Shown here one piece after another: positions 1-64,000 of a DNA stretch of 64,000 nt (position 1 is the stretch's first letter; every line of letters starts with the position of its first letter). The translations under genes and the position numbers were made by a program. The notes under the pieces were generated by a model. That model had not been told where the DNA came from, searched no databases, and saw only the letters and a list, made by a program, of their open reading frames with translations. Source of the DNA: Asticcacaulis taihuensis (GTDB taxonomy: Bacteria; Pseudomonadota; Alphaproteobacteria; Caulobacterales; Caulobacteraceae); the NCBI RefSeq assembly GCF_900100255.1, contig NZ_FMTS01000001.1, positions 248,001 to 312,000 of the forward strand. The letters are read 5' to 3'.

Positions 1-250
1 TTCGATTGCGGCGCACCACCTCGTTCAGCACCACAAGCAGCGACGTGCGCGGCATCGGCATGGCGATGTGCAGTTCCGACAGCGAGCGTTCCAGGCGATT
101 CAGGTGACCGGCCAGATCGGCCAGCCGCCCATCGAAAACCGACCAGACCTCATAGACGGCATCCGCGAACTGGTAACCACGATCCTCAATGGAAACGGCG
201 GCTTCACTGGTGCGTTCATAGACACCATTAACATAGGCAATTCTCGGCAT
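1..250 (-). CDS. dat: D-amino acid aminotransferase (class IV PLP enzyme), N-terminal part
   Basis: Partial gene: the ATG is at 250 and the reading frame runs off the window start, leaving about 83 residues. The N-terminus has the class IV aminotransferase pattern, a short strand (PRIAYVNG) followed by the DRGYQFADAVYEV motif that lines the active site of D-alanine and branched-chain aminotransferases. Such enzymes move amino groups between D-amino acids and 2-oxo acids using PLP in the cytoplasm. It starts 6 bases after the ntrX stop, so it is probably cotranscribed with ntrYX. In Caulobacter a D-amino acid aminotransferase occupies the same place after ntrX (recollection). The catalytic lysine lies outside the window, so the exact substrate class (D-alanine, branched-chain, or aminodeoxychorismate lyase) is inferred. 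Confidence 0.8.
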   Translation of the reverse strand, partial: MPRIAYVNGVYERTSEAAVSIEDRGYQFADAVYEVWSVFDGRLADLAGHLNRLERSLSELHIAMPMPRTSLLVVLNEVVRRNR

Positions 251-256
251 TACGGC

Positions 257-1657
257 TTAGACCTCATCCTCGTCGGATCGAATATGGGCCAGGCCCAGGC
301 TTTTCAGCTTGCGGTGCAGCGCCGAGCGTTCCATGCCGATAAAATTGGCCGTGCGCGAAATATTGCCGCCGAAACGTACAATCTGCGACGACAGATATTC
401 CCGCTCGAAGACTTCACGGGCATCGCGCAAAGGCAGGGCAATGATGCGTTCCGGCCGGATAGCGCCGGCGGTCGCCGATTCCACAACTTCCGAAGGCAGC
501 ATGTGTGCGGTGATCGGCTCGTTCGGGTTGCCGGAGGCCAGGATCAGCAGGCGTTCGATATTGTTGCGCAACTGCCTGACATTGCCAGGCCACTCATGGA
601 CCTGGAGCGTCGCCATGGCGTCTTCACTGAGGATGCGCTTGGGCAGCCCCTGCGCCGCGCTGATGCGATCGATGAAATACTGTACCAATTCGGCGATGTC
701 GCCGCGTCGTTCGCTTAAGCCCGGCACGCGTACCGGCACGACATTCAAGCGATGGAACAGGTCTTCGCGGAAACGCCCGGCGGCAATTTCGGAGGACAGG
801 TCCTTCGAGGTGGAGGAAATTACCCGCACATCGACCTGCACATCCTGGGCGCCGCCGACGCGGGTAAAGCGCTGCTCGACCAGCACACGCAGGATGCGGC
901 TCTGGCTTTCCGGCGGCATGTCCGCCACTTCATCGAGGAACAGGGTGCCGCCGTGGGCGCGCTCAAAGACACCGATCTTGCGCGGACGGCCGCCCTCACC
1001 TTCCTCGCCGAACAGTTCGACATCGAGACGTTCCGGCGTCATGCCGGCCGCTGAAATCGGCACGAACTCGCACTTGGCGCGCGGGCTGACCTCATGGATC
1101 ATCCGCGCCACCAGTTCCTTGCCGGAACCGGCCGGCCCGGAAATCATGATACGAGAATTGGCCGGCGCCACCTTGGCGATGGTCGACCGCAGCAATTGCG
1201 CCGCCGCGGAATTTCCGATCAGTCCGTCCGGCACGACGGCTTGGCTGCGCAGGCGCTTGTTTTCTCGGCGCAGACTGGTCAGTTCAAGCGCTCTCTGAAC
1301 AACCATGATCAGGCGCTCGGTTTTAAAGGGCTTTTCGATGAAATCGAAGGCGCCTTTCTTTATGGCGGTCACGGCGGTTTCGATATTGCCGTGGCCGGAA
1401 ATCATGATGGCCGGAATATCGGGGTCCAGCTCATGAATCACACTGAGCAGTTCCAGACCATCCAGCCCGCCGCCCTGCATCCAGATATCAAGCACGCACA
1501 GGCTGGGCTTGCGCGCCTTGATGGCTCGCAGGGCCGAATTGGAATCGGCGGCCGTCCGCACCGAATAGCCTTCATCCTCCAGGATGCCCGCGATCAGTTC
1601 GCGGATATCGGCCTCGTCATCAACAACCAGAATATCAACGCCAGAAGAGACTTTCAT
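257..1657 (-). CDS. ntrX: Nitrogen-regulation response regulator NtrX, GAFTGA loop missing
   Basis: Response regulator of about 466 residues and partner of NtrY. It has a receiver domain (residues 8-120, phosphoacceptor Asp57 in the motif LCVLDIW), an AAA+ domain with Walker A GPAGSGKE (Lys180) and Walker B GTLFLDEV (about 237-244), and a C-terminal Fis-type helix-turn-helix (about 425-460). Between LFG (215) and GVFERA (229) the sequence is EEGEGGRPRKI. The GAFTGA loop that contacts sigma-54 in NtrC-type activators is therefore absent, so the protein may bind DNA without driving sigma-54 open-complex formation. The gene abuts ntrY, whose TAA is at 1661-1663. An in-frame GTG at 1660 is an alternative to the ATG at 1657; a GAGGG sequence lies upstream of both. 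Confidence 0.93.
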   Translation of the reverse strand: MKVSSGVDILVVDDEADIRELIAGILEDEGYSVRTAADSNSALRAIKARKPSLCVLDIWMQGGGLDGLELLSVIHELDPDIPAIMISGHGNIETAVTAIKKGAFDFIEKPFKTERLIMVVQRALELTSLRRENKRLRSQAVVPDGLIGNSAAAQLLRSTIAKVAPANSRIMISGPAGSGKELVARMIHEVSPRAKCEFVPISAAGMTPERLDVELFGEEGEGGRPRKIGVFERAHGGTLFLDEVADMPPESQSRILRVLVEQRFTRVGGAQDVQVDVRVISSTSKDLSSEIAAGRFREDLFHRLNVVPVRVPGLSERRGDIAELVQYFIDRISAAQGLPKRILSEDAMATLQVHEWPGNVRQLRNNIERLLILASGNPNEPITAHMLPSEVVESATAGAIRPERIIALPLRDAREVFEREYLSSQIVRFGGNISRTANFIGMERSALHRKLKSLGLAHIRSDEDEV

Positions 1658-1660
1658 CAC

Positions 1661-3928
1661 TTACACCCTCATCATCTTGGGCCCGCTTGCCGGAGCCTCA
1701 TTCGCAACCGGGCTTTGCCCCGCCTGCATACGCGGCAGACGCAGGACAGCCCGCGCGCCGCTTAAATGAACCGCGTCGTTGAGATAGAACTCGCCGCCGT
1801 GGTCTTCGAGAATACGCTTTACTATGGCCAGGCCGAGGCCCGTTCCCTTTTCCCGAGTGGTGACATAGGGTTCGGTCAACCGGTCGCGGTCCTTTTCCGG
1901 CAGGCCGATGCCGTCATCCTCAACCTCGATGACCAGTTCACCCTCCTGTTGTGACATCTCGACCCGAAGATGCCCGACAATCCCCTCCGCTGGATCCACC
2001 TCATCGGTGCCACGATCCCGCATCAGGCGTGAGGAAATCGCTTCACCGCCGTTTTTCAGCACATTGCCAAGCGCCTGGCTGAGCATCCGCCCATCGCAGA
2101 CAACCCGCAATTCCGGCAAGGGCTCGACAATTTCAATACTGAGGTCCGGGCGCGCCACGCGCTGGGCGAAGACCGCTGCGCGCACCATTTCCGCTGCGTC
2201 TTCTTCGGAAAAATTCGGCGCCGGCATCCGGGCAAAAGACGAAAATTCATCGACCATGCGGCCGATATCGCCGACCTGCCGCACAATCGTATCGGTCAGG
2301 CGATCAAAGGTATCGACATCAGTTTCGATCTGAGGCCGGTACTTCTTGCGAATGCGCTCTGCCGAAAGCTGGATCGGCGTCAGCGGGTTCTTGATCTCAT
2401 GGGCGATCCGCCGCGCCACGTCCTTCCAGGCGGCGTTGCGCTGGGCAGCGATCAGACGCGTGATGTCATCAAAGGTCAGGACCGCGCCACCGGTTTCCAG
2501 TGCCGAGATACGAACACGGACACGTCGGGTCTCCCCCTTGCGAACTAGGTCAACCTCCTGCTCCTCCACACGATGCACCGACGCTTTGTCGATAAGCTCA
2601 GCGATTTCAGGGGCTAATTCACGGATGTTAACACCCAACGCGTCTTCAGAGGGGATGCTCAGAAAATGGGCCGCATGGCGGTTGATGGCCGAGACATGTT
2701 CCAGCACATCGATGCCGACGATACCGGCGCTGATTTCCGACAGAACGGTTTCGATGAAGCGACGGCGGCTTTCTGCTTCCTCACCCGCCGATTTGAGCGC
2801 CGCCTGCTGGCTTTGCAGATCGGAGGTCATGCGGTTGAAAGCGCGCGATAATACGGCGATATCCTCGGATTGCTTGATGGTCATGACACGTGCATTCAGG
2901 TCGCCGCCGGCTACTTTGTCTGCCGCTTGTACCAGGCGGGCCACCGGCACGGCGATACTTTCCGCAGCCGATGTGCCGCCCCAGATAGCGCCGATCAGCA
3001 CGAGCAGCACCGCCTCAAGATAGGCCATGAAGAAGATGCCCTGGGCGCGAATCTTCTTGTTGGTCGTCTCGCGGTAATCATTGATGGCCTGGTTGGCGCT
3101 TTGGATCTTGGCGTAGATTCCGGCCGGCAGAGGCTTGATACCGTAAAGCATGGCGCCGTTGTAATCATCGAGTGAGTAGAGCAGCCGGATGGCATCGGGG
3201 TTGCCATATGGATAGGCTTTCGGACCTGTGGCAGCCACATCCTGGATGACATCGGACGGCGGCGCCATATAGACCGGCGCGGTCGGCGATTCCGCCCGCG
3301 CCAGAACCTGCCCGGTTCGGTCGATGATATAGATCGCGGTCAGTTCGCCGCTTTCCTCCTCCAGAATCTTCTTCAATCCCAACGAAAAAGCCAGACGATC
3401 GGGGAAAAGCGCCCTTCCTTCCGGGCTTTCCACGCGAAGCTGTACCGTTTTCATGGCCGTGCCTGAGGTCCGCATAGCCTCCTTCAGGTAAACACCGGCA
3501 AGATCGTATCCATTCTCGACGGAGGTCTGGACCCGGTCGGAAAACCAGGTGTCAATGCCGCGATTGAGAAAGGTGAAGGACAGGGCCACAATGATGGCCG
3601 GGGTCACCGCCGCCAGCGAAAACAGAAACACAAAGCGCAGGTGCAAACGCGCGCCGGCATCCGCGCCCCGGCTGCGCGCGATGGTGATCACCCGGCGGAC
3701 GACAATGAATATCAAACCCAGCAAAAGCGCCAGGTTGAGGAAAATCAGGATCAGCAGATAATCCGCCGTATTGCCGACCGGCCCCTTGACCGTGAGCCCT
3801 GTGCCAGGGCTGGCAATGATCAGCCAGACGATGAAAGCGGTCGTCAGCATGGACGCGCCATAACCCACCGCCAGGGCAAGCTTTTGCAAGCTCGTCGAGC
3901 GGAGCGTTTTCAGGCTGCGCACGAACAT
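1661..3928 (-). CDS. ntrY: Sensor histidine kinase NtrY
   Basis: Membrane histidine kinase, about 755 residues from the chosen ATG, thought to phosphorylate NtrX in response to nitrogen or redox state. Hydrophobic segments near the N-terminus (three close together, a further one before the HAMP) flank a periplasmic region. Then follow a HAMP (ARLVQAADKVAGGDLNAR), a PAS domain, a HisKA box RIAHEIKNPLTP with His at about residue 510, and a HATPase domain ending in EKGTGLGLAIVKRIL. The frame extends to a TTG at 3985. I prefer the ATG at 3928 because it sits just before the first membrane segment, but neither has a good ribosome-binding site. In relatives ntrB and ntrC normally precede this gene; here dusB does, 135 bases upstream of the ATG. 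Confidence 0.93.
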   Translation of the reverse strand: MFVRSLKTLRSTSLQKLALAVGYGASMLTTAFIVWLIIASPGTGLTVKGPVGNTADYLLILIFLNLALLLGLIFIVVRRVITIARSRGADAGARLHLRFVFLFSLAAVTPAIIVALSFTFLNRGIDTWFSDRVQTSVENGYDLAGVYLKEAMRTSGTAMKTVQLRVESPEGRALFPDRLAFSLGLKKILEEESGELTAIYIIDRTGQVLARAESPTAPVYMAPPSDVIQDVAATGPKAYPYGNPDAIRLLYSLDDYNGAMLYGIKPLPAGIYAKIQSANQAINDYRETTNKKIRAQGIFFMAYLEAVLLVLIGAIWGGTSAAESIAVPVARLVQAADKVAGGDLNARVMTIKQSEDIAVLSRAFNRMTSDLQSQQAALKSAGEEAESRRRFIETVLSEISAGIVGIDVLEHVSAINRHAAHFLSIPSEDALGVNIRELAPEIAELIDKASVHRVEEQEVDLVRKGETRRVRVRISALETGGAVLTFDDITRLIAAQRNAAWKDVARRIAHEIKNPLTPIQLSAERIRKKYRPQIETDVDTFDRLTDTIVRQVGDIGRMVDEFSSFARMPAPNFSEEDAAEMVRAAVFAQRVARPDLSIEIVEPLPELRVVCDGRMLSQALGNVLKNGGEAISSRLMRDRGTDEVDPAEGIVGHLRVEMSQQEGELVIEVEDDGIGLPEKDRDRLTEPYVTTREKGTGLGLAIVKRILEDHGGEFYLNDAVHLSGARAVLRLPRMQAGQSPVANEAPASGPKMMRV

Positions 3929-4063
3929 GTGCAACCATCGCCGTCTTGCCGATGCGTCCTTCAAGGCTATCGCTTTCGTCCACAATAGAGTGACATTTGC
4001 GCACTACTGTGTCCGAATATCAACAGCAATGTTGCAAATATCACAATTATTTAATGCTGAAAT

Positions 4064-5053
4064 TCACGCAGCCATCAGGGCCCGAACCGCCGTTTCAATG
4101 GCGCCGGCATCCTCCATGCGACACAGGCGCGCCTTGTCCTGACGGCGGACCAGCGGGTCGGGATCGTGTGTCGAAGCTTCGACATAGGCGCCCAGGTGCT
4201 TCTTGAACATGCGCAGGCCCAAGCTATCGCCATAAAAAGCCATGGACGCCTGCATGTGCTCAACCAGCAGGTCCGCCCTTTCGCTCAAAGCCATAGTCGG
4301 CAGGGCCTCATCATTACTCAGCGCCTGGTTCAGATCGCGCGCGAGCCAGGGCCGTCCATAAATACCGCGCCCGATCATAACGCCATCCGCACCGGATTGC
4401 GCCAGCGCCGATCTTGCGCTCGCCAGATCGATAATATCGCCATTGACGATGACCGGGATGGCGACAGCCTGCTTCACCACGGCCACCGCTTGCCAGTTGG
4501 CCTCGCCCTTGTAGAACTGCTGGCGGGTGCGGCCATGAACTGTCAGGGCGGCAATGCCCAGTTTTTCCGCACGCACGGCCAGTTCGGCGGCATTGTGGTT
4601 GTCATCCCAGCCCAGGCGCATTTTTACCGTCACCGGCCTTGAGGTAGCCTGCAAGGCCGCCGTCATGATGCGTTCGGCCTGATCAAGATCGCGCATCAGG
4701 GCCGAGCCGCACAGCACGCCAGTGACTTCCTTTGCCGGGCAGCCGAAATTAAGATCGATGATATGCGCACCCGACTCTTCCGCCAGTTGGGCGCCGCGTG
4801 CGATATGCACCGGATCGCGGCCGACCAACTGAACTATTTTCAAACCGTCATGCTCCCCAAGCTGCGCCTTGCGCACAATATCGGGTCGGCCGCTCTCCAG
4901 ATCCGCACAGGCCACCATTTCGGTCGCGGCATAGGGCGCGCCGAGCTTGTGCGCCATCTGGCGAAATGGCAGGTCAGACACGCCGGTCATGGGCGCGATC
5001 AGCACCCGCCCCGGCACACTCACATCGCCAATCTGAAGATTATTTGTGGTCAT
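4064..5053 (-). CDS. dusB: tRNA-dihydrouridine synthase DusB (NifR3 family)
   Basis: FMN- and NADPH-dependent enzyme that reduces uridine to dihydrouridine in the tRNA D-loop. The TIM-barrel opens with RVLIAPMTGVSDLPFR. The family motif LNFGCPAKEVTG holds the catalytic Cys, KMRLGWDD follows, and the FMN phosphate site is near VNGDI and GVMIGRGIYGRPW. Length is about 329 residues, normal for the family. The frame is open to a GTG at 5089, but the ATG at 5053 (MTTNNLQIG) matches where relatives begin. It is divergent from ispDF, with 61 bases between the start codons. In Rhizobium and Caulobacter this gene (nifR3) heads the ntrBC-ntrYX cluster; here it lies directly before ntrY. Confidence 0.93.
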   Translation of the reverse strand: MTTNNLQIGDVSVPGRVLIAPMTGVSDLPFRQMAHKLGAPYAATEMVACADLESGRPDIVRKAQLGEHDGLKIVQLVGRDPVHIARGAQLAEESGAHIIDLNFGCPAKEVTGVLCGSALMRDLDQAERIMTAALQATSRPVTVKMRLGWDDNHNAAELAVRAEKLGIAALTVHGRTRQQFYKGEANWQAVAVVKQAVAIPVIVNGDIIDLASARSALAQSGADGVMIGRGIYGRPWLARDLNQALSNDEALPTMALSERADLLVEHMQASMAFYGDSLGLRMFKKHLGAYVEASTHDPDPLVRRQDKARLCRMEDAGAIETAVRALMAA

Positions 5054-5114
5054 TGCGCTCCCATACACAGTTTCTGGCTGTTGCACCACTTCGGTTTCAC
5101 GCTAAACAGGCCCC

Positions 5115-6281
5115 ATGAACACGGACTCACGCCCCTTTCACGCCGTCATCGTCGCCGGTGGCTCTGGCAGCCGCTCCGGCGGCCGCAAACAATGGATGAT
5201 CCTGGGCGGCCGCACCGTACTCGACTGGTCGATCGCCGCTTTCGAAGCCGCCGGTGCCGCGCAGATCGTCGTCGTCGTGCCTGCCGAGGATGTGACGCAA
5301 GCCCAGGCGGCCTATGGCGGGCGTGTGTGGATCGTGGCCGGCGGTGCCCAGCGCGCCGATTCAGTGGTCAATGGCCTGAAAGCCCTGGTGACTGATGGTG
5401 ATGATATCGTCCTGGTTCATGACGCCGCGCGGCCGCTCCTGAAGCCGCATCATATCAATGCCTTGTTAGCCGAACTTAAGACGAAACCCGCGGCGATCCT
5501 GGCCCTGCCAGTGACGGATTCACTAAAACGTGGCGATCATAATCGCATCGTCGAGGCCCCGGCGCGTGACAATCTGTGGCGCGCGCAGACTCCCCAGGCT
5601 TTCCGTCTCAACGATATTATTCGCGCCTATGAACGCTGGCCCGCCGACCAGGTGCCGACGGACGAAGCCATGGTCGCGGCGCATTCCGGCATCAATGTCA
5701 CGCTTGTGGAAGGTGATATGGCACTGCATAAGCTGACCTACCCTGCTGATTTTGCGCTTCTGGAAGCGTTAATAATGGCCGATAAGCCTCAGGAAAAAAT
5801 TATGAAACAAATCAGAATTGGCCAGGGCTTCGATGCCCATCGCTGGGGCGAAGGCCAAAGCGTCTGGCTGTGCGGGGTGGAGATAGTGCACAACCAGACC
5901 CTGATCGGCCATAGTGACGCCGATGCCGGACTTCATGCCCTGACGGACGCCCTGCTGGGCGCCGCCGGCCTGGGCGATATCGGCGATCACTTCCCACCTA
6001 CCGATCCGCAATGGAAAGGCGCGTCCTCCGACCGCTTCCTCAAACATGCCGTCGACCTGATCAGGCAGCGCGGCGGCGAGATCGTCAATGTCGACGTGAC
6101 ACTCATCTGCGAACGCCCCAAAATCAAACCACACCGGGAAGCCATGCGCGCCCGGATCGCCGAAATTATCGGCGTCGACATCGATCGTGTCAGCGTTAAG
6201 GCAACGACGACCGAGCAGATGGGCTTTACCGGTCGCGGTGAGGGTCTGGCCGCGCAGGCGGTTTGCAGCATAGAAATCTGA
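5115..6281 (+). CDS. ispDF: Bifunctional IspD/IspF, MEP-pathway isoprenoid synthesis
   Basis: A 388-residue fusion of 2-C-methyl-D-erythritol 4-phosphate cytidylyltransferase (IspD, residues 1 to about 225) and 2-C-methyl-D-erythritol 2,4-cyclodiphosphate synthase (IspF, from about Met230). IspD shows the nucleotide-binding start AVIVAGGSGSR and the motif LVHDAARPLL. IspF shows metal ligands Asp240 and His242 (GQGFDAHRW) and His274 in HSDADAGLH. The two enzymes catalyse non-consecutive steps of the MEP pathway; such fusions are common in Alphaproteobacteria. Dxr, which supplies MEP, and UppS, which consumes the products, are encoded near 55-58 kb. ATG at 5115 with CAGG shortly upstream. A strong terminator hairpin follows at 6339. 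Confidence 0.95.
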   Translation: MNTDSRPFHAVIVAGGSGSRSGGRKQWMILGGRTVLDWSIAAFEAAGAAQIVVVVPAEDVTQAQAAYGGRVWIVAGGAQRADSVVNGLKALVTDGDDIVLVHDAARPLLKPHHINALLAELKTKPAAILALPVTDSLKRGDHNRIVEAPARDNLWRAQTPQAFRLNDIIRAYERWPADQVPTDEAMVAAHSGINVTLVEGDMALHKLTYPADFALLEALIMADKPQEKIMKQIRIGQGFDAHRWGEGQSVWLCGVEIVHNQTLIGHSDADAGLHALTDALLGAAGLGDIGDHFPPTDPQWKGASSDRFLKHAVDLIRQRGGEIVNVDVTLICERPKIKPHREAMRARIAEIIGVDIDRVSVKATTTEQMGFTGRGEGLAAQAVCSIEI

Positions 6282-6338
6282 GGCAATCCTCTGTCATTGC
6301 TGGACTTTTTCATCTCATCCCCTTCGCCTGAGCTTTTC

Positions 6339-6371
6339 AATAAAACCCGTTGAATTGTTACGGGTTTTATT
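6339..6371. terminator. Terminator hairpin after ispDF
   Basis: Perfect 12-base inverted repeat (AATAAAACCCGT at 6339-6350, ACGGGTTTTATT at 6360-6371) with a 9-base loop, 58 bases after the ispDF stop. The stem carries A and T runs on its outer side, so it could terminate in either direction. The rest of the 292-base ispDF-sodB gap holds the palindromic repeat at 6451-6545. Confidence 0.75.
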
Positions 6372-6450
6372 GCGAAGAATTCTCACGACCCTTGGCTATT
6401 GAAAAGGCATTTTTCACCGAATATATGACGGGGGTTCGCGTTTTCCTCCC

Positions 6451-6545
6451 TTAGAGCGGAATGGATTTTGATGAAATCAAAACCCCCGCTCTAAACTTCG
6501 TTTTGTCGCGCAATTTTATCCGAAAAGTGGCGTCCACTTTTCGGA
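6451..6545. repeat. Two-hairpin dispersed palindromic repeat upstream of sodB
   Basis: Hairpin 1: TTAGAGCGG (6451-6459) pairs with CCGCTCTAA (6486-6494), with an inner TTTTGAT (6466-6472) / ATCAAAA (6476-6482). Hairpin 2: a perfect 12-base stem TCCGAAAAGTGG (6519-6530) / CCACTTTTCGGA (6534-6545) with loop CGT. The linker TTTTGTCGCGCAATTTTAT and hairpin 2 recur, inverted and diverged, at 37377-37420. From memory the layout resembles short palindromic repeats scattered through rhizobial and caulobacterial genomes. It ends 28 bases before the sodB ATG, so it lies within, or displaces, the sodB promoter region. Confidence 0.8.
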
Positions 6546-6573
6546 TTGCCCTTAGCCACCAAGAGGTATTTCC

Positions 6574-7185
6574 ATGACCTTCGAACTCCCCCCTCTGCCC
6601 TATCCCGCCGATGCGCTTGAGCCGCACATGTCGGCCAATACCTTCAGCTATCACCACGCCAAACACCACAAGGCTTATGTCGACAACCTTAACAAGCTGA
6701 TCGAAGGCACCGAATTTGCCGGCCTGTCACTGGTCGAGATCGTCAAGGCGTCGGAAGGCAAGAACCCCGGCGTGTTCAACAATTCCGCCCAGGTCTGGAA
6801 CCACACCTTCTTCTGGTCGTCGATGAAGCCAAATGGCGGCGGCGCCCCCAACGGCAAGATCGCCGAAAAGATCAACGCTGATTTCGGTTCGTTCGACGCC
6901 TTTGTCGAGCAGTTCAAGACCGCCGGCGCCACGCAGTTCGGTTCAGGCTGGGCCTGGCTGGTGCTCGGCACCGATGGCAAGCTCAAAGTGACCAAGACCG
7001 GCAATGCCGAAACCCCGTTCACCAAGGGCGACAAGCCGTTGCTGACGCTCGACGTCTGGGAACACGCCTACTATCTCGATTACCAGAATCTGCGTCCGAA
7101 GTTTATCGAGACCTTCCTGACCTCCCTGGTCAACTGGGATTTCGCCAATGCCAATCTCGATGCCCCGCTGCATCCAGGCGTCTGA
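6574..7185 (+). CDS. sodB: Superoxide dismutase (Fe type)
   Basis: A 203-residue cytoplasmic superoxide dismutase, converting superoxide to oxygen and hydrogen peroxide. Expected metal ligands are visible: His27 in [11 protein letters not shown], the His in VWNHTFFW, and Asp and His in [12 protein letters not shown]. The motif [13 protein letters not shown] and the Gln/Gly pattern around [10 protein letters not shown] fit the iron rather than the manganese family, though metal choice cannot be proved from sequence. Weak ribosome-binding site (AAGAGG) before the ATG. The gene stands alone between a palindromic repeat and a terminator hairpin, so it is probably monocistronic. Confidence 0.95.
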
Positions 7186-7207
7186 TTTCCGCTTGTAATT
7201 CAGGCAT

Positions 7208-7235
7208 AAAAGGCGATCCTTGCGGGTCGCCTTTT
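7208..7235 (+). terminator. Intrinsic terminator of sodB
   Basis: Stem AAAAGGCGATCC (7208-7219) with GGGTCGCCTTTT (7224-7235), one T-G wobble, 4-base loop, and a T-rich tail continuing to 7240. It lies 23 bases after the sodB stop and 15 bases before the pncC ATG. It argues against a pncC start at the in-frame TTG at 7220, which would fall inside this stem. Confidence 0.85.
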
Positions 7236-7249
7236 TCTTTGGAAAACTT

Positions 7250-7732
7250 ATGAATTCGACTGCCCTTGCCGCCCGCCTGATCGACCTGCTGAAAGCACAG
7301 AAAAAGACCGTCACCACGGTCGAAAGCTGCACCGGCGGGCTGATTGCCGGCGCTATCACCGCCATTTCGGGCTCCTCCGAGGTGTTCGAGACCGGCTTTG
7401 TTACCTATTCCAATGCCGCAAAGACCGCGCTGGTCGGTGTGCCTGAAGCGCTTTTTCCCCTACATGGCGCCGTCAGTGAAGAGGTGGCTTCCGCCATGGC
7501 CGAAGGCGCCTTGAAAACCGCCGGCGCCGATATCGCCCTCAGCGTCACCGGCATTGCCGGCCCCACGGGTGGCAGCGCCGAAAAGCCGGTCGGTATGGTT
7601 TGCTTTGGCTTGAGCCACGGCGGAAAAACACTGACCCGCACCCGGCAGTTCGGCAATATTGGCCGCGACGCCGTCCGCGCGGAAAGCGTAGCCTATGCCC
7701 TGAAGTGGGCAATTGATGAACTCAGCGTTTAG
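7250..7732 (+). CDS. pncC: CinA C-terminal family nicotinamide-nucleotide amidohydrolase
   Basis: About 160 residues, the stand-alone C-terminal domain of CinA. The family removes the amide of nicotinamide mononucleotide to recycle pyridine nucleotides. Motifs: VTTVESCTGGLIAGAIT, SYSNA-like VTYSNAAKTALVGV, GAVSEEVASAMAEGA, ALSVTGIAGPTGGSAEKPVG. The ATG at 7250 is chosen because upstream codons lie in the sodB terminator. The 3' end overlaps the convergent START-domain gene by 11 bases (stop TAG at 7730-7732). Confidence 0.9.
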   Translation: MNSTALAARLIDLLKAQKKTVTTVESCTGGLIAGAITAISGSSEVFETGFVTYSNAAKTALVGVPEALFPLHGAVSEEVASAMAEGALKTAGADIALSVTGIAGPTGGSAEKPVGMVCFGLSHGGKTLTRTRQFGNIGRDAVRAESVAYALKWAIDELSV

Positions 7733-8174
7733 GTCCGTAAAGCTGCCTGGCTCGTGCCTCGAAAATCGCCAGCAACTTCGATACTGCCAGATTAAAATTC
7801 GCTTTAAAAACAGCGTCGAGGATCGGATTTCTGATGTCGATATCGAGATCGAAAGCCACCTTCGTCCCCAGAGCTGACGGCGTAAAGGTCCAGCGTCCCT
7901 GAAGCTTGCGGAAGGGGCCGCGAATCAGGTCGAAATCGACCAGCAGGGCTTCCGCCGCGCGGGTCACCCGCGTCGAAAAGCGCTCGGTCAGCAGCTTGAA
8001 TCCCACCGTCACATCGGCATCAAAACGGACAATATCCGCATCGACGGTCCGGTTATTGGCGCGCAAAGACTTGATCCACGGAATGAACTCCGGATAGCGC
8101 TCAACATCGCCAACCATTTCCCACAGTTGCGCCGGCGCATAGGGCAGGTCGCGCTCCAGACGCAGTTTGGTCAT
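7722..8174 (-). CDS. Coq10/RatA-like START-domain protein
   Basis: A 150-residue polyketide-cyclase / START family protein of the COQ10 / RatA group. It begins with the typical LRLERDLPYAPAQLWEMVGDVERYPEFIPW and continues with the beta-rich VGFKLLTERFSTRV region and a C-terminal helix (FNLAVSKLLAIFEARARQLYG). Mitochondrial COQ10 binds ubiquinone and aids respiration, while E. coli RatA was reported to affect ribosomes; the role here is not determined by sequence. The start lies 3 bases after the lipA stop, so the two are very likely cotranscribed. This lipA-COQ10 pairing is common in Alphaproteobacteria (recollection). The 3' end overlaps pncC in convergent orientation. Confidence 0.85.
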   Translation of the reverse strand: MTKLRLERDLPYAPAQLWEMVGDVERYPEFIPWIKSLRANNRTVDADIVRFDADVTVGFKLLTERFSTRVTRAAEALLVDFDLIRGPFRKLQGRWTFTPSALGTKVAFDLDIDIRNPILDAVFKANFNLAVSKLLAIFEARARQLYGPKR

Positions 8175-8177
8175 GGA

Positions 8178-9134
8178 CTATTTCTTGGCTGCACGTGCCG
8201 CACGCAGACGCTCAAAGTCCTCACCGGCGTGGTGCGAAGAGCGGGTCAGCGGCGAAGACGACACCATCAGGAAGCCCTTGGCGCGGGCGATGGCTTCATA
8301 CGCCTTGAACTCGTCAGGCGTCACGAAGCGATCAATGGCGGCGTGCTTGCGCGTCGGCTGGAGATATTGACCGATGGTGATGAAATCGATGCCGGCCGAA
8401 CGCATATCATCCATAACCTGCATGACCTCTTCGCGCGTTTCGCCCAGGCCGACCATGATGCCGGACTTGGTGAACTGCTGCGGATCACGTTCTTTCACGC
8501 GTTCCAGCAGGCGCAAGCTATGGAAATAGCGCGCGCCGGGACGGATCTTGAGATAGTTGCGCGGCACGGTTTCCAGGTTGTGATTGAACACATCCGGTTT
8601 TGCGTCGATGACGATCTCGGCCGCGCCCTCTTTACGCAGGAAGTCCGGCGTCAGGATCTCGATGGTTGTCTTGGGCGATTGCGCACGAATCTGGCGGATC
8701 ACCTCGGCGAAATGTTCGGCGCCGCCGTCCTTGAGGTCGTCACGGTCCACGCTGGTGATAACGACATGCGACAGCTTCATCAGCGCGACCGTCTCGCCCA
8801 CACGGCGCGGCTCATCCGCATCCAGCGGCTGCGGCAGGCCGGTCTTGACGTTGCAGAAGGCGCAGGCGCGCGTACAGGTATCGCCCATGATCATGATGGT
8901 GGCGTGGTTCTTCGACCAGCACTCACCAATATTCGGGCAGGCGGCCTCTTCGCAGACCGTCACCAGCTTGGCATCGCGCACAATGCCGCGGGTCTCGTTA
9001 TAGCCGGCGGAGCCCGGCGCTTTCACGCGTAGCCAGTCGGGTTTTTTCAGGATCGGCGAATCCGGCTTGTTCTGCTTTTCCGGGTGACGCAATTCACGCG
9101 GGCCGGCTTCAACACGATTTATCAGAGTGACCAT
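8178..9134 (-). CDS. lipA: Lipoyl synthase (radical SAM)
   Basis: Inserts two sulphurs into protein-bound octanoyl groups to make the lipoyl cofactor needed by the pyruvate dehydrogenase complex encoded at 20-25 kb. Both iron-sulphur motifs are present: the auxiliary cluster [12 protein letters not shown] (CX4CX5C) and the radical SAM cluster CTRACAFC (CX3CX2C). The conserved C-terminal serine ligand is in the [13 protein letters not shown] segment. About 318 residues. The ATG at 9134 is preferred to the in-frame TTG at 9143. The gene is followed by the COQ10-like gene; upstream is a 138-base gap before the divergent lipoprotein gene. Confidence 0.96.
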
Positions 9135-9272
9135 GAGACTCAACGGGGATGCAGGGCACAGTTCGCCTCGCCCTAATTGGTCTTTTCACGTCATAATATC
9201 AAGTCAATTCCTGCTAATAGTGCGTTGCAAATGTCATAGCCGGTTCACGGAATCTCCCGTATAGATTGGGGA

Positions 9273-10232
9273 ATGGGTGCGTTTCCTTGTCGAAAATCCG
9301 TGATATTGGCGCTGGCCCTCGGCGCCCTCATTGGCATGGCCGGCTGTTCAAAGTTCGGCGACCGGGACAGGCAGCCGGGTCATGCCTTTCTCGACAGCCA
9401 GATACCCGCTGGCCTCTCCCCGCAATACTACCCGCCGGAGGGCTTTGTATGGGGCGGTTATCGTGCCGGCTCCCTGCCGGAAGCGCGCTACGGCGTGGCG
9501 TCGCCGCCGATAAATCCCAGGGCACAGGTGCTGATCCTGGCCGATGCCGATTACCCGGCGGAGGTCTATTTCGAACTGATGCGGCAATGGCTCGACGCGG
9601 GTTATGGCGTCTGGCTGCTGGAAGCCCCTGGACAAGGCGGTTCAGGCCGGTATCTTTTGCAAAATCAGAGTGTTTTCATCAAAAGTTATCATGACGGCCA
9701 GCTTGTGGCGCGTGATTTCATCCGCGACATCATCAAGCCGTCTCCCGATAAGCCCGTATTCGTTATCGGCACCGGTTACAGCGCCATAACCGCCCTGTCG
9801 CTATCCACTGTAATGAAGGACGATAACCTGAAAGGCTTTATCGGCTACGATCCCTATCTCGGCGGTCCCATCGCCAGGGGTGAAACCTGGCACCGTGATG
9901 CCGTCCAATCCGGCTATTGGGGCACCATCGCGCAAAGCTGGCAAATGTCCAATCCCGACCTGCGGATGCGCCAGAAAAGCGATGGCTGGCAGAAGCAGAT
10001 GCAGAAGGCGTATGCAGCTCTGAACGGTTTGCACCTGCCTCTCACCTCTCTCAAGAATGGCGCACAAGTCCTTATTATAGAACCAAAAACCGGTACTACC
10101 AGCCGAGCGAATACGGCCAGTGCCCTGTGCGCCTGCCTGTCTCGCTGCGCCCTTCAAGCCGGTGGCAATCCGGAAACCCTCGGGGCTGACGTAGATACCT
10201 TCATTCAGGCGCAACTGCCCGCCATTCACTGA
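9273..10232 (+). CDS. Lipoprotein with alpha/beta-hydrolase fold, unknown substrate
   Basis: 319 residues. The N-terminus is a lipoprotein signal: basic start, hydrophobic run, then a lipobox LIGMAGC with Cys25 as the likely lipidated residue. The mature part looks like a serine hydrolase of the lysophospholipase group: AQVLILADADYP, WLLEAPGQGGSGRY, and a nucleophile-elbow-like VIGTGYSAITALS with Ser170. The usual G-x-S-x-G becomes G-Y-S-A-I, so the last glycine is missing and activity is uncertain. A late segment (ALCACLSRCAL) has three cysteines. The protein is probably anchored to a membrane facing the periplasm. It overlaps the convergent trehalase gene by 7 bases. Confidence 0.72.
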   Translation: MGAFPCRKSVILALALGALIGMAGCSKFGDRDRQPGHAFLDSQIPAGLSPQYYPPEGFVWGGYRAGSLPEARYGVASPPINPRAQVLILADADYPAEVYFELMRQWLDAGYGVWLLEAPGQGGSGRYLLQNQSVFIKSYHDGQLVARDFIRDIIKPSPDKPVFVIGTGYSAITALSLSTVMKDDNLKGFIGYDPYLGGPIARGETWHRDAVQSGYWGTIAQSWQMSNPDLRMRQKSDGWQKQMQKAYAALNGLHLPLTSLKNGAQVLIIEPKTGTTSRANTASALCACLSRCALQAGGNPETLGADVDTFIQAQLPAIH

Positions 10233-11785
10233 TCTGGATCAAGATCGGGATATTTCGCCAGCAGGGCGCGAGTCACCCCATTGGTCCAGCCGAAGCCGTC
10301 CTGCAAGGGATATTCTCCACCGCCGCCCGGCCGGCGCGCCTCGATGTCGTACTTTTCCAACATCTTGCCGGTATCACGATAGGTGAGATTGACCGTGCGG
10401 ATAAAGCGCGAGGCCAGGTCGTGCGCCTGCTTGTCATAGCCATAATCGCTCAGCCCCTTGACGGCGATCCATTGCAGCGGCGCCCAGCCGTTCGGACTAT
10501 CCCATTGCTGGCCGGTCGGGTTTTGCGTCGTGCGTAGCCCGCCCTGCGCCGTCAATTGCAGGCGCGTCAGCCGGGCCGTTGCCCTGGCCTCCGTGTCGCT
10601 CGCCAATCCGACAAACAGCGGGTACAGCATGGCGGCGGAGACCGTAAATGTCGGCCCGCCGGTGCCGAGATCATAGTCGGCAAAGCGGTGATCACGCCAC
10701 AGATAGCGCGTGATCGCTTTTTTTCGCGCTTTCGCCCAGTTGTCGTACTGTGTGGCGCAGACAATATCCGCCAGCTTGCGGCAGCGATCAGCTATGATCG
10801 TTTCCTGCTTCCATAGCAGACTGTTGAGATCGACCGGCACGATATCCGTGGTGCGGATGCTCGACAGGTCCATCGGTTCCTTCAGCCAGCGTGAACTGAA
10901 ATCCCAGCCGCTTTCCGCCGCGGCGCGCAAGTCCCGATAGACCTCGGCGGCCGGGCGATCGCTTTTGGCCGAGGTGGCCACATCCTCGGCATAGGATTCC
11001 TCGCGCGGCGTGTCACGGTCGTCCCAGTAGCGATTGAGCTGGCTGCCGTCCGGCATCACCACCACGCGCTGGCAGGGCTTGTATTTGATGGCGCAATAGC
11101 TGCCCGCCATCCAGAAATCGTGTTCGCGGCGCAGCGCGGCCAGTTCACGCGATTGTTTGCCCGGATCAGCGCTCGGCTTGATCTCCAGCATCAGGGCGAA
11201 AACCGGCGGCTGCGACCGGCTGAGATAATAGCTTCGCGCCCCATTGGGAATATGACCGTAACGCTCGATCAGGCTTTCAAAGTCGGTCAGCATGGATTGC
11301 GCCAGGGCGTCCTGACCATCCGCGTAAAGACCCAGCATCGTGAAATAGCTGTCCCAATAATAGATTTCACGGAACCGCCCGCCGGGCACAACATAGGCTT
11401 CCGGCAGCGAAAGCGCCGATGAGCCGGCCTGCGCCTCCAGGGCCGGACGCGCCAGTTGTGGCCACAGGCTGGCGATGTGCGCCTTCAGGGTCAGGCGTTC
11501 GCCCGAAAGCGGCGGCGAAGCCGGTTCCGCCGGTGGATCGAAATTGGCCACAACAAACGCCGTCAGCGCTTCCCGCGTCTGAGGTGGATGCGCCTCATAA
11601 TCCGCCATAATATCGGCGGCGGGCCGTCTGGCCGTCATGTCGACAAAGGTCTTGCCGTCCGGAAACAGCTTCTGCGTTTGAACCTGAACGAATAACGGCC
11701 CGTAAAGATCTGCGGGCGAAGGTGTCTGCGCAAAGGTCGAGGGCGCCGTAAAGGCCAGCAAAAGGGGCAGGAAATATCGGTGCAT
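10226..11785 (-). CDS. treA: Periplasmic trehalase (GH37)
   Basis: About 519 residues, glycoside hydrolase family 37, splitting trehalose to two glucose molecules. The ATG at 11785 gives a clear signal peptide (MHRYFLPLLLAFTAPSTFA), so the enzyme is exported. Family signatures are intact: PGGRFREIYYWDSYF (signature 1) and QWDSPNGWAPLQW (signature 2), with GGGGEYPLQDGFGWTNGV near the C-terminus. The frame extends upstream to 11857 but without a signal-like start. It is divergent from the blaI-type gene, and the 122-base gap between them holds that gene's promoter and operators. Convergent 7-base overlap with the lipoprotein hydrolase gene. Confidence 0.95.
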   Translation of the reverse strand: MHRYFLPLLLAFTAPSTFAQTPSPADLYGPLFVQVQTQKLFPDGKTFVDMTARRPAADIMADYEAHPPQTREALTAFVVANFDPPAEPASPPLSGERLTLKAHIASLWPQLARPALEAQAGSSALSLPEAYVVPGGRFREIYYWDSYFTMLGLYADGQDALAQSMLTDFESLIERYGHIPNGARSYYLSRSQPPVFALMLEIKPSADPGKQSRELAALRREHDFWMAGSYCAIKYKPCQRVVVMPDGSQLNRYWDDRDTPREESYAEDVATSAKSDRPAAEVYRDLRAAAESGWDFSSRWLKEPMDLSSIRTTDIVPVDLNSLLWKQETIIADRCRKLADIVCATQYDNWAKARKKAITRYLWRDHRFADYDLGTGGPTFTVSAAMLYPLFVGLASDTEARATARLTRLQLTAQGGLRTTQNPTGQQWDSPNGWAPLQWIAVKGLSDYGYDKQAHDLASRFIRTVNLTYRDTGKMLEKYDIEARRPGGGGEYPLQDGFGWTNGVTRALLAKYPDLDPDQ

Positions 11786-11858
11786 CGGTGTCCTCCGTTG
11801 CCGCTCCCCTGCCCGCATTAAAGACAAACCAGGACCGTCATGGCAACCCCTCGGCATC

Positions 11859-11901
11859 TACGAAGATTTTCGTTGACTCAATACGAAGACCTTCGTATAT
11901 C
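11859..11901 (+). promoter_or_regulatory. Promoter with two BlaI-type operator copies
   Basis: Two 16-base dyads share the form TACGAAGA-nnTTCGTn. The upstream one (TACGAAGATTTTCGTT, 11859-11874) is imperfect. The downstream one (TACGAAGACCTTCGTA, 11882-11897) is perfect and extends to ATACGAAG/CTTCGTAT. Their starts are 23 bases apart, about two helical turns. A -35 box TTGACT (11873-11878) and a -10 box TATATC (11896-11901), 17 bases apart, sit so that operator 1 touches the -35 and operator 2 fills the spacer up to the -10. The downstream gene encodes a BlaI-family repressor, so autoregulation is the natural reading. The divergent trehalase gene may also be affected. Confidence 0.8.
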
Positions 11902-11907
11902 TTGTTC

Positions 11908-12297
11908 ATGACCCAATCAGATACCCCCGCCCGCAAACCGACCGAATCCGAACTGGAAATCCTCCGCGCCCTTTGGAGCAAAGGCTCCGCCACGGTGCGC
12001 GAAGTCTTCGAGGTGCTTTCTCTGGAGCGTGAAATCGGCTATACAACCGTCCTGAAAACCATGCAGATCATGCTCGACAAGGGCCTGGTGTCGCGCACCG
12101 AAGACGGCAAGGCGCACATCTACGCCGCCGCCATGCGCGAGGAAGACATGCAGGGCCAGTTGCTGAAAGACCTGAGTGACAAACTGTTTTCGGGCTCCCC
12201 CGCCCTTCTGGCCATGCACGCCCTCTCCCTGCAACCGGCCAGCGATGAAGAGATTCAACTGATCAAGGCGCTCATTGAGCGCAAAAGAGGTGCGTGA
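11908..12297 (+). CDS. BlaI/MecI-family transcriptional repressor
   Basis: 129 residues with a winged-helix N-terminal domain: PTESELEILRALWSKGSATVREVFEVL, then the recognition region GYTTVLKTMQIMLDKGLVSRTEDGKAHIY. A C-terminal dimerisation region follows. Family members bind dyad operators and are inactivated by cleavage triggered by a BlaR1-type membrane protease. The next gene encodes such a protease and overlaps this stop by one base (TGATG), so both form one operon. No beta-lactamase gene is adjacent, hence the regulated target beyond the operon itself is unknown. The frame is open to 11788 but the ATG at 11908 follows the promoter at 11873-11901, only 6 bases beyond the -10 box, so the transcript has a very short or no leader. 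Confidence 0.92.
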   Translation: MTQSDTPARKPTESELEILRALWSKGSATVREVFEVLSLEREIGYTTVLKTMQIMLDKGLVSRTEDGKAHIYAAAMREEDMQGQLLKDLSDKLFSGSPALLAMHALSLQPASDEEIQLIKALIERKRGA

Positions 12298-14231
12298 TGA
12301 ATCCCCATATGGAAGCGCTCGGCTTTACCCTGGTTCATTTCTGCTGGCAGGCTGCGCTTATCGCCGCCGCCTATAAGCTGACAGAGCTTTTTCGGCCAAA
12401 CCTGAGGCCACAGGCCCGCTATACGCTCGGATTGGCGGCGCTGCTGGCCATGACCCTGGCCGCCCTGGCGACCTATATCTATGAGGAAATCCGGCTTTAC
12501 CAACCCCTGCCTGCCGGCGTGGCATTTGCGTCCCCCCTGCTTGACAGCGCTAAGGTTCAGAGCCTGTCGAACTGGCTGCCCTGGCTTGATGCCTTTTGGT
12601 TGATGGGCGTCCTGGCCCTGACCTTCCGCATAGCCAGCCGCCTGTGGCAGGTTCATGGCCTGAAAAGGCACGCCCAGGCCGCGCCGATCGTAGTCCAGGA
12701 CCGTTTCAGCGCCCTGCTCCGTCGCTTCGGCCTGACCGGCAAGGTGCAGGTCCGCCTGCACCCGGCGATCACCGGACCGTTCGTGGTCGGCGCCTTCCGT
12801 TCGGTGGTCTATTTGCCCCTGTCGGCTGTCAGCTCGCTGTCGCCGGCGCAGCTTGACGCTGTCCTGTCGCACGAACTGGAGCATATCCGCCGCGCCGACT
12901 ATCTGTGGAACCTGGTCCAGAACCTGATCGAGACCCTGTTCTTCTATCACCCCGCCGTCTGGTGGATCGGCGCTCGGTTGCGTGAACAGCGCGAACTTTG
13001 CTGTGACGATGCCGCCATCCGCACCTGCGATGATCCGATTACCTATGCCACCGCCCTGCTCAACCTCGAAGAACAGCGCCGCGGTATGCCGGCCAACCTC
13101 GCCCCGACCCACCTCGCCATGGCCCTAAATGGCCAGGGGCGCCACGAACTGCTGTCGCGCATTTCCCGCATCCTGGGTGAAACACCAGACTCCCGCCTGA
13201 AAGTGCGTCCGGTTGCCTTTGTCCTGTTGCCGGTCATGCTCCTGACGCTGACGGCTTTTGCCGCCGCCCCGGTCACCGAGGCCGCGCACAAGATATGCCC
13301 GGAAAAGACGGCAAAGGTCACCGCCACCGCCAACCTGGCCTTGGCCAGCCTGCAGGAAGCCATCACCGGGCATCCGGCGCCGGAACCACAGGTCTCGACT
13401 ACCGTCGCGCCGGCTGATGTCAGCGTTCCGGATGTCAAGCTCAACTGGTCTTCCCAGTCTGAGTCAGACGATATCGATCCTGACGCCATAGCCGCCCAGG
13501 TCCGTGCCGAAGTCATGAAGGCCAAGGCCGATATCGCCAATGCCAAAGACCTCGATATTGATCCGCAGGCCCTGGCGGCCCAGGCCCGCGCCGATGCCAT
13601 GCAGGCCAAGGCGGACATGGAGCGCCAAGGCATTGCCCATGATATCGATCCGGAGGCCATTGCCGCGCAGGTCCTGGCCGAAACTCAGCACGCCAAGGCC
13701 GATGCAGCTCGTGTCGCCTTGCTGAACCTCGACCCCGACGCCATCGCTGCCCAGGCTCGCGCCGCCGCCGTGGCCGCCAAGGCTCAAATGGCCGCGCAAA
13801 AAGCCGCCAGCAAGGCGGAATGGCCCCGTCAGAAAGCGGAAAACCAGAGACTGAAGGCTCCCAAGGCGCCGGTCGCACCGCTTCCGCCTGTATCACCTGT
13901 CCCGCCAGCGCCCATGATCGAATCGCCGGCCCCTCTGGCCGAACCGCCGGCGCCCCCTGAGCCGCCTGCCGCCCCCACCCTATCATCATGGCATATAATT
14001 TCGCCATCACAGTCACCTGCAAACAAAGCTTATAGGGTTTTGAAACCGACGATAACGGCTTATCCCATTGCGGTTCCAACGCCCGTCGTCGACACCACTT
14101 CAGCCCCGGTTATCGCACTGAATAAGCTGCCGAACGCTCGCCCGGCCGCCATTCCATCGCCCGATCCCAAGTCGGACGTCGTGGTAAATGTCCGAAGCCT
14201 CCAAAAGGTGAAGGTCGACACCACGCCCTGA
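12297..14231 (+). CDS. M56 (BlaR1-type) membrane metalloprotease with repeat-containing periplasmic tail
   Basis: 644 residues. The N-terminal membrane part carries the peptidase M56 zinc motif HELEHIRRAD (His192, Glu193, His196) and LCCDDAAIRTC. A last membrane segment (about 300-322) is followed by a tail of some 320 residues, by BlaR1 topology outside the cytoplasm. The tail has no penicillin-binding sensor domain. Instead it has four copies of a 28-29 residue repeat (around Asp394, Asp422, Asp451, Asp479) of form DIDPxAIAAQxRAxxxxAKAD, then a proline-rich stretch (about 520-565). By analogy it would sense an envelope signal and cleave the adjacent BlaI-type repressor. The ligand is unknown; the repeats suggest a helical or coiled-coil spacer. 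Confidence 0.85.
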   Translation: MNPHMEALGFTLVHFCWQAALIAAAYKLTELFRPNLRPQARYTLGLAALLAMTLAALATYIYEEIRLYQPLPAGVAFASPLLDSAKVQSLSNWLPWLDAFWLMGVLALTFRIASRLWQVHGLKRHAQAAPIVVQDRFSALLRRFGLTGKVQVRLHPAITGPFVVGAFRSVVYLPLSAVSSLSPAQLDAVLSHELEHIRRADYLWNLVQNLIETLFFYHPAVWWIGARLREQRELCCDDAAIRTCDDPITYATALLNLEEQRRGMPANLAPTHLAMALNGQGRHELLSRISRILGETPDSRLKVRPVAFVLLPVMLLTLTAFAAAPVTEAAHKICPEKTAKVTATANLALASLQEAITGHPAPEPQVSTTVAPADVSVPDVKLNWSSQSESDDIDPDAIAAQVRAEVMKAKADIANAKDLDIDPQALAAQARADAMQAKADMERQGIAHDIDPEAIAAQVLAETQHAKADAARVALLNLDPDAIAAQARAAAVAAKAQMAAQKAASKAEWPRQKAENQRLKAPKAPVAPLPPVSPVPPAPMIESPAPLAEPPAPPEPPAAPTLSSWHIISPSQSPANKAYRVLKPTITAYPIAVPTPVVDTTSAPVIALNKLPNARPAAIPSPDPKSDVVVNVRSLQKVKVDTTP

Positions 14232-14400
14232 TAGGTTTCTTACCCGACAGCCCGTATCTTCCCCTTTGACCTGTTCAGTTTCCATCGGCTAGTATGGCGA
14301 ACAGTGGCCATTCCGATCCGAGGAGAGGAATGGCGTGATAATCAGGGTCGCCGGACCTGCCGTGTTGGCGGCGGGCCGTGCCCCAGGGGAGCTTTCGTGC

Positions 14401-15951
14401 ATGAAGCGCGCGTTTAAGGCCAGCGACACCCAAACCTCGCTGTTTGATGCCCTGATCGAGGCGCAGAACCGGTTCGGCGCCGGCAAGGTCATCATCGAGG
14501 ACCAGGACCGCAAGCCGCTGACCTACGGCCTGTTCATTACCGGTGTTTTCGCTCTTTCACGCCTGTTGAAACGTTATCTGGGCAATGAAGACCGCATCGG
14601 CATGATGCTGCCGACCTCAACCGGTGGCGCCGTCTCCTTCTTTGCCCTTCATGCCCTCGGCAAGGTGCCGGTGATGATCAATTTCACCGCCGGTCAGGCC
14701 AATGTGAAGGCCGCCATCCAGACTGGACAGGTGAAGACCGTCTTATCCTCGCGCCGTTTCGTCGAAAATGCCAAGCTCGAAGACCTGATCGAGAGCATGA
14801 AGCCCTATGTGCGGGTCATCTATCTCGATGATATCCGCAAGGAGGTCTCGACGGTCGACAAGCTCTTCGCCGTCGCCGCCTCGAAGCTGCCGGGCCTGTT
14901 CGTCAAGAAGACGAAAGCCTCCGATATCGGCGTCATTCTGTTTACCTCCGGCAGTTTCGGCACACCGCGCGGCGTGGTCCTGACCCAGTCCAATCTGGTG
15001 TCCAATACCCGTCAGATCGAGGCCCATATAGAGCTGAAACCCGATTGGGTCGCCTTCAACCCCCTGCCGATCTTCCATTCCCTGGGCCTGACCGGCGGCG
15101 TGATCCTGCCCCTGCTGGCCGGCCTGCGCAGCTTTCAATACCCCTCGCCCCTGCATGTGAAGGTCATCCCCGAACTGCTGCGCGAATCGAAGGCATCCCT
15201 GCTGTTCTCGACCGATACCTTCGTCAACCAATATGCCCGGTCCGGCGAGCCGGAAGACTTCAAATCGCTGGAATTCATCGTCTGCGGCGCCGAGAAGGTG
15301 CGTGACGAAACCCACAATCTTTTCAAGACCCAGTTCGGCGGCATCCCCATCCTGGAAGGCTATGGCGTGACCGAATGCTCGCCGGTCGTGGCCGTCAATT
15401 TCCCCGACAACAACCATTACGGCACGGTCGGCGTCATGCTGCCCGAAATGGAGGCGCGCCTGGAGCCGGTCGAAGGGATTACCGGCGGTGGCCGCCTGTG
15501 GGTCAAAGGACCGAACATCATGGGCGGCTATATCAACATCGATCGCCCGGATGTGATCGAGGCGCCGAAGGACGGCTGGCACGATACCGGCGACATCGTC
15601 AATATCGACAGTGAAGGCTTCGTCACCATCCTCGGCCGCGCCAAACGCTTTGCCAAGATCGCCGGCGAGATGGTCTCGCTCACCGCTGTCGAGCGCATCG
15701 CCGAGGAGGTCTGGCCGGATAACCGCCACGCCGTGGTCGCCGTATCGGACGACAAGAAGGGCGAACGCCTGATCCTGATCACCGACAAGGGCGATGCTGA
15801 CGTATCCCGCCTGACGAACTGGGCAAAGGAAAACGGCACGCCGGTCCTGGCCATTCCGAAAAAGATACTCAGGATCGAAACCGTGCCCGTGCTGGGTTCC
15901 GGCAAGACGGACTATGTGACCCTGCAAAAAATGGCCGAACTGGCGGCCTGA
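14401..15951 (+). CDS. Aas-like AMP-dependent acyl-ACP/acyl-CoA ligase
   Basis: About 516 residues of the ANL adenylating superfamily. Motifs: phosphate loop ILFTSGSFGTPRGVVL, core LEGYGVTECSPVV, and the GWHDTGDIVNIDSEGFVTILGRAKRFAKIAGEMVSL hinge region, of which GRAKRFAKIAGEMVSL has the A8-like glycine and lysine positions. The closest family pattern I recognise is the C-terminal half of Aas, the bifunctional 2-acylglycerophosphoethanolamine acyltransferase / acyl-ACP synthetase. The N-terminal PlsC-type acyltransferase domain of Aas is not present. A plausible role is activating free fatty acids for reuse in phospholipids. An in-frame GTG at 14335, preceded by AGGAGAGG, is an alternative start; the ATG at 14401 has GGGGAG upstream. 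Confidence 0.8.
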   Translation: MKRAFKASDTQTSLFDALIEAQNRFGAGKVIIEDQDRKPLTYGLFITGVFALSRLLKRYLGNEDRIGMMLPTSTGGAVSFFALHALGKVPVMINFTAGQANVKAAIQTGQVKTVLSSRRFVENAKLEDLIESMKPYVRVIYLDDIRKEVSTVDKLFAVAASKLPGLFVKKTKASDIGVILFTSGSFGTPRGVVLTQSNLVSNTRQIEAHIELKPDWVAFNPLPIFHSLGLTGGVILPLLAGLRSFQYPSPLHVKVIPELLRESKASLLFSTDTFVNQYARSGEPEDFKSLEFIVCGAEKVRDETHNLFKTQFGGIPILEGYGVTECSPVVAVNFPDNNHYGTVGVMLPEMEARLEPVEGITGGGRLWVKGPNIMGGYINIDRPDVIEAPKDGWHDTGDIVNIDSEGFVTILGRAKRFAKIAGEMVSLTAVERIAEEVWPDNRHAVVAVSDDKKGERLILITDKGDADVSRLTNWAKENGTPVLAIPKKILRIETVPVLGSGKTDYVTLQKMAELAA

Positions 15952-15993
15952 TGTCGCATTGACAGCGGCAGCGCTTCATCTTATGGCGCAAAT

Positions 15994-16407
15994 ATGGCCC
16001 TGACCTTTTCCACAGGCAAGACGACACGCGATTCAGAAATTCGCTTCTGGACGCTGCTTGCCGTGGTCATGGCCCTGCTCACGCAGGTCCTGTTCCCGCC
16101 GCAGGTTATGGCCATGCCATCGGCGCATGGTGTGCAGATGGTGCTGTGTACGTCCGGCATGGATAGCCAGCCGATCGTTGACAAGGTGGTCGTTAAATCA
16201 CCTGCCAAGAAGCCCGGGCTGGCCGGCCTGAAATGTGCGCAATGCGTACTGGCCTCCATTACGGCCATCACCACGCCGCCGCCTGTCTTCCAGCCGGCCG
16301 TCTACACCATATCCCACGCCGACTTCGCGCCTTCCAGCCGCCGCAGCCCCATCAAGGCCCGCGCCCCGCCTCGTCCACATTCCTGCGGCCCGCCGTCTCA
16401 AGCTTAA
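15994..16407 (+). CDS. DUF2946-family protein
   Basis: 137 residues. It has one N-terminal membrane segment (FWTLLAVVMALLTQVLFPP), a central GLKCAQCVLA cysteine pair, and a C-terminal RAPPRP motif, which together match DUF2946 as I remember it. The function of the family is not established. Members often neighbour TonB-dependent copper or iron receptors, and the next gene here is a TonB receptor 66 bases away. Membership is inferred from motif layout only, so confidence is moderate. Confidence 0.65.
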   Translation: MALTFSTGKTTRDSEIRFWTLLAVVMALLTQVLFPPQVMAMPSAHGVQMVLCTSGMDSQPIVDKVVVKSPAKKPGLAGLKCAQCVLASITAITTPPPVFQPAVYTISHADFAPSSRRSPIKARAPPRPHSCGPPSQA

Positions 16408-16473
16408 GCAGTCTCATCACGCACTGGGTCAACCGGGTGCGTCCTTATGCTTGCCTGAAACGGATAAATTCAA

Positions 16474-18732
16474 ATGAAAACAAAATATTGTACAGCGCTC
16501 CTGACAGCGCTGATGAGCTGCGGGTCAATTCTGCCCCTGATCGCTCACGCCGAGACAGATGTGAGTGATGGTCCTAAGGAGGTCATCGTCGTTGGCCAGA
16601 AGAACGCCCCGATCACCGTCGTACCGCGCGGCCTGTCAGTCTCGCTCGGTCACGAACAGTTCGACGCCATCAACGCCATCAATGTCGAAGATCTGATGAA
16701 ATACGCGCCGAACTTCTTCGTGCGCAAACGCTTTGTTGGCGATGACAATGCCGTGGTCGCCCTGCGCGGCGCCAATACGGTCCAGAGCGCCCGAACCCTC
16801 GTTCTCGTCGATGGCTATGTCGTCTCCAACTTCCTCGGCAACCGCTATGACTATCCGCCGAAATGGAATGTGGTCGGGCCTGCCGAAATTCGTCAGTTCG
16901 ATATCGTCTATGGCCCCTATTCGGCGCGTTACGGCGGCAATTCGATGGGCGGCGTGGTCTCGATCACCACGGAAACTCCAAAGAAGAATGACATTTACGG
17001 CTCCGTGCAGGCATTCACCATGCCGTTCAGGGAATATGGTTTCGACCAGACCTTCAGCGGCTATTCGGTTGAAGGCGGGCTGGACTATAAGGCGAAAAAC
17101 AGCGGCTGGTCGGCGCGCGCCTCGTTCCGTCATTTCGAGAATACCGGCCAGTCCATGACCTATAACCTGCTGGCCAAATCAACGGCGGCCGGCACCTATA
17201 CCCCCGTGACTGGCGCCTATGCCGATGATCGCCTGGCCACGCCTGTCTTTGGCGCTGCCTCACCGGTGGATGTCACTCAGGATCAGGCGCGTCTGCGCGT
17301 CGGCTATGCCTGGGATAATGGCTGGAAGCTCGACGCCCTGGCCATGCTGTGGAAAACGCAGCAAAAACTACAAAATCCGGTCTCCTGGCTGGTCGATGCC
17401 AACGGCGATACCGTTCTGCCCACCGCCGCCGGCACCAAGGTCAGTTTCAATGGCGTCAACTATGTGGCCAAGGGCACCACATATTCCGGCATGGATCGCA
17501 CTGAAGACCTGATGGGCCTGCGCCTCTCCGGTAACTGGAACGGCTGGGACGTATCGGCCAATCTATCGCATTACGATATCGGCAAGTGGGATGTCCGCAC
17601 CTCGCTCGACATGGTCAGTCCCGCCGGCCAGCAGACGCTTTATGATCATCCCGGCTGGTGGACCTTCGACGGCACAATCGAGCAAAACTTCGGCCGTCAC
17701 GATCTGGCTTTTGGCTTGACCACCAATCTCTACCAGACCGACGCCAGCACCTACAATACGACCCAATGGCGCACGGCCGCCGATCCGGTTTTTGCCTCGC
17801 GCACCCTGGGCAAGACGTCTATTGGCGGCATTTTTGCTGAAGATGCCATTGATTTGGGCCGCGCTGTCCTGACCCTCGGTGGTCGTTATGACGACTGGCG
17901 CGCTTTTGACGGTGGCATCAGCTCGGGCAGGCCGCTGCAATACTATCCCAAGCGCCATGCCAGCGCCTTTTCCCCCAAGGCCAGCCTACAGGGCGATATC
18001 GGTCCTTATGACCTGCAACTGAGCCTGGGCACAGCCACACGCTTCCCTACGGTCGGCGAACTCTTCCAGGGCAAGATCAATGCGGGCCAGACCACCATCG
18101 ACCCCACCAGCTTCGATCCGAACCTCAAACCCGAGGTCTCACACGATATCAGCCTGATTGCCCGCCGGCACTTTGATCGCATTACCCTGACGGGCAGCCT
18201 GTTCAACCAGTCGATTGATGACGCCATCTTCAGCTATCAGGGTATCCTCGACGACGGCACGGTAGTCTCGCGTTACCAGAATATCGACCGTATGAACCAG
18301 TCTGGTGTCGAACTGATTTTCGAATCGCACGACCTGCTCATTGATGGCCTGACGATCGAAGCCAGCACCTCCTGGATGGATGCCCGCACCGAAAAGAATA
18401 GCACCGCCCCCGCTTCCGAAGGTGTCCAGTTCCCGCGCATTCCGAAGTGGCGCAGCAATGGCAATGTCCGCTACGCCCTGACGCCTAAGCTAAAACTCTC
18501 CGTCGGCTGGCGCTACGGCTCGCGGCCCAATTCCGACCTGTTCGGCCTGGTACGCGGCGATGCTTACGGTTACCAGACGGAATATTTTTTCCTTGATACC
18601 CGCCTGAGCTATGACCTGACAAAAACCACTCAGATCAGCTTCGGTATAGATAACGCTAATAACGATCAAGCCTATGTGTCGCATCCCCTGCCGCAACGCA
18701 GCTATATGCTGGAACTGAAATATCGGAACTAA
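16474..18732 (+). CDS. TonB-dependent outer-membrane receptor
   Basis: 752 residues. Signal peptide at 1-27 (cleavage near IAHAETD), TonB-box-like EVIVVG at about 36-41, and a plug domain (INVEDLMKYAPNFFVRKR, RTLVLVDGY, IVYGPYSARYGGNSMGGVVSITT). A 22-strand-type beta barrel follows, ending in the aromatic-rich SYMLELKYRN, with the C-terminal insertion signal altered to a polar last residue. It imports a metal chelate or similar ligand using TonB energy. Substrate is not readable from sequence; the DUF2946 and PepSY neighbours favour iron-siderophore or copper. The PepSY gene starts 4 bases after its stop. Confidence 0.9.
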   Translation: MKTKYCTALLTALMSCGSILPLIAHAETDVSDGPKEVIVVGQKNAPITVVPRGLSVSLGHEQFDAINAINVEDLMKYAPNFFVRKRFVGDDNAVVALRGANTVQSARTLVLVDGYVVSNFLGNRYDYPPKWNVVGPAEIRQFDIVYGPYSARYGGNSMGGVVSITTETPKKNDIYGSVQAFTMPFREYGFDQTFSGYSVEGGLDYKAKNSGWSARASFRHFENTGQSMTYNLLAKSTAAGTYTPVTGAYADDRLATPVFGAASPVDVTQDQARLRVGYAWDNGWKLDALAMLWKTQQKLQNPVSWLVDANGDTVLPTAAGTKVSFNGVNYVAKGTTYSGMDRTEDLMGLRLSGNWNGWDVSANLSHYDIGKWDVRTSLDMVSPAGQQTLYDHPGWWTFDGTIEQNFGRHDLAFGLTTNLYQTDASTYNTTQWRTAADPVFASRTLGKTSIGGIFAEDAIDLGRAVLTLGGRYDDWRAFDGGISSGRPLQYYPKRHASAFSPKASLQGDIGPYDLQLSLGTATRFPTVGELFQGKINAGQTTIDPTSFDPNLKPEVSHDISLIARRHFDRITLTGSLFNQSIDDAIFSYQGILDDGTVVSRYQNIDRMNQSGVELIFESHDLLIDGLTIEASTSWMDARTEKNSTAPASEGVQFPRIPKWRSNGNVRYALTPKLKLSVGWRYGSRPNSDLFGLVRGDAYGYQTEYFFLDTRLSYDLTKTTQISFGIDNANNDQAYVSHPLPQRSYMLELKYRN

Positions 18733-18735
18733 GGC

Positions 18736-20073
18736 ATGGAAAAAGCGAAACAAAATATTATTGACTATCGCATGTTCTGGCGCTGGCATTTCTATGCCGG
18801 GCTGGTGTGCATTCCGTTTGTCATCATCCTGTCGATCACCGGACCGATCTACCTGTTCAAGCCACAGATCGAGGCGGCGATCGATGCGAAGTACGATCAC
18901 CTGCTGTTTGATGGCACGCCCCAATCGGCAGAAACCATGGTCAAAGCGGCGGTTGCAGCCGTGCCAGGTTCACGCTTCAAGGCGATCGAGGTGCGGCCGG
19001 ATATCCATGATGCGGCGCGGGTCATTGTGCTGAAGAGCCATGATAAAATCCGTGTCTATGTCCACCCGAAAAGCCTGAAGATGTTGAAGCAAGTGCCTGA
19101 AAGTGCGCGCTTTATGGAGATCGTGAAGGATATTCACGGTGAACTGTTTGCCGGGCGCTTCGGGCAGGTGATTGTCGAACTGGCCGCCTCCTGGGCCATC
19201 GTCATGATCCTGACCGGGCTTTACCTGTGGTGGCCCAGAAATGCAAAAAGCGAAGCCAAAGGCGTCGCCGGCCTGCTCTATCCGCGTCTGAACATGGGCA
19301 AACGGATCTTCTGGCGCGATATCCACGCCGTTATCGGGATATACATCTCCGCTCTGGCGCTGTTTCTGCTCCTGACCGGCCTGCCCTGGACCTATGTCTG
19401 GGGCAATGCCTTCAAATCCGTGCGCGCCCTGGCCAATCCTGCGCCGGTCACACAAGCCTGGTCTCAGGGACGCGCCGATGAGAAAAGGGCCCTGAAGGCC
19501 GAAGGCACGGCTCCCGCCGATCTTGGTCGGCTGGATGCCCTGCTCGATACCGCCCGCGCGCTTAACCTGCCGGCACCGGTGACGCTCAGTGTTCCGGCGA
19601 AAGGTGCCAGCCTCTGGAAACTGGCCTCGGATACCGGCAACCGTCCGCAACGTGTGACCCTGATGATTGACCCTGCCATGTTGGAGGTCATTAGCAGCGA
19701 AGACTTTGCCGATAAGAAGCCGCTAGACCGGGCGGTCGGCTATGGCATCGCTGCCCACGAAGGTCAGTTGTTCGGTCCGCTCAACCAGGCGCTCGGCGTC
19801 CTCACGGCGCTCGGCCTGATGGCCCTGTGCGTCAGCGCCGTGGTCATGTGGTGGCAGCGGCGGCCGACTGACAGGCTTGGCGCGCCACAGCGTCTGCCCG
19901 ATGAAAAGCTGGCGCCAGGCCTGGCCCTTATCATTATCGCATTAGGTATCTTCTTGCCGGTACTGGGGATCAGCCTGATCGTTGTTGGCTTGCTCGAATG
20001 GCTCATCCTGCGCCGCATACCCGCCGTGCGGGACTGGCTCGGCCTGAAAGCAGATCGGGCGTGGGATCTGTGA
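18736..20073 (+). CDS. PepSY-associated membrane protein (PiuB-like)
   Basis: 445 residues with an N-terminal helix pair (WRWHFYAGLVCIPFVIILSITGPIYLF), a central extracytoplasmic PepSY-like part (about 55-145), further membrane helices (FGQVIVELAASWAIVMILTGLYLWWPR; HAVIGIYISALALFLLLTGLPW) and two more near the C-terminus (about 350-430). The family is found next to TonB receptors for siderophores and is thought to act as an inner-membrane reductase or transport partner; this is not proven. It is translationally close to the receptor (3-base gap). Its last codons lie inside a repeat element: hairpin A at 20061-20079 spans the TGA stop at 20071-20073. Confidence 0.87.
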   Translation: MEKAKQNIIDYRMFWRWHFYAGLVCIPFVIILSITGPIYLFKPQIEAAIDAKYDHLLFDGTPQSAETMVKAAVAAVPGSRFKAIEVRPDIHDAARVIVLKSHDKIRVYVHPKSLKMLKQVPESARFMEIVKDIHGELFAGRFGQVIVELAASWAIVMILTGLYLWWPRNAKSEAKGVAGLLYPRLNMGKRIFWRDIHAVIGIYISALALFLLLTGLPWTYVWGNAFKSVRALANPAPVTQAWSQGRADEKRALKAEGTAPADLGRLDALLDTARALNLPAPVTLSVPAKGASLWKLASDTGNRPQRVTLMIDPAMLEVISSEDFADKKPLDRAVGYGIAAHEGQLFGPLNQALGVLTALGLMALCVSAVVMWWQRRPTDRLGAPQRLPDEKLAPGLALIIIALGIFLPVLGISLIVVGLLEWLILRRIPAVRDWLGLKADRAWDL

Positions 20074-20184
20074 CCCCACAAACCTTGCTTTATTCCAAAG
20101 AAAAACCCGGCCTTTTGGACCGGGTTTTTCTTTGGAATAGAGAAGACTAGGGGCCCAAGGAAACGTTCTTTGGCCCCAAACCCC
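20061..20184 (+). repeat. Three-hairpin 3'-end element, copy 1
   Basis: Hairpin A: GTGGGATC (20061-20068) / GACCCCAC (20072-20079), loop TGT, one mismatch; it covers the end of the PepSY coding sequence and its stop. The spacer CACAAACCTTG follows. Central hairpin: perfect 20-base arms at 20091-20110 and 20120-20139. Hairpin B is a longer, imperfect form: GGGGCC from 20150 pairs with GGCCCC at 20172-20177. The central stem, with its A and T runs, can act as a terminator for the PepSY gene and for the convergent lpdA. The other copies are at 25990, 46167 and 48282. Confidence 0.85.
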
Positions 20185-20190
20185 ATGAGT

Positions 20191-21591
20191 TTATAGATTG
20201 ATCATCCGGCCATCGGCATCGAGCGACGCTTCGAGAATGGCTTCCGACATGGTCGGGTGCGGGAAGACGGTCCCCTGCAGGTCCTCTTCCGTCGCTTCCA
20301 TGGTGATGGCCAGACAGAAGCCCTGCACCATTTCCGTGACATTGGCGCCGATCAGGTGGGCGCCCAGAAGCGCGCCGGTCTTCTTGTCGAAGATCACCTT
20401 GACGAAACCACCCGGTTCACCGGCGGCGATAGCCTTGCCGTTGGCCTTGAACGGGAAACGGCCGATCTTGACGTCCAGCCCCTTTTCCTTGGCGACCTGC
20501 TCGGTGATACCGACAGAAGCGACTTCCGGCGTGGCATACGTACAGCCGGGGATCGGCGGATTGAGATTGGAGAGCTTCTTGCCGGCCATATAGTCGGCGG
20601 CATGGACGGCTTCGTGGCTTGCCTTGTGGGCCAGCCAGGGCGGTCCGGCGCAGTCGCCGATGGCGTACAGGCCCTTGACGTTGGTCTTGCCGTGGCTGTC
20701 GTTCTTGATGTGACCGCGGTCCATCTCGACGCCCAGCTTTTCCAGGCCAAGGTTTTCGGTGTTGGCAACGATACCGACGGCGACGATGCAGCCTTCGGCT
20801 TCGAGTACTTCGGCTTTGCCGCCGACCTCGACCGAGACCTTTACGCCGGCACCGGACTTCTCGACCTTGGTCACCTTGGCGCCGATGCGGAACTTGAAGC
20901 CGCGCTTTTCAAAGGCCTTCTGGGCCTCGGCGGAAACTTCCTTGTCCTCGACCGGCAGGATGCGATCGAGCGCTTCGACCACTGTAACTTCCGCGCCCAA
21001 CGATCTGTAAAAGCTGGCGAATTCGATACCGATAGCGCCGGAGCCGATGACGACCAGCGACTTCGGCATCCGATTGGGCGACAGGGCATTGCGATAGGTC
21101 CAGATGCGATCACCGTCCGAAACCGCACCGATAGCGGGGATTTCACGGGCGCGGGCGCCAACGGCCAGCATCACGTTCTTGGCTTCGACAACCTGCTCGC
21201 CGCCTTTGTTGAGCTTGACACGAACCTTCGGCGCATCCTTGCCCGGCTCCAGCGTGGCGAAGCCCTCGATCACGTCGATCTTGTTCTTCTTCATCAGGTA
21301 GCCTACGCCGCCATTGAGTTGCTTGGCCACCGCACGCGAGCGTTGGACAACCTTCTCGAAGTCGAAGCCGGGCTTTTCGCCGGTCAGGCCATAATCACCG
21401 AGGTGATTGATCTTGTCGAACACTTCCGCTGACTTCAGCAACGCCTTGGTGGGGATACAGCCCCAGTTCAGGCAGATGCCGCCCAGCAGTTCACGCTCGA
21501 CGATGGCGACCTTCAGGCCGTTCTGCGAGGCACGGATCGCGCCTTCGTAACCGCCAGGTCCGGAGCCGATGACTACGAGATCATATGTCAT
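20191..21591 (-). CDS. lpdA: Dihydrolipoyl dehydrogenase (E3)
   Basis: 466-residue FAD-dependent disulphide oxidoreductase that reoxidises the dihydrolipoyl arms of pyruvate dehydrogenase E2. FAD-binding VIGSGPGGYEGAIRA at the N-terminus, redox-active disulphide GGICLNWGCIPTKALL (Cys pair spaced by four), NAD-binding VVIGSGAIGIEFASFY, second FAD site LYAIGDCAG, and the C-terminal catalytic His in VFPHPTMSEAILEA. It is last in the minus-strand order pdhA-pdhB-pdhC-lpdA, 13 bases after pdhC. The stop lies 6 bases from the repeat element that separates it from the convergent PepSY gene. Confidence 0.97.
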   Translation of the reverse strand: MTYDLVVIGSGPGGYEGAIRASQNGLKVAIVERELLGGICLNWGCIPTKALLKSAEVFDKINHLGDYGLTGEKPGFDFEKVVQRSRAVAKQLNGGVGYLMKKNKIDVIEGFATLEPGKDAPKVRVKLNKGGEQVVEAKNVMLAVGARAREIPAIGAVSDGDRIWTYRNALSPNRMPKSLVVIGSGAIGIEFASFYRSLGAEVTVVEALDRILPVEDKEVSAEAQKAFEKRGFKFRIGAKVTKVEKSGAGVKVSVEVGGKAEVLEAEGCIVAVGIVANTENLGLEKLGVEMDRGHIKNDSHGKTNVKGLYAIGDCAGPPWLAHKASHEAVHAADYMAGKKLSNLNPPIPGCTYATPEVASVGITEQVAKEKGLDVKIGRFPFKANGKAIAAGEPGGFVKVIFDKKTGALLGAHLIGANVTEMVQGFCLAITMEATEEDLQGTVFPHPTMSEAILEASLDADGRMINL

Positions 21592-21604
21592 TATTTTCAG
21601 CTCC

Positions 21605-22849
21605 TTACGCCAACATCTTGATAGGATCTTCGATCAGCGGCTTAAAGGCGCTGATGAATTTGGCGCCGATCGAGCCGTCAACCACGCGGTGATCGCAAGT
21701 CAGGGTGACCGACATGACGGTTGCCACGGCCAGTTGGCCGTTCTTGACAACCGGACGCTGTTCGCCGGCGCCGACCGACATGATGCAGCCTTGCGGCTCG
21801 TTCAGGATCGAGGTGAAGGTCTTGATACCGAACATGCCGAGGTTGGACACCGAGAAGGTGCCGCCCTGGAATTCTTCCGGTTTCAGCTTACGCTCACGCG
21901 CGCGTTGCGCCAGATCCTTCATTTCCCTCGATATCTGTGCCAGCGATTTGGTTTCGGCTTTGCGCACGATCGGGGTAATCAGACCGCCGTCGATCGCCAC
22001 AGCCACGGCCACGTCGGCGTTATGGTGCAGGGCGATGCCTTCCGGTGTATAGCTGGCATTGGCTTCAGGCACTTGTTTAAGCGCCAAGGCTACTGCCTTG
22101 ATAATCATGTCGTTTACCGAGACCTTCACGCCCTGCGATTCCAGCGCCGTATTGATTTTGGTACGGGCCGCCAGCAGGTTGTCGAGTTCGATATCGACGG
22201 TCAGCGGGAAGTGCGGGATGTCGCGGAACGACTCGGTCATGCGGCGGGCAATGACCTTGCGCATGTTGTCGAGCGGCACGAGGTCGTAGGAACCAGCCAG
22301 AATGCCCAGTTGCTCCAGCGATTGCACCTTGCGCGGTTCGGCCGCTGAGGTCGATGCCGCAGTAGGCGCGGCCTTGCCGGTGCCCGAAGCCAAAGCGGCT
22401 TCGATGTCGCGTTTGATCACGCGGCCATGCGGACCGGAACCGGCGATGACCTTCAGGTCGAGCTTGTTGATCTCGGCCAGGCGGCGGGCCAGCGGCGATG
22501 CGGCAACGCGGGCGCCAGAAGCGACCGGGGCCGGCGCGGCAGCAGTCTTGGGCGCCTCGGCTTTCGGGGCTTCGGCAGCCGCTGGTGCGGCTTTCGGCGC
22601 AGGCGCGGCGGCATCGCCTGACAGGCGAGCGATCGGGGTATTGACCTTCACGCCTTCGGTGCCGGCCTCGACAAGGATGGCTTCGATCGTGCCTTCATCG
22701 ACGGCTTCGACTTCCATCGTCGCCTTGTCGGTTTCGATTTCCGCGATCACGTCGCCGGCGGAGACGGTGTCCCCCACCTTGACGTGCCACTTGGCCAGGA
22801 TGCCCTCTTCCATCGTAGGCGAAAGGGCTGGCATCAGAATATCAGTCAT
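21605..22849 (-). CDS. pdhC: Pyruvate dehydrogenase E2, dihydrolipoamide acetyltransferase
   Basis: 414 residues. Single lipoyl domain (1 to about 80, lipoyl Lys in [11 protein letters not shown]), an Ala/Pro linker, a subunit-binding domain ([19 protein letters not shown]...[15 protein letters not shown], about 120-160) and a C-terminal catalytic domain with the active-site motif [13 protein letters not shown]. It transfers the acetyl group to CoA and forms the core of the complex. Its lipoyl domain is very similar, also at DNA level, to the one fused to E1-beta directly upstream. Eleven bases separate it from pdhB. Confidence 0.96.
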
Positions 22850-22860
22850 CTGCGTTTCCC

Positions 22861-24222
22861 TTACTTGTACGAGACTTGTTTGACGGCGGCGATGATCTTC
22901 TCAACGCTGGGCACGGTCATGGCTTCGAGGTTGGCGGCGTAAGGCATCGGCACGTCTTCCTGGTGGACACGGGCCGGCGGGGCATCGAGATCGTCGAACG
23001 CCTCGGTTGTGACGCGAGCGGCCACTTCGGCGCCGATGCCGCAAGGGCCCCAGCCCTCTTCAACGGTGACCAAGCGGTTGGTCTTGCGGACCGAAGCAAC
23101 GACGGTATCGGTATCGAGCGGACGCAGGGTGCGCAGGTTGACGACTTCGGCATCGATGCCCTCGGCGGCCAGTTGCTCGGCTGCTTTCAGGGCGAAACCG
23201 ACCATGCGCGAGTGCGCGACGATGGTGACGTCCTTGCCTTCCTTCTGGATCTTGGCCTTGCCGATCGGCAGGACGAAGTCCTCGATTTCCGGAATGTCGA
23301 ACTCGTTGCCGTACATCATTTCATGTTCAAGGAAGACGACCGGGTTCGGATCACGGATGGCGGCCTTGAGCAGGCCCTTGGCATCGGCGGCGTCATACGG
23401 CGCGATGACCTTCAGACCTGGCACATTGGCGTACCACGACGAATAGTCATGGCTGTGCTGGGCGGCGACGCGCGAGGCGGCGCCGTTCGGACCGCGGAAA
23501 ACGATCGACGACTTGATCTGACCGCCCGACATATAGAGCGTCTTGGCCGAGGAATTGATAATGTGGTCAATGGCTTGCATGGCGAAGTTAAACGTCATGA
23601 ACTCGATGATCGGCTTGAGACCGGCCATCGCGGCGCCCGAACCAATACCAGCAAAGCCCATTTCGGTGATCGGGGTATCGATGACGCGGCGATCGCCGAA
23701 CTCTTCCAGCAGGTTGCGGGACACCTTGTAGGCGCCTTGATACTGGGCCACTTCCTCGCCCATCAGGAAAACCTTGTCGTCGCGGCGCATTTCCTCGGCG
23801 ATGGCGTCGCGCAGGGCGTCACGGACGGTGATCTTGACGGTCGGCGTGCCTTCGGGCCAGTCTGGCTGAGAAATGGCGGGCAGCGATTCCACCGGCGCGG
23901 CGGCAGGCTTGGCAGTGGCCGGAACCGGAGCAGCGGCTTCAGCCTTGGCTTCGGGGGCTGCGGCCGCAGGCGCCGGCGCGGAAGCGCCACCTTCGAGGCG
24001 GGCGATCGGCGTATTGACCTTTACGCCTTCGGTGCCGGCATCGACCAGCAAGGCTTCGATCTTGCCTTCGTCAACGGCTTCGACTTCCATCGTCGCCTTG
24101 TCGGTTTCGATTTCGGCGATCACATCGCCGGCGGATACAGTGTCGCCAACCTTGACGAGCCACTTGGCGAGCGTGCCCTCTTCCATGGTTGGAGAGAGCG
24201 CGGGCATGAGAATATCAGTCAT
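22861..24222 (-). CDS. pdhB: Pyruvate dehydrogenase E1 beta with N-terminal lipoyl domain
   Basis: 453 residues. Residues 1 to about 80 are a lipoyl domain (lipoyl Lys in [11 protein letters not shown]), followed by an Ala/Pro linker and then the transketolase-like E1-beta (from about 125: [40 protein letters not shown] is its start region). With E1-alpha it decarboxylates pyruvate and reductively acetylates lipoyl groups. A lipoyl domain on E1-beta is a known alphaproteobacterial variant (for example Sinorhizobium, Zymomonas). It starts 6 bases after the pdhA stop. Confidence 0.96.
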
Positions 24223-24228
24223 CTGGGG

Positions 24229-25245
24229 TTATGCCTCGAGGTAAACGTCGGTGTACAGTTCGGACGGATCGGGTTCCGGGCTCGTCTGGGCGAAATCGAC
24301 CGCTTCCAGCACGATGGCCTTCACTTGATTGTCGATCGTCTTGATTTCGTCCTCGGCCACGCCGGCCTGTTGCAGCATGGTCTTGATGTGGTCGATCGGG
24401 TCGCGGGTCGCCTTGACCTCATCGACCTCGTCCTTGGAGCGGTACTTGGCCGGATCGGACATTGAGTGACCGCGGTAACGGTAGGTCTTCATTTCGAGGA
24501 TATACGGTCCCTTGCCGGAGCGGGCGTGCTCGGCGGCGCGTTCGGCGGCGTCCTTAACTGCAAACACATCCATGCCGTCGACCGTCTCACCAGGAATGCC
24601 GAAAGAGGCGCCACGCTGCGACAGGTTGACCGTGGCGGAGGCGCGGGCCAGCGAGGTGCCCATGGCGTATTCGTTGTTCTCGATCACATAGACGACCGGC
24701 AGCTTCCACAACTGGGCCATATTGAAGGACTCGTAAACCTGGCCCTGGTTGGCCGCGCCATCACCGAAATAGGTGAAGGAGACATTGCCGTTCTGACGGT
24801 AAAAATCTGCAAAGGCCAGGCCGGTACCGAGGGACACCTGGGCGCCGACAATGCCGTGGCCACCGAAGAAGCCGGCCTCGATATCGAACATGTGCATCGA
24901 ACCGCCCTTGCCCTTGGAAGAGCCGCCGATACGGCCGGTCAGTTCGGCCATGACTTCCCTGGGGTCCATGCCGGCGGCCAGCATATGGCCGTGGTCGCGG
25001 TAACCGGTGATGACCTGGTCGCCCTTTTCAGCGGCGGCGTACATGCCGACGGCGACGGCTTCCTGACCGATATAGAGGTGGCAGAAGCCACCAATCAGGC
25101 CCATGCCGTAGAGCTGGCCGGCGCGCTCTTCAAAGCGGCGGATCAGGACCATTTCACGGTAGTATTTCAGCAGGTCGTCTTTGGAGACATTGCTCAGCTT
25201 CTTGCCACTTTCGGTCTTGCTGTCTTTCTGGGCGGCACGCGCCAT
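24229..25245 (-). CDS. pdhA: Pyruvate dehydrogenase E1 alpha
   Basis: About 338 residues, thiamine-diphosphate enzyme. Motifs: GFCHLYIGQEAVAVGM, the ThDP/Mg signature GDGAANQGQVYESFNMAQLWKLP (Gly-Asp-Gly ... Asn-Gln) and the phosphorylation-loop-like YRYRGHSMSDPAKYRS. It is first in the pdh operon, after ftsB (152 bases). I chose the ATG at 25245 because GGAG lies 6 bases upstream; ATG 25251 and TTG 25263 are also in frame but the former is too close to that site. Confidence 0.96.
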   Translation of the reverse strand: MARAAQKDSKTESGKKLSNVSKDDLLKYYREMVLIRRFEERAGQLYGMGLIGGFCHLYIGQEAVAVGMYAAAEKGDQVITGYRDHGHMLAAGMDPREVMAELTGRIGGSSKGKGGSMHMFDIEAGFFGGHGIVGAQVSLGTGLAFADFYRQNGNVSFTYFGDGAANQGQVYESFNMAQLWKLPVVYVIENNEYAMGTSLARASATVNLSQRGASFGIPGETVDGMDVFAVKDAAERAAEHARSGKGPYILEMKTYRYRGHSMSDPAKYRSKDEVDEVKATRDPIDHIKTMLQQAGVAEDEIKTIDNQVKAIVLEAVDFAQTSPEPDPSELYTDVYLEA

Positions 25246-25397
25246 GGACATCTCCCATAACAAAAACTACGGCCGTTTTATCTCCGGCCTTGAAACATAG
25301 CAGTCCTTTGCACCCGCGCGGAAAGCCGGCGCAAAGCAAATCAAAGGCACACCTCCTTTATGAGAAGCCTGCCTTCGCGTAAAGGGCTAAAGAAGGA

Positions 25398-25712
25398 TCA
25401 GGAGTTAGCGTTCTGAACGATCGGGCCGCGGATAACGTAGGCTTTCGGCTCAGAAAGGCCCAGCAATACGCGGGCACGCTCTTCAAGTAAATCTTTTGAC
25501 AGATTATCCGTGCGCAAGTATTTGGCGCGCGCTTCAAGATCAGCACGTTCCGTCTTAAGCTGCGCAAGCTGCTGTTCCTTGATCACCATTTCGCGGTTAC
25601 GCGATTCCTGGGAAAAGAAACCCTTATCACCCGTCAGGTACTGAACGCATACATAGGTCAGCACGAGTGTGATTATAGCTGTGGGTAAATACGGCCTCAG
25701 ACGAAAAAACAC
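25398..25712 (-). CDS. ftsB: Cell-division protein FtsB (septum formation initiator family)
   Basis: 104 residues: a short cytoplasmic start, one membrane segment (YLPTAIITLVLTYVCVQYL, about 8-26) and a coiled coil (about 40-72, REMVIKEQQLAQLKTERADLEARAKYLR), then the family tail ELL/LEERARVLLGLSEP. FtsB joins FtsL and FtsQ in the divisome. The first codon appears to be GTG at 25712, since no in-frame ATG precedes the membrane segment. The position between eno and pdhA is typical of Alphaproteobacteria. A possible CtrA-type site lies 59 bases upstream. Confidence 0.9.
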   Translation of the reverse strand: MFFRLRPYLPTAIITLVLTYVCVQYLTGDKGFFSQESRNREMVIKEQQLAQLKTERADLEARAKYLRTDNLSKDLLEERARVLLGLSEPKAYVIRGPIVQNANS

Positions 25713-25989
25713 TACTCAAGCCCCTTCTGGACTGCGGCAATACGTAATGGCCTTTTTTGAGCCTTCGCGGTTAACATAGTGTTACGAAACATGTCGGGAC
25801 ACACAGAAGAATTTATCACTGATGTCTTTTGAAAAATCAGACTTATCACGGCGTTTTTATCTTTATTGTCAAAATGTGAGCACTTGAGTTTGCACGGGCC
25901 GATGTCGGTGACAGAATGCGCCGCCGGACACGTACGCAGGATATGCGAAAAAGGGTTAATGAAGGCTGAGCGTTACATGGTCGAGTTAT
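25713..25989. other. Intergenic region upstream of ftsB
   Basis: 277 bases with no supported gene, between ftsB and the repeat element after eno. It should hold the ftsB promoter. The one site I would mark is TTAA-N7-TTAC at 25771-25785, one base off the CtrA consensus TTAA-N7-TTAA. The rest is AT-richer than its surroundings and shows nothing further that I recognise. Confidence 0.5.
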
Positions 25990-26111
25990 GGGGTTTGGGG
26001 CCCGCGGCCCCAAGACTTACCTTACTTCAATAAAAATCCCTCGCCCCGAAAAGGGCGAGGGTTTTTATTGAAATCAAGACAGGTTTTGTGGGGTCACGGA
26101 CCCCACGCCCC
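25990..26111 (-). repeat. Three-hairpin 3'-end element, copy 2
   Basis: Downstream of eno on the minus strand. Hairpin B: TTGGGGCC (25995-26002) / GGCCCCAA (26006-26013), loop CGC. Central hairpin: arms 26026-26046 and 26053-26072, 20 pairs with one bulged T, GC-rich at the loop side and A/T runs outside. Hairpin A: GTGGGGTC (26088-26095) / GACCCCAC (26099-26106), loop ACG. GGGG at 25990 and CCCC at 26108 could close the whole element. Hairpin A begins within 11 bases of the eno stop. The central stem is likely the eno terminator. Confidence 0.88.
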
Positions 26112-26116
26112 GAACC

Positions 26117-27436
<1,320 letters not shown>

Positions 27437-27487
27437 TTAGCAAGGCCGGGCTCCGATGACAAGCGCCGCTCATGCGCCATTGGGAAA

Positions 27488-28018
27488 TTACGGCGCGACC
27501 CGATAGCCATCCGATGCCGAAACCCACTGCATGACCTGGTCCTGATCCGGCTTAGGCACGCCGTCGAGCGTCCCCTTGGCGACCAGATTGCCGCCGGAGG
27601 GGATATATGCGGTGCAGATTTCGTGGCCCACCACGGATGCCATGCCCGAGGCAATCCGTGCCAGCACCGGCTGGGCCTGATCCGTGGGCACATCCGTGCC
27701 GTTGACCATCAGGCGGGCCCCAGAGATATTTTCCTCGCGGATCGTGCCGCAGACGGCACCATTCCGGATCTCGACATTGGTGTTCATCTCCAGGATGGCC
27801 GGTGGACTCTTTGAGATCAACACGGTCGCCTTGTTGGTGAAGCTGCCGTCGGCATTGAGATGATAGGTCGCCATCGAAGAACAGGTCTTGGCCACCGCGT
27901 CAGGCGCATAACACTGCGCCATGCCCTTCCCGGCCGGCGCCAGCGGTCCGACATAGGCGTTTGCAGGGGAAAAGGCGGCGACCGCCAGTAAAGCCAGGAA
28001 CATGTAATAGTGCCTCAT
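27488..28018 (-). CDS. Secreted protein of unknown function
   Basis: About 176 residues. N-terminal signal peptide (MFLALLAVAAFSPANA) with cleavage near Ala22. The mature part has four cysteines (in AQCYAPD, KTCSSMA, AVCGTIR, EICTAYI), suggesting two disulphides and a periplasmic or secreted location, and ends VMQWVSASDGYRVAP. I recognise no family. The ATG at 28018 gives a compact signal peptide; the frame stays open to 28069, and an ATG at 28003 is also possible. It is the gene immediately upstream of eno, on the same strand, 93 bases apart. Confidence 0.65.
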   Translation of the reverse strand: MRHYYMFLALLAVAAFSPANAYVGPLAPAGKGMAQCYAPDAVAKTCSSMATYHLNADGSFTNKATVLISKSPPAILEMNTNVEIRNGAVCGTIREENISGARLMVNGTDVPTDQAQPVLARIASGMASVVGHEICTAYIPSGGNLVAKGTLDGVPKPDQDQVMQWVSASDGYRVAP

Positions 28019-28160
28019 TTCGAAATAACAGACTAGCGGGTCGTCCGCGCATCGCAATAAGACGGCCATGCGTGTTCATTTTATGACGCATACGGTAACG
28101 ACCGAGCCACATTGATCCCTTACCGAGTTGGACTGACACTGCATCCGCGAGGAGATTGTC

Positions 28161-28940
28161 ATGAAAATTGCCACCTTCAATGTCAACGGCATCAATGGCC
28201 GGCTGCCGGTTCTGCTACACTGGCTGGCGGAGCGCAAACCCGATGTGGTCTGCCTCCAGGAACTGAAGGCGCCGGATGAGCGCTTTCCGGCGAAAGCCCT
28301 GGAGGATGCCGGTTATGGCGCTGTCTGGCACGGTCAGAAAAGCTGGAACGGCGTGGCGATCCTGGCGCGCGGCATGAAATTGGTTGAAACGCAGCGCGGC
28401 CTGCCGGGCGATCCGGATGATACCCATAGCCGTTATATCGAGGCGGCGGTGGATGGCATCCTGATCGGCTGTCTCTACCTGCCCAACGGCAATCCGATCG
28501 ATACGCCGAAGTTTCCCTACAAGCTGCGCTGGTTCGAGCGCCTGGCGCAACATGCCAAAGGTTTGCTGGAAAGCGGCGCGCCCGTGGTGCTGGCGGGCGA
28601 TTATAACGTCATGCCGACCGATCTGGATGTCTACAAGCCCGAACGCTGGCAGAATGACGCCCTCTTCAAGCCGGAGGTCCGCCAGGCTTTCCATGCCCTG
28701 GTGGCGCAGGGCTGGACCGATGCCTTGCGGCAAATGCATCCCGGCGAGCGCATCTACACCTTCTGGGACTATTTCCGCAACGCCTTCGCCCGCGACGCCG
28801 GGCTGCGGATAGACCACCTGCTTTTAAGCCCTGCCCTCGCCCCGCGCCTCATCCGGGCCGAGGTCGACAGCTTCGTGCGCGGCTGGGAAAAGGCCAGTGA
28901 CCACGCACCGGCGTGGATCGAGCTGGCGCCGGTGAAATGA
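28161..28940 (+). CDS. xthA: Exodeoxyribonuclease III (AP endonuclease)
   Basis: 259 residues, endonuclease/exonuclease/phosphatase superfamily. It begins MKIATFNVNGINGRLPVLL, with the Mg-binding Glu in VVCLQELKAPDERFP. It continues with RYIEAAVDGILIGCLYLPNGN, the active-site GDYNVMPTDLDV and the terminal RIDHLLLSPAL ... SDHAPAWIEL carrying the catalytic Asp-His pair. It repairs abasic sites in DNA. GAGGAG precedes the ATG by about 8 bases. Terminator hairpin directly after the stop. Confidence 0.95.
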   Translation: MKIATFNVNGINGRLPVLLHWLAERKPDVVCLQELKAPDERFPAKALEDAGYGAVWHGQKSWNGVAILARGMKLVETQRGLPGDPDDTHSRYIEAAVDGILIGCLYLPNGNPIDTPKFPYKLRWFERLAQHAKGLLESGAPVVLAGDYNVMPTDLDVYKPERWQNDALFKPEVRQAFHALVAQGWTDALRQMHPGERIYTFWDYFRNAFARDAGLRIDHLLLSPALAPRLIRAEVDSFVRGWEKASDHAPAWIELAPVK

Positions 28941-28944
28941 AAAA

Positions 28945-28970
28945 ACGCGGCTTCGTTTCCGGAGCCGCGT
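28945..28970. terminator. Terminator hairpin after xthA
   Basis: ACGCGGCT (28945-28952) pairs with AGCCGCGT (28963-28970), 10-base loop, preceded by an A run (28938-28945) and followed by CTAATTT. It sits directly after the xthA stop. The A run would be a U tract for transcripts arriving from the minus strand (rpmF), so it could serve both convergent genes. Confidence 0.7.
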
Positions 28971-29033
28971 CTAATTTCTGCTTTTTATTTTGCCGCCGTC
29001 TTTTACCTGACGGCTGAAGCTAAACCCTAAGGC

Positions 29034-29216
29034 TTAGTCCTTCTTCGGCGTAATGACCTGACGGCCCTTGTACATGCCGGTCTTCAGGTCGACATGGTGC
29101 GGACGGCGCAGCTCGCCGGTGTCCTTGTCTTCGGTGTAGGCATTGGCGCCCAGCGCATCATGCGAACGACGCATATTGCGGCGCGAGGGCGAAACTTTAC
29201 GCTTGGGAACGGCCAT
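29034..29216 (-). CDS. rpmF: 50S ribosomal protein L32
   Basis: 60 residues, normal for bL32: [22 protein letters not shown] at the start and a basic C-terminus [11 protein letters not shown]. Four zinc-binding cysteines found in some L32 proteins are absent, as is usual in Alphaproteobacteria. ATG at 29216; the longer in-frame extension to 29267 lacks family similarity. Confidence 0.97.
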
Positions 29217-29366
29217 TTCCGTGTCTCTCTTAAGGTCAAGGGCCTGGACCGCAAAGCCATCAGGCACAAAATAAGGTTGCGACGCACAGTATGTGAGTCA
29301 GAAGGCGGGCCTTATGCCTCATGTTCGATATGGGATCAAGGGATAATCGCCCGGAAATGGCGATTT

Positions 29367-29894
29367 TCACCCCGAAAGACCATTCGCGCGACTGGCTTCG
29401 GCCAGCAGATCGGTCTCCGGCCTGCCCTTGCGCATCTCACTTTCAATCTGCAACCTGGCCTGATCAAGCCCGGCCTTGTCAAAGGATTTCGGCGAAACCA
29501 GCCGCCGCCCGTCCGTCAGGATGACAATCCAGCCGTGATGAATGCGGCTGTCCGTGCGCTCGTGGTCATAGCTTTCCGGCGTGAGTTCGCGGATATCTTC
29601 GGCTTTTATATAATGTGTCTTGCGCCATGAGGTCAGGCTCAGCAGACGGATACGAATCTGGCCATCGGCCACCCGCCATTCCCGATGTCGGCCGATACAG
29701 GCCCAAAGGATAATTCCGGCCGCCAATGGCAGGGCCACCATATTGATCAGGATAAATCCGAACGGCGGCAGCTTGCCCGCCTCAATCAAGGCCCAGTCAT
29801 GATAATCACTGCTGATCGCCGCCGCGGCCAAGGCAATCCCGACCAAGATATAAAGAAAACGCGGCAACAACCCCAGTTCGTCCTTGAGCGTCAT
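29367..29894 (-). CDS. Membrane protein with PH-like cytoplasmic domain, unknown function
   Basis: 175 residues. Two membrane segments (FLYILVGIALAAAAI, about 12-27, and FILINMVALPLAAGIILWACI, about 47-67) followed by a soluble part of about 105 residues. It reads as beta strands (EWRVADGQIRIRLLSLTSWRKTHYI, GWIVILTDGRRLVSP) plus a C-terminal helix, a layout like bacterial PH / DUF2244-type domains. The function is unknown. It lies between rpmF and ridA, both minus, with no clear operon link (62 bases to ridA). Confidence 0.65.
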   Translation of the reverse strand: MTLKDELGLLPRFLYILVGIALAAAAISSDYHDWALIEAGKLPPFGFILINMVALPLAAGIILWACIGRHREWRVADGQIRIRLLSLTSWRKTHYIKAEDIRELTPESYDHERTDSRIHHGWIVILTDGRRLVSPKSFDKAGLDQARLQIESEMRKGRPETDLLAEASRANGLSG

Positions 29895-29956
29895 GACAGT
29901 CTCCCCTTGCCGCCACTATAACGGCAAATGGCAGACTTGTCAGGCTTACAGTTCGA

Positions 29957-30340
29957 TCAGTCTTCTATCTGGGCCGATGCCTCGATTTCGACCAGCCATT
30001 CCGGATTGATCAGGGCGCTGGTGCCGATAAAGCTGGAGGCCGGACGGATCTCGCCGAACAGTTCGCCGTGGGCTTTAGCTGCGTCCTTCCACAGGCTCAT
30101 ATCGGTGAGGAAAATGCGCGTGCGGATGATGTCGGAAGCCTTGCCGCCGGCCGCTTCCACCGCCTTGATGATGATTTCCAGCGCCGCCTTGGTCTGCTCG
30201 TAGGCGTCCGTACCTGCCACCTTGCCGTCGCGGATCGGCGCGGTGCCGGACACTTCGATACGGTTACCCGAACGGACAGCACGGGAAAAGCCAATTTCAG
30301 GCTCGAACGGCGAACCGGAAGAGATAAGCTGGCGTGACAT
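29957..30340 (-). CDS. RidA-family enamine/imine deaminase
   Basis: 127 residues of the YjgF/YER057c/UK114 fold. Family features: SGTAPIRDG, a YEQTKAALEIIIKAVEAAGG helix, DIIRTRIFLTDMSLWKDAAKAHGELFG with the conserved Arg, and WLVEIEASA at the end. RidA proteins hydrolyse reactive 2-aminoacrylate released by PLP enzymes; several subgroups lack this activity, so the exact role is uncertain. It starts 10 bases after the pyrG stop and so is probably cotranscribed with pyrG. Confidence 0.88.
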   Translation of the reverse strand: MSRQLISSGSPFEPEIGFSRAVRSGNRIEVSGTAPIRDGKVAGTDAYEQTKAALEIIIKAVEAAGGKASDIIRTRIFLTDMSLWKDAAKAHGELFGEIRPASSFIGTSALINPEWLVEIEASAQIED

Positions 30341-30350
30341 AGGCAATTCC

Positions 30351-31985
30351 TTATACGAGCCGGCTGCGCACCTTGGCGGCGGCGATAAAGCTTGAGAACA
30401 AAGGATGCGGCGCAAACGGCCGCGACTTCAGTTCCGGGTGATACTGCACACCGATAAACCACGGATGATCCGGACGCTCAACGATTTCCGGCAGCAGGCC
30501 ATCCGGTGACATACCGCTGAATTGCAAACCGCAAGCTTCCAGGCGCTCGATATAGTCGCGGTTCACTTCGTAGCGGTGGCGATGGCGCTCGGAAACGTCC
30601 GTACCGCCATAGATTTCAGCCACTTGGCTGCCTTCCTTCAACTTCGCGTCGAAGGCGCCCAGTCGCATGGTGCCGCCCAGATTGCCACCTGCGGCGCGCT
30701 GGGTCAGTTCGTTCCCGTTCAGCCATTCGGTCATCAGGCCGACCACCGGCTCATTGGTGTGGCCAAATTCGGTGGATGAGGCGTCCTTGATACCGGCCAA
30801 ATGGCGCGCCGTTTCCAGCACCGCCATCTGCATCCCGAAACAGATGCCGAAATAGGGCACATTGTTCTCGCGGGCAAAGCGTGCCGCTTCGATCTTGCCG
30901 AGCGCACCGCGTTCGCCGAAACCGCCCGGCACCAGAATGGCATGGACGTTTTCCAGCCGTTCTATGACCGCTTCCGGCGCGCCCTCAAAGGTTTCCGATT
31001 CGACCCAGTCGATCTTGACCCGGACATTGTTGGCCATGCCACCGTGGTAAAGCGCCTCGATCAGCGATTTGTACGCGTCCTTCAGCACCGTATACTTGCC
31101 GACGACAGCGATGGAGACCTCGCCATCGGGATACTGGTAACGCTGCGTTATATCCTTCCACAGGCCGAGATCAGGCGCGGCCGCATCATCCATGCCGAAG
31201 ACGTTCAGCACTTCGGTATCAAGCCCCTGCTTATGGTAGTCGATCGGCACGGCATAGATGTTCTCTGAATCCATCGCCTGAATGACGGCTGTTTCGCGCA
31301 CGTTACAGAAAAGGCCGATCTTGCGGCGTTCCTCGGCCGGAATTTCCTGTTCGCAACGACACAGCAGGATATCGGGCTGAATACCGATCGAGCGCAATTC
31401 CTTGACCGAGTGCTGGGTCGGCTTGGTCTTCATCTCGCCGGCCGTCTTGACGAACGGTAGCAGGGTCAGGTGGATGAAGCAGCACTGGCGGCGCGGCAGT
31501 TCCTGGCCCAACTGGCGGATCGCTTCAAAGAACGGCAACCCTTCGATATCACCCACCGTGCCGCCGATTTCGACGAGAATAAAGTCGGCGTCGCCCTGGT
31601 CGGAAACAACAAACTGCTTGATCTGGTCGGTCACGTGCGGAACGACCTGAACGGTGGCGCCGAGATAGTCGCCGCGGCGTTCCTTTTCGATGATGTTGGA
31701 GTAGATGCGGCCGGTCGTGATATTGTCGCTCTTGCGGGCGTTAACGCCGGTGAAGCGCTCATAGTGGCCGAGGTCGAGGTCGGTTTCGGCGCCATCATCG
31801 GTAACGAAGACTTCGCCGTGCTGATAAGGGCTCATCGTGCCCGGATCGACGTTCAGATAAGGGTCCAGCTTGCGCAGGCGGACCTTGTAGCCCCGCGCCT
31901 GGAGCAGCGCCCCCAGGGCCGCCGACGCCAGACCCTTGCCAAGCGAGGAAACCACCCCGCCAGTGATGAAAACGAAACGGGCCAT
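30351..31985 (-). CDS. pyrG: CTP synthase
   Basis: 544 residues: N-terminal synthetase domain ([21 protein letters not shown], with [13 protein letters not shown]) and C-terminal class I glutamine amidotransferase domain ([14 protein letters not shown] with the nucleophile Cys; catalytic His-Glu in [12 protein letters not shown]). It makes CTP from UTP, ATP and glutamine. PyrH at 58.7 kb acts earlier in the same pathway. Upstream, a hairpin at 32015-32040 lies between it and secG. Confidence 0.98.
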
Positions 31986-32014
31986 ATCAGATAGTTACCA
32001 TAAAATCAGAGATA

Positions 32015-32040
32015 ACCCACGGAGGTTGCCCCCCGTGGGT
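32015..32040. other. Hairpin in the secG-pyrG gap
   Basis: ACCCACGG (32015-32022) pairs with CCGTGGGT (32033-32040), 10-base loop. On the minus strand it is followed by TATCTCTGATTTTA before the pyrG start. The T content is modest, so it may be a weak terminator of secG, an attenuator of pyrG or only an RNA-stabilising stem. Confidence 0.5.
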
Positions 32041-32084
32041 CGGAAACAGGTTTTGAAAATCGGAGGCTTGCGCCCCAGGTCAGT

Positions 32085-32690
32085 TTACTTCGAAGCCGAA
32101 GAGGTAGCGGCGCCGGAAGGCGTTGTCGCGGAAGAGGCTGCCGGTGCCTTGACGCTTGCCGAAGACGAGGACGCCCAGATGCTTTCCTTGGCCTTCTCGA
32201 CCTGCTTGGCCGAAACCGAAGCCGAGGCCGAAGAACTGGTGGGCAGCTTGAGCGGTGCCGGCAGGACGGCGGGCTTGCTGTTCAGGGCCGGTGCGGCCGG
32301 CGCCGTCGAAGAGGCAGCGGGCGCAGCCCCCGCCAGAGGCAGATCGCTCAGGGACGGCGCGGCCGAGGCGCTGGTCTGGGCCGCCGGTGCCGCAGGTTGG
32401 TTAGAGGTATTTACCGTCAGGCCGCTGGTGTCGACCTTGTCGACCGCTGAGGTCTGGCGGGTCGAAAAATTGCCGACAATGGTCAGGCCGATGGAATTGG
32501 CGAAGAAGACAAAGGCCAGAATCGCCGTCGCCCGGGTGAGCAGGTTGCCGGCACCGCGTGCTGACATGAAGCCGCCACCGCCACCGCCGCCCATGCCAAG
32601 CGCGCCGCCTTCGGAACGCTGAATGAGAATCAGGCCCGCCATGCTGACGCTAACGATGATTTGGATGGTCAAAAGAATGGCAAACAGCAT
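32085..32690 (-). CDS. secG: SecG, Sec translocase subunit, with long Ala/Ser/Pro tail
   Basis: 201 residues. Two membrane segments (ILLTIQIIVSVSMAGLILIQ, 4-23, and ATAILAFVFFANSIGLTIVG, about 54-74) with the family loop QRSEGGALGMGGGGGGGFMS between them. SecG aids SecYE in protein export. Most SecG proteins are 75-130 residues; the extra part here is about 120 residues of Ala, Ser and Pro with some Lys and Glu, predicted disordered. Long tails occur in other Caulobacterales as I recall. It is followed by pyrG (99 bases). Confidence 0.92.
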   Translation of the reverse strand: MLFAILLTIQIIVSVSMAGLILIQRSEGGALGMGGGGGGGFMSARGAGNLLTRATAILAFVFFANSIGLTIVGNFSTRQTSAVDKVDTSGLTVNTSNQPAAPAAQTSASAAPSLSDLPLAGAAPAASSTAPAAPALNSKPAVLPAPLKLPTSSSASASVSAKQVEKAKESIWASSSSASVKAPAASSATTPSGAATSSASK

Positions 32691-32872
32691 GTCAGGTCTT
32701 TATATTCTCGATCACGGATACGCACCCGGCACCGGAGGTCCGGCGCGGGAAGTTGCACGCCCTTAGCATCCCTTTGCGCGGATGGCTATAGGGCAGGCGG
32801 CGATAACACAGCCAAAATATGGCGGACGCGGACGATTACAAGTCCTGCCAAACATAAACAGCGTGTATAACA

Positions 32873-33625
32873 TCAGACCGGGGCGGAATCGGCGGCAGCT
32901 ATAATGGGCATGAAGTCTTCAGCGGTCAAAGACGCACCGCCGACCAGGGCGCCGCTGACCCCCTCCAGAGCCAATACCTGCCCCGCATTAGTTGCCTTGA
33001 CCGAACCGCCATAAAGCAGGTGCGGCGCGACATGCGCGCCAAAACGCTGGTCAAGATACCGGCGGATCAAGGCAAACGCCTCCAGTATCTGCGCGTCCGA
33101 GGCAATCAGACCGGTGCCGATGGCCCAGACCGGCTCATAGGACACCTGGAACTCCCGCCCCTTCAGCTCTTCCGGCAGGCTGTCGGCCAGTTGCCGTGAC
33201 AAAACCGGTATGGTGAGCCCGCCCTGGCGCTGGTCGAGCGTCTCCCCGATGCAGATAATCGGCTCCAGTCCGGCCCGCAGCGCCGCCTGGACTTTCCGGG
33301 CCACCAGCGCGCAGGGTTCCAGATGGCCATGCCGGCGCTCGGAATGGCCGAGAATGACCATGGAGGCGCCGGCGTCCTTCAGCATGGCGGCGGAAATATC
33401 GCCGGTATAGGCGCCGGAATCGGCGTGGTGGCAATCCTGGCCGCCCAATATGATATCCGTTCCCTTCAGAATATCGGCCATGAGCGGCAAAAGGGTGGCG
33501 GGCGGAAAGAGGGCCACGCGCGCCGAGTGGCTCCGGCTTTGCGTGGCGATCACTTCGGCAACGGCAAGCGAGGCTTTCACCCCGTTCATTTTCCAGTTGC
33601 CCGCGATAAGATGTCGATGTGGCAT
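32873..33625 (-). CDS. tpiA: Triose-phosphate isomerase
   Basis: 250-residue glycolytic enzyme interconverting dihydroxyacetone phosphate and glyceraldehyde 3-phosphate. Catalytic residues are visible: Lys in GNWKMNG, His in ILGHSERR, Glu in SYEPVWAIGTG, with the phosphate-binding LLYGGSVKATNAG. ATG at 33625. The ppiD gene is divergent, with 309 bases between the start codons. Confidence 0.97.
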   Translation of the reverse strand: MPHRHLIAGNWKMNGVKASLAVAEVIATQSRSHSARVALFPPATLLPLMADILKGTDIILGGQDCHHADSGAYTGDISAAMLKDAGASMVILGHSERRHGHLEPCALVARKVQAALRAGLEPIICIGETLDQRQGGLTIPVLSRQLADSLPEELKGREFQVSYEPVWAIGTGLIASDAQILEAFALIRRYLDQRFGAHVAPHLLYGGSVKATNAGQVLALEGVSGALVGGASLTAEDFMPIIAAADSAPV

Positions 33626-33934
33626 TAACTCGTCTTATGCTGGTTTGTTTTTTTGTGGCCGCCTCACGGAAAACACCGTAGCCGCTTCTGGTGAGCGACT
33701 ATACCGGTGACCAAAGACGAGGCGTGCGTAAAACATAGACTGCCAGCCGCCTGCAAGCCAAGCGAAACTTCAAGGCGGCAGCGCTAAGGTCTTTGGCAAA
33801 AAATCCTTGAAACGAATAAATTCCCTTTGTAACAGCCTTATTCGTGCCGTAAGACACAGCCACATATGGCGGCCCTGGGGCTGACCGCGACTTGCGCGCC
33901 CCTTTTCGGCCGCGTCCACAGGATAGATATAGCG
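33626..33934. other. Divergent tpiA-ppiD intergenic region
   Basis: 309 bases without a supported gene, expected to hold promoters for tpiA (leftward) and the ppiD-trpE operon (rightward). A CTTGAAA at 33806-33812 resembles a heat-shock -35 element, but no matching -10 lies at the usual distance. Nothing else recognisable. Confidence 0.5.
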
Positions 33935-35863
33935 ATGATCACCCTCTTCCGAGAATTCACCAAGTCATGGGTTTTTAAAGGCTTGATGGTCCTGCTGGTC
34001 GCCTCCTTCGCCATTTTCGGCCTGCGTGATGTGTTCGGCAAGATGGGTGGCGATAAGGTCATCGAGGCCGGTGATCGTTCCGTTTCAGCCAATGAATTCA
34101 AGGCCAAGTTCGAACAGTACAAGCAAGGCTACTCCGAACAGAATCAGGGGCAAACCCTCAGCAATGACGAATTCGTCGAAAGCGGACAGCATCTCCAGAT
34201 GCTGAACGAACTGGCTGACCAGACCGCCTTCGCCGCCTGGCTTGATTCGATCGGCGTGAAGCCCTCCGCCAAGATGATCGTCGCTGAAATCGCCAAGATC
34301 CCCGCCTTCTTCAACAGCGTGACCGGTCGCTTCGACAAGGACACCTATCGGATGATGCTGGCGCGCAACCAGATGACCGAGAAGCAACTCGAAGACGAGA
34401 TCGCCGACCAGATCGCCAGCCAGCAGTATTTCACCGCCGCTGTCGCCGGCTTCAAGGCGCCACGTATCTACGCCGCCTCGCAGGCCGCCATGACCCTGCA
34501 AAACCGTGATGCCAGCATCTTCGTTGTCAACGAAAAGAACATCACGATGCCTGCCGCGCCGACCGACGCCGACATCACGGCCTTCTATAATTCGCGCCTT
34601 CAGCAATTGCAGATGCCGGAACTGCGCCAGGCTTCGGTTGTCCGTTTCGATCCGAATGACTACCTGAAATCGATCACCATTGATGAAGCCGCCGTCCGCA
34701 AGATGTACGACGACCGCCTGAAGACCCTGGTGACGCCGGAAACGCGTTCCTTTGTGCAGGTCACCACGCAGTCGGCCGGCGACGCCAACGCTATTTCCGA
34801 CGCCATCAAAGGCGGCCAGACGCCGGAACAAGCCGCCAAGGCCCACAAGGGCCAGGTCATCACCTATGACCAGAAGCCCCAGACTGCCGTACCTGACGCC
34901 AAGATCGCTGCCGCCGCCTTCGGCCTGAAAACCGGCGAAGTGTCCGGCGCCATACAGGGCGAATTGGGCTATGCCGTCATCAGGATGGGCGATATCAAGA
35001 CCGGCGCCACGCCTTCCTATGAAAGCGTCCACGCCAAACTGGCCCAGGACTATGTCAAGGAGCAGGCCGCCAACCGCGTCAACAAGGACTCAAACACCTT
35101 CTCCGACGCCATCCGCGCCGGCAAGGACTTCAACGCCACAGCAAAAGAACTGGGGCTGACCGTCGTCAAGCTCGAACCGATGACCGCGCAGGGGCAAACC
35201 AACAACCCGCAGGCCAACTACTCGAAATTCGCCCCGCTGGTAAAAGCCATCTATGACCTGCCCTCGGCCGGTTCGGCCTCGGACGTCGAGGAACTCGGCG
35301 AAGGCCAGTATTTCGCCGTCCGTCTCGACGCCGTGAAGCCCGCCGGCGCCCCGCCGCTGGAACAGATCAAGGGGGAACTGGCGCAGTACTGGATGGCCGA
35401 AAAGGTCGCCGGTCTCGTCCAGGCCAAGGCCGACGAAGCCCTGGCCCGCCTGAAGAAGGGCGAGTCCTTCGCCGCGGTCGCCGCCAGCCTAAATGCCCCG
35501 GTCAAGCCGCTCAATGGCCTGAACCGCGCCATGGTCCAGCAGTCCGGCCTGCCCCAGGCCCTGGCCGGCCGCATCTTCGGTGGTGAGGCGAACGAGAATT
35601 TCTCCGTGCCGCTCAACCAGGTCAATATCGCCGTCGGCCACATCGACGCCATTCACCAGGCCGATGCCCAGCAGGCCAACGCGATGTCGACCGCCATCCG
35701 CGGCCAGATGACGCAAAGCATTCAGCGCGATATCGCACTGACCACGCGCAACGATGCCCGCACGGTCGTCAAGACGCAGCTTTATCCGAACACCGCCGTC
35801 GTGGCGCTCGGCGTCACTCCGCCGGACCCCAAGACGATCAAGACCGAAAAGAAACTGAAGTGA
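33935..35863 (+). CDS. ppiD: PpiD-like periplasmic peptidyl-prolyl isomerase / chaperone
   Basis: About 642 residues. One N-terminal membrane anchor (WVFKGLMVLLVASFAIFGLRDVFG, about 10-33), a SurA-N-like helical chaperone region with the DEFV...LQMLNELADQTAFAAWLDSIGV motif, and a parvulin-type domain in the middle (about 270-365: AAFGLKTGEVSGAIQGELGYAVIRMGDI). A second helical part completes it. It would help outer-membrane proteins fold at the periplasmic face of the inner membrane. The parvulin region looks degenerate, as in many PpiD proteins. The ATG at 33935 is preferred; the frame opens at 33866. It overlaps the trpE start (GTGA). Confidence 0.88.
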   Translation: MITLFREFTKSWVFKGLMVLLVASFAIFGLRDVFGKMGGDKVIEAGDRSVSANEFKAKFEQYKQGYSEQNQGQTLSNDEFVESGQHLQMLNELADQTAFAAWLDSIGVKPSAKMIVAEIAKIPAFFNSVTGRFDKDTYRMMLARNQMTEKQLEDEIADQIASQQYFTAAVAGFKAPRIYAASQAAMTLQNRDASIFVVNEKNITMPAAPTDADITAFYNSRLQQLQMPELRQASVVRFDPNDYLKSITIDEAAVRKMYDDRLKTLVTPETRSFVQVTTQSAGDANAISDAIKGGQTPEQAAKAHKGQVITYDQKPQTAVPDAKIAAAAFGLKTGEVSGAIQGELGYAVIRMGDIKTGATPSYESVHAKLAQDYVKEQAANRVNKDSNTFSDAIRAGKDFNATAKELGLTVVKLEPMTAQGQTNNPQANYSKFAPLVKAIYDLPSAGSASDVEELGEGQYFAVRLDAVKPAGAPPLEQIKGELAQYWMAEKVAGLVQAKADEALARLKKGESFAAVAASLNAPVKPLNGLNRAMVQQSGLPQALAGRIFGGEANENFSVPLNQVNIAVGHIDAIHQADAQQANAMSTAIRGQMTQSIQRDIALTTRNDARTVVKTQLYPNTAVVALGVTPPDPKTIKTEKKLK

Positions 35864-37377
35864 TCGGAGCGGCCGTGACTTTTGCCGCCAGCGAAGGCGC
35901 CTTTACCAAAGCCTATGAGGCCGGCAAGCCCTATATCGTTTGCCGCAAACTAATTGACGACCTGGAAACGCCGGTTTCGGCCTATCTCAAGCTATCGCGC
36001 AGCCGCCCCTACTCCTTCCTGTTTGAATCCGTCGAGGGCGGCGCCCTGTCAGGCCGCTATTCGATCATCACCCTGTCGCCCGATCTCGTCTGGCGCTGTT
36101 TCGGTGAAAAGGCCGAACGGGCCACCGGCGCCGATATCGCCAAAGCCATATATACGCCGGAAGAAAAGCCGACGCTGGAGTCTTTGCGCGCACTCGTCGC
36201 CGCCAATCGCATGGACATCCCCGAAGGTCTGCCGCCGATGGTTTCCGGCCTGTTCGGCGTCTTCGGCTATGACATGATCCGCCTGATGGAACCGCTTGGC
36301 GCCGCTAACCCGGACCCGCTGAACCTGCCGGACGCCTGCCTGGTCCGCCCGTCGGTGATCTGCGTCTTTGACAATGTGGCGCATGAAATCCTGCTGGCCA
36401 GCCCGGTCTGGCCGGATGACCGCAAGGCCCAGGACGCCTATAGCGCGGCCCTCGGTCGTCTTGATTCCGTCGAGGCCGATCTGCGCGTCCCGCTGGCTGC
36501 CCAGGCAACCGCCACCGACCATCACCAGGAACCGTTGATGTCGCCGACCTCGGCGCTCGATTACGGCCGCATGGTCGAGGCGTCCAAGACATATATCGCC
36601 GCCGGCGACATCTTCCAGGTCGTGCCGAGCCACCGTTTTGAGGCGCCATTCAACCTCGATCCGTTCTCGTTCTATCGTTCCTTACGCCGCCACAACCCCT
36701 CGCCCTATCTCTATTACCTGAATTTCGGCGACTTCCAGTTGGCCGGCTCCTCGCCGGAAATTCTGGTACGGGTGCGCGATGGCAAGCTGACCATCCGCCC
36801 GATCGCCGGCACCCGCCCGCGCGGCAAGACGCCGGAACAGGACAAGGCGCTGGAAGCCGAACTGCTGGCCGATCCGAAGGAACTCTCCGAACACCTGATG
36901 CTGCTCGATCTCGGCCGCAACGATGTCGGCCGCATCGCCAAGCCGGCCAGCGTGCGCGTCACCGAAAAGTTCGTCATCGAGCGCTACAGCCACGTCATGC
37001 ACATCGTCTCCAATGTCGAGGGCGACGCGCCGGACGACATCGACGCGGTGGACGCTCTTCTGGCCGCCCTGCCCGCCGGCACGCTCTCCGGTGCGCCCAA
37101 GGTGCGCGCCATGGAGATCATCGACGAGCTGGAATCGGTCAAGCGCGGCGTCGTCTATGGCGGCGGCGTCGGTTATATCTCCAGCGGCGGCAGTGTCGAT
37201 ATCTGCATTGTCCTGCGCACAGCGCTCTTCAAGGACCGCATGATGTACGTCCAGGCCGGCGCCGGCGTCGTGGCCGACAGCGTACCCCAGACGGAATATG
37301 AGGAAACCTGCCACAAGGCCGGCGCGCTCATAAAGGCCGCCCAGGACGCCTGGCGCTATAATTATCAGCAGAACTGA
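35860..37377 (+). CDS. trpE: Anthranilate synthase component I
   Basis: 505 residues. Chorismate-binding enzyme converting chorismate to anthranilate with ammonia from TrpG. N-terminal regulatory region contains LSRSRPYSFLFESVEGG, where the Ser motif typically binds tryptophan for feedback inhibition. The catalytic half has IFQVVPSHRFEAP, SSPEILVRV, IRPIAGTRPRGKT, LLDLGRNDVGRIA and GTLSGAPKVRAMEI. GTG at 35860 overlaps the ppiD stop by 4 bases; a second GTG at 35875 is possible. Unlike the compact trpEG order, a small antisense gene separates it from trpG. Confidence 0.95.
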   Translation: MIGAAVTFAASEGAFTKAYEAGKPYIVCRKLIDDLETPVSAYLKLSRSRPYSFLFESVEGGALSGRYSIITLSPDLVWRCFGEKAERATGADIAKAIYTPEEKPTLESLRALVAANRMDIPEGLPPMVSGLFGVFGYDMIRLMEPLGAANPDPLNLPDACLVRPSVICVFDNVAHEILLASPVWPDDRKAQDAYSAALGRLDSVEADLRVPLAAQATATDHHQEPLMSPTSALDYGRMVEASKTYIAAGDIFQVVPSHRFEAPFNLDPFSFYRSLRRHNPSPYLYYLNFGDFQLAGSSPEILVRVRDGKLTIRPIAGTRPRGKTPEQDKALEAELLADPKELSEHLMLLDLGRNDVGRIAKPASVRVTEKFVIERYSHVMHIVSNVEGDAPDDIDAVDALLAALPAGTLSGAPKVRAMEIIDELESVKRGVVYGGGVGYISSGGSVDICIVLRTALFKDRMMYVQAGAGVVADSVPQTEYEETCHKAGALIKAAQDAWRYNYQQN

Positions 37378-37420
37378 TCCCGAAAAAGTGTAAGGCACTT
37401 TTCGGGATTAATTGCGTGCA
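37377..37420 (-). repeat. Palindromic repeat related to the one upstream of sodB
   Basis: Stem ATCCCGAAAAAGTG (37377-37390) with CACTTTTCGGGAT (37396-37408), one bulged A, then TAATTGCGTGCAAAAAA. Read on the minus strand, the sequence TTTTTTGCACGCAATTAAT followed by this stem lines up with the linker and hairpin 2 at 6497-6545. It begins within the last base of the trpE stop and ends 6 bases before the stop of the convergent gene, so it probably also acts as a two-way terminator. Confidence 0.75.
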
Positions 37421-37425
37421 AAAAA

Positions 37426-37761
37426 TTACCGCGCGGATTCGCTGCCGACCGGCACCGCCTCTTTCGGTGTGCCGGACAGCTCAAAATCGGCCTTGCCGGA
37501 GGGTATGGTAGGTTTGGCCACTGCGGCAGGCTTGCTGCTGGTGGGACTGAACGCCGGACTTTGGGTAAAGACGTAAGCCAGCAGGGTTGCGGCACCGATA
37601 AAGGCGCATCCGGCCAGCAAAGGCACGACACCTTGCAGGCGGTTACGGGCAGGCGACTGCAACAGATCCTGTGCAGCGTCCAGGCGCTCGTCAAGGCGTC
37701 CCTCTTTCTGCACCATCGCGGCAATGTCCCGAATCGTTTCCATGAGCGGAAGCTTAAGCAT
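37426..37761 (-). CDS. Small single-pass membrane protein, unknown function
   Basis: About 111 residues: a charged helical N-terminus (ETIRDIAAMVQKEGRLDERLDAAQDLLQ, about 8-35), one membrane segment (GVVPLLAGCAFIGAATLLAYVF, about 45-66) and a Ser/Pro/Ala-rich tail. I recognise no family. Its frame has no trp-related similarity. It is antisense to the trp genes and sits in the 472-base space between trpE and trpG. Start uncertain: ATG 37761, GTG 37770 or ATG 37743. Codon use looks like that of its neighbours, so it is likely a real gene. Confidence 0.6.
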   Translation of the reverse strand: MLKLPLMETIRDIAAMVQKEGRLDERLDAAQDLLQSPARNRLQGVVPLLAGCAFIGAATLLAYVFTQSPAFSPTSSKPAAVAKPTIPSGKADFELSGTPKEAVPVGSESAR

Positions 37762-37849
37762 ATTTACCACGCCACAAAAGACTTCTGACGTTTAGGCTTG
37801 GAAAGCCCTTCGCTTTTGCTTACATACGGCGGGAATATGGAGGGTGCCA

Positions 37850-38443
37850 ATGATCCTGGTCATCGATAATTACGACAGCTTTACCTACAATCTCGTCCAT
37901 TACCTCGCGGAACTGGGCGCGGAAACGCAGGTCTGGCGTAACGATGCCCTGAGCGTTCAGGATGCCCTGGCCCTGAAACCGCAAGCCATCCTCCTGTCTC
38001 CCGGCCCCTGCGCGCCTGACCAGGCCGGCATCTGCCTGCCGCTGCTGCGCGCCGCTCCGGAAGACATGCCGGTGCTCGGCGTCTGCCTCGGCCACCAGTC
38101 GATCGGCCAGGCCTATGGCGGCGACGTCATCCGCGCCAAGACCCTGATGCACGGCAAGACCAGCCTGATCCATCACAATAATACAGGCATTTTCAAAGAC
38201 TTGCCCAATCCATTTACGGCAACGCGTTATCATTCGCTGGCGGTAAAGCGCGAGACCCTGCCTGCCGACCTGGAGGTCACTGCCTGGACCGAGGACGGTG
38301 AGATCATGGGTGTGCAGCACAAGACGCGCCCGATCCACGGCGTCCAGTTCCACCCGGAATCGATCGCCACCGAAGGTGGCCATCAGTTGCTGGCCAATTT
38401 CCTCAATCTGGCCGGCATCGAAAGCCAAAATCTCTATGTCTGA
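37850..38443 (+). CDS. trpG: Anthranilate synthase component II (glutamine amidotransferase)
   Basis: 197-residue class I glutamine amidotransferase supplying ammonia to TrpE. It starts [19 protein letters not shown], has oxyanion-site [13 protein letters not shown], nucleophile Cys79 in [17 protein letters not shown] and catalytic His-Glu in [20 protein letters not shown] precedes the ATG at 37850 by 5 bases, so this start is better than the GTG at 37844. It overlaps trpD by 8 bases. Confidence 0.96.
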
Positions 38444-39461
38444 CGCCTTCAAGCCCCTGCTGGCCAAACTCGCCGAAGGCCAAAATCTCAACGAAGACGA
38501 CGCCGAGCAATTCTTTTCCGCCTGCCTGCGTGGCGAACCGACGCCGGCTCAGGTGGCCGCGGCCGTCACCGCCATCCGTATTCGCGGCGAGACGGTCGGT
38601 GAAATCGCCGCCTGCGCCCGCGCCATGCGCAAGGCCGCCATCCATCTGGAGCATCCGTATGATGTTATCGATGTCTGCGGCACCGGCGGCGACGGCCTGC
38701 ACACACTGAATATCTCGACCGCCGTGGGATTCGTCGCGGCGGGCGGCGGGCTGAAAGTGGCCAAGCATGGCAACCGTGCCATTACCTCCAAGTCCGGCAC
38801 CGCCGATGTGCTGGCGGCGCTGGGTGTCAATATCGACGCCACGCTGGAACAGCAGCGCCGTGCACTTGATGAGGCCGGCATCTGCTTCATGTTCGCGCAA
38901 TCACATCATGGCGCCATGCGGCATGTCTCGCCGATCCGCCAGCAACTCGGCTTCCGCACCATCTTCAACCTGCTGGGGCCGCTCAGCAACCCGGCCGGCG
39001 CGAAGCGTCAGGTCGTTGGCGTCCCCTCACCGCGCTTTGTCGAGCCGATCGCCCAGGCCCTGGGCCAGTTGGGCGCCGTCAAGGCATGGTCGGTCCATGG
39101 TTCCGGCCTCGACGAACTGACCACCACGGGCGAAACCGATGTCGCCGAATGGCGCGATGGCTTCGTGCGTCTTTTCAAGATCACGCCGGAAGCCGTGGGC
39201 CTGCCCCGCGCAGCGCTCGCCGATATTACTGGCGGCGCGCCCGAACATAACGCCGCTGAACTGTCGGCTCTGCTGGACGGCAAGAAAAGTGCCTACCGCG
39301 ATATCGTGATGCTCAACGCCGCCGCCGCTTTCCTGGTGGCCGATACGGTCGAGACCCTGCGCGAAGGCGTGGAAAAGGCCGCCGAAGTGATTGATAGCGG
39401 CAAAGCCCGCCGCGCACTTGATAGCTTGATCCAGATCACAGCGGCCGCGTACCCCTCATAA
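38436..39461 (+). CDS. trpD: Anthranilate phosphoribosyltransferase
   Basis: 341 residues. Joins anthranilate with phosphoribosyl pyrophosphate. Motifs: [15 protein letters not shown] (PRPP binding), [35 protein letters not shown] and [14 protein letters not shown]. The ATG at 38436 lies inside the trpG 3' end (8-base overlap), indicating translational coupling. The frame is open further upstream but that part is a shadow of trpG. Confidence 0.96.
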
Positions 39462-39530
39462 CAGAAGTGTTTATGCCGCGTGATGACGCGGCGTGCTAGA
39501 CAGGAACCACCTATGGCCGAAGGAGACGAT

Positions 39531-40325
39531 ATGCTGGATATTCTCGACAGGATCGCCACCTACAAGCGCGAAGATGTCGCCACGCGCCGCGTCAACACCA
39601 CACTGGATGATCTCGAATCCCAGATCAAGGCCGTTGGCGCGCCTCGCGGCTTTGCCAAGGCCCTGGTCGCCAACAAGCAACCGAACGGTCTCTCCCTGAT
39701 CGCCGAAATCAAGAAGGCCAGCCCGTCAAAGGGCCTGATCCGTGAGGATTTCGACCCCAACTTTCTGGCACAATGCTATGAAGCCGGCGGCGCCTCGTGC
39801 CTCTCAATCCTGACCGATAACCCCAGCTTTATGGGCCACGAATCACATTTCCAGTCGGCCCGTGCCGCTGTGTCCCTGCCCTGCATCCGCAAGGAATTCC
39901 TGGTCGATACCTGGCAGGTGACCGAATCGCGGGCCATCGGCGCCGATGCAATCCTCGTCATTATGGCGATGATCGATGATTCCCTCGCCGCCGACCTGAT
40001 AGATACCGCCCATCATTACGGCATGGATGCGCTGGTCGAGGTCCACAATGCCGAGGAAATGACGCGCGCGCTTAAGCTGAACTCCAAGCTGATCGGCATA
40101 AACAACCGTAATCTCAGGGATTTCCATGTCGATCTGGCAGTCACCGAAGAACTGGCCCCGATGGTGTCGAAAGAGCATATCCTGGTGGCCGAAAGCGGTA
40201 TCTTCACGCCGTTTGACGTCAAGCGCCTGGCCCGGACCGGCGCCACTGCCATGCTGGTCGGCGAAAGCCTTATGCGGCAGGGCGATGTGACGGCGGCGAC
40301 AAAAAATCTCTTGTCGTTAGCTTGA
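39531..40325 (+). CDS. trpC: Indole-3-glycerol phosphate synthase
   Basis: 264-residue TIM barrel catalysing ring closure to indole-3-glycerol phosphate. Motifs: [99 protein letters not shown] sits 5 bases before the ATG at 39531, so this start is favoured over ATG 39513. It is the last trp gene here; trpF, trpA and trpB are not in the window. In many Alphaproteobacteria moaC and moeA follow; here lexA does. Confidence 0.96.
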
Positions 40326-40334
40326 CATTAACAA

Positions 40335-40375
40335 GAACACATATAGAACATCAGGCATAGGTTCATGACTTGTTC
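40335..40375 (+). promoter_or_regulatory. Two LexA (SOS) boxes upstream of lexA
   Basis: GAAC-N7-GAAC at 40335-40349 and GTTC-N7-GTTC at 40361-40375. Both match the direct-repeat LexA box of Alphaproteobacteria (GTTC-N7-GTTC), in opposite orientations, 26 bases apart start to start. They lie 42-82 bases before the lexA ATG, downstream of TTGACA (40322-40327), which could be a -35 element. Autorepression of lexA is the expected role. Confidence 0.87.
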
Positions 40376-40416
40376 CCGCAATACTGAGCGGGCCAAGCGA
40401 TGCTTGAGGTTTTGCC

Positions 40417-41118
40417 ATGCTGACGACCAAACAACGCGAACTCCTGATGTTCATTCATGAACGAATCAAGGAGACCGGCGTTTCGCCTTCCTTCGATGAG
40501 ATGAAGGAAGCGCTCGATCTGGCATCCAAGTCAGGCATTCACCGCCTGATAACCGCCTTGGAAGAACGCGGTTTCATTCGTCGTCTGGCGCATCGGGCAC
40601 GGGCGCTGGAAGTCATCAAGCTGCCGGATCAGGCCACCGCCTCAGCCCCGCCGCGTGGTCGCCAGGCTTTTGTGCCGCAGGTGGTGGAAGGCAGCAGACC
40701 CGCTCCTGAAGCCCCCAAAGCCGTCAATGACGACACACGCGAGCTGCCGCTGCTGGGCAAGATCGCCGCTGGCGTGCCAATCGAGGCCATGGGTCATGAA
40801 CGCGACCGCCTGCATATTCCCGAATCCATGCTGGGCGCCGGCGAACATTATGTTCTTGAAATCGAAGGCGATTCCATGATCAATGCCGGCATTCTCAATG
40901 GCGACTATGTCGTCATCAAGAAAACCGACACGGCGCAATCTGGTGAGATCGTCGTGGCCCTGGTCGATGATGAAACCGCCACACTCAAGCGCCTGCGCAA
41001 GAAGGGGGCGTCGATTGCCCTTGAGGCCGCCAACCCCAATTACAAGACACAGATCTATAATGATGGCCAGGTCAAGGTTCAGGGCCGTCTCGTCGGGCTG
41101 ATGCGCAAGTACCATTAG
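40417..41118 (+). CDS. lexA: LexA, SOS-response repressor
   Basis: 233 residues. N-terminal winged helix-turn-helix ([49 protein letters not shown]), a variable linker rich in Pro and Ala, then the self-cleaving peptidase domain. The cleavage bond is Ala118-Gly119 (KIAAGVPIE), the nucleophile Ser153 ([10 protein letters not shown]) and the general base Lys191 (TATLKRL). RecA filaments trigger cleavage after DNA damage, releasing SOS genes. It overlaps the convergent comEC stop by 4 bases (stops at 41115-41118). Confidence 0.97.
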
Positions 41119-43277
41119 AAACCGCTGTCGCCTTCGGCCTCCGAAGGCCGCGACCAATAGCGATTGCCTCTGAGGGGCTGGGCGGCCTTGATCGCCCAGC
41201 CCCTTTCTGTACGCGTCAGTTCCAGGGCGCCCAGGGTGCGGAAATCACCGGCGCCGATATGATTGACGCTGCCGCATTCAATGGGCCAGCCACCGACTGG
41301 ATTGCGCATGACTACCAGATCGCTGGCACGGCACAACTCAATGAGCCGCTCCGCTTTCGGCGGCCTGTTGCTGAACCAGAAGCCAATCCGGACCGGATTT
41401 TGCGGCAACGGCACACAGGCGTACCCCTTGCAGGCATAGTTTTCATCCCTAAAAGTGTCATCCATCGCTTTCAGGCCATAATGCTGCGTCCATTGCTCAA
41501 AACCATATTGCCGGACCCTGGAGCGCACCACATAGGCACTCTTTCCCACACGGATCGCAGCATTGCCACCTTCCGGATCGATCCACACATCCGGAGCCAC
41601 GACTCGCGGCCACCACAGGATAGCCGTCGCCGCCAGCAGGCCGGCCCAGCGCGCCTTTCCACGCACCAGGCAAACCCACAGCAGGCCGATAAAGGCTATG
41701 CCCAGCACATAGGGCGGCGCGCTGGGCCAGTTGATCACAGCCTGCGGCAGGTCGGAAGTCAGGGCGGCGATGCGTTCGATCAGCCACAGGCCAAAACCCG
41801 CGACGCGCAAGGCTACGTACCCCAAGGGCGTGGCGCTGAAGACCGTCCCCAGCGCCAGGGCAGGCATGACCAGAAAAGCCGTCACCGGCGCCTCGAAGAG
41901 GTTGGACAACAGGCCATAGACCGAAAACCGGTTGAAATAGGCAATGGCAAAAGGCGTCGTCGCGGCCGTGGCGACCACCGAGGCCAGCAGGGACAGCCAG
42001 AGCCCACGAAACGCCGACTGGATCGCCTTCACCCACATCGGTACGCTGATCTCACCAACAGGGGGCTTGAGACCTTCCGCCAGGGCCAGCAGGGCCGCCG
42101 TGGCGCTGAAGGACATCTGGAAACCGGGCTGAATCACCGCTTCCGGCGTCAGACAAATGACCACGATCGCGGCGATCGCCAGCGCCCGCAGACTGAGGGC
42201 GCGCCTATCCAGCAGAATGGCGCCAAACGCCACGCAGGCAACCACCGCCGAGCGCACCGCCGGCGCCGGGGAGCCGGACAGGGCGAGATACAGCAGGATA
42301 CAGATAATACTCAAACCCGCCGCCCATTTCTTGACCGGCACATGCAGGGCCAGCCACGGCACGCAGGCCATCAGCCCGCGTAAGGCGAAGAAGATAAAGC
42401 CGCCGACAATCGCCATATGGACGCCGGAAATCGACAAGATGTGCGCCAGTCCGGAATCGCGCATGTCCTGGATGAGGCTTTGCGGGATGAAGTTTTCATG
42501 TCCGGTGACCAGCGCCGCCGCGAAACCGCCAATGGCGCGACCGTTCTGCCAATCCGGTGCCGTGGTCTCAACCAGTCGCCCGGTAATCGCCCAGCGCAGG
42601 CGATTGAGCTTCATCACCAGGTCCAGCCGCCAGCCATGCGGCGGAGAGGAGATGATCCGCGGCACCCCCGGCACAAGCCCGACACCGCCGATGCCCTGAT
42701 ACCAGGCGCTGCGGGCGAAATCATAGCCATCCGGCATATTCGGCGGCGGCGGCGGATTGAGTATGGCGAAGGTCGATATGGCGTCTCCCGGCCTGATGCC
42801 TACCGCCTCCAGCGTGCCTGGCCGCAGTGAAACTCTCAGCCGCAAAGGCGTGTTTTCCGGACGTACGCCACGCATCGCAATGGGCGCCAGCAAAAGTCGT
42901 GACTGGTCCTCGCTCGGCGACACCACGTCGATCACATATGCCTGAAGCGTATAATTGCTCACTTCCGAGCTTAAAACCGGCGCTTTCACATGCTCGGTCC
43001 TCAGCTTGCAAACCACGGCGCCAAACGCGAAAGCCGTCAGGAGGATCAACACACTGACAAGGTGACCATTCGCGCCATACCGGCGCGCCATTGCCAGCGC
43101 GATCAGGCATATCACTGCCGGCAGCAGCACCCACCATAGGCCAGGCTCGAATGGCAGGTTGAGATAGATGGCCGCCCCCGCCCCCATGGCCACCGGCAGC
43201 CACAGGAACAGGCGTCCTGTTTGCAGGGCAATCACGGCCTCCGTCCGGTCTTTGAGGTAAAGAATCGCGGAATTCAA
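41115..43277 (-). CDS. comEC: ComEC/Rec2-family membrane protein, no metallo-beta-lactamase domain
   Basis: 720 residues, many hydrophobic segments. N-terminal DUF4131-like membrane and OB-fold part (about 20-200), then the competence core with [40 protein letters not shown], a long run of helices, and a soluble C-terminus of about 150 residues. ComEC forms the channel for DNA entering the cytoplasm. The C-terminal part shows none of the HxHxDH motifs of the metallo-beta-lactamase domain found in Bacillus ComEC. Divergent from gltX (96 bases to the chosen gltX ATG). Confidence 0.88.
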
Positions 43278-43373
43278 GCGGACAGATCTCTTAATGGCGA
43301 CAAAGGGCTTGGGTTGCCGGCAAAGAGAGCTATAAGACGCTCACAAAATCGTCCCCCTGATGTACAAATGATC

Positions 43374-44786
43374 ATGACCCAATCCAAACCGCAAGCTGTA
43401 GTGACACGTTTTGCCCCTTCGCCGACTGGCTACCTGCATATCGGCGGCGCGCGCACGGCCCTTTTCAATTGGCTGTACGCCAGACACACCGGCGGCAAGT
43501 TCCTGATCCGCATCGAGGATACCGACCGCGAGCGCTCGACCCGCGCGGCAGTGGACGCCATTTTCGAGGGCCTGGACTGGCTGGGCCTCAAGCCGGATGA
43601 TACCGTCGTTTTCCAGCACGCGCGCGAAGGCCGCCACAAACAGGCGGTCGCCGAACTGGTGGCAAAAGGCCGCGCCTATGCCTGCTTCATGACGCAGGAA
43701 GAGACTGAAATCGCCCGTGAGGAAGCCCGTGAAGCCGGCCATGCCCTGCGTTCGCCGTGGCGCGACCGGACGCCCACGGATGCGGAACTCGAACAGCCGC
43801 ACGTCATCCGCTTCAAGGGACCGCTGGCCGACACACTGGTGGTGCCCGACGCCGTGCAGGGCGATGTCACCTTTAATACGAAAGACATGGACGACCTGAT
43901 CCTGCTGCGAACCGACGGCACCCCCACCTATAACCTCGCCGTTGTGGTCGATGATCATGACATGGGCATCACCCATGTCATTCGCGGCGATGATCACCTT
44001 AATAACGCCGCCCGCCAGAGCCTGATCTATATGGCGCTGGACTGGCCGGTGCCGACCTTCGCCCACATTCCCCTGATTCATGGCCCCGATGGCGCGAAGC
44101 TTTCCAAGCGCCACGGCGCGCAGGCGGTCGGCGATTACCAGGGTCTGGGTTACCTGCCTGAGGCCATGCGCAATTATCTGGCGCGGCTGGGCTGGTCGCA
44201 TGGCGATGATGAAATCTTCGATGACGAACAGGCGATCGAGTGGTTTGATATTGCCGATATCAACCGCGCGCCGGCCCGGCTCGATTTCGCCAAGCTGGGC
44301 TCGGTCAATGCCCACTGGATTCGCGTCGCCGACGACCAGCGCCTGGTCGATCTCGTCGCCGCCGAGCTGGTCGCCACAGGCCACGCCGAAACACCCCAGA
44401 CACGCGAGATTTTGTCCCGTACCATTCCCCTGGTAAAAGAACGCGCCCAAACCATCGTGCAATTGGCGGAAGCCGTTCACTTCGCTGTGGCGAAAGGACC
44501 GGTGCCTTTGGATGAAAAAACAAAAAAACTTCTGACTGAGGAAACAATATCACGGCTCAATCGTCTTCACGAAAATGTGTTGACCTGGAACGACTGGAAC
44601 GCCGAATATATTGACGGACAATTGAAAAAATTCGTTGAAAATGAAGCTATTGGCTTTGGCAAGATCGGCCCTGTCCTGCGCGGCATTCTGTCGGCCGGCC
44701 ACCCCGCGCCGGATATTTCAAAGCTTTTGGCCTCGATCGGGCGCGAAGAGACCCTTGTTCGCCTGACAGGGGGTCTTTTCATTTAG
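43374..44786 (+). CDS. gltX: Glutamyl-tRNA synthetase
   Basis: About 470-residue class I aminoacyl-tRNA synthetase. HIGH motif in FAPSPTGYLHIGGARTALFNW, charging-site DDHLNNAARQ, and KMSKS-type motif GAKLSKRHGAQAV. The C-terminal anticodon-binding helical domain ends GREETLVRLTGGL. Alphaproteobacteria often have two GltX paralogues, so discriminating and non-discriminating forms cannot be told apart here. ATG 43374 or 43368, no strong ribosome-binding site; the frame extends to 43221. Confidence 0.94.
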   Translation: MTQSKPQAVVTRFAPSPTGYLHIGGARTALFNWLYARHTGGKFLIRIEDTDRERSTRAAVDAIFEGLDWLGLKPDDTVVFQHAREGRHKQAVAELVAKGRAYACFMTQEETEIAREEAREAGHALRSPWRDRTPTDAELEQPHVIRFKGPLADTLVVPDAVQGDVTFNTKDMDDLILLRTDGTPTYNLAVVVDDHDMGITHVIRGDDHLNNAARQSLIYMALDWPVPTFAHIPLIHGPDGAKLSKRHGAQAVGDYQGLGYLPEAMRNYLARLGWSHGDDEIFDDEQAIEWFDIADINRAPARLDFAKLGSVNAHWIRVADDQRLVDLVAAELVATGHAETPQTREILSRTIPLVKERAQTIVQLAEAVHFAVAKGPVPLDEKTKKLLTEETISRLNRLHENVLTWNDWNAEYIDGQLKKFVENEAIGFGKIGPVLRGILSAGHPAPDISKLLASIGREETLVRLTGGLFI

Positions 44787-44879
44787 GATTACAGTTTGTA
44801 AAGCAGGCGCGACGCCGATTTAGGTGCGCCGCACACAGGACCGGCAAACGGTCTAAACCTTTTACCGAGGTAGCGTAAT

Positions 44880-46169
44880 ATGAGCCAGACTACTCCCGCC
44901 CAAATCAATTTCGAAGGCAAGGCCGTCGATCTGCCCGTGATGAAGGGCACGCTTGGCCCGGACGTCATCGACATCCGCAAGCTGTATGCCGAAACCGACG
45001 CCTTCACCTACGATCCGGGCTTCACTTCCACGGCTTCGTGCGAAAGCAAGATCACCTTCATCGATGGCGACAAGGGCGTATTGCTGCACCGCGGCTATCC
45101 GATCGGTCAACTGGCGGAAAAATCGTCATTCCTGGAAACCTGCTATCTGCTGCTGCATGGTGAATTGCCGACGGCCGCCGAATTCGAGCCTTTCGAGAAT
45201 TCGATCACCCGCCACACCATGCTGCATGAGCAGTTCGACAAGTTCTTCTCCGGCTTCCGCCGCGACGCGCACCCGATGGCGATCATGACCGGCGCCGTCG
45301 GCGCCCTGTCGGCCTTCTATCACGACAGCCTGGATATCCACGATTTAAAGCAGCGCGAGATCTCGGCCCACCGCCTGATCGCCAAGATGCCGACCATCGC
45401 CGCCCGCGCCTACAAGTACAGCGTCGGCCAGCCGTTCGTGCATCCGCTCAACAAGCTCAGCTATTCGGAAAACTTCCTGCGCATGTGCTTCGCCGTTCCG
45501 GCCGAGGAATATGTGCCCAATCCGATCCTGACCAAGGCGATGGACCGCATCTTCATCCTCCACGCCGATCACGAGCAGAACGCCTCGACCTCGACCGTCC
45601 GCCTGGCCGGGTCTTCGGGCGCCAATCCGTTCGCCTGTATCGCCGCTGGCATTGCCTGCCTGTGGGGCCCGTCGCACGGGGGCGCCAACGAAGAGGCGCT
45701 CAACATGCTGAAGGAAATCGGCACGCCTGAGCGCATTCCGGAATTCATCGCCGGCGTCAAGGCCCGCAAGTACAAGCTGATGGGCTTCGGTCACCGCGTT
45801 TACAAGAACTACGATCCGCGCGCCACCGTCATGAAGCAGTCGGCCGATGAAGTGCTTGAAGCTGTCGGCGACAAGAACGATCCTCTGTTCCAGGTCGCCA
45901 AGGAACTGGAAAAGATCGCCCTGAATGATGAATTCTTCATCGAGCGCAAGCTGTATCCGAACGTCGATTTCTATTCCGGCATCACCCTGTCGGCCATGGG
46001 CTTCCCGACCACCATGTTCACCGTGCTGTTCGCCCTGGCGCGCACCGTGGGCTGGATCGCCCAGTGGAAGGAAATGATCGAGGATCCCGGTCAGAAGATC
46101 GGCCGTCCGCGCCAGCTTTACACTGGCGCCGGTCAACGCGATTATGTGTCGATTTCACAGCGTGGCTAA
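44880..46169 (+). CDS. gltA: Citrate synthase
   Basis: 429-residue type II citrate synthase, entry enzyme of the TCA cycle. Motifs: [31 protein letters not shown], active-site His in [19 protein letters not shown] and [30 protein letters not shown], and Asp in [17 protein letters not shown] precedes the ATG. It consumes the acetyl-CoA made by the pdh complex at 20-25 kb. The TAA stop forms part of the outer arm of repeat element copy 3. Confidence 0.98.
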
Positions 46170-46299
46170 CTAACGGGGCGTGGGGGCTGTGCTCCCACAA
46201 ACCTTGTCTTATTCCAAATAAAAACCCGGTCTCTTGGACCGGGTTTTTATTTGGAAAGAGGAAGACTTGGGGGCCATAGGACCCAAACACCGTTAGTTA
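46167..46299 (+). repeat. Three-hairpin 3'-end element, copy 3
   Basis: Outer arms TAACTAACGG (46167-46176) and CCGTTAGTTA (46290-46299) are exact complements and include the stop codons of gltA and of the convergent lpxB. Hairpin A: GTGGGGGC (46180-46187) / GCTCCCAC (46191-46198), loop TGT. Central hairpin: perfect 19-base arms 46212-46230 and 46238-46256, similar in sequence to copy 1. Hairpin B: TTGGGGGCC (46267-46275) / GGACCCAA (46279-46286), one irregular position. Probably a two-way terminator for gltA and lpxB. Confidence 0.88.
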
Positions 46300-47462
46300 A
46301 GACCAAGGAACGCCAGCACCGCCCGCGCCGCCTTTTCCGCCGGCGGCTTCTGACCACGCCCCATAATATCAAGCGCGGCGAACTGTTCAGCTATCTGCTT
46401 GTCTCGTATAGCTTTATCGCCCAGCCGCTCATCTACAGCCTGAACCAGATTATCAACCGTTGCGTCGTTCTGGATAAACTCCGGCGCGATCCGTTTATCC
46501 GCCATGATATTGAACATGGTGACGTGCTTCAGCGTCGAGATGCGGCGGTAAATCCAGTAGGTCAGTGGCTCGACCCTGTAGGCGATCACCATCGGGCACC
46601 CGGCCAGGGCCAGTTCCGTCGAGACCGTGCCCGAGCAGGCCAGGGCCAGGGTGGCGGCTTTCATCGCCGAATGCTTGTCCGCCTCGCCATAGACCAGCAG
46701 CGGCTTGACCGGCCATTCCGATACACGGCGTTCGACCAGGTCACGGACCGTATCAGCCACCGGCATGACCAGCCTGAGATTTGGGTGCGCGGCACTCAAG
46801 CGGGCGATCGTCTCGGCAAAGAGCGGCGACAGGCGCTTAATTTCCGATGGCCGGCTGCCCAGCAAGACCAGCAACAACGGATCATCCCGCAAATCAATCC
46901 GCTTGCGAAATGCAATCGGGGCAGCGTCACTCAGGTCAATATTCAACGCCGGATTGCCAACCACAACGGTTTTCAGGCCCGCCGCCTCGAAAAACGGTGG
47001 GTCCATCGGATGCAAGGCAAGCAGCAAGTCCACCGATTGCGCCAGGGTTTTTGCCCGGCCAGGCCGCGCCGCCCAGACCTGCGGACCGACATATTTGATC
47101 AGCCTGACCTGCGGCATCACCTTGCGGATGGCATTGGCGACCCGCAGGGTAAAGCCCCAGGAATCGACCAGAATGACCACATCCGGCTTTTCGGCCTGCG
47201 CGTAAGCCACTGTTTCGCGGACACGTTTCATTACGCGTCCATAGGCTTTTACCGCCTCCAGCAGCCCCAGGATCGATAGCTCCGAAATATCGAACGGGCT
47301 GACGACGCCCTGCTCGGCCATGCGCGCGCCGCCGACGCCGAAGAAGGTCAAGCCGGCGTCCGGCGCCTGACGGCGCAGTTCAGCGATCAGGCCGGCACCC
47401 AGGGCGTCGCCGGACGCCTCGGCGGCCACCACCATGATACGCTTAGTGGTAATCGTGGCCAT
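46293..47462 (-). CDS. lpxB: Lipid-A-disaccharide synthase
   Basis: 389-residue GT19 glycosyltransferase joining lipid X and UDP-diacylglucosamine into the lipid A disaccharide. Motifs: MVVAAEASGDALGAGLI at the N-terminus, FFGVGGARMAEQGV, ILVDSWGFTLRVA, YVGPQVWAARPGRAKTL, LLLVLLGSRPSEIKRL, ALACSGTVSTELALAGCPMVIAYR. It overlaps the end of lpxI by 20 bases, which indicates translational coupling. The stop lies in the outer arm of the repeat element shared with gltA. Confidence 0.95.
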   Translation of the reverse strand: MATITTKRIMVVAAEASGDALGAGLIAELRRQAPDAGLTFFGVGGARMAEQGVVSPFDISELSILGLLEAVKAYGRVMKRVRETVAYAQAEKPDVVILVDSWGFTLRVANAIRKVMPQVRLIKYVGPQVWAARPGRAKTLAQSVDLLLALHPMDPPFFEAAGLKTVVVGNPALNIDLSDAAPIAFRKRIDLRDDPLLLVLLGSRPSEIKRLSPLFAETIARLSAAHPNLRLVMPVADTVRDLVERRVSEWPVKPLLVYGEADKHSAMKAATLALACSGTVSTELALAGCPMVIAYRVEPLTYWIYRRISTLKHVTMFNIMADKRIAPEFIQNDATVDNLVQAVDERLGDKAIRDKQIAEQFAALDIMGRGQKPPAEKAARAVLAFLGLN

Positions 47463-48270
47463 AAATGAAAACTCCCATCTCGGCAGCGCGGGCGTAGACG
47501 GCCGGTTTATTTACGATCAACAAGGCCTGGGCCTTAGCCACAATACCGCAGAGGCCAGCGGCAGCCGCGTCCTCGACCGTTTGCACGCCGATGGTCGGCA
47601 TGTCCAGGCGCAAGTCCTGTATGGGCTTGGCCAGCTTGGCGAGCACTCCCTTGCGATTGGCAAGCGTCCCACGCAGAGCCGGGTTCAGCGTATGTATGCG
47701 GCCCAACAGGGCCTGGGTGCCTTCCTGCGCCTCGACGCCCAAAGTGATCCGCCCGGCCACCACGACCGCCTGGCCGATATCGAGCGCGCCGATGGCTGCC
47801 GCCACGCGCATGGCTTCCTGGGCATCCTCCATGGCTTCAGGTGATGGATCAGGCCCTGCTTGCAATCCGCAACCGATCAGCAGGTCCGGATTGGCCTCGT
47901 GGGCGCCCTCGATATGATAGCCCTGGCTGGCAATGACCTTGGCCACCTGGCGCAGCAGGGAATCGTCCCCGCCCCTGCCCGCCGATTGGATGCTTTGCAG
48001 GGCCTGGTCTTTCTGCATGGTGTCGAAGTCCGGGCGCTGGACGTAGCCGCACATGGTCACGGCCTTGCATTGCTCTGTGGCCAGAATCTCGAACAGCCGG
48101 GGGAAATCGCCCAGGCCTAGCGTGTGGCCGGGGTGGTCATTCAGTTCGGCATCGGAAAGGCCATCGATACGGATAACTGTATAGGGACGCCCGGTCTGTT
48201 TCAGATAGCGGGCGATTTCGACCGGCAAGGCGCCGCCGCCGGAGATCAGGGCAAGTTTGGTGTTGGGCAT
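47443..48270 (-). CDS. lpxI: UDP-2,3-diacylglucosamine pyrophosphatase LpxI
   Basis: 275 residues, LpxI family (formerly DUF1009). It hydrolyses UDP-2,3-diacylglucosamine to lipid X, the role of LpxH in E. coli; LpxI was first shown in Caulobacter. Motifs: LALISGGGALPVEIARYLKQ, LGDFPRLFEIL, a central QVAKVIASQGYHIEGAHE, and DLRLDMPTIGVQTVEDAAAAGLCGIV. It is coupled to lpxB (20-base overlap). Upstream, repeat element copy 4 separates it from lpxA, so it may be transcribed partly on its own. Confidence 0.93.
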   Translation of the reverse strand: MPNTKLALISGGGALPVEIARYLKQTGRPYTVIRIDGLSDAELNDHPGHTLGLGDFPRLFEILATEQCKAVTMCGYVQRPDFDTMQKDQALQSIQSAGRGGDDSLLRQVAKVIASQGYHIEGAHEANPDLLIGCGLQAGPDPSPEAMEDAQEAMRVAAAIGALDIGQAVVVAGRITLGVEAQEGTQALLGRIHTLNPALRGTLANRKGVLAKLAKPIQDLRLDMPTIGVQTVEDAAAAGLCGIVAKAQALLIVNKPAVYARAAEMGVFIYGHDYH

Positions 48271-48281
48271 TGGCCTCTCAT

Positions 48282-48405
48282 GTTACGGGGTTTGGGGCCT
48301 GTGGCCCCAAGCCTTTACTTTCTTTCTTCCCTTGCCCCCAATAGGGGGGCAAGGGAAGAAAGAATATAGAAGATTTGTGGGGTCACGGACCCCACGCCCC
48401 GTTAC
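48282..48405 (-). repeat. Three-hairpin 3'-end element, copy 4, inside the lpx cluster
   Basis: Outer arms GTTACGGGG (48282-48290) and CCCCGTTAC (48397-48405), one mismatch. Hairpin B: TTGGGGCC (48292-48299) / GGCCCCAA (48303-48310), loop TGT. Central hairpin: perfect 20-base arms 48320-48339 and 48345-48364, a different sequence from the other copies (pyrimidine-rich arm). Hairpin A: GTGGGGTC (48377-48384) / GACCCCAC (48388-48395), loop ACG. It ends 9 bases from the lpxA stop on the minus strand and 12 bases from the lpxI start, between genes of the same pathway on the same strand. Confidence 0.88.
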
Positions 48406-48414
48406 AGGACAGCG

Positions 48415-49209
48415 TCAATGATCCGACGGCAAACAGATCGGGCGCGTCGAATCTTCCCGGATAAACCGCACGATCTCCACTACCTGGTCAATATCGGAGA
48501 AGTTCTCCAGCACATCATCAAGGCGTTCCTGGAAGGTGCCTTCCTCGGCGAACATCATCCGGTAGGCCGTGCGCAGCGCCAAAATCAGCTCGCGCGAGAA
48601 GCCGCGACGTTTCAAACCAACCAGATTCAGTCCCTCAAGCCGCGCATGGTTACCCCAGACCGAGCCATATGGAATGACATCCTTTGTGACGATCGCCCCG
48701 CCGCCGATAAAGCTGTAGCGGCCGAGACGCGCAAACTGATGCACAGCGCACGAGCCGCCAAGAAAAACAAAATCACCGACCTGCACATGGCCGCCAATCG
48801 ACGCCTGATTGGCCATGATGACATTATTTCCCAGGATGCAATCATGGGCGATCCCCGATCCGGCCATGAACATGCAGTCATTGCCGGCCACGGTTATGCC
48901 GCCGCCCTTTTCCGTGCCGGTGTGCATGATGACATGCTCACGCACCAGTACCCGATCACCCACAATCAGCTTCGTCGGTTCGCCCTTGTGCGCCAGATGC
49001 TGCGGCGCGCCGCCCAGGCAGGCAAACGGATGAATCATGCCGTCAGCGCCGATCTCGGTCACGCCGTCGATGACGACATGCGATTTCAATACGGTCCGGT
49101 CCCCGATCTTCACCTGCGGCCCAACAATGCAGTAGGGGCCGACCTGTACATCTGCACCTAGCTGCGCGCCGTCATGGATGATCGCGGTCGGATGTATCGT
49201 TACGCTCAT
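48415..49209 (-). CDS. lpxA: UDP-N-acetylglucosamine acyltransferase LpxA
   Basis: 264-residue left-handed beta-helix enzyme, first step of lipid A synthesis: hydroxyacyl transfer from ACP to UDP-GlcNAc O3. Hexapeptide repeats run through about residues 8-180 ([38 protein letters not shown] with the catalytic His in GSGIAHDCI). The C-terminal helical domain follows ([23 protein letters not shown]). It overlaps the fabZ stop by 4 bases. Repeat element copy 4 follows. Confidence 0.97.
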
Positions 49210-49694
49210 TTCGGGCTCTCAACCACCATGGCGGCAAACTCGGCTTCGCAGACAATTTTATCGTTTACGTAGGCCTCGCCGCGGAATTTGAAGATATCAC
49301 CGCGATGGCGCACGACCTCCACCGGCATACGCACCACGTCGCCCGGACGCACCGGACTGCGGAACTTTACACCATCCACCGACATAAAGAAGATGGTCTT
49401 GCCTTCAACATCTGCGTCCAAAGATTTCGACATCAGTACAGCGCCGGTCTGGCCCATGGCCTCGATCAGCAACACCCCAGGCATGACCGGGTTTTCCGGA
49501 AAATGACCGTTGAAGAACGGTTCGTTGAAGGTGACATTCTTGATGCCGACCATCGATTTGTTCTTCACCCAGTCTTCGCCGCGATCAATCAGCAGGAAGG
49601 GATAGCGATGCGGAATGCGCCTGAGGACTTCGGCGTAATCCACGCTGGCCTGAGTGTCAGTTGCCTCCGGCGCATCATCAGCGGTCGTGCTCAT
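49206..49694 (-). CDS. fabZ: 3-hydroxyacyl-ACP dehydratase FabZ
   Basis: 162-residue hotdog-fold enzyme of fatty acid elongation. Active site [19 protein letters not shown] with the catalytic His ([14 protein letters not shown]) and Glu. It competes with LpxA and LpxD for hydroxyacyl-ACP, which fits its place between them. It overlaps lpxA by 4 bases and starts 7 bases after the lpxD stop. Confidence 0.96.
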
Positions 49695-49701
49695 TAAAGT
49701 C

Positions 49702-50718
49702 TTACCCCTTGTCCTTCGTCATTGCGTTTTTTTCCAGCCAGACCATTTCGCGCAGGAATTGCCGCGATGGCCGGGCCGGAAATCCGGATACCATGGTGGC
49801 GGCCGGTACATCCTTGAATACACAGGCGCCGGCAGCGATCTTCGCGCCCGCGCCTATGGCTATATGGTCTATCACGCCGGCGCGGCCGCCGAACATGGCG
49901 CCGTCACCCACCTTTACCGATCCTGAAATGCCGGTATGGGCCGCCAGAATGCAGTTGCGTCCGATCTGGCAGTTGTGGCCGACCTGAACCATATTGTCGA
50001 TCTTCGTCGCCTCGCCGATGACCGTATCGTCATAGGCGCCGCGATCAATACAGGTGCCGGAACCGACGCTGACATCGTCCTGCAGGATAACCCGCCCCAG
50101 TTGCGGCACATCAACCAGTCCCTTTGCGTCCCCGCTGACGCCAAACCCAGCTTCACCGATATGGCCGCCCGAAAGCACCTGAACCCGGTCGCCCAGCAGG
50201 GCACAATAGATCGTGCTGTGCGCCCCGATGCGGCAATCCCGACCGATACGGCAGCCGGGACCGATCACCGCATAGGCTTCAATCCGCGTACCGGCGCCGA
50301 TTTCGACATCCTGGCCGATCACGACGCCAATGCCGATCGTGACGCCTACTTCCATCTTCACGCTTGGATGGATGGCGTCGGTGCCCTCATGCCGCCGCGG
50401 CCGATAAAGCTGGGTCGCCACACGCGCCCAGGCCGCCTGCGGACTGGCCGTCGCCAGAGCAATGCTGGCGGCCGGCACCTGATCGACGAAATCGTCGGTG
50501 ACGAAAACAAATTCCGCCCCGGTCCGGTGAAGGTTCGTCAGATAGCGACGATCACTGAAAAAGGCGGCATGACCGATCCCTCCAAACGACAAAGGGGCGC
50601 AGGCTGTAATAAACCCGCTCCCCTTCTTTTCCGGCGCAGTCAGCCGGCTGGAGGTCAACGCCGCCACCTGATCCAGGTCTATTTTTGAACCGATATCAAA
50701 AAAACGCGGATCAGGCAT
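49702..50718 (-). CDS. lpxD: UDP-3-O-acylglucosamine N-acyltransferase LpxD
   Basis: About 338 residues. An N-terminal uridine-binding domain (about 1-95, GIGHAAFFSDRRYLTNL) precedes a left-handed beta-helix of hexapeptide repeats (VTIGIGVVIGQDVEIGAGTRI and on, with the catalytic His in NMVQVGHNCQIGRNC). A short C-terminal helix completes it. It adds the second acyl chain in lipid A synthesis. The ATG at 50718 starts MPDPRFFDIG as in relatives; the frame extends upstream into the skp gene. Nineteen bases separate it from skp. Confidence 0.96.
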   Translation of the reverse strand: MPDPRFFDIGSKIDLDQVAALTSSRLTAPEKKGSGFITACAPLSFGGIGHAAFFSDRRYLTNLHRTGAEFVFVTDDFVDQVPAASIALATASPQAAWARVATQLYRPRRHEGTDAIHPSVKMEVGVTIGIGVVIGQDVEIGAGTRIEAYAVIGPGCRIGRDCRIGAHSTIYCALLGDRVQVLSGGHIGEAGFGVSGDAKGLVDVPQLGRVILQDDVSVGSGTCIDRGAYDDTVIGEATKIDNMVQVGHNCQIGRNCILAAHTGISGSVKVGDGAMFGGRAGVIDHIAIGAGAKIAAGACVFKDVPAATMVSGFPARPSRQFLREMVWLEKNAMTKDKG

Positions 50719-50737
50719 GAACGGTGTTATCTCTTGG

Positions 50738-51460
50738 TTACTTCGTGGGGGCTGCTCCCGCCGCCGGCTGGTCAAGCTTGACGCGATCGAAAGCCGGCAG
50801 GGTCTCGCCCGAGGCATTCATCTTGGCAACAACGTCCGTGGTGATGTTCATCGCGGGGTTGGCATAGAGGAAGCTGGTTTGAGTCGCCGCACCATTCGTA
50901 TTCGCAGTCATGTCATAATGCAACAGGGAGTCGGCCGAGAGAACCGTGGCGCAGCTCTTAGCGGTGACCACAGCGTTGATTTGCGGGATCATCTTCTGGA
51001 AGATGGCCTGCATCACTTCCTGCTGGGTATACTGCATTTCCTGGTTGCGCTGCTGCACCTTGGCCTGGAACTTCTGACGCTTCTCTTCCCAGGCCTGAGC
51101 CTTACCTTCCCAGGCGGTCTTGCCGGCCGGGGTGGCGGCGCTGGTCTTTTGCGAAGCGGCCAGGGCCTTGTATTCGTCCTCAATGGCCTTGCCCTCGGCG
51201 CCGAGTTCGGCATCGACCTGGCCCTTCAGTTGCACGAGGCGGTCAGAGGCGGACTTGCCCATGTTCGAGGTCGACATGGCGGTCTGCTCATCAAGGACGC
51301 ACTGGCCGGGAACGGCAGCGCCGAAGGTCGGCGGCGTCGGGGCCGCAGGGGCTGCGGCCGGAGCGGCGGCCTGGGCCAGGACCTGAGTGCCGGCGCCAGC
51401 CATCAGGACGGCGGCGGAAGCGATAAGGAAGAGCGATGCTTTTTTCATAGTTTTGTTCAT
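50738..51460 (-). CDS. skp: OmpH/Skp-family periplasmic chaperone
   Basis: About 240 residues. Signal peptide (KKASLFLIASAAVLMAGAGTQVLA) then an Ala/Pro linker, a conserved small domain start, and a long helical region rich in Lys, Gln and Glu (about 105-155, AWEEKRQKFQAKVQQRNQEMQ as part) typical of the tentacle helices of Skp. It holds unfolded outer-membrane proteins for BamA, whose gene is directly upstream. Ala-rich stretches make it longer than E. coli Skp. Start ATG 51460 or 51448. Confidence 0.85.
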   Translation of the reverse strand: MNKTMKKASLFLIASAAVLMAGAGTQVLAQAAAPAAAPAAPTPPTFGAAVPGQCVLDEQTAMSTSNMGKSASDRLVQLKGQVDAELGAEGKAIEDEYKALAASQKTSAATPAGKTAWEGKAQAWEEKRQKFQAKVQQRNQEMQYTQQEVMQAIFQKMIPQINAVVTAKSCATVLSADSLLHYDMTANTNGAATQTSFLYANPAMNITTDVVAKMNASGETLPAFDRVKLDQPAAGAAPTK

Positions 51461-51473
51461 CTCTGGGTATTGG

Positions 51474-53903
51474 TTAGAATTGCGTGGATTGCGAGAAGCG
51501 GAAGGACTCGACCTTGTCATACGACTCTTTCGACAGAACCTGGCTCAGATCGAACTGGACCGGTCCCATCGGGGATTTCCAGCGGATGGTGATACCCGCC
51601 GAAGCCCTGAGAGACATATCATCGACGATATTGGTAAGCGGCTTACCAGTGGAGTCAATTTTTAGGCGATCGTCAACATTGCCGAGCGTACCTAAATCGA
51701 GAAATACAGCGGTTTTAAGGCCGTACTGATCAGGCAGGCCGTTGGGGATGCCCAGTTCGGTTGACAGGATACCGTAGGTCTGGCCGCCCAGCGCATAGCC
51801 GGTCGAGGTATCGCGCGGGCCCATGCCGGCATATTCGAAGCCGCGCATCGTATCGCCGCCCTTGAAGAAGCGGTCGTTGATGCGGATGGCGTCGCCACGC
51901 CACGGAATGATCGACCCGGCGGTGCCGGAGACATGCAGAACCATGTCCTTCTTGAAGCCGTGATACCAGTGGCCTTCCAGTTCCGAACTGACATATTTCA
52001 CGTCGCCGCCCAGGCCGGCAAAATCCTGGCGCAAGGTGAACATCCAGCCACGCGTCGGCTGGATGTAGTCGTTGCGCAGGTCGAAGGCCAGCGAGTAACC
52101 GACACTGGAGGTCACGCCGGTGCCGCAGCTATAGAGAAGGCCGTTACAGGCGTCCGAAGAGGTATAGGTGATGTCGTCGCTGCGGTAGTTGTAGCGCAGG
52201 CGCAAAGACGAGAATCCATTCAGGCTGTAGCCCAGTCGCAGGCCGGCACCGTAGGAATCGGTCGAATAATCGACGCCGTTATAGTGGTAGGAGCTCTGGA
52301 ACAGGTCGAAGCCCGCCGAAACGTCGCGGCCCATGAAGTGCGGCTCGGTGAACGAGAAGTCGATGGTCTTCTGGATCGAACCGGTCTGGACACGGGCGCG
52401 CACCTGCTGGCCGGTGCCGCGGAAGTTCTGCTGGGCGATCGAGATATCGAGGATGAATTTCTGGATCGACGAGAAGCCGGCGCCGAACGACAGTTCGCCG
52501 GTCGGCTGCTCCAGCACGGCCACTTCAATATTGGTCTTGCCCGGCACGGCTGACGGCTTTTCGGTGATCTTCACGCCGGTATCGTCCTGCTTGAAGAAGC
52601 CGAGGCCGCGCACATAGATCTTGGAGCGTTCCAGCAGCGCCTTGTTATAGGCGTCGCCTTCGGACACCAGCATCTGGCGGCGGATGACCTTGTCAAGCGT
52701 CTGGGTATTGCCGACGATATTGATCTTGTCGATATAGACGCGCGCGCCTTCATGGACATTGAAGACCAGGTTGACGTTATGCGTATTCGGATCGGCCTCT
52801 TCCGAAGGCCGGATATCGACGAAGGCGTAACCGGCCGCACCGGCGGCAAAGGTCAGGTCGTCGACGGCCTTTTCGACGCGGTCGCTTTCATAAAGCTGGC
52901 CCGGACGGATCGAAATGGCGTGCTGGAGGTTTTCCGCCTTCAGCTTGTCATTGTCGGTCTTGATGGTGATGCGGCCGAAATTGTACTTCTGGCCTTCATC
53001 GAGCGTGTAGGAAATGGCGAAGTCCTTGCGGTCCGGCGTCAGTTCGGCCACCGCCGAGATGACGCGGAAATCGTAATAGCCGCGATTGGTGTAGTACTTC
53101 CGCAACTGCTCGCGGTCATAATCCATCCGGTCGGGATCGTAATTGTCATTCGACGAGAAGAACTTCCACCACAGCGATTTCTGCGTGACCACAACCGACT
53201 TCAGGTCGTTATCCGAGAAAGCATGATTGCCGATGAAGTTGACGGTCGAAACGCCGGTCTTCGGGCCTTCATTGATCTCGAAGATCAGGTCGACGCGCTT
53301 TTGCGGCAGTTCGACGATCTTCGGCGTGACGGTGGCCGAGATACGGCCGCCCTTGCGGTAAAGCTCGATGATGCGCTGGACATCTTCCTGCACCTTGGCC
53401 TTGGTGAACACGCCGCGCGGACGGATCTGCACTTCATCGCGCAGCTTGTCCTTGGTCATGGCGTGGTTGCCCTCGAAGACCACCTGGTTGATGATCGGGC
53501 TTTCCACGACCGTCACGACCATTTCATTACCGTTCATGGCGATCTGGACATCGGAGAACAGGTCGGTGCGATAAAGCGTCTTGACGGCGGCGTCGATCAG
53601 TTGCGCATCGACGGTTACGCCCGGCTGGAACGGCAGGTAGGAAATGATGGTCTGCGAATCGATCCGCTCATTGCCGGCCACGACGATATGATCGACATAG
53701 GCGGTCTGTTCGGCAGCGGCCGGGGCCTGAGCTTCCTGCGGGGCGGCATCAGCAGCGGGCGCGGCATCGGCGGGCGCCGTTGCAGGAGCGGCATCCTGAG
53801 CCGGCGGCGTGGCGTCCTGGGCGTGCGCCCCCGTCGCCATAAGGCCCAGATGGGTCAGGGCCAGTACGCTGACGCCGAGAGTAAGGGAGCGGGTAAGGGT
53901 CAT
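51474..53903 (-). CDS. bamA: Outer-membrane protein assembly factor BamA
   Basis: About 809 residues: signal peptide (TRSLTLGVSVLALTHLGLMATGAHA region), an Ala/Pro/Gln-rich linker of about 45 residues, five POTRA domains (about 70-410; for example VDHIVVAGNERIDSQTIISYL, VVFEGNHAMTKDKLRDEV), and a 16-strand barrel ending in ESFRFSQSTQF with the terminal Phe that marks outer-membrane proteins. The barrel contains the GGDTMRGFEYAGMGPRD variant of the RGF motif. AGAGG precedes the ATG at 53903; the in-frame GTG at 53978 overlaps the rseP stop but adds residues ahead of a good signal peptide. Confidence 0.95.
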   Translation of the reverse strand: MTLTRSLTLGVSVLALTHLGLMATGAHAQDATPPAQDAAPATAPADAAPAADAAPQEAQAPAAAEQTAYVDHIVVAGNERIDSQTIISYLPFQPGVTVDAQLIDAAVKTLYRTDLFSDVQIAMNGNEMVVTVVESPIINQVVFEGNHAMTKDKLRDEVQIRPRGVFTKAKVQEDVQRIIELYRKGGRISATVTPKIVELPQKRVDLIFEINEGPKTGVSTVNFIGNHAFSDNDLKSVVVTQKSLWWKFFSSNDNYDPDRMDYDREQLRKYYTNRGYYDFRVISAVAELTPDRKDFAISYTLDEGQKYNFGRITIKTDNDKLKAENLQHAISIRPGQLYESDRVEKAVDDLTFAAGAAGYAFVDIRPSEEADPNTHNVNLVFNVHEGARVYIDKINIVGNTQTLDKVIRRQMLVSEGDAYNKALLERSKIYVRGLGFFKQDDTGVKITEKPSAVPGKTNIEVAVLEQPTGELSFGAGFSSIQKFILDISIAQQNFRGTGQQVRARVQTGSIQKTIDFSFTEPHFMGRDVSAGFDLFQSSYHYNGVDYSTDSYGAGLRLGYSLNGFSSLRLRYNYRSDDITYTSSDACNGLLYSCGTGVTSSVGYSLAFDLRNDYIQPTRGWMFTLRQDFAGLGGDVKYVSSELEGHWYHGFKKDMVLHVSGTAGSIIPWRGDAIRINDRFFKGGDTMRGFEYAGMGPRDTSTGYALGGQTYGILSTELGIPNGLPDQYGLKTAVFLDLGTLGNVDDRLKIDSTGKPLTNIVDDMSLRASAGITIRWKSPMGPVQFDLSQVLSKESYDKVESFRFSQSTQF

Positions 53904-53974
53904 ATGGCCTCTTGTAACCGTGGTCTTTGCGGCGCGAACGGCCGGCGAGAAAGCGAAGGGGTTGATCAGTCGTA

Positions 53975-55180
53975 TCACGAGAACAGCCCCCCGATGAACT
54001 TGGTCAGTCCGATATTGTTAATGTCATTCCAGAAAGCGAATAGCATTAAGCCTAATACCAGCACTATGGCAATCCGGAAGGCCGCATTCTGGAATTCGGC
54101 CGAAATCGGCTTTTTGGTCACACCCTGCCAGAGGATAAAGGCCAGGTGGCCGCCATCAAGCGCGGGAATGGGCAAAAGGTTCAGGAATCCGACGCCGATC
54201 GAGATATAGGCCATGAGTTGCAGATAGGTGAGAGTCATGCCGGCGACGATTTGCCATAGGGGCGCCTTGACCTGGGCCGCCGCTATCGTCACGTCGCCCG
54301 TCGTCTTGGCCATCCCGACAATGCCGCCGATCTGATTGCCGCTCTCTTTTCCGGTGAAAATACGGCTAATATAGGTCAGATTTGTATCAAGCACCTGCCA
54401 GGTCTTGTTATTGCCAATGACCAGTGCCTGCCACGGATTTACCGGCCGGCTGATCACATTGCCACCAACGGAAATACCGATGACGCCGCCCTTGATCGTT
54501 TCGTTATCACGGCCCGGCATACTGAGCAGGGCCCGCTTGGGCGTCACGGTCAGGCTGAGAAGTTTATGGTCACGCTCCACCTCGATGCGCGTGGGCGTCT
54601 CGGCCCGCAAGGCGATCAGGGTGACAAAATCCTCATTGCTCCTGATTTCATGACCATCCACGCTGACGAAGGTATCGCCAACCTTCAGCCCCGCAGCCTC
54701 CCCGACATTTCCCGGCAAGAATGACAGAATCGTCGGGCGGCTGATCTGATCGCCCACCGTAAAGGTAATGAGGCTGAAAAGCGCGATCGCCAGCACGAAA
54801 TTGGCGGCTGGCCCGGCCAGGATGATCAGGAACTTCTGCCACAACGGCTTGAAGTGATAATAGTCCTTCACCGCCTCCGCGCCTTCGCGTTCGGTTATGG
54901 CAATGCGCGAGGCCTCCAGTTCCTCCGGCGACGGCATCATGGAGGTGATGTTTTCATCGCCGGCAAACTTGACATAGCCGCCCAACGGCAGCGCGCTCAG
55001 GCACCACTCGACGCCCTGCTTATCCGTCCTGCGCAGGAGAATCTTGCCGAACCCGACCGAGAATCGCTCGATGCGGGTCTTGAACAGGCGCGCCACGCTG
55101 AAATGCCCCAGTTCGTGAAAGGTCACGATCAGGGAAATAATAACCAGGAACGGAACGATGTATGCGATGATACTCAGCAA
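53975..55180 (-). CDS. rseP: RseP-type intramembrane zinc protease (site-2 protease)
   Basis: 401 residues, peptidase M50. Zinc motif HELGH at residues 22-26 within the first membrane segment and the second motif LLPIPALDGGHLAF near residue 345. One central PDZ-like domain (about 150-240, EAAGLKVGDTFVSVDG). It cleaves membrane-bound regulators, for example anti-sigma factors, after a first cut by another protease. The likely start is TTG at 55180 with GGGGA upstream. Lies between dxr and bamA in the usual order. Confidence 0.94.
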   Translation of the reverse strand: MLSIIAYIVPFLVIISLIVTFHELGHFSVARLFKTRIERFSVGFGKILLRRTDKQGVEWCLSALPLGGYVKFAGDENITSMMPSPEELEASRIAITEREGAEAVKDYYHFKPLWQKFLIILAGPAANFVLAIALFSLITFTVGDQISRPTILSFLPGNVGEAAGLKVGDTFVSVDGHEIRSNEDFVTLIALRAETPTRIEVERDHKLLSLTVTPKRALLSMPGRDNETIKGGVIGISVGGNVISRPVNPWQALVIGNNKTWQVLDTNLTYISRIFTGKESGNQIGGIVGMAKTTGDVTIAAAQVKAPLWQIVAGMTLTYLQLMAYISIGVGFLNLLPIPALDGGHLAFILWQGVTKKPISAEFQNAAFRIAIVLVLGLMLFAFWNDINNIGLTKFIGGLFS

Positions 55181-55213
55181 AACGGTTTCCCCTGACGCGT
55201 TGCGACCACGACC

Positions 55214-56431
55214 CTACGCCGACAACCTGGCATTGGCGAAAAGTTCGCCCACCAGGCGCCGGATTTCTGAATCGATCTCCAGCGCACGTGTCATGGTCTC
55301 GTCGTTCGTATCACGACTTGCGTGATCTTTGGAAGGGATAGACGGCAATTGAGCCCGCATCATGGCGGATTCGACAAATTCGGCGATCTGCAAAAAGGCG
55401 ATTTTACGGTCAAGGAATGCCTGCACGCAGACCTCGTTGGCGGCATTAAAGACAGTCGGCATCCCCTCCCCGGCTTCCAGAGCCTCGCGTGCCAGGCGCA
55501 GCATCGGAAAGGCCGTCAGGTCGGGTGCGCTGAAGGTCAGGACGCCACGCGCCGCTAGGTCCAGCTTCGGCGCCTGCCAGTCGATGCGTTTCGGCCAGCC
55601 CAGGCAGTAGGAAATCGGCACGCGCATGTCGGGCGACCCCAACTGCGCCAGCGATGACCCGTCCTTGTACTCGACCATCGAATGGATGACCGATTGCGGA
55701 TGGACCAGCACATCGATCTGGCTGCCCGGCATGTCGAACAGATAGGCGGCCTCGATGAATTCCAGCCCCTTGTTGGCAAGCGTGGCGGAATCGATGGTGA
55801 TCTTGGCGCCCATGCTCCAGTTCGGGTGTTTGAGCGCCTGCTCGACCGTCACTGCCTTCAGGTCTTCGCGTGAACGCCCCAGAAACGGTCCGCCGGAAGC
55901 GGTCAGGACCAGCTTCGATACCCGCCCCGGATCGTCCAGAACCTGGAAGATGGCGTTATGCTCGGAATCGACCGGCAGCACCTTGCCGCCGTGTGCCTCG
56001 ACGCGCTCGATCAGTGCCCGGCCACAGCAGACCAGCGCCTCCTTGTTGGCCAGGGCCAGGATAGCGCCGGTGCCGGCCGCCGCCCAGGTCGGCTTCAGCC
56101 CGGCAATGCCGACGATCGCCGCCATGATCCAGTCGGCCTTTCGCCCGGCGGCTTCACAGACCGCCGACGCACCGCAGGCAATCTCAAGACCGGAATCGCC
56201 GATCAACGCCCTGAAGGCCGGCCATTGCGTCTCGTCGGCCAGAACCGTTATGGCCGGACGGTATTTCAGCGCCTGTTCGGCCAGAAGCGCCACATTACGC
56301 CCGCCAACCAGGGTTTCGATCACATAGTCTTTCCCCGCCACGCCCGTTTCATCAAGCAGGCGCAGGGTAGACACGCCGATCGAGCCGGTCGAGCCAAGAA
56401 TGGATATGCGCCTTGTGGAAACAGAATTCAT
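55214..56431 (-). CDS. dxr: 1-deoxy-D-xylulose 5-phosphate reductoisomerase
   Basis: 405 residues. Makes MEP from DXP with NADPH. Motifs: ISILGSTGSIGVSTLRLLDE, ILALANKEALVCCG, VDSEHNAIFQVLD (metal ligands), LTASGGPFLGRSREDL, and HPNWSMGAKITIDSATLANKGLE. Its product is used by IspDF encoded at 5.1 kb. ATG overlaps the cdsA stop (ATGA, 4 bases). Confidence 0.97.
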   Translation of the reverse strand: MNSVSTRRISILGSTGSIGVSTLRLLDETGVAGKDYVIETLVGGRNVALLAEQALKYRPAITVLADETQWPAFRALIGDSGLEIACGASAVCEAAGRKADWIMAAIVGIAGLKPTWAAAGTGAILALANKEALVCCGRALIERVEAHGGKVLPVDSEHNAIFQVLDDPGRVSKLVLTASGGPFLGRSREDLKAVTVEQALKHPNWSMGAKITIDSATLANKGLEFIEAAYLFDMPGSQIDVLVHPQSVIHSMVEYKDGSSLAQLGSPDMRVPISYCLGWPKRIDWQAPKLDLAARGVLTFSAPDLTAFPMLRLAREALEAGEGMPTVFNAANEVCVQAFLDRKIAFLQIAEFVESAMMRAQLPSIPSKDHASRDTNDETMTRALEIDSEIRRLVGELFANARLSA

Positions 56432-57285
56432 ATTTCAGTGCCTAGCATGACCAGCAGACGTATACCCCCGATGGCGACAATGGCAAACATCAGACCGTCT
56501 ACGCGATCGAGCAATCCGCCATGGCCAGGGATCAGCGTGCCGGCATCCTTGACGCCGAAGCGCCGCTTGAGTGCCGATTCCCACAGGTCGCCCGCCATGG
56601 TGGCCAGCGCCACCAGCAAACCGACGACTGAAGCCGAGGTGTCATGCTTGAAAAGGCCGGTAATATCCGACAGGGCGCCCGCCGTCAGCATCCCGGCGAT
56701 TAATCCGCCGGCGAACCCGGCCCAGGTCTTGTTCGGTGAATAACGCGGCCACAGCTTCGGGCCGCCGAAGAACTTGCCGGCGGCAAAGGCGGCGCTGTCC
56801 GCCGCCCAGGCGATCAGGAAGGCGAAAAACACCCACTCCACGCCGCGCCTGCTTTGATGCAGCCACATAATGACGATGGCCGGCCAGCCAATATAAAGCG
56901 CACCATAGGCCGCATCCACCCAGCCGACATGCAGCCGATAGGCATAAAGCCCCGCACATAATGAACCAAAACACAGCATCAGGATAGACAGCAGGGGATG
57001 GCCCAGATAGCCGACGAACAACGCCGCGATGGCCGCTGCCGCCACAGCCACGGCGATCCGCCCTGATATATTGGGCGCCATCATCACCCCCCATTCGATG
57101 CACAGAAGCGCCACACCAATGCTGATCATAACCAGGAACGGCCGGTGATCCTTCAGCATGGTTATGCCGAGGACGACCGCTATCAGAACGAGGGCCGATA
57201 CGACGCGAACCGCGAGTTCCCGCCCCTTGCTCTTCGGTTTTACATCAGGCTCGGCGGCACGGTCATCAGAAGGCTGGCTTGACAT
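56428..57285 (-). CDS. cdsA: Phosphatidate cytidylyltransferase
   Basis: 285 residues with about eight membrane segments. It makes CDP-diacylglycerol from phosphatidate and CTP, the branch point of phospholipid synthesis. The family signature is near the C-terminus: SALKRRFGVKDAGTLIPGHGG followed by LLDRVDGL. A basic cytoplasmic N-terminus of about 25 residues precedes the first segment. It overlaps the uppS end by 20 bases and the dxr start by 4 bases. Confidence 0.95.
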   Translation of the reverse strand: MSSQPSDDRAAEPDVKPKSKGRELAVRVVSALVLIAVVLGITMLKDHRPFLVMISIGVALLCIEWGVMMAPNISGRIAVAVAAAAIAALFVGYLGHPLLSILMLCFGSLCAGLYAYRLHVGWVDAAYGALYIGWPAIVIMWLHQSRRGVEWVFFAFLIAWAADSAAFAAGKFFGGPKLWPRYSPNKTWAGFAGGLIAGMLTAGALSDITGLFKHDTSASVVGLLVALATMAGDLWESALKRRFGVKDAGTLIPGHGGLLDRVDGLMFAIVAIGGIRLLVMLGTEI

Positions 57286-58066
57286 GTCCCGCTTCCACAG
57301 CGCCGAACCGGCGATCCCGGCGGGCGAATATATCCAGCGCCGCCTTCAGGGGTTCGTAGCCGTAATCGGGCCACAGGATGTCCTGGAACACAAACTCGGC
57401 ATAGGCCGCTTCCCACAGCAGGAAATTCGACAAGCGATGCTCGCCGCTGGTCCGGATCAGCAGGTCGAGCGGCGGCAGGTCATGCGTCGACAGATATCCG
57501 CCAAAGGTCTCTGGCGTAATATCGTCCGGATTCAGATCGCCCGCCCTGACCTCGGTGGCGATGCGCTTCACCGCCTCGATGATATCGGCCTGGGCGCCGT
57601 AGTTCAGCGCCACCTGAAGGTAAAAGCGCGAATTATCCTTTGTCTTTTCATGCGCCTCATTGACCATGCCGACTATGTCCGCCGGCAAGCCCTCTTCCTG
57701 GCCGACGATCCGCACACAGACACCTTCGCGGCGCAGCCGTTCCAGGTCGGACTTGATGAAGGCGCGCAGCAAGCCCATCAGGTCATTGACCTCGGCTTCC
57801 GGCCGGCGCCAGTTTTCCGTCGAGAAGGCAAAGACCGTCATATGCGTCACGCCAAGATCGACGGCCGCGGTAATGGTGCGCTTCAGGGCATCCACGCCCG
57901 CCTTGTGCCCCATGGTGCGTATCTGGTTCTTGGCCTTCGCCCAACGGCCATTGCCGTCCATGATGACGGCGACATGGAGCGATTTTTGGGCCGGCGCCTT
58001 CACGTCATGACTCTTCTCACCCGTCTGTGGGTTTATGATGAGAGCATCCGTGGGGCCTAAAGGCAT
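57266..58066 (-). CDS. uppS: Undecaprenyl diphosphate synthase
   Basis: 266 residues. cis-prenyltransferase extending farnesyl diphosphate to the C55 carrier used for peptidoglycan and LPS. Motifs: HVAVIMDGNGRWAKAKNQIR (catalytic Asp), MTVFAFSTENWRRPEAEV, and DLLIRTSGEHRLSNFLLWEAAYAEF. The first 28 residues precede the conserved fold and include a TTG/GTG-free open stretch, so a later start is possible. It overlaps cdsA by 20 bases. Confidence 0.96.
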   Translation of the reverse strand: MPLGPTDALIINPQTGEKSHDVKAPAQKSLHVAVIMDGNGRWAKAKNQIRTMGHKAGVDALKRTITAAVDLGVTHMTVFAFSTENWRRPEAEVNDLMGLLRAFIKSDLERLRREGVCVRIVGQEEGLPADIVGMVNEAHEKTKDNSRFYLQVALNYGAQADIIEAVKRIATEVRAGDLNPDDITPETFGGYLSTHDLPPLDLLIRTSGEHRLSNFLLWEAAYAEFVFQDILWPDYGYEPLKAALDIFARRDRRFGAVEAGHVKPAF

Positions 58067-58124
58067 AAAGGCAACTTTCGTTTGGCACAGGCCGGGCTAC
58101 AAGGCATCAGGTAAGCGAAACCGC

Positions 58125-58682
58125 TTAAACCTGCATGATCTCGGCTTCCTTGACCTTCAACAATTCATCGATACGCTTGATCGCCGCATCGGTAAAGCCC
58201 TGCACCTCGGTGCCGCCCTTCTTCTCTTCATCCTCGCTGATCTCCGAAGCCTTCTCCGCCTTTTTGAGATCATCCATGGCCTCGCGGCGGACATTACGCA
58301 CGGCAACCTTCTGAGTTTCGGCGTACTTGCCGGCGATCTTGACCAGTTCCTTGCGGCGTTCCTCGGTCAGGGGGGGGATAGGAATGCGCAGGGTATTGCC
58401 ATCGGTGATCGGGTTCAGGCCCAGGCCGGCATTGCGGATGGCCTTTTCAACGGCCGTGACCGTGCCGCGATCAAAGACATTGACGCTGATCATACGCGGC
58501 TCCGGCACCGAGACCGATGCGCAGGCATTGAGCGGCATTGACGAACCATAGGCATCGACCATTACCTGATCGAGCAGCGAAGCCGAGGCCCGGCCGGTGC
58601 GAAGACCGGAAAAGTCGTCCTTGAGAGCGTCGACCGCCTTTTCCATGCGGTCCTTGTAACGGTTGAGTTCAGGCTTTGCCAT
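58125..58682 (-). CDS. frr: Ribosome recycling factor
   Basis: 185 residues, full length. Starts [20 protein letters not shown], with [44 protein letters not shown] and [15 protein letters not shown]. With EF-G it splits post-termination ribosomes. It starts 13 bases after the pyrH stop; 58 bases separate it from uppS. Confidence 0.97.
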
Positions 58683-58695
58683 GACGGTATCTCGC

Positions 58696-59436
58696 TTATT
58701 GTGTGATGACGGTGTAGGTGCCCTTGCCGTGGATGACCTCATTCAGGGCGCCGGGCGTGCGGATGGAGAAGACCACGATCGGGATGGCGTTTTCACGCAT
58801 CAGGCTGACGGCCGACGCATCCATCACTTTAAGGTCCTTTGACAAGACCTCAAGATAGTTGAGGTTTTGATAGCGTTCAGCCGTCTTGTCCTTCTTCGGG
58901 TCAGCGGTATAGACGCCATCAACCGACGTGCCCTTGAAGAGTGCATCGCAGTTCATTTCGGCGGCCCGCAGGGCAGCCGCGGTGTCGGTCGTGAAGTAAG
59001 GCGCGCCCGTACCGGCAGCGAAAATGACCACCCGGCCCTTTTCGAGGTGACGAATGGCGCGGCGGCGCACGAACGGCTCGCATACGGCATTCATCTGGAT
59101 GGCGGACTGCACACGCGTGTCAATACCCTGCTTTTCCAGGGCATTCTGCATGGCCAGGGCGTTCATTACCGTAGCCAGCATTCCCATGTAATCGGCGCTG
59201 GAACGTTCCATGTCCCCGGCTGCCTTTGACAGGCCCCGGAAGATATTGCCCCCGCCGATCACCAGACACAGTTCCACCCCCAGGCGCGCAACAGCAGCGA
59301 CCTCGGCGGCGACCGCCTTGACGGTATTCATGTCGATACCGAAGCCCTGGTCGCCCATCAGAACTTCGCCCGAAACCTTCAGCAAAATACGCTTGTAAGC
59401 CAGCGGTTCCGAAGCCTGAAGGGATTGGGATGTCAT
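58696..59436 (-). CDS. pyrH: UMP kinase
   Basis: 246 residues, amino-acid-kinase fold. Makes UDP from UMP, upstream of PyrG in pyrimidine synthesis. Motifs: [75 protein letters not shown] region. GGAG lies 7 bases before the ATG at 59436, which is preferred to the ATG at 59466. 185 bases separate it from tsf, with the tsf terminator in between. Confidence 0.96.
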
Positions 59437-59548
59437 GGTCAGCTCCGGTGAATCAGTCGGCGTCATATATATGACGGCTTTAGCGCTTTAAGAACGCTTT
59501 GGATAGGCGGGCCAGCCGGCAGGACCGGACTTCCACGCATAATTGTCA

Positions 59549-59586
59549 TAAAAAAGAGGCGCCGGCATGTCAAATGCCGACGCCTC
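59549..59586 (-). terminator. Intrinsic terminator after tsf
   Basis: Arms 59556-59568 and 59574-59586 (13 bases each, one C-A mismatch, 5-base loop). On the minus strand the stem is followed by a run of T (complement of the A run at 59550-59555). It begins 36 bases after the tsf stop and ends the rpsB-tsf unit. Confidence 0.88.
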
Positions 59587-59621
59587 CCAAAGCCCCGAAT
59601 AGGAATGCTTTTAAGCGTTTA

Positions 59622-60536
59622 TCAGACGCCGCCCGTCATAGAGGCGACTTCGGCCGCGAAATCATCAACCTTCTTTTCCACGCCTTCGCCCAGGGCGAGA
59701 CGCGTGAAGGCAGTGATCTTTACAGGAGTGCCGAGGGTCTTGGCAGTTTCTTCAACCAGTTGCTCGACAGTCTGATCCGGGTTCATGACGAAGGCTTGCT
59801 TGTGCAGCACGACTTCTTCGTAGAATTTGCGGATACGGCCTTCGATCATCTTTTCGATGACCTGCAGCGGCTTGCCGGATTCCTTGGCCTGCTCGGTCAG
59901 GACAGCTTTTTCGCGTTCGACATGTTCCTGGTTCAGGTCCTCGACGTTCAGCGACAGAGGCTGGGTAGCGGCGACATGCATGGCGACCTTGCGGCCCATT
60001 TCCTTGAGCACTTCCGGATCACCGGCCGACTCGATGGCGACGAGCACGGCGATACGGCCGAGGTCCGGCGCGATCGCATTGTGGATGTAGGAGGCGACAA
60101 CGCCTTCCGACACGCTGTGCTTGGCAAAACGACGCACGACCATGTTTTCACCGATCGTAGCGATCAGGTTGGTGATGTCGTCGGAAACGGCGGCCGCCAC
60201 GTCTTCCACCGTGTTGGCGGCGATACCGGCCTGCCCGGCCTTGCGGGCCAGGGCCTGGAACAGATCGTTGCGGGCAACGAAGTCGGTTTCGGCGTTGACT
60301 TCGACAGCAGCGGCGGTCATGCCCTTGCCTTCGACCTTCGACGCGATGACGACCAGACCTTCCGCAGCGACGCGGTCAGCCTTCTTGGCGGCCTTGGAAA
60401 GGCCCTTGGCGCGCAGCCAGTCCAGGGACGCTTCGATGTCGCCGCCGTTTTCAGCCAGCGCCTTCTTGCAGTCCATCATGCCTACGCCCGACTTTTCGCG
60501 CAGTTCCTTGACCAGGGCAGCAGTGATTTCAGCCAT
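59622..60536 (-). CDS. tsf: Translation elongation factor Ts
   Basis: 304 residues. N-terminal UBA-like domain with the family signatures [35 protein letters not shown] (signature 1) and [12 protein letters not shown] (signature 2). Then come the core dimerisation regions and a coiled-coil part ([22 protein letters not shown]...). It exchanges nucleotide on EF-Tu. Cotranscribed after rpsB (158-base gap, with a hairpin at 60604-60635). Confidence 0.97.
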
Positions 60537-60603
60537 GAAATCCTCCTAAGTTTGATGTTTCAGATTTCGCAACTTCATAGCCGCGATACATGTCAATTCA
60601 GCA

Positions 60604-60635
60604 ACAGCTTAAAGCCAATTCGGGCTTTAAGCTGT
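60604..60635. other. Hairpin between rpsB and tsf
   Basis: Perfect 13-base stem ACAGCTTAAAGCC (60604-60616) / GGCTTTAAGCTGT (60623-60635), loop AATTCG. It lacks a following T run on either strand, so it is not a standard terminator. It could adjust the ratio of rpsB to tsf transcripts by partial termination or RNA processing, as inter-cistronic structures do in E. coli rpsB-tsf. Confidence 0.6.
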
Positions 60636-60694
60636 CACATGTCTCGTAAGGCCGGGCGATTTACCGCGCCGGATTGGCCCCTATATAGGAAGCC

Positions 60695-61477
60695 TTAGGC
60701 TTCGCTGGAAGCCTGGGCGGCGTCATCGGCAACCAGGGCCGGCTCGATCGGATCGACCGAAGCACCCAGGTCGCGGCCCGAAGCCACCTGACCAGCGGCC
60801 AGACCATCCAGAACCGAATCAGCGATCAGGTCGCAATACAGTTGCAGGGCGCGGGCAGCGTCATCGTTACCCGGAACCGGATAGGTGATGCCGTCCGGAT
60901 CGGAGTTCGAGTCGAGGATGGCGATCACAGGAATGTTCAGCTTGCGGGCTTCCTGGATGGCGATGCCTTCCTTGTTGGTGTCGATCACAAACATCAGGTC
61001 GGGAATGCCGCCCATGTCCTTGATGCCGCCCAGCGACAATTCAAGCTTTTCGCGCTCGCGGGTCAGGGTCAGCAGTTCCTTCTTGGAACGGCCGGCCGGA
61101 TTGTTGTCGAGGACGTTTTCCAGTTCACGCAGACGCGCGATCGAACCTGAAATGGTGCGCCAGTTGGTCAGGGTGCCGCCGAGCCAGCGGTGGTTGACAT
61201 AATACTGGGCCGAACGCTTGGCGGCGGCAGCCACCGGGCCTTGCGCCTGGCGCTTGGTGCCGACGAACAGGACGCGGCCACCCGCGGCGGCCACTTCACG
61301 CACCTTCAGCAGGGCCTGGTGGAACAGCGGCAGGGATTGCGACAGGTCGATGATGTGGATGTTGGAGCGCGAACCGAACAGGTAGCGTTCCATCTTGGGG
61401 TTCCAGCGGTGAGTCTGGTGACCAAAGTGCGCGCCGGCTTCAAGCAGGAGGCGCATGGAGATTTCTGGCATAGCCAT
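60695..61477 (-). CDS. rpsB: 30S ribosomal protein S2
   Basis: 260 residues. [35 protein letters not shown] opens the family fold, of which [19 protein letters not shown] is diagnostic. Then [29 protein letters not shown], and [23 protein letters not shown]-terminal tail rich in Ala, Asp and Glu. First gene of the rpsB-tsf unit; the 257-base upstream gap should contain its promoter and leader. Confidence 0.98.
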
Positions 61478-61734
61478 AATGTAGTATCCTTCTTCCGATA
61501 ATCCGCCGCAGATAGAAAAGCTTAAACAGACCCATGCCTGTTTCCGCCTCGGAACGCTATCAGCCCGATTCAGGGAAGATGGCGCGCATCTGCGTGTGAG
61601 ATGGCCTGCACCTATTCACAATTTCAAAAAAAAGCAAGCCTCACCGGCAAGAAAAGTACGAATTGCAACCAAAGGATCAAATCCGACCTTGAGCCTCTAT
61701 CACTGCGCTATTTAAAAAAGACCAAATTCAAGAA
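61478..61734. other. Leader/intergenic region between dnaE and rpsB
   Basis: 257 bases, noticeably AT-richer than the coding regions (especially 61615-61735), with no supported gene. It should carry the rpsB promoter and a leader that may hold the S2 autoregulatory site. I could not define a structure by eye. Confidence 0.4.
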
Positions 61735-64000
61735 TCAGGCATCCTCCAGTTCAATTATGCCCGACATATGCTTGAGTGCCCCCCGCAGATGCGCATCCAG
61801 ATTATAACGCTGCGGCAGTTTGAACTCGATGACGCCTTCACCACCAAGATCGGCCGTCAGGCTGATCTCCCCCCCTTTGGGCGATTTGGACGCTTCCAGC
61901 TTTTCCTTGAGTTCAGCCATGTTGATCACATTGGCCAGAACATGCACCCTCAGGCCCATATCATCGGTCTTGAGCGTTTCGGACATGGGACCGGCATCAT
62001 CGCCAAAGAAGCGCACCTCACCATCCCGGCCCTTGCTGCGCACCTTGAGAACGATCGAATTGCCCACTTCCAGGTGATCCCGGTTCTTGCGCAGGGACTC
62101 CGGCGGGAACAGCACCTCATATTCGCCACTGGGGTCGGACAGGGTGACGAAGGCAAACTTTTCACCCGATCCCTGTGCGGCCCGCTCCTGCTTGCGGCGG
62201 ATAATACCCGCCATACGGAAAGCTTCGCGCCCTTCAGATGCCAGGGCCACCGCATCGGCATAGAGGGTGACATTCCGGCGCTTGAACACATCCAGCATGT
62301 CCTGCAACGGATGGCCCGACAGATAGAAACCAATGGCCGCCAGTTCCTCATCTAGCCGCGCTGGTCCCGATACCGTAGCGACATTCGGCAGACGCGGTCT
62401 TGATGACTCATTGGAGCCGAACAGGCTGACCTGGGACGCTGCCCGATCAGCCGCCATACTCTGCGCATAGGCCATAAGGATATCAGCCGCCGCCACAATT
62501 TGCCCGCGATTGGGATGAATAGAATCGAAGGCCCCTGCCCTGGCGAGGTTTTCCAGTGCCCGCTTGTTGACCGTCTTCGGGTCGATACGCTCCAGGAAGT
62601 CAAAGATGTCCGTAAACTTCCCGCCTTCCTCGCGCGCCTGAACCACGCTTTGCATGGCTTCAAAGCCCACATTTCGGATGGCCCCCAAGGCATAAAGCAC
62701 CTCGCCATTCTCCACATCGAAATCGGCCATGGATCGGTTGATATCTGGGGGCCGGATCGTGACATTGAATCGCCGGGCGTCCTGATAGAAGACCGCCAGC
62801 TTGTCGGTATTGGTCATATCAAGGCTGAAGGTCGCGGCGAAGAACTCAACCGGATGATTGGCCTTTAGATAGCCCGTCTGGTAGGAAATAAAGGCATAGG
62901 CAGCGGCGTGGGATTTGTTGAAGCCATAGCCGGCGAACTTGTTGACGAGTTCGAAAATACTGTCCGACTGCTTTTCAGGTACGCCCTTTTCAGCCGCACC
63001 GGAAATGAACCTTGCTTTTTGCAAGTCCATTTCTTCCTTCTTCTTTTTACCCATAGCCCGGCGCAGCAGATCAGCTTCCCCAAGACTGTATCCCGAAAGA
63101 ACCTGCGCGATCTGCATCACCTGTTCCTGGTAGATGATGACGCCGTAGGTTTCCTTCAACACCGGCTCAAGGCTTGGATGAAGCATGTCGATTTCCATCC
63201 GCCCGAATTTCCGATCGACATAGGTATCAATATTGTCCATCGGCCCCGGGCGATAGAGCGAGATAAGCGCCGTGATCTCCTCCAGCGAGCTACACTGCAT
63301 CTTGCGCAGAGTGTCACGCATCCCCTGGCTTTCAAGCTGGAACACACCGATCGACTGGCCGGACGCCAACAGATCATAGGTCGGCTTGTCATCCAGCGGC
63401 AGGGTTGAATAATCAATATCGACGCCGCGCTTTTTCAGATAGTTCTGCGCCCGTTTGAGCGTGGTCAGGGTCTTCAGACCGAGGAAGTCGAACTTGACGA
63501 GGCCGGCGCTTTCCACCCACTTCATATTGAACTGGGTCGCCGGAATATCCGACCGCGAATCACGATACAGCGGCACCAGTTCGGTCAACGGCCGGTCCCC
63601 GATCACAATACCGGCGGCATGGGTCGACGCGTTACGGTAAAGCCCTTCTAGTCTCAGCGCCGTATCAAGCAATCGCCGGACCGCGTCATCATCGTCGCGC
63701 GCCTCCTTCAGGCGCGGCTCGATTTCGATCGCTTGAGCCAGGGTCGTCGGATTGGCCGGGTTGTTTGGCACCATCTTGCACAGACGATCCACCTGCCCCA
63801 GCGGCAACTGCATCACCCGTCCGGTATCACGCAAGACAGCGCGCGCCTGAAGCGTACCGAAGGTAATGATCTGCGCCACCCGGTCACGACCGTATTTTTC
63901 CTGCACATAGGAGATCACCTCTTCGCGGCGCTCCTGACAGAAGTCGACGTCGAAGTCCGGCATCGAAACCCGCTCCGGATTGAGGAAGCGCTCGAACAGC
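61735..64000 (-). CDS. dnaE: DNA polymerase III alpha subunit, C-terminal two thirds
   Basis: Partial: the frame is open from 63999 to the window edge ([12 protein letters not shown] then MPDFDVDF), about 754 residues here. The internal Met at 63963 is not the start. [12 protein letters not shown] carries two catalytic Asp residues of the C-family polymerase. Further motifs include [66 protein letters not shown] and [23 protein letters not shown]. The HhH and OB-fold region and a C-terminal domain ([23 protein letters not shown]) follow. The PHP domain lies beyond the window. It is the replicative polymerase DnaE1 type judging by length and motifs. Confidence 0.96.

Follow-up and report, generated by a model that had tools for sequence, protein, structure and literature searches.

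A structured dispersed palindrome family has been found in Asticcacaulis taihuensis, with four copies in the window (the whole stretch of 64,000 nucleotides that was analysed) and roughly 23-27 loci in the genome. We lean towards the view that it is a genus-wide REP- or MITE-like palindrome which carries, and often replaces, the local terminator and which evolves by template switching and occasional copying. If this is true, transcription ends throughout the genus come from, and are rewired by, a dispersed repeat. Its copies would also form a large set of parallel natural replicates in which RNA selection can be weighed against self-templated DNA mutation as the source of hairpin covariation in bacteria, a question that bears on the calling of structured RNAs from alignments generally. 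G and L numbers denote sampled genomes and loci, G000 being the window's own genome.

Direct reading of the sequence confirmed the four copies where the earlier note had placed them, and a covariance model built from 20 copies of the own genome reports these four and no others within the 64-kb window. The copies and their parts are given below; the extents of whole elements include the outer stem.

20051-20189, + strand: copy 1, whole element (sequence, 20-copy alignment, covariance model)
20061-20079, + strand: copy 1, hairpin A (read from the sequence)
20093-20137, + strand: copy 1, central stem of terminator polarity, with A-rich 5′ arm and U-rich 3′ arm (sequence and stem classification, L050; the simple terminator scan gave no flag)
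20148-20179, + strand: copy 1, hairpin B, its loop extended by an extra small hairpin (sequence, alignment)
25985-26116, - strand: copy 2, whole element, 3′ of eno (-) (sequence, alignment, covariance model, Pfam)
26088-26106, - strand: copy 2, hairpin A (read from the sequence)
26026-26072, - strand: copy 2, central stem, terminator-like on both strands (simple terminator scan, sequence)
25995-26013, - strand: copy 2, hairpin B (read from the sequence)
46170-46296, + strand: copy 3, whole element, in the gap between the convergent genes gltA (+) and lpxB (-) (sequence, alignment, covariance model, Pfam)
46180-46198, + strand: copy 3, hairpin A (read from the sequence)
46212-46256, + strand: copy 3, central stem of terminator polarity (sequence and stem classification, L038; the simple terminator scan gave no flag)
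46267-46286, + strand: copy 3, hairpin B (read from the sequence)
48282-48405, - strand: copy 4, whole element, within the run of lpx genes, separating lpxA (-) from lpxI (-) (sequence, alignment, covariance model, Pfam)
48377-48395, - strand: copy 4, hairpin A (read from the sequence)
48320-48364, - strand: copy 4, central stem of reversed polarity, with pyrimidine 5′ arm and purine 3′ arm and no U-tract (sequence and stem classification, L044)
48292-48310, - strand: copy 4, hairpin B (sequence)

The neighbouring genes had been named correctly from the sequence: Pfam gives PepSY_TM, enolase and citrate synthase for PepSY, eno and gltA, and the identity of lpxA rests on hexapeptide repeats together with UDP-GlcNAc O-acyltransferase domain 2. 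Pfam also gives LpxB and LpxI. Copy 1 lies between the PepSY_TM gene (+) and a convergent gene (-) for a pyridine nucleotide-disulphide oxidoreductase, probably lpdA, and the next same-strand gene after copy 2 is DivIC/FtsB-like. All four copies do lie directly 3′ of a gene, as had been stated, but copies 1 and 3, which are located between convergent genes, each adjoin two gene 3′ ends. The stop codon of the PepSY_TM gene (20071-20073) lies within hairpin A of copy 1, so that here the reading frame ends in sequence provided by the element.

The element is a quasi-palindrome of about 125 bp composed of an outer stem, hairpin A, a central stem and hairpin B. In the consensus of 20 copies, the order from A to B is CTTAYGGGG, hairpin A with the arms GTGGGGTC/GACCCCAC or of TTTGGGG type, the spacer AAACCTTGCCTTATTC, a central stem of ~20 bp, the spacer GAAAGAGAGAAGACTT, hairpin B with the arms TTGGGGCC/GGCCCCAA, and ACCCCRTAAG. 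Reading and alignment agree with the earlier description of hairpins A and B, of the CCCACAAA spacer and of central stems that differ from each other while being similar in length. The three hairpins of that description are real, but a fourth helix had been missed, the outer stem CTTAYGGGG/CCCCRTAAG which closes all three and which is degenerate in copy 1. Extra small hairpins occur in loops: one in B is common to copy 1 and L022, and another lies in A of L012.

RNAalifold recovers the outer stem and the three hairpins unprompted. In the 20-copy alignment, 88.6% of the cells are paired in this cloverleaf (79.3% when shuffled) and 22 of its 45 pairs have changed on both sides (shuffled mean 14.0). 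Covariation of the central stem, which the earlier note had proposed to check, is present, with 16 of 20 pairs changed on both sides. An alternative fold, in which A pairs with B to give a single end-to-end hairpin, has 84.4% of its cells paired and 23 pairs changed on both sides; it fits almost as well as the cloverleaf, so that covariation cannot separate the two folds. That the arms of A and B are able to pair had been foreseen, and the end-to-end hairpin is the predicted minimum-energy fold of copies 2, 3 and 4. For the best-scoring copy (L031) this fold is the cloverleaf, and for copy 1 it is mixed. Folding z-scores of the four window copies range from -7.6 to -9.7.

When copy 2 alone was used as a DNA query on its own genome, 18 other loci were found at E<=1e-6. 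The search with the covariance model, in which 150 of 796 first-look candidates were scored, gave 23 loci at E<=1e-10 and 27 at E<=1e-5, of which 20 are the training copies. Strong matches outside the training set are located at C8:108920, C6:8196 and C16:26684, and C8:822223 is a lone hairpin A by eye. E-values reach down to 1e-36 (training copies included), and most loci are matched on both strands, since the element nearly equals its reverse complement. Far from being confined to the four loci of the window, the family is dispersed in its own genome and in the genus, and the hairpins A and B that flank the central stem are conserved across loci.

In a draw of 149 genomes from the family Caulobacteraceae, 24 match at E<=0.01 under strict filters. 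All 23 drawn Asticcacaulis genomes match (G075 by a single weak match), while the 126 genomes of other genera gave one weak match only (7.6e-4). With genomes outside this draw, Asticcacaulis is represented by 25 genomes in total; one of the additional genomes, G150, carries a copy at gltA. In a draw of 385 members of the class (E<=1e-6, strict filters, nine candidates scored per genome) only the own genome matched.

An exact scan for the hairpin-B pattern found 84 stretches, and 65 of the 80 loci listed are named Asticcacaulis while 15 are not. Nine genomes behind the latter were searched with the model and eight match at E<=0.01, G157 giving no match; the pattern by which these genomes had been picked required hairpin B and not the remaining architecture. 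Three Ca. Chloroploca genomes (Chloroflexota) have 56, 34 and 41 match rows, with both strands counted and a best E-value of 2e-13. All ten inspected Chloroploca loci consist of a hairpin, a long stem and a hairpin, and in nine of the ten the long stem has a run of at least 4 A opposite T. This resemblance may be due to descent, transfer or convergence. Four Insolitispirillum loci were inspected; L359 has all three parts and the other three are paired hairpins. In Insolitispirillum peregrinum, L368, L373 and L380 are inverted pairs of GGGG-headed hairpins, like untagged REP doublets. In a Sphingomonadales metagenome bin, the three readable loci show one hairpin beside a pyrimidine tract. Solo hairpin-B units beside a purine/pyrimidine tract are found in this bin near gene ends (L102, L108, L122, L123, L362, L369, L374), and they are possibly a simpler relative of the element.

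The placement of the element was analysed in G124, G080 and G000 (35, 25 and 27 copies), using all unique loci at E<=1e-6 in the first two and the 27 own-genome loci. Gene orientations come from codon-usage scoring, with 14 genes of the window as training set, and not from a gene finder. By this measure 44 of the 87 copies lie between convergent genes, 43 between tandem genes and none between divergent genes. For the great majority (80 of 87), a called gene 3′ end lies no more than 15 bp away; for five the distance exceeds 50 bp.

Of the 25 Asticcacaulis genomes, nine carry the element 3′ of eno, five 3′ of gltA and nine in the lpxA-lpxI gap, the last including a weak match in G042 with an insert in its core. 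The gltA gap without element has a plain hairpin and U-tract in G114, G080 and G124 where G000 has the element, and the lpx run of G119 and G150 has a short plain junction. By position and sequence, the element thus takes the gap in which element-free relatives have a plain terminator. Weak model matches at gltA (L238, L240 and L243, E-values 0.045-0.75) were not counted; by eye they are plain terminators.

Central stems fall into two polarity classes. In the terminator class, the 5′ arm is A-rich and the 3′ arm U-rich, which makes the stem terminator-like on both strands. In the reversed class, which is large, a pyrimidine arm is followed by a purine arm on either strand and there is no U-tract. 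The central stem is terminator-like in the majority of the window copies; copy 4 is reversed, so that the terminator-like layout, thought to be kept throughout, is lost in this copy and in a whole class of others. The trait of an intrinsic terminator, a GC-rich stem followed by a U-tract, is seen by sequence in copies of the terminator class and is missing in those of the reversed class. A simple terminator scan flagged the central stem in copy 2 and not in copies 1 or 3, its flag at copy 4 is the B-side hairpin, and its sites are no more numerous than in shuffles. Judged from sequence, the terminator-class hairpin would terminate transcription intrinsically in both directions, serving either one gene or a convergent pair. 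A stem of the reversed class would provide no intrinsic terminator; it would form a folded spacer or an element affecting mRNA stability, for example between lpxA and lpxI. The two classes permit a direct test, as the flanking hairpins are equal and the terminator is present or absent.

Stem polarity fits the gene context as a tendency and not as a rule. The classes come from a second stem classifier, an earlier one having assigned no class to 19 of 104 copies. The ratio of reversed to terminator stems is 10/6 for tandem and 7/10 for convergent copies in G124 (two unclassified), 11/3 and 5/4 in G080 (two unclassified), and 3/8 and 1/14 in G000 (one unclassified). Within each of the three genomes alone the association is not significant (p 0.28-0.36), and stratified by genome it has p=0.06. 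A strict context rule was rejected, as its pooled p-value of about 1e-5 fell to 0.19 and 0.22 upon deduplication by locus. With a 250-bp gap cut the stratified test gives p=1e-4, a cut that was picked after the data had been seen. Among tandem copies, the next gene is closer in the reversed class (24 copies, none above 214) than in the terminator class (17 copies, of which nine exceed 300; Mann-Whitney p=0.0025). These comparisons are not fully independent, as G124 and G080 have some orthologous loci in common. All eight classified lpxA-lpxI copies are reversed. In group L065, which represents one gene, six copies with a convergent neighbour belong to the terminator class; its one tandem copy, L126, is reversed in one classification and just below the threshold in a later one. 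At one tandem locus the species differ: L134 is of the terminator class and the copies of three other species are reversed. Reversed stems are also found between convergent genes, with 1 of 15 classified copies in G000, 5 of 9 in G080 and 7 of 17 in G124, and the matching of polarity to context is therefore only a tendency.

Relative to the adjoining gene, hairpin A comes first in 20 of the 42 tandem copies and hairpin B in another 20, with 2 being ambiguous, so that the order of A followed by B described for the window is not general. Both orientations occur within 15 of 26 multi-member locus groups; the groups were defined by protein similarity of the adjoining gene, and some may thus hold independent insertions. 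In close pairs of G000 and G109 (at L036/L269 and at gltA) the flanking DNA has been kept and A and B are swapped. At L066/L077 of G014 and G137, the flanks align, the element matches better when reversed (89%), and the central loop is the same without reversal. As the central loop has not been flipped, one inversion of the whole element does not explain the swap.

Complementarity of the two arms extends beyond the conserved ends. This was analysed for 74 of the 87 copies (13 without a clear GGGG/CCCC end were dropped), comparing complementarity of each flank to its own opposite flank with that to flanks of other loci. For nt 7-16 outside GGGG/CCCC, the mean duplex energy is -5.79 versus -3.21 when shuffled (z -10.5), and z-scores are -8.8 for nt 11-22 and -5.1 for nt 21-36. 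Tandem copies alone give -6.3 for nt 7-16 and -5.0 for nt 11-22. The nt 21-36 stretch shows no complementarity in two subsets, the G000 copies (z -0.5) and the convergent copies (z -1.3), and G080 has a weak signal at nt 1-6 (z -1.1). In yeast, template switching between the arms of inverted repeats is described as having two outcomes, homogenisation of the arms and inversion of the spacer (PMC8604942). A/B swapping together with complementarity beyond the conserved ends are marks of template switching, and compensatory evolution, one of two readings offered earlier, thus need not mean RNA selection. The covariation behind that proposal of compensatory evolution or module exchange is real, but it is better read as homogenisation of arms and swapping in place within a quasi-palindrome, with whole elements copied from time to time. 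Template switching between the arms during replication would homogenise them and swap A and B, giving rise to both the covariation and the apparent module exchange. Selection on RNA structure may also be compatible with the covariation.

Whole units would now and then be copied to new sites, for which a near-identical pair provides support. The elements at L328 and L333 in G124 are 95% identical while their 100-bp flanks are 51% and 48% identical, and the identity stops at about GGGG/CCCC; copy pairs within a genome mostly have medians of 63-67%. For 21 G000 copies that were tried in the sister species G109, both flanks were found in 12 cases and 11 of these carry the element, a count that is biased upward because the G109 stretches were partly picked around known copies. 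Copying of whole elements thus seems to happen, slowly. Among the matches listed, one locus passed the filter for a clean empty/filled pair (L134 versus G000 around L051), and here ~40 bp of the gap have been replaced, which is not a simple insertion. Terminal inverted repeats, a trait of MITEs, are present as the GGGG...CCCC ends and the covarying outer stem. Direct target-site duplications were not found in 74 copies (1 direct 5-mer, 15 inverted 5-mers). The Y1 transposase (PF01797) has no match in the own genome. It matches at nine loci in 4 of the 25 Asticcacaulis genomes, and neither the element nor a GGGG hairpin of this form is found at these loci. A RAYT/Y1 transposase as the mover was set aside, as it shows no association with the element in the 25 genomes.

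We consider it unlikely that the cloverleaf has been kept as a selected RNA, a 3′ UTR structure which stabilises mRNA or binds a protein, with the covariation representing true compensatory evolution. The excess of paired cells over shuffled alignments (88.6% versus 79.3%) and the independent recovery of outer stem and three hairpins by RNAalifold would be expected from such an RNA, and reversed-class copies within operons would be transcribed whole. However, a transcript ending at the central stem would miss hairpin B and half of the outer stem, the single long hairpin is nearly as good (84.4%) and has the lowest predicted energy in copies 2-4, and relative to the gene A-first and B-first copies are equally frequent (20/20/2). 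We assign a similarly low probability to a classic non-autonomous transposon (MITE or REP doublet) that is moved by a transposase in trans and has no host function, with terminator stems as hitchhikers filtered by selection. The inverted ends, the multiple copies, the restriction to one genus within the family sample, the one recent-looking copy pair (L328/L333) and the presence/absence pattern at eno, gltA and lpxA (9, 5 and 9 of 25 genomes) are in line with a transposon. Against it stand the retention in G109 at 11 of 12 own-genome sites, in regions partly chosen around known copies, the lack of target-site duplications in 74 copies and the Y1 results (no match in the own genome, matches in 4 of 25 in the genus, nine loci without element), Y1 being the sole transposase family searched.

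Intrinsic terminators are common and GC-rich, and look-alikes might arise by chance or ordinary convergence. This is very improbable for the element, as the unpaired spacers and hairpins A and B are conserved across loci, own-genome E-values reach 1e-36 with training copies included, and just one weak match occurs in the 126 other-genus genomes of the family draw. The reading we lean towards remains the genus-wide palindrome that carries a terminator. A wider version of this reading appears doubtful to us, namely that mobile palindromes with a terminator as cargo form a class that spans phyla and is shared by Asticcacaulis and Chloroflexota through transfer or independent origin, and that they replace native terminators, place a terminator stem at unit ends and a reversed stem in operons, and flip and copy their arms by self-templating.

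The earlier note had not recognised a described RNA family, and Rfam indeed gives no match at gathering score in the window. In E-value mode, three loci gave 20 matches, all below gathering scores (best E-value 2.5e-4). These are mostly eukaryotic microRNA families on the central stem, with Thr_leader at 5.6e-4 in addition, and they were taken as chance matches to a long hairpin. Among the papers listed by literature searches, with few subscription journals covered, no account of such an element in Asticcacaulis or Chloroploca was found.

The element resembles REP, BIME and REPIN sequences in being made of short palindromes, here an inverted pair, in intergenic positions 3′ of genes. REPs sit between convergent or same-strand genes, 3′ of genes (PMC3733652, in part). 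It differs in that the 20-copy alignment shows no conserved GTAG/CGTC tag at the hairpin feet; read inward, the ends are GGGG-CGTGGGGTC or GGGG-TTTGGGGC on the left and GGGG-TTTGGGGCC on the right, and the GTGG of A-type hairpins lies inside the stem and is not found in B-type hairpins. It also differs by the separate central stem between the two palindromes, by the outer stem with its locus-specific extension, and by having tens of copies per genome versus >100 for REPs (PMC2817692). CIR elements of Caulobacter and Brucella are likewise intergenic, structured and alphaproteobacterial, with about 110 bp, but they carry GANTC and have two arms and a linker, unlike the three hairpins and outer stem seen here (PMC2229807, in part). 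Identity with CIR, known here from a secondary description, was ruled out as the CcrM site GANTC occurs in 0 of 20 copies. As the tests for tag, RAYT and GANTC failed, the element has not been filed as REP/BIME with RAYT or as CIR. Like bcr1, NEMIS, RUP and ERIC, which have about 100-200 bp and are intergenic and strongly folded (PMC2229807 and PMC2267715, each in part), it is a compact folded repeat, but it has no target-site duplication, has a terminator-like central stem in one class and shows in-place A/B swapping. Close inverted pairs of uptake sequences also form terminator hairpins (PMC2267715, in part); in the element, the terminator is not formed by the repeats but by a separate variable stem between two conserved hairpins.

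Several copies have acquired additional sequence. The eno copy of G109 (L279:13800-15760) is interrupted by ~2 kb with transposase-like ORFs, one end of which lies in hairpin B. We take these ORFs, by eye, to be IS110-like and IS5-like; REPs are reportedly targets of IS elements. The G109 loci L267, L269 and L273 have a common insert of ~32 nt in the loop of hairpin A, hairpin-forming by eye, which is not found in the G000 orthologues. In G042, a different palindromic repeat with CTAGAGCG-like ends occurs in the core of the lpxA element (L201) and in the gltA gap (L229). This CTAGAGCG-ended repeat is a second repeat family that nests in the palindromes.
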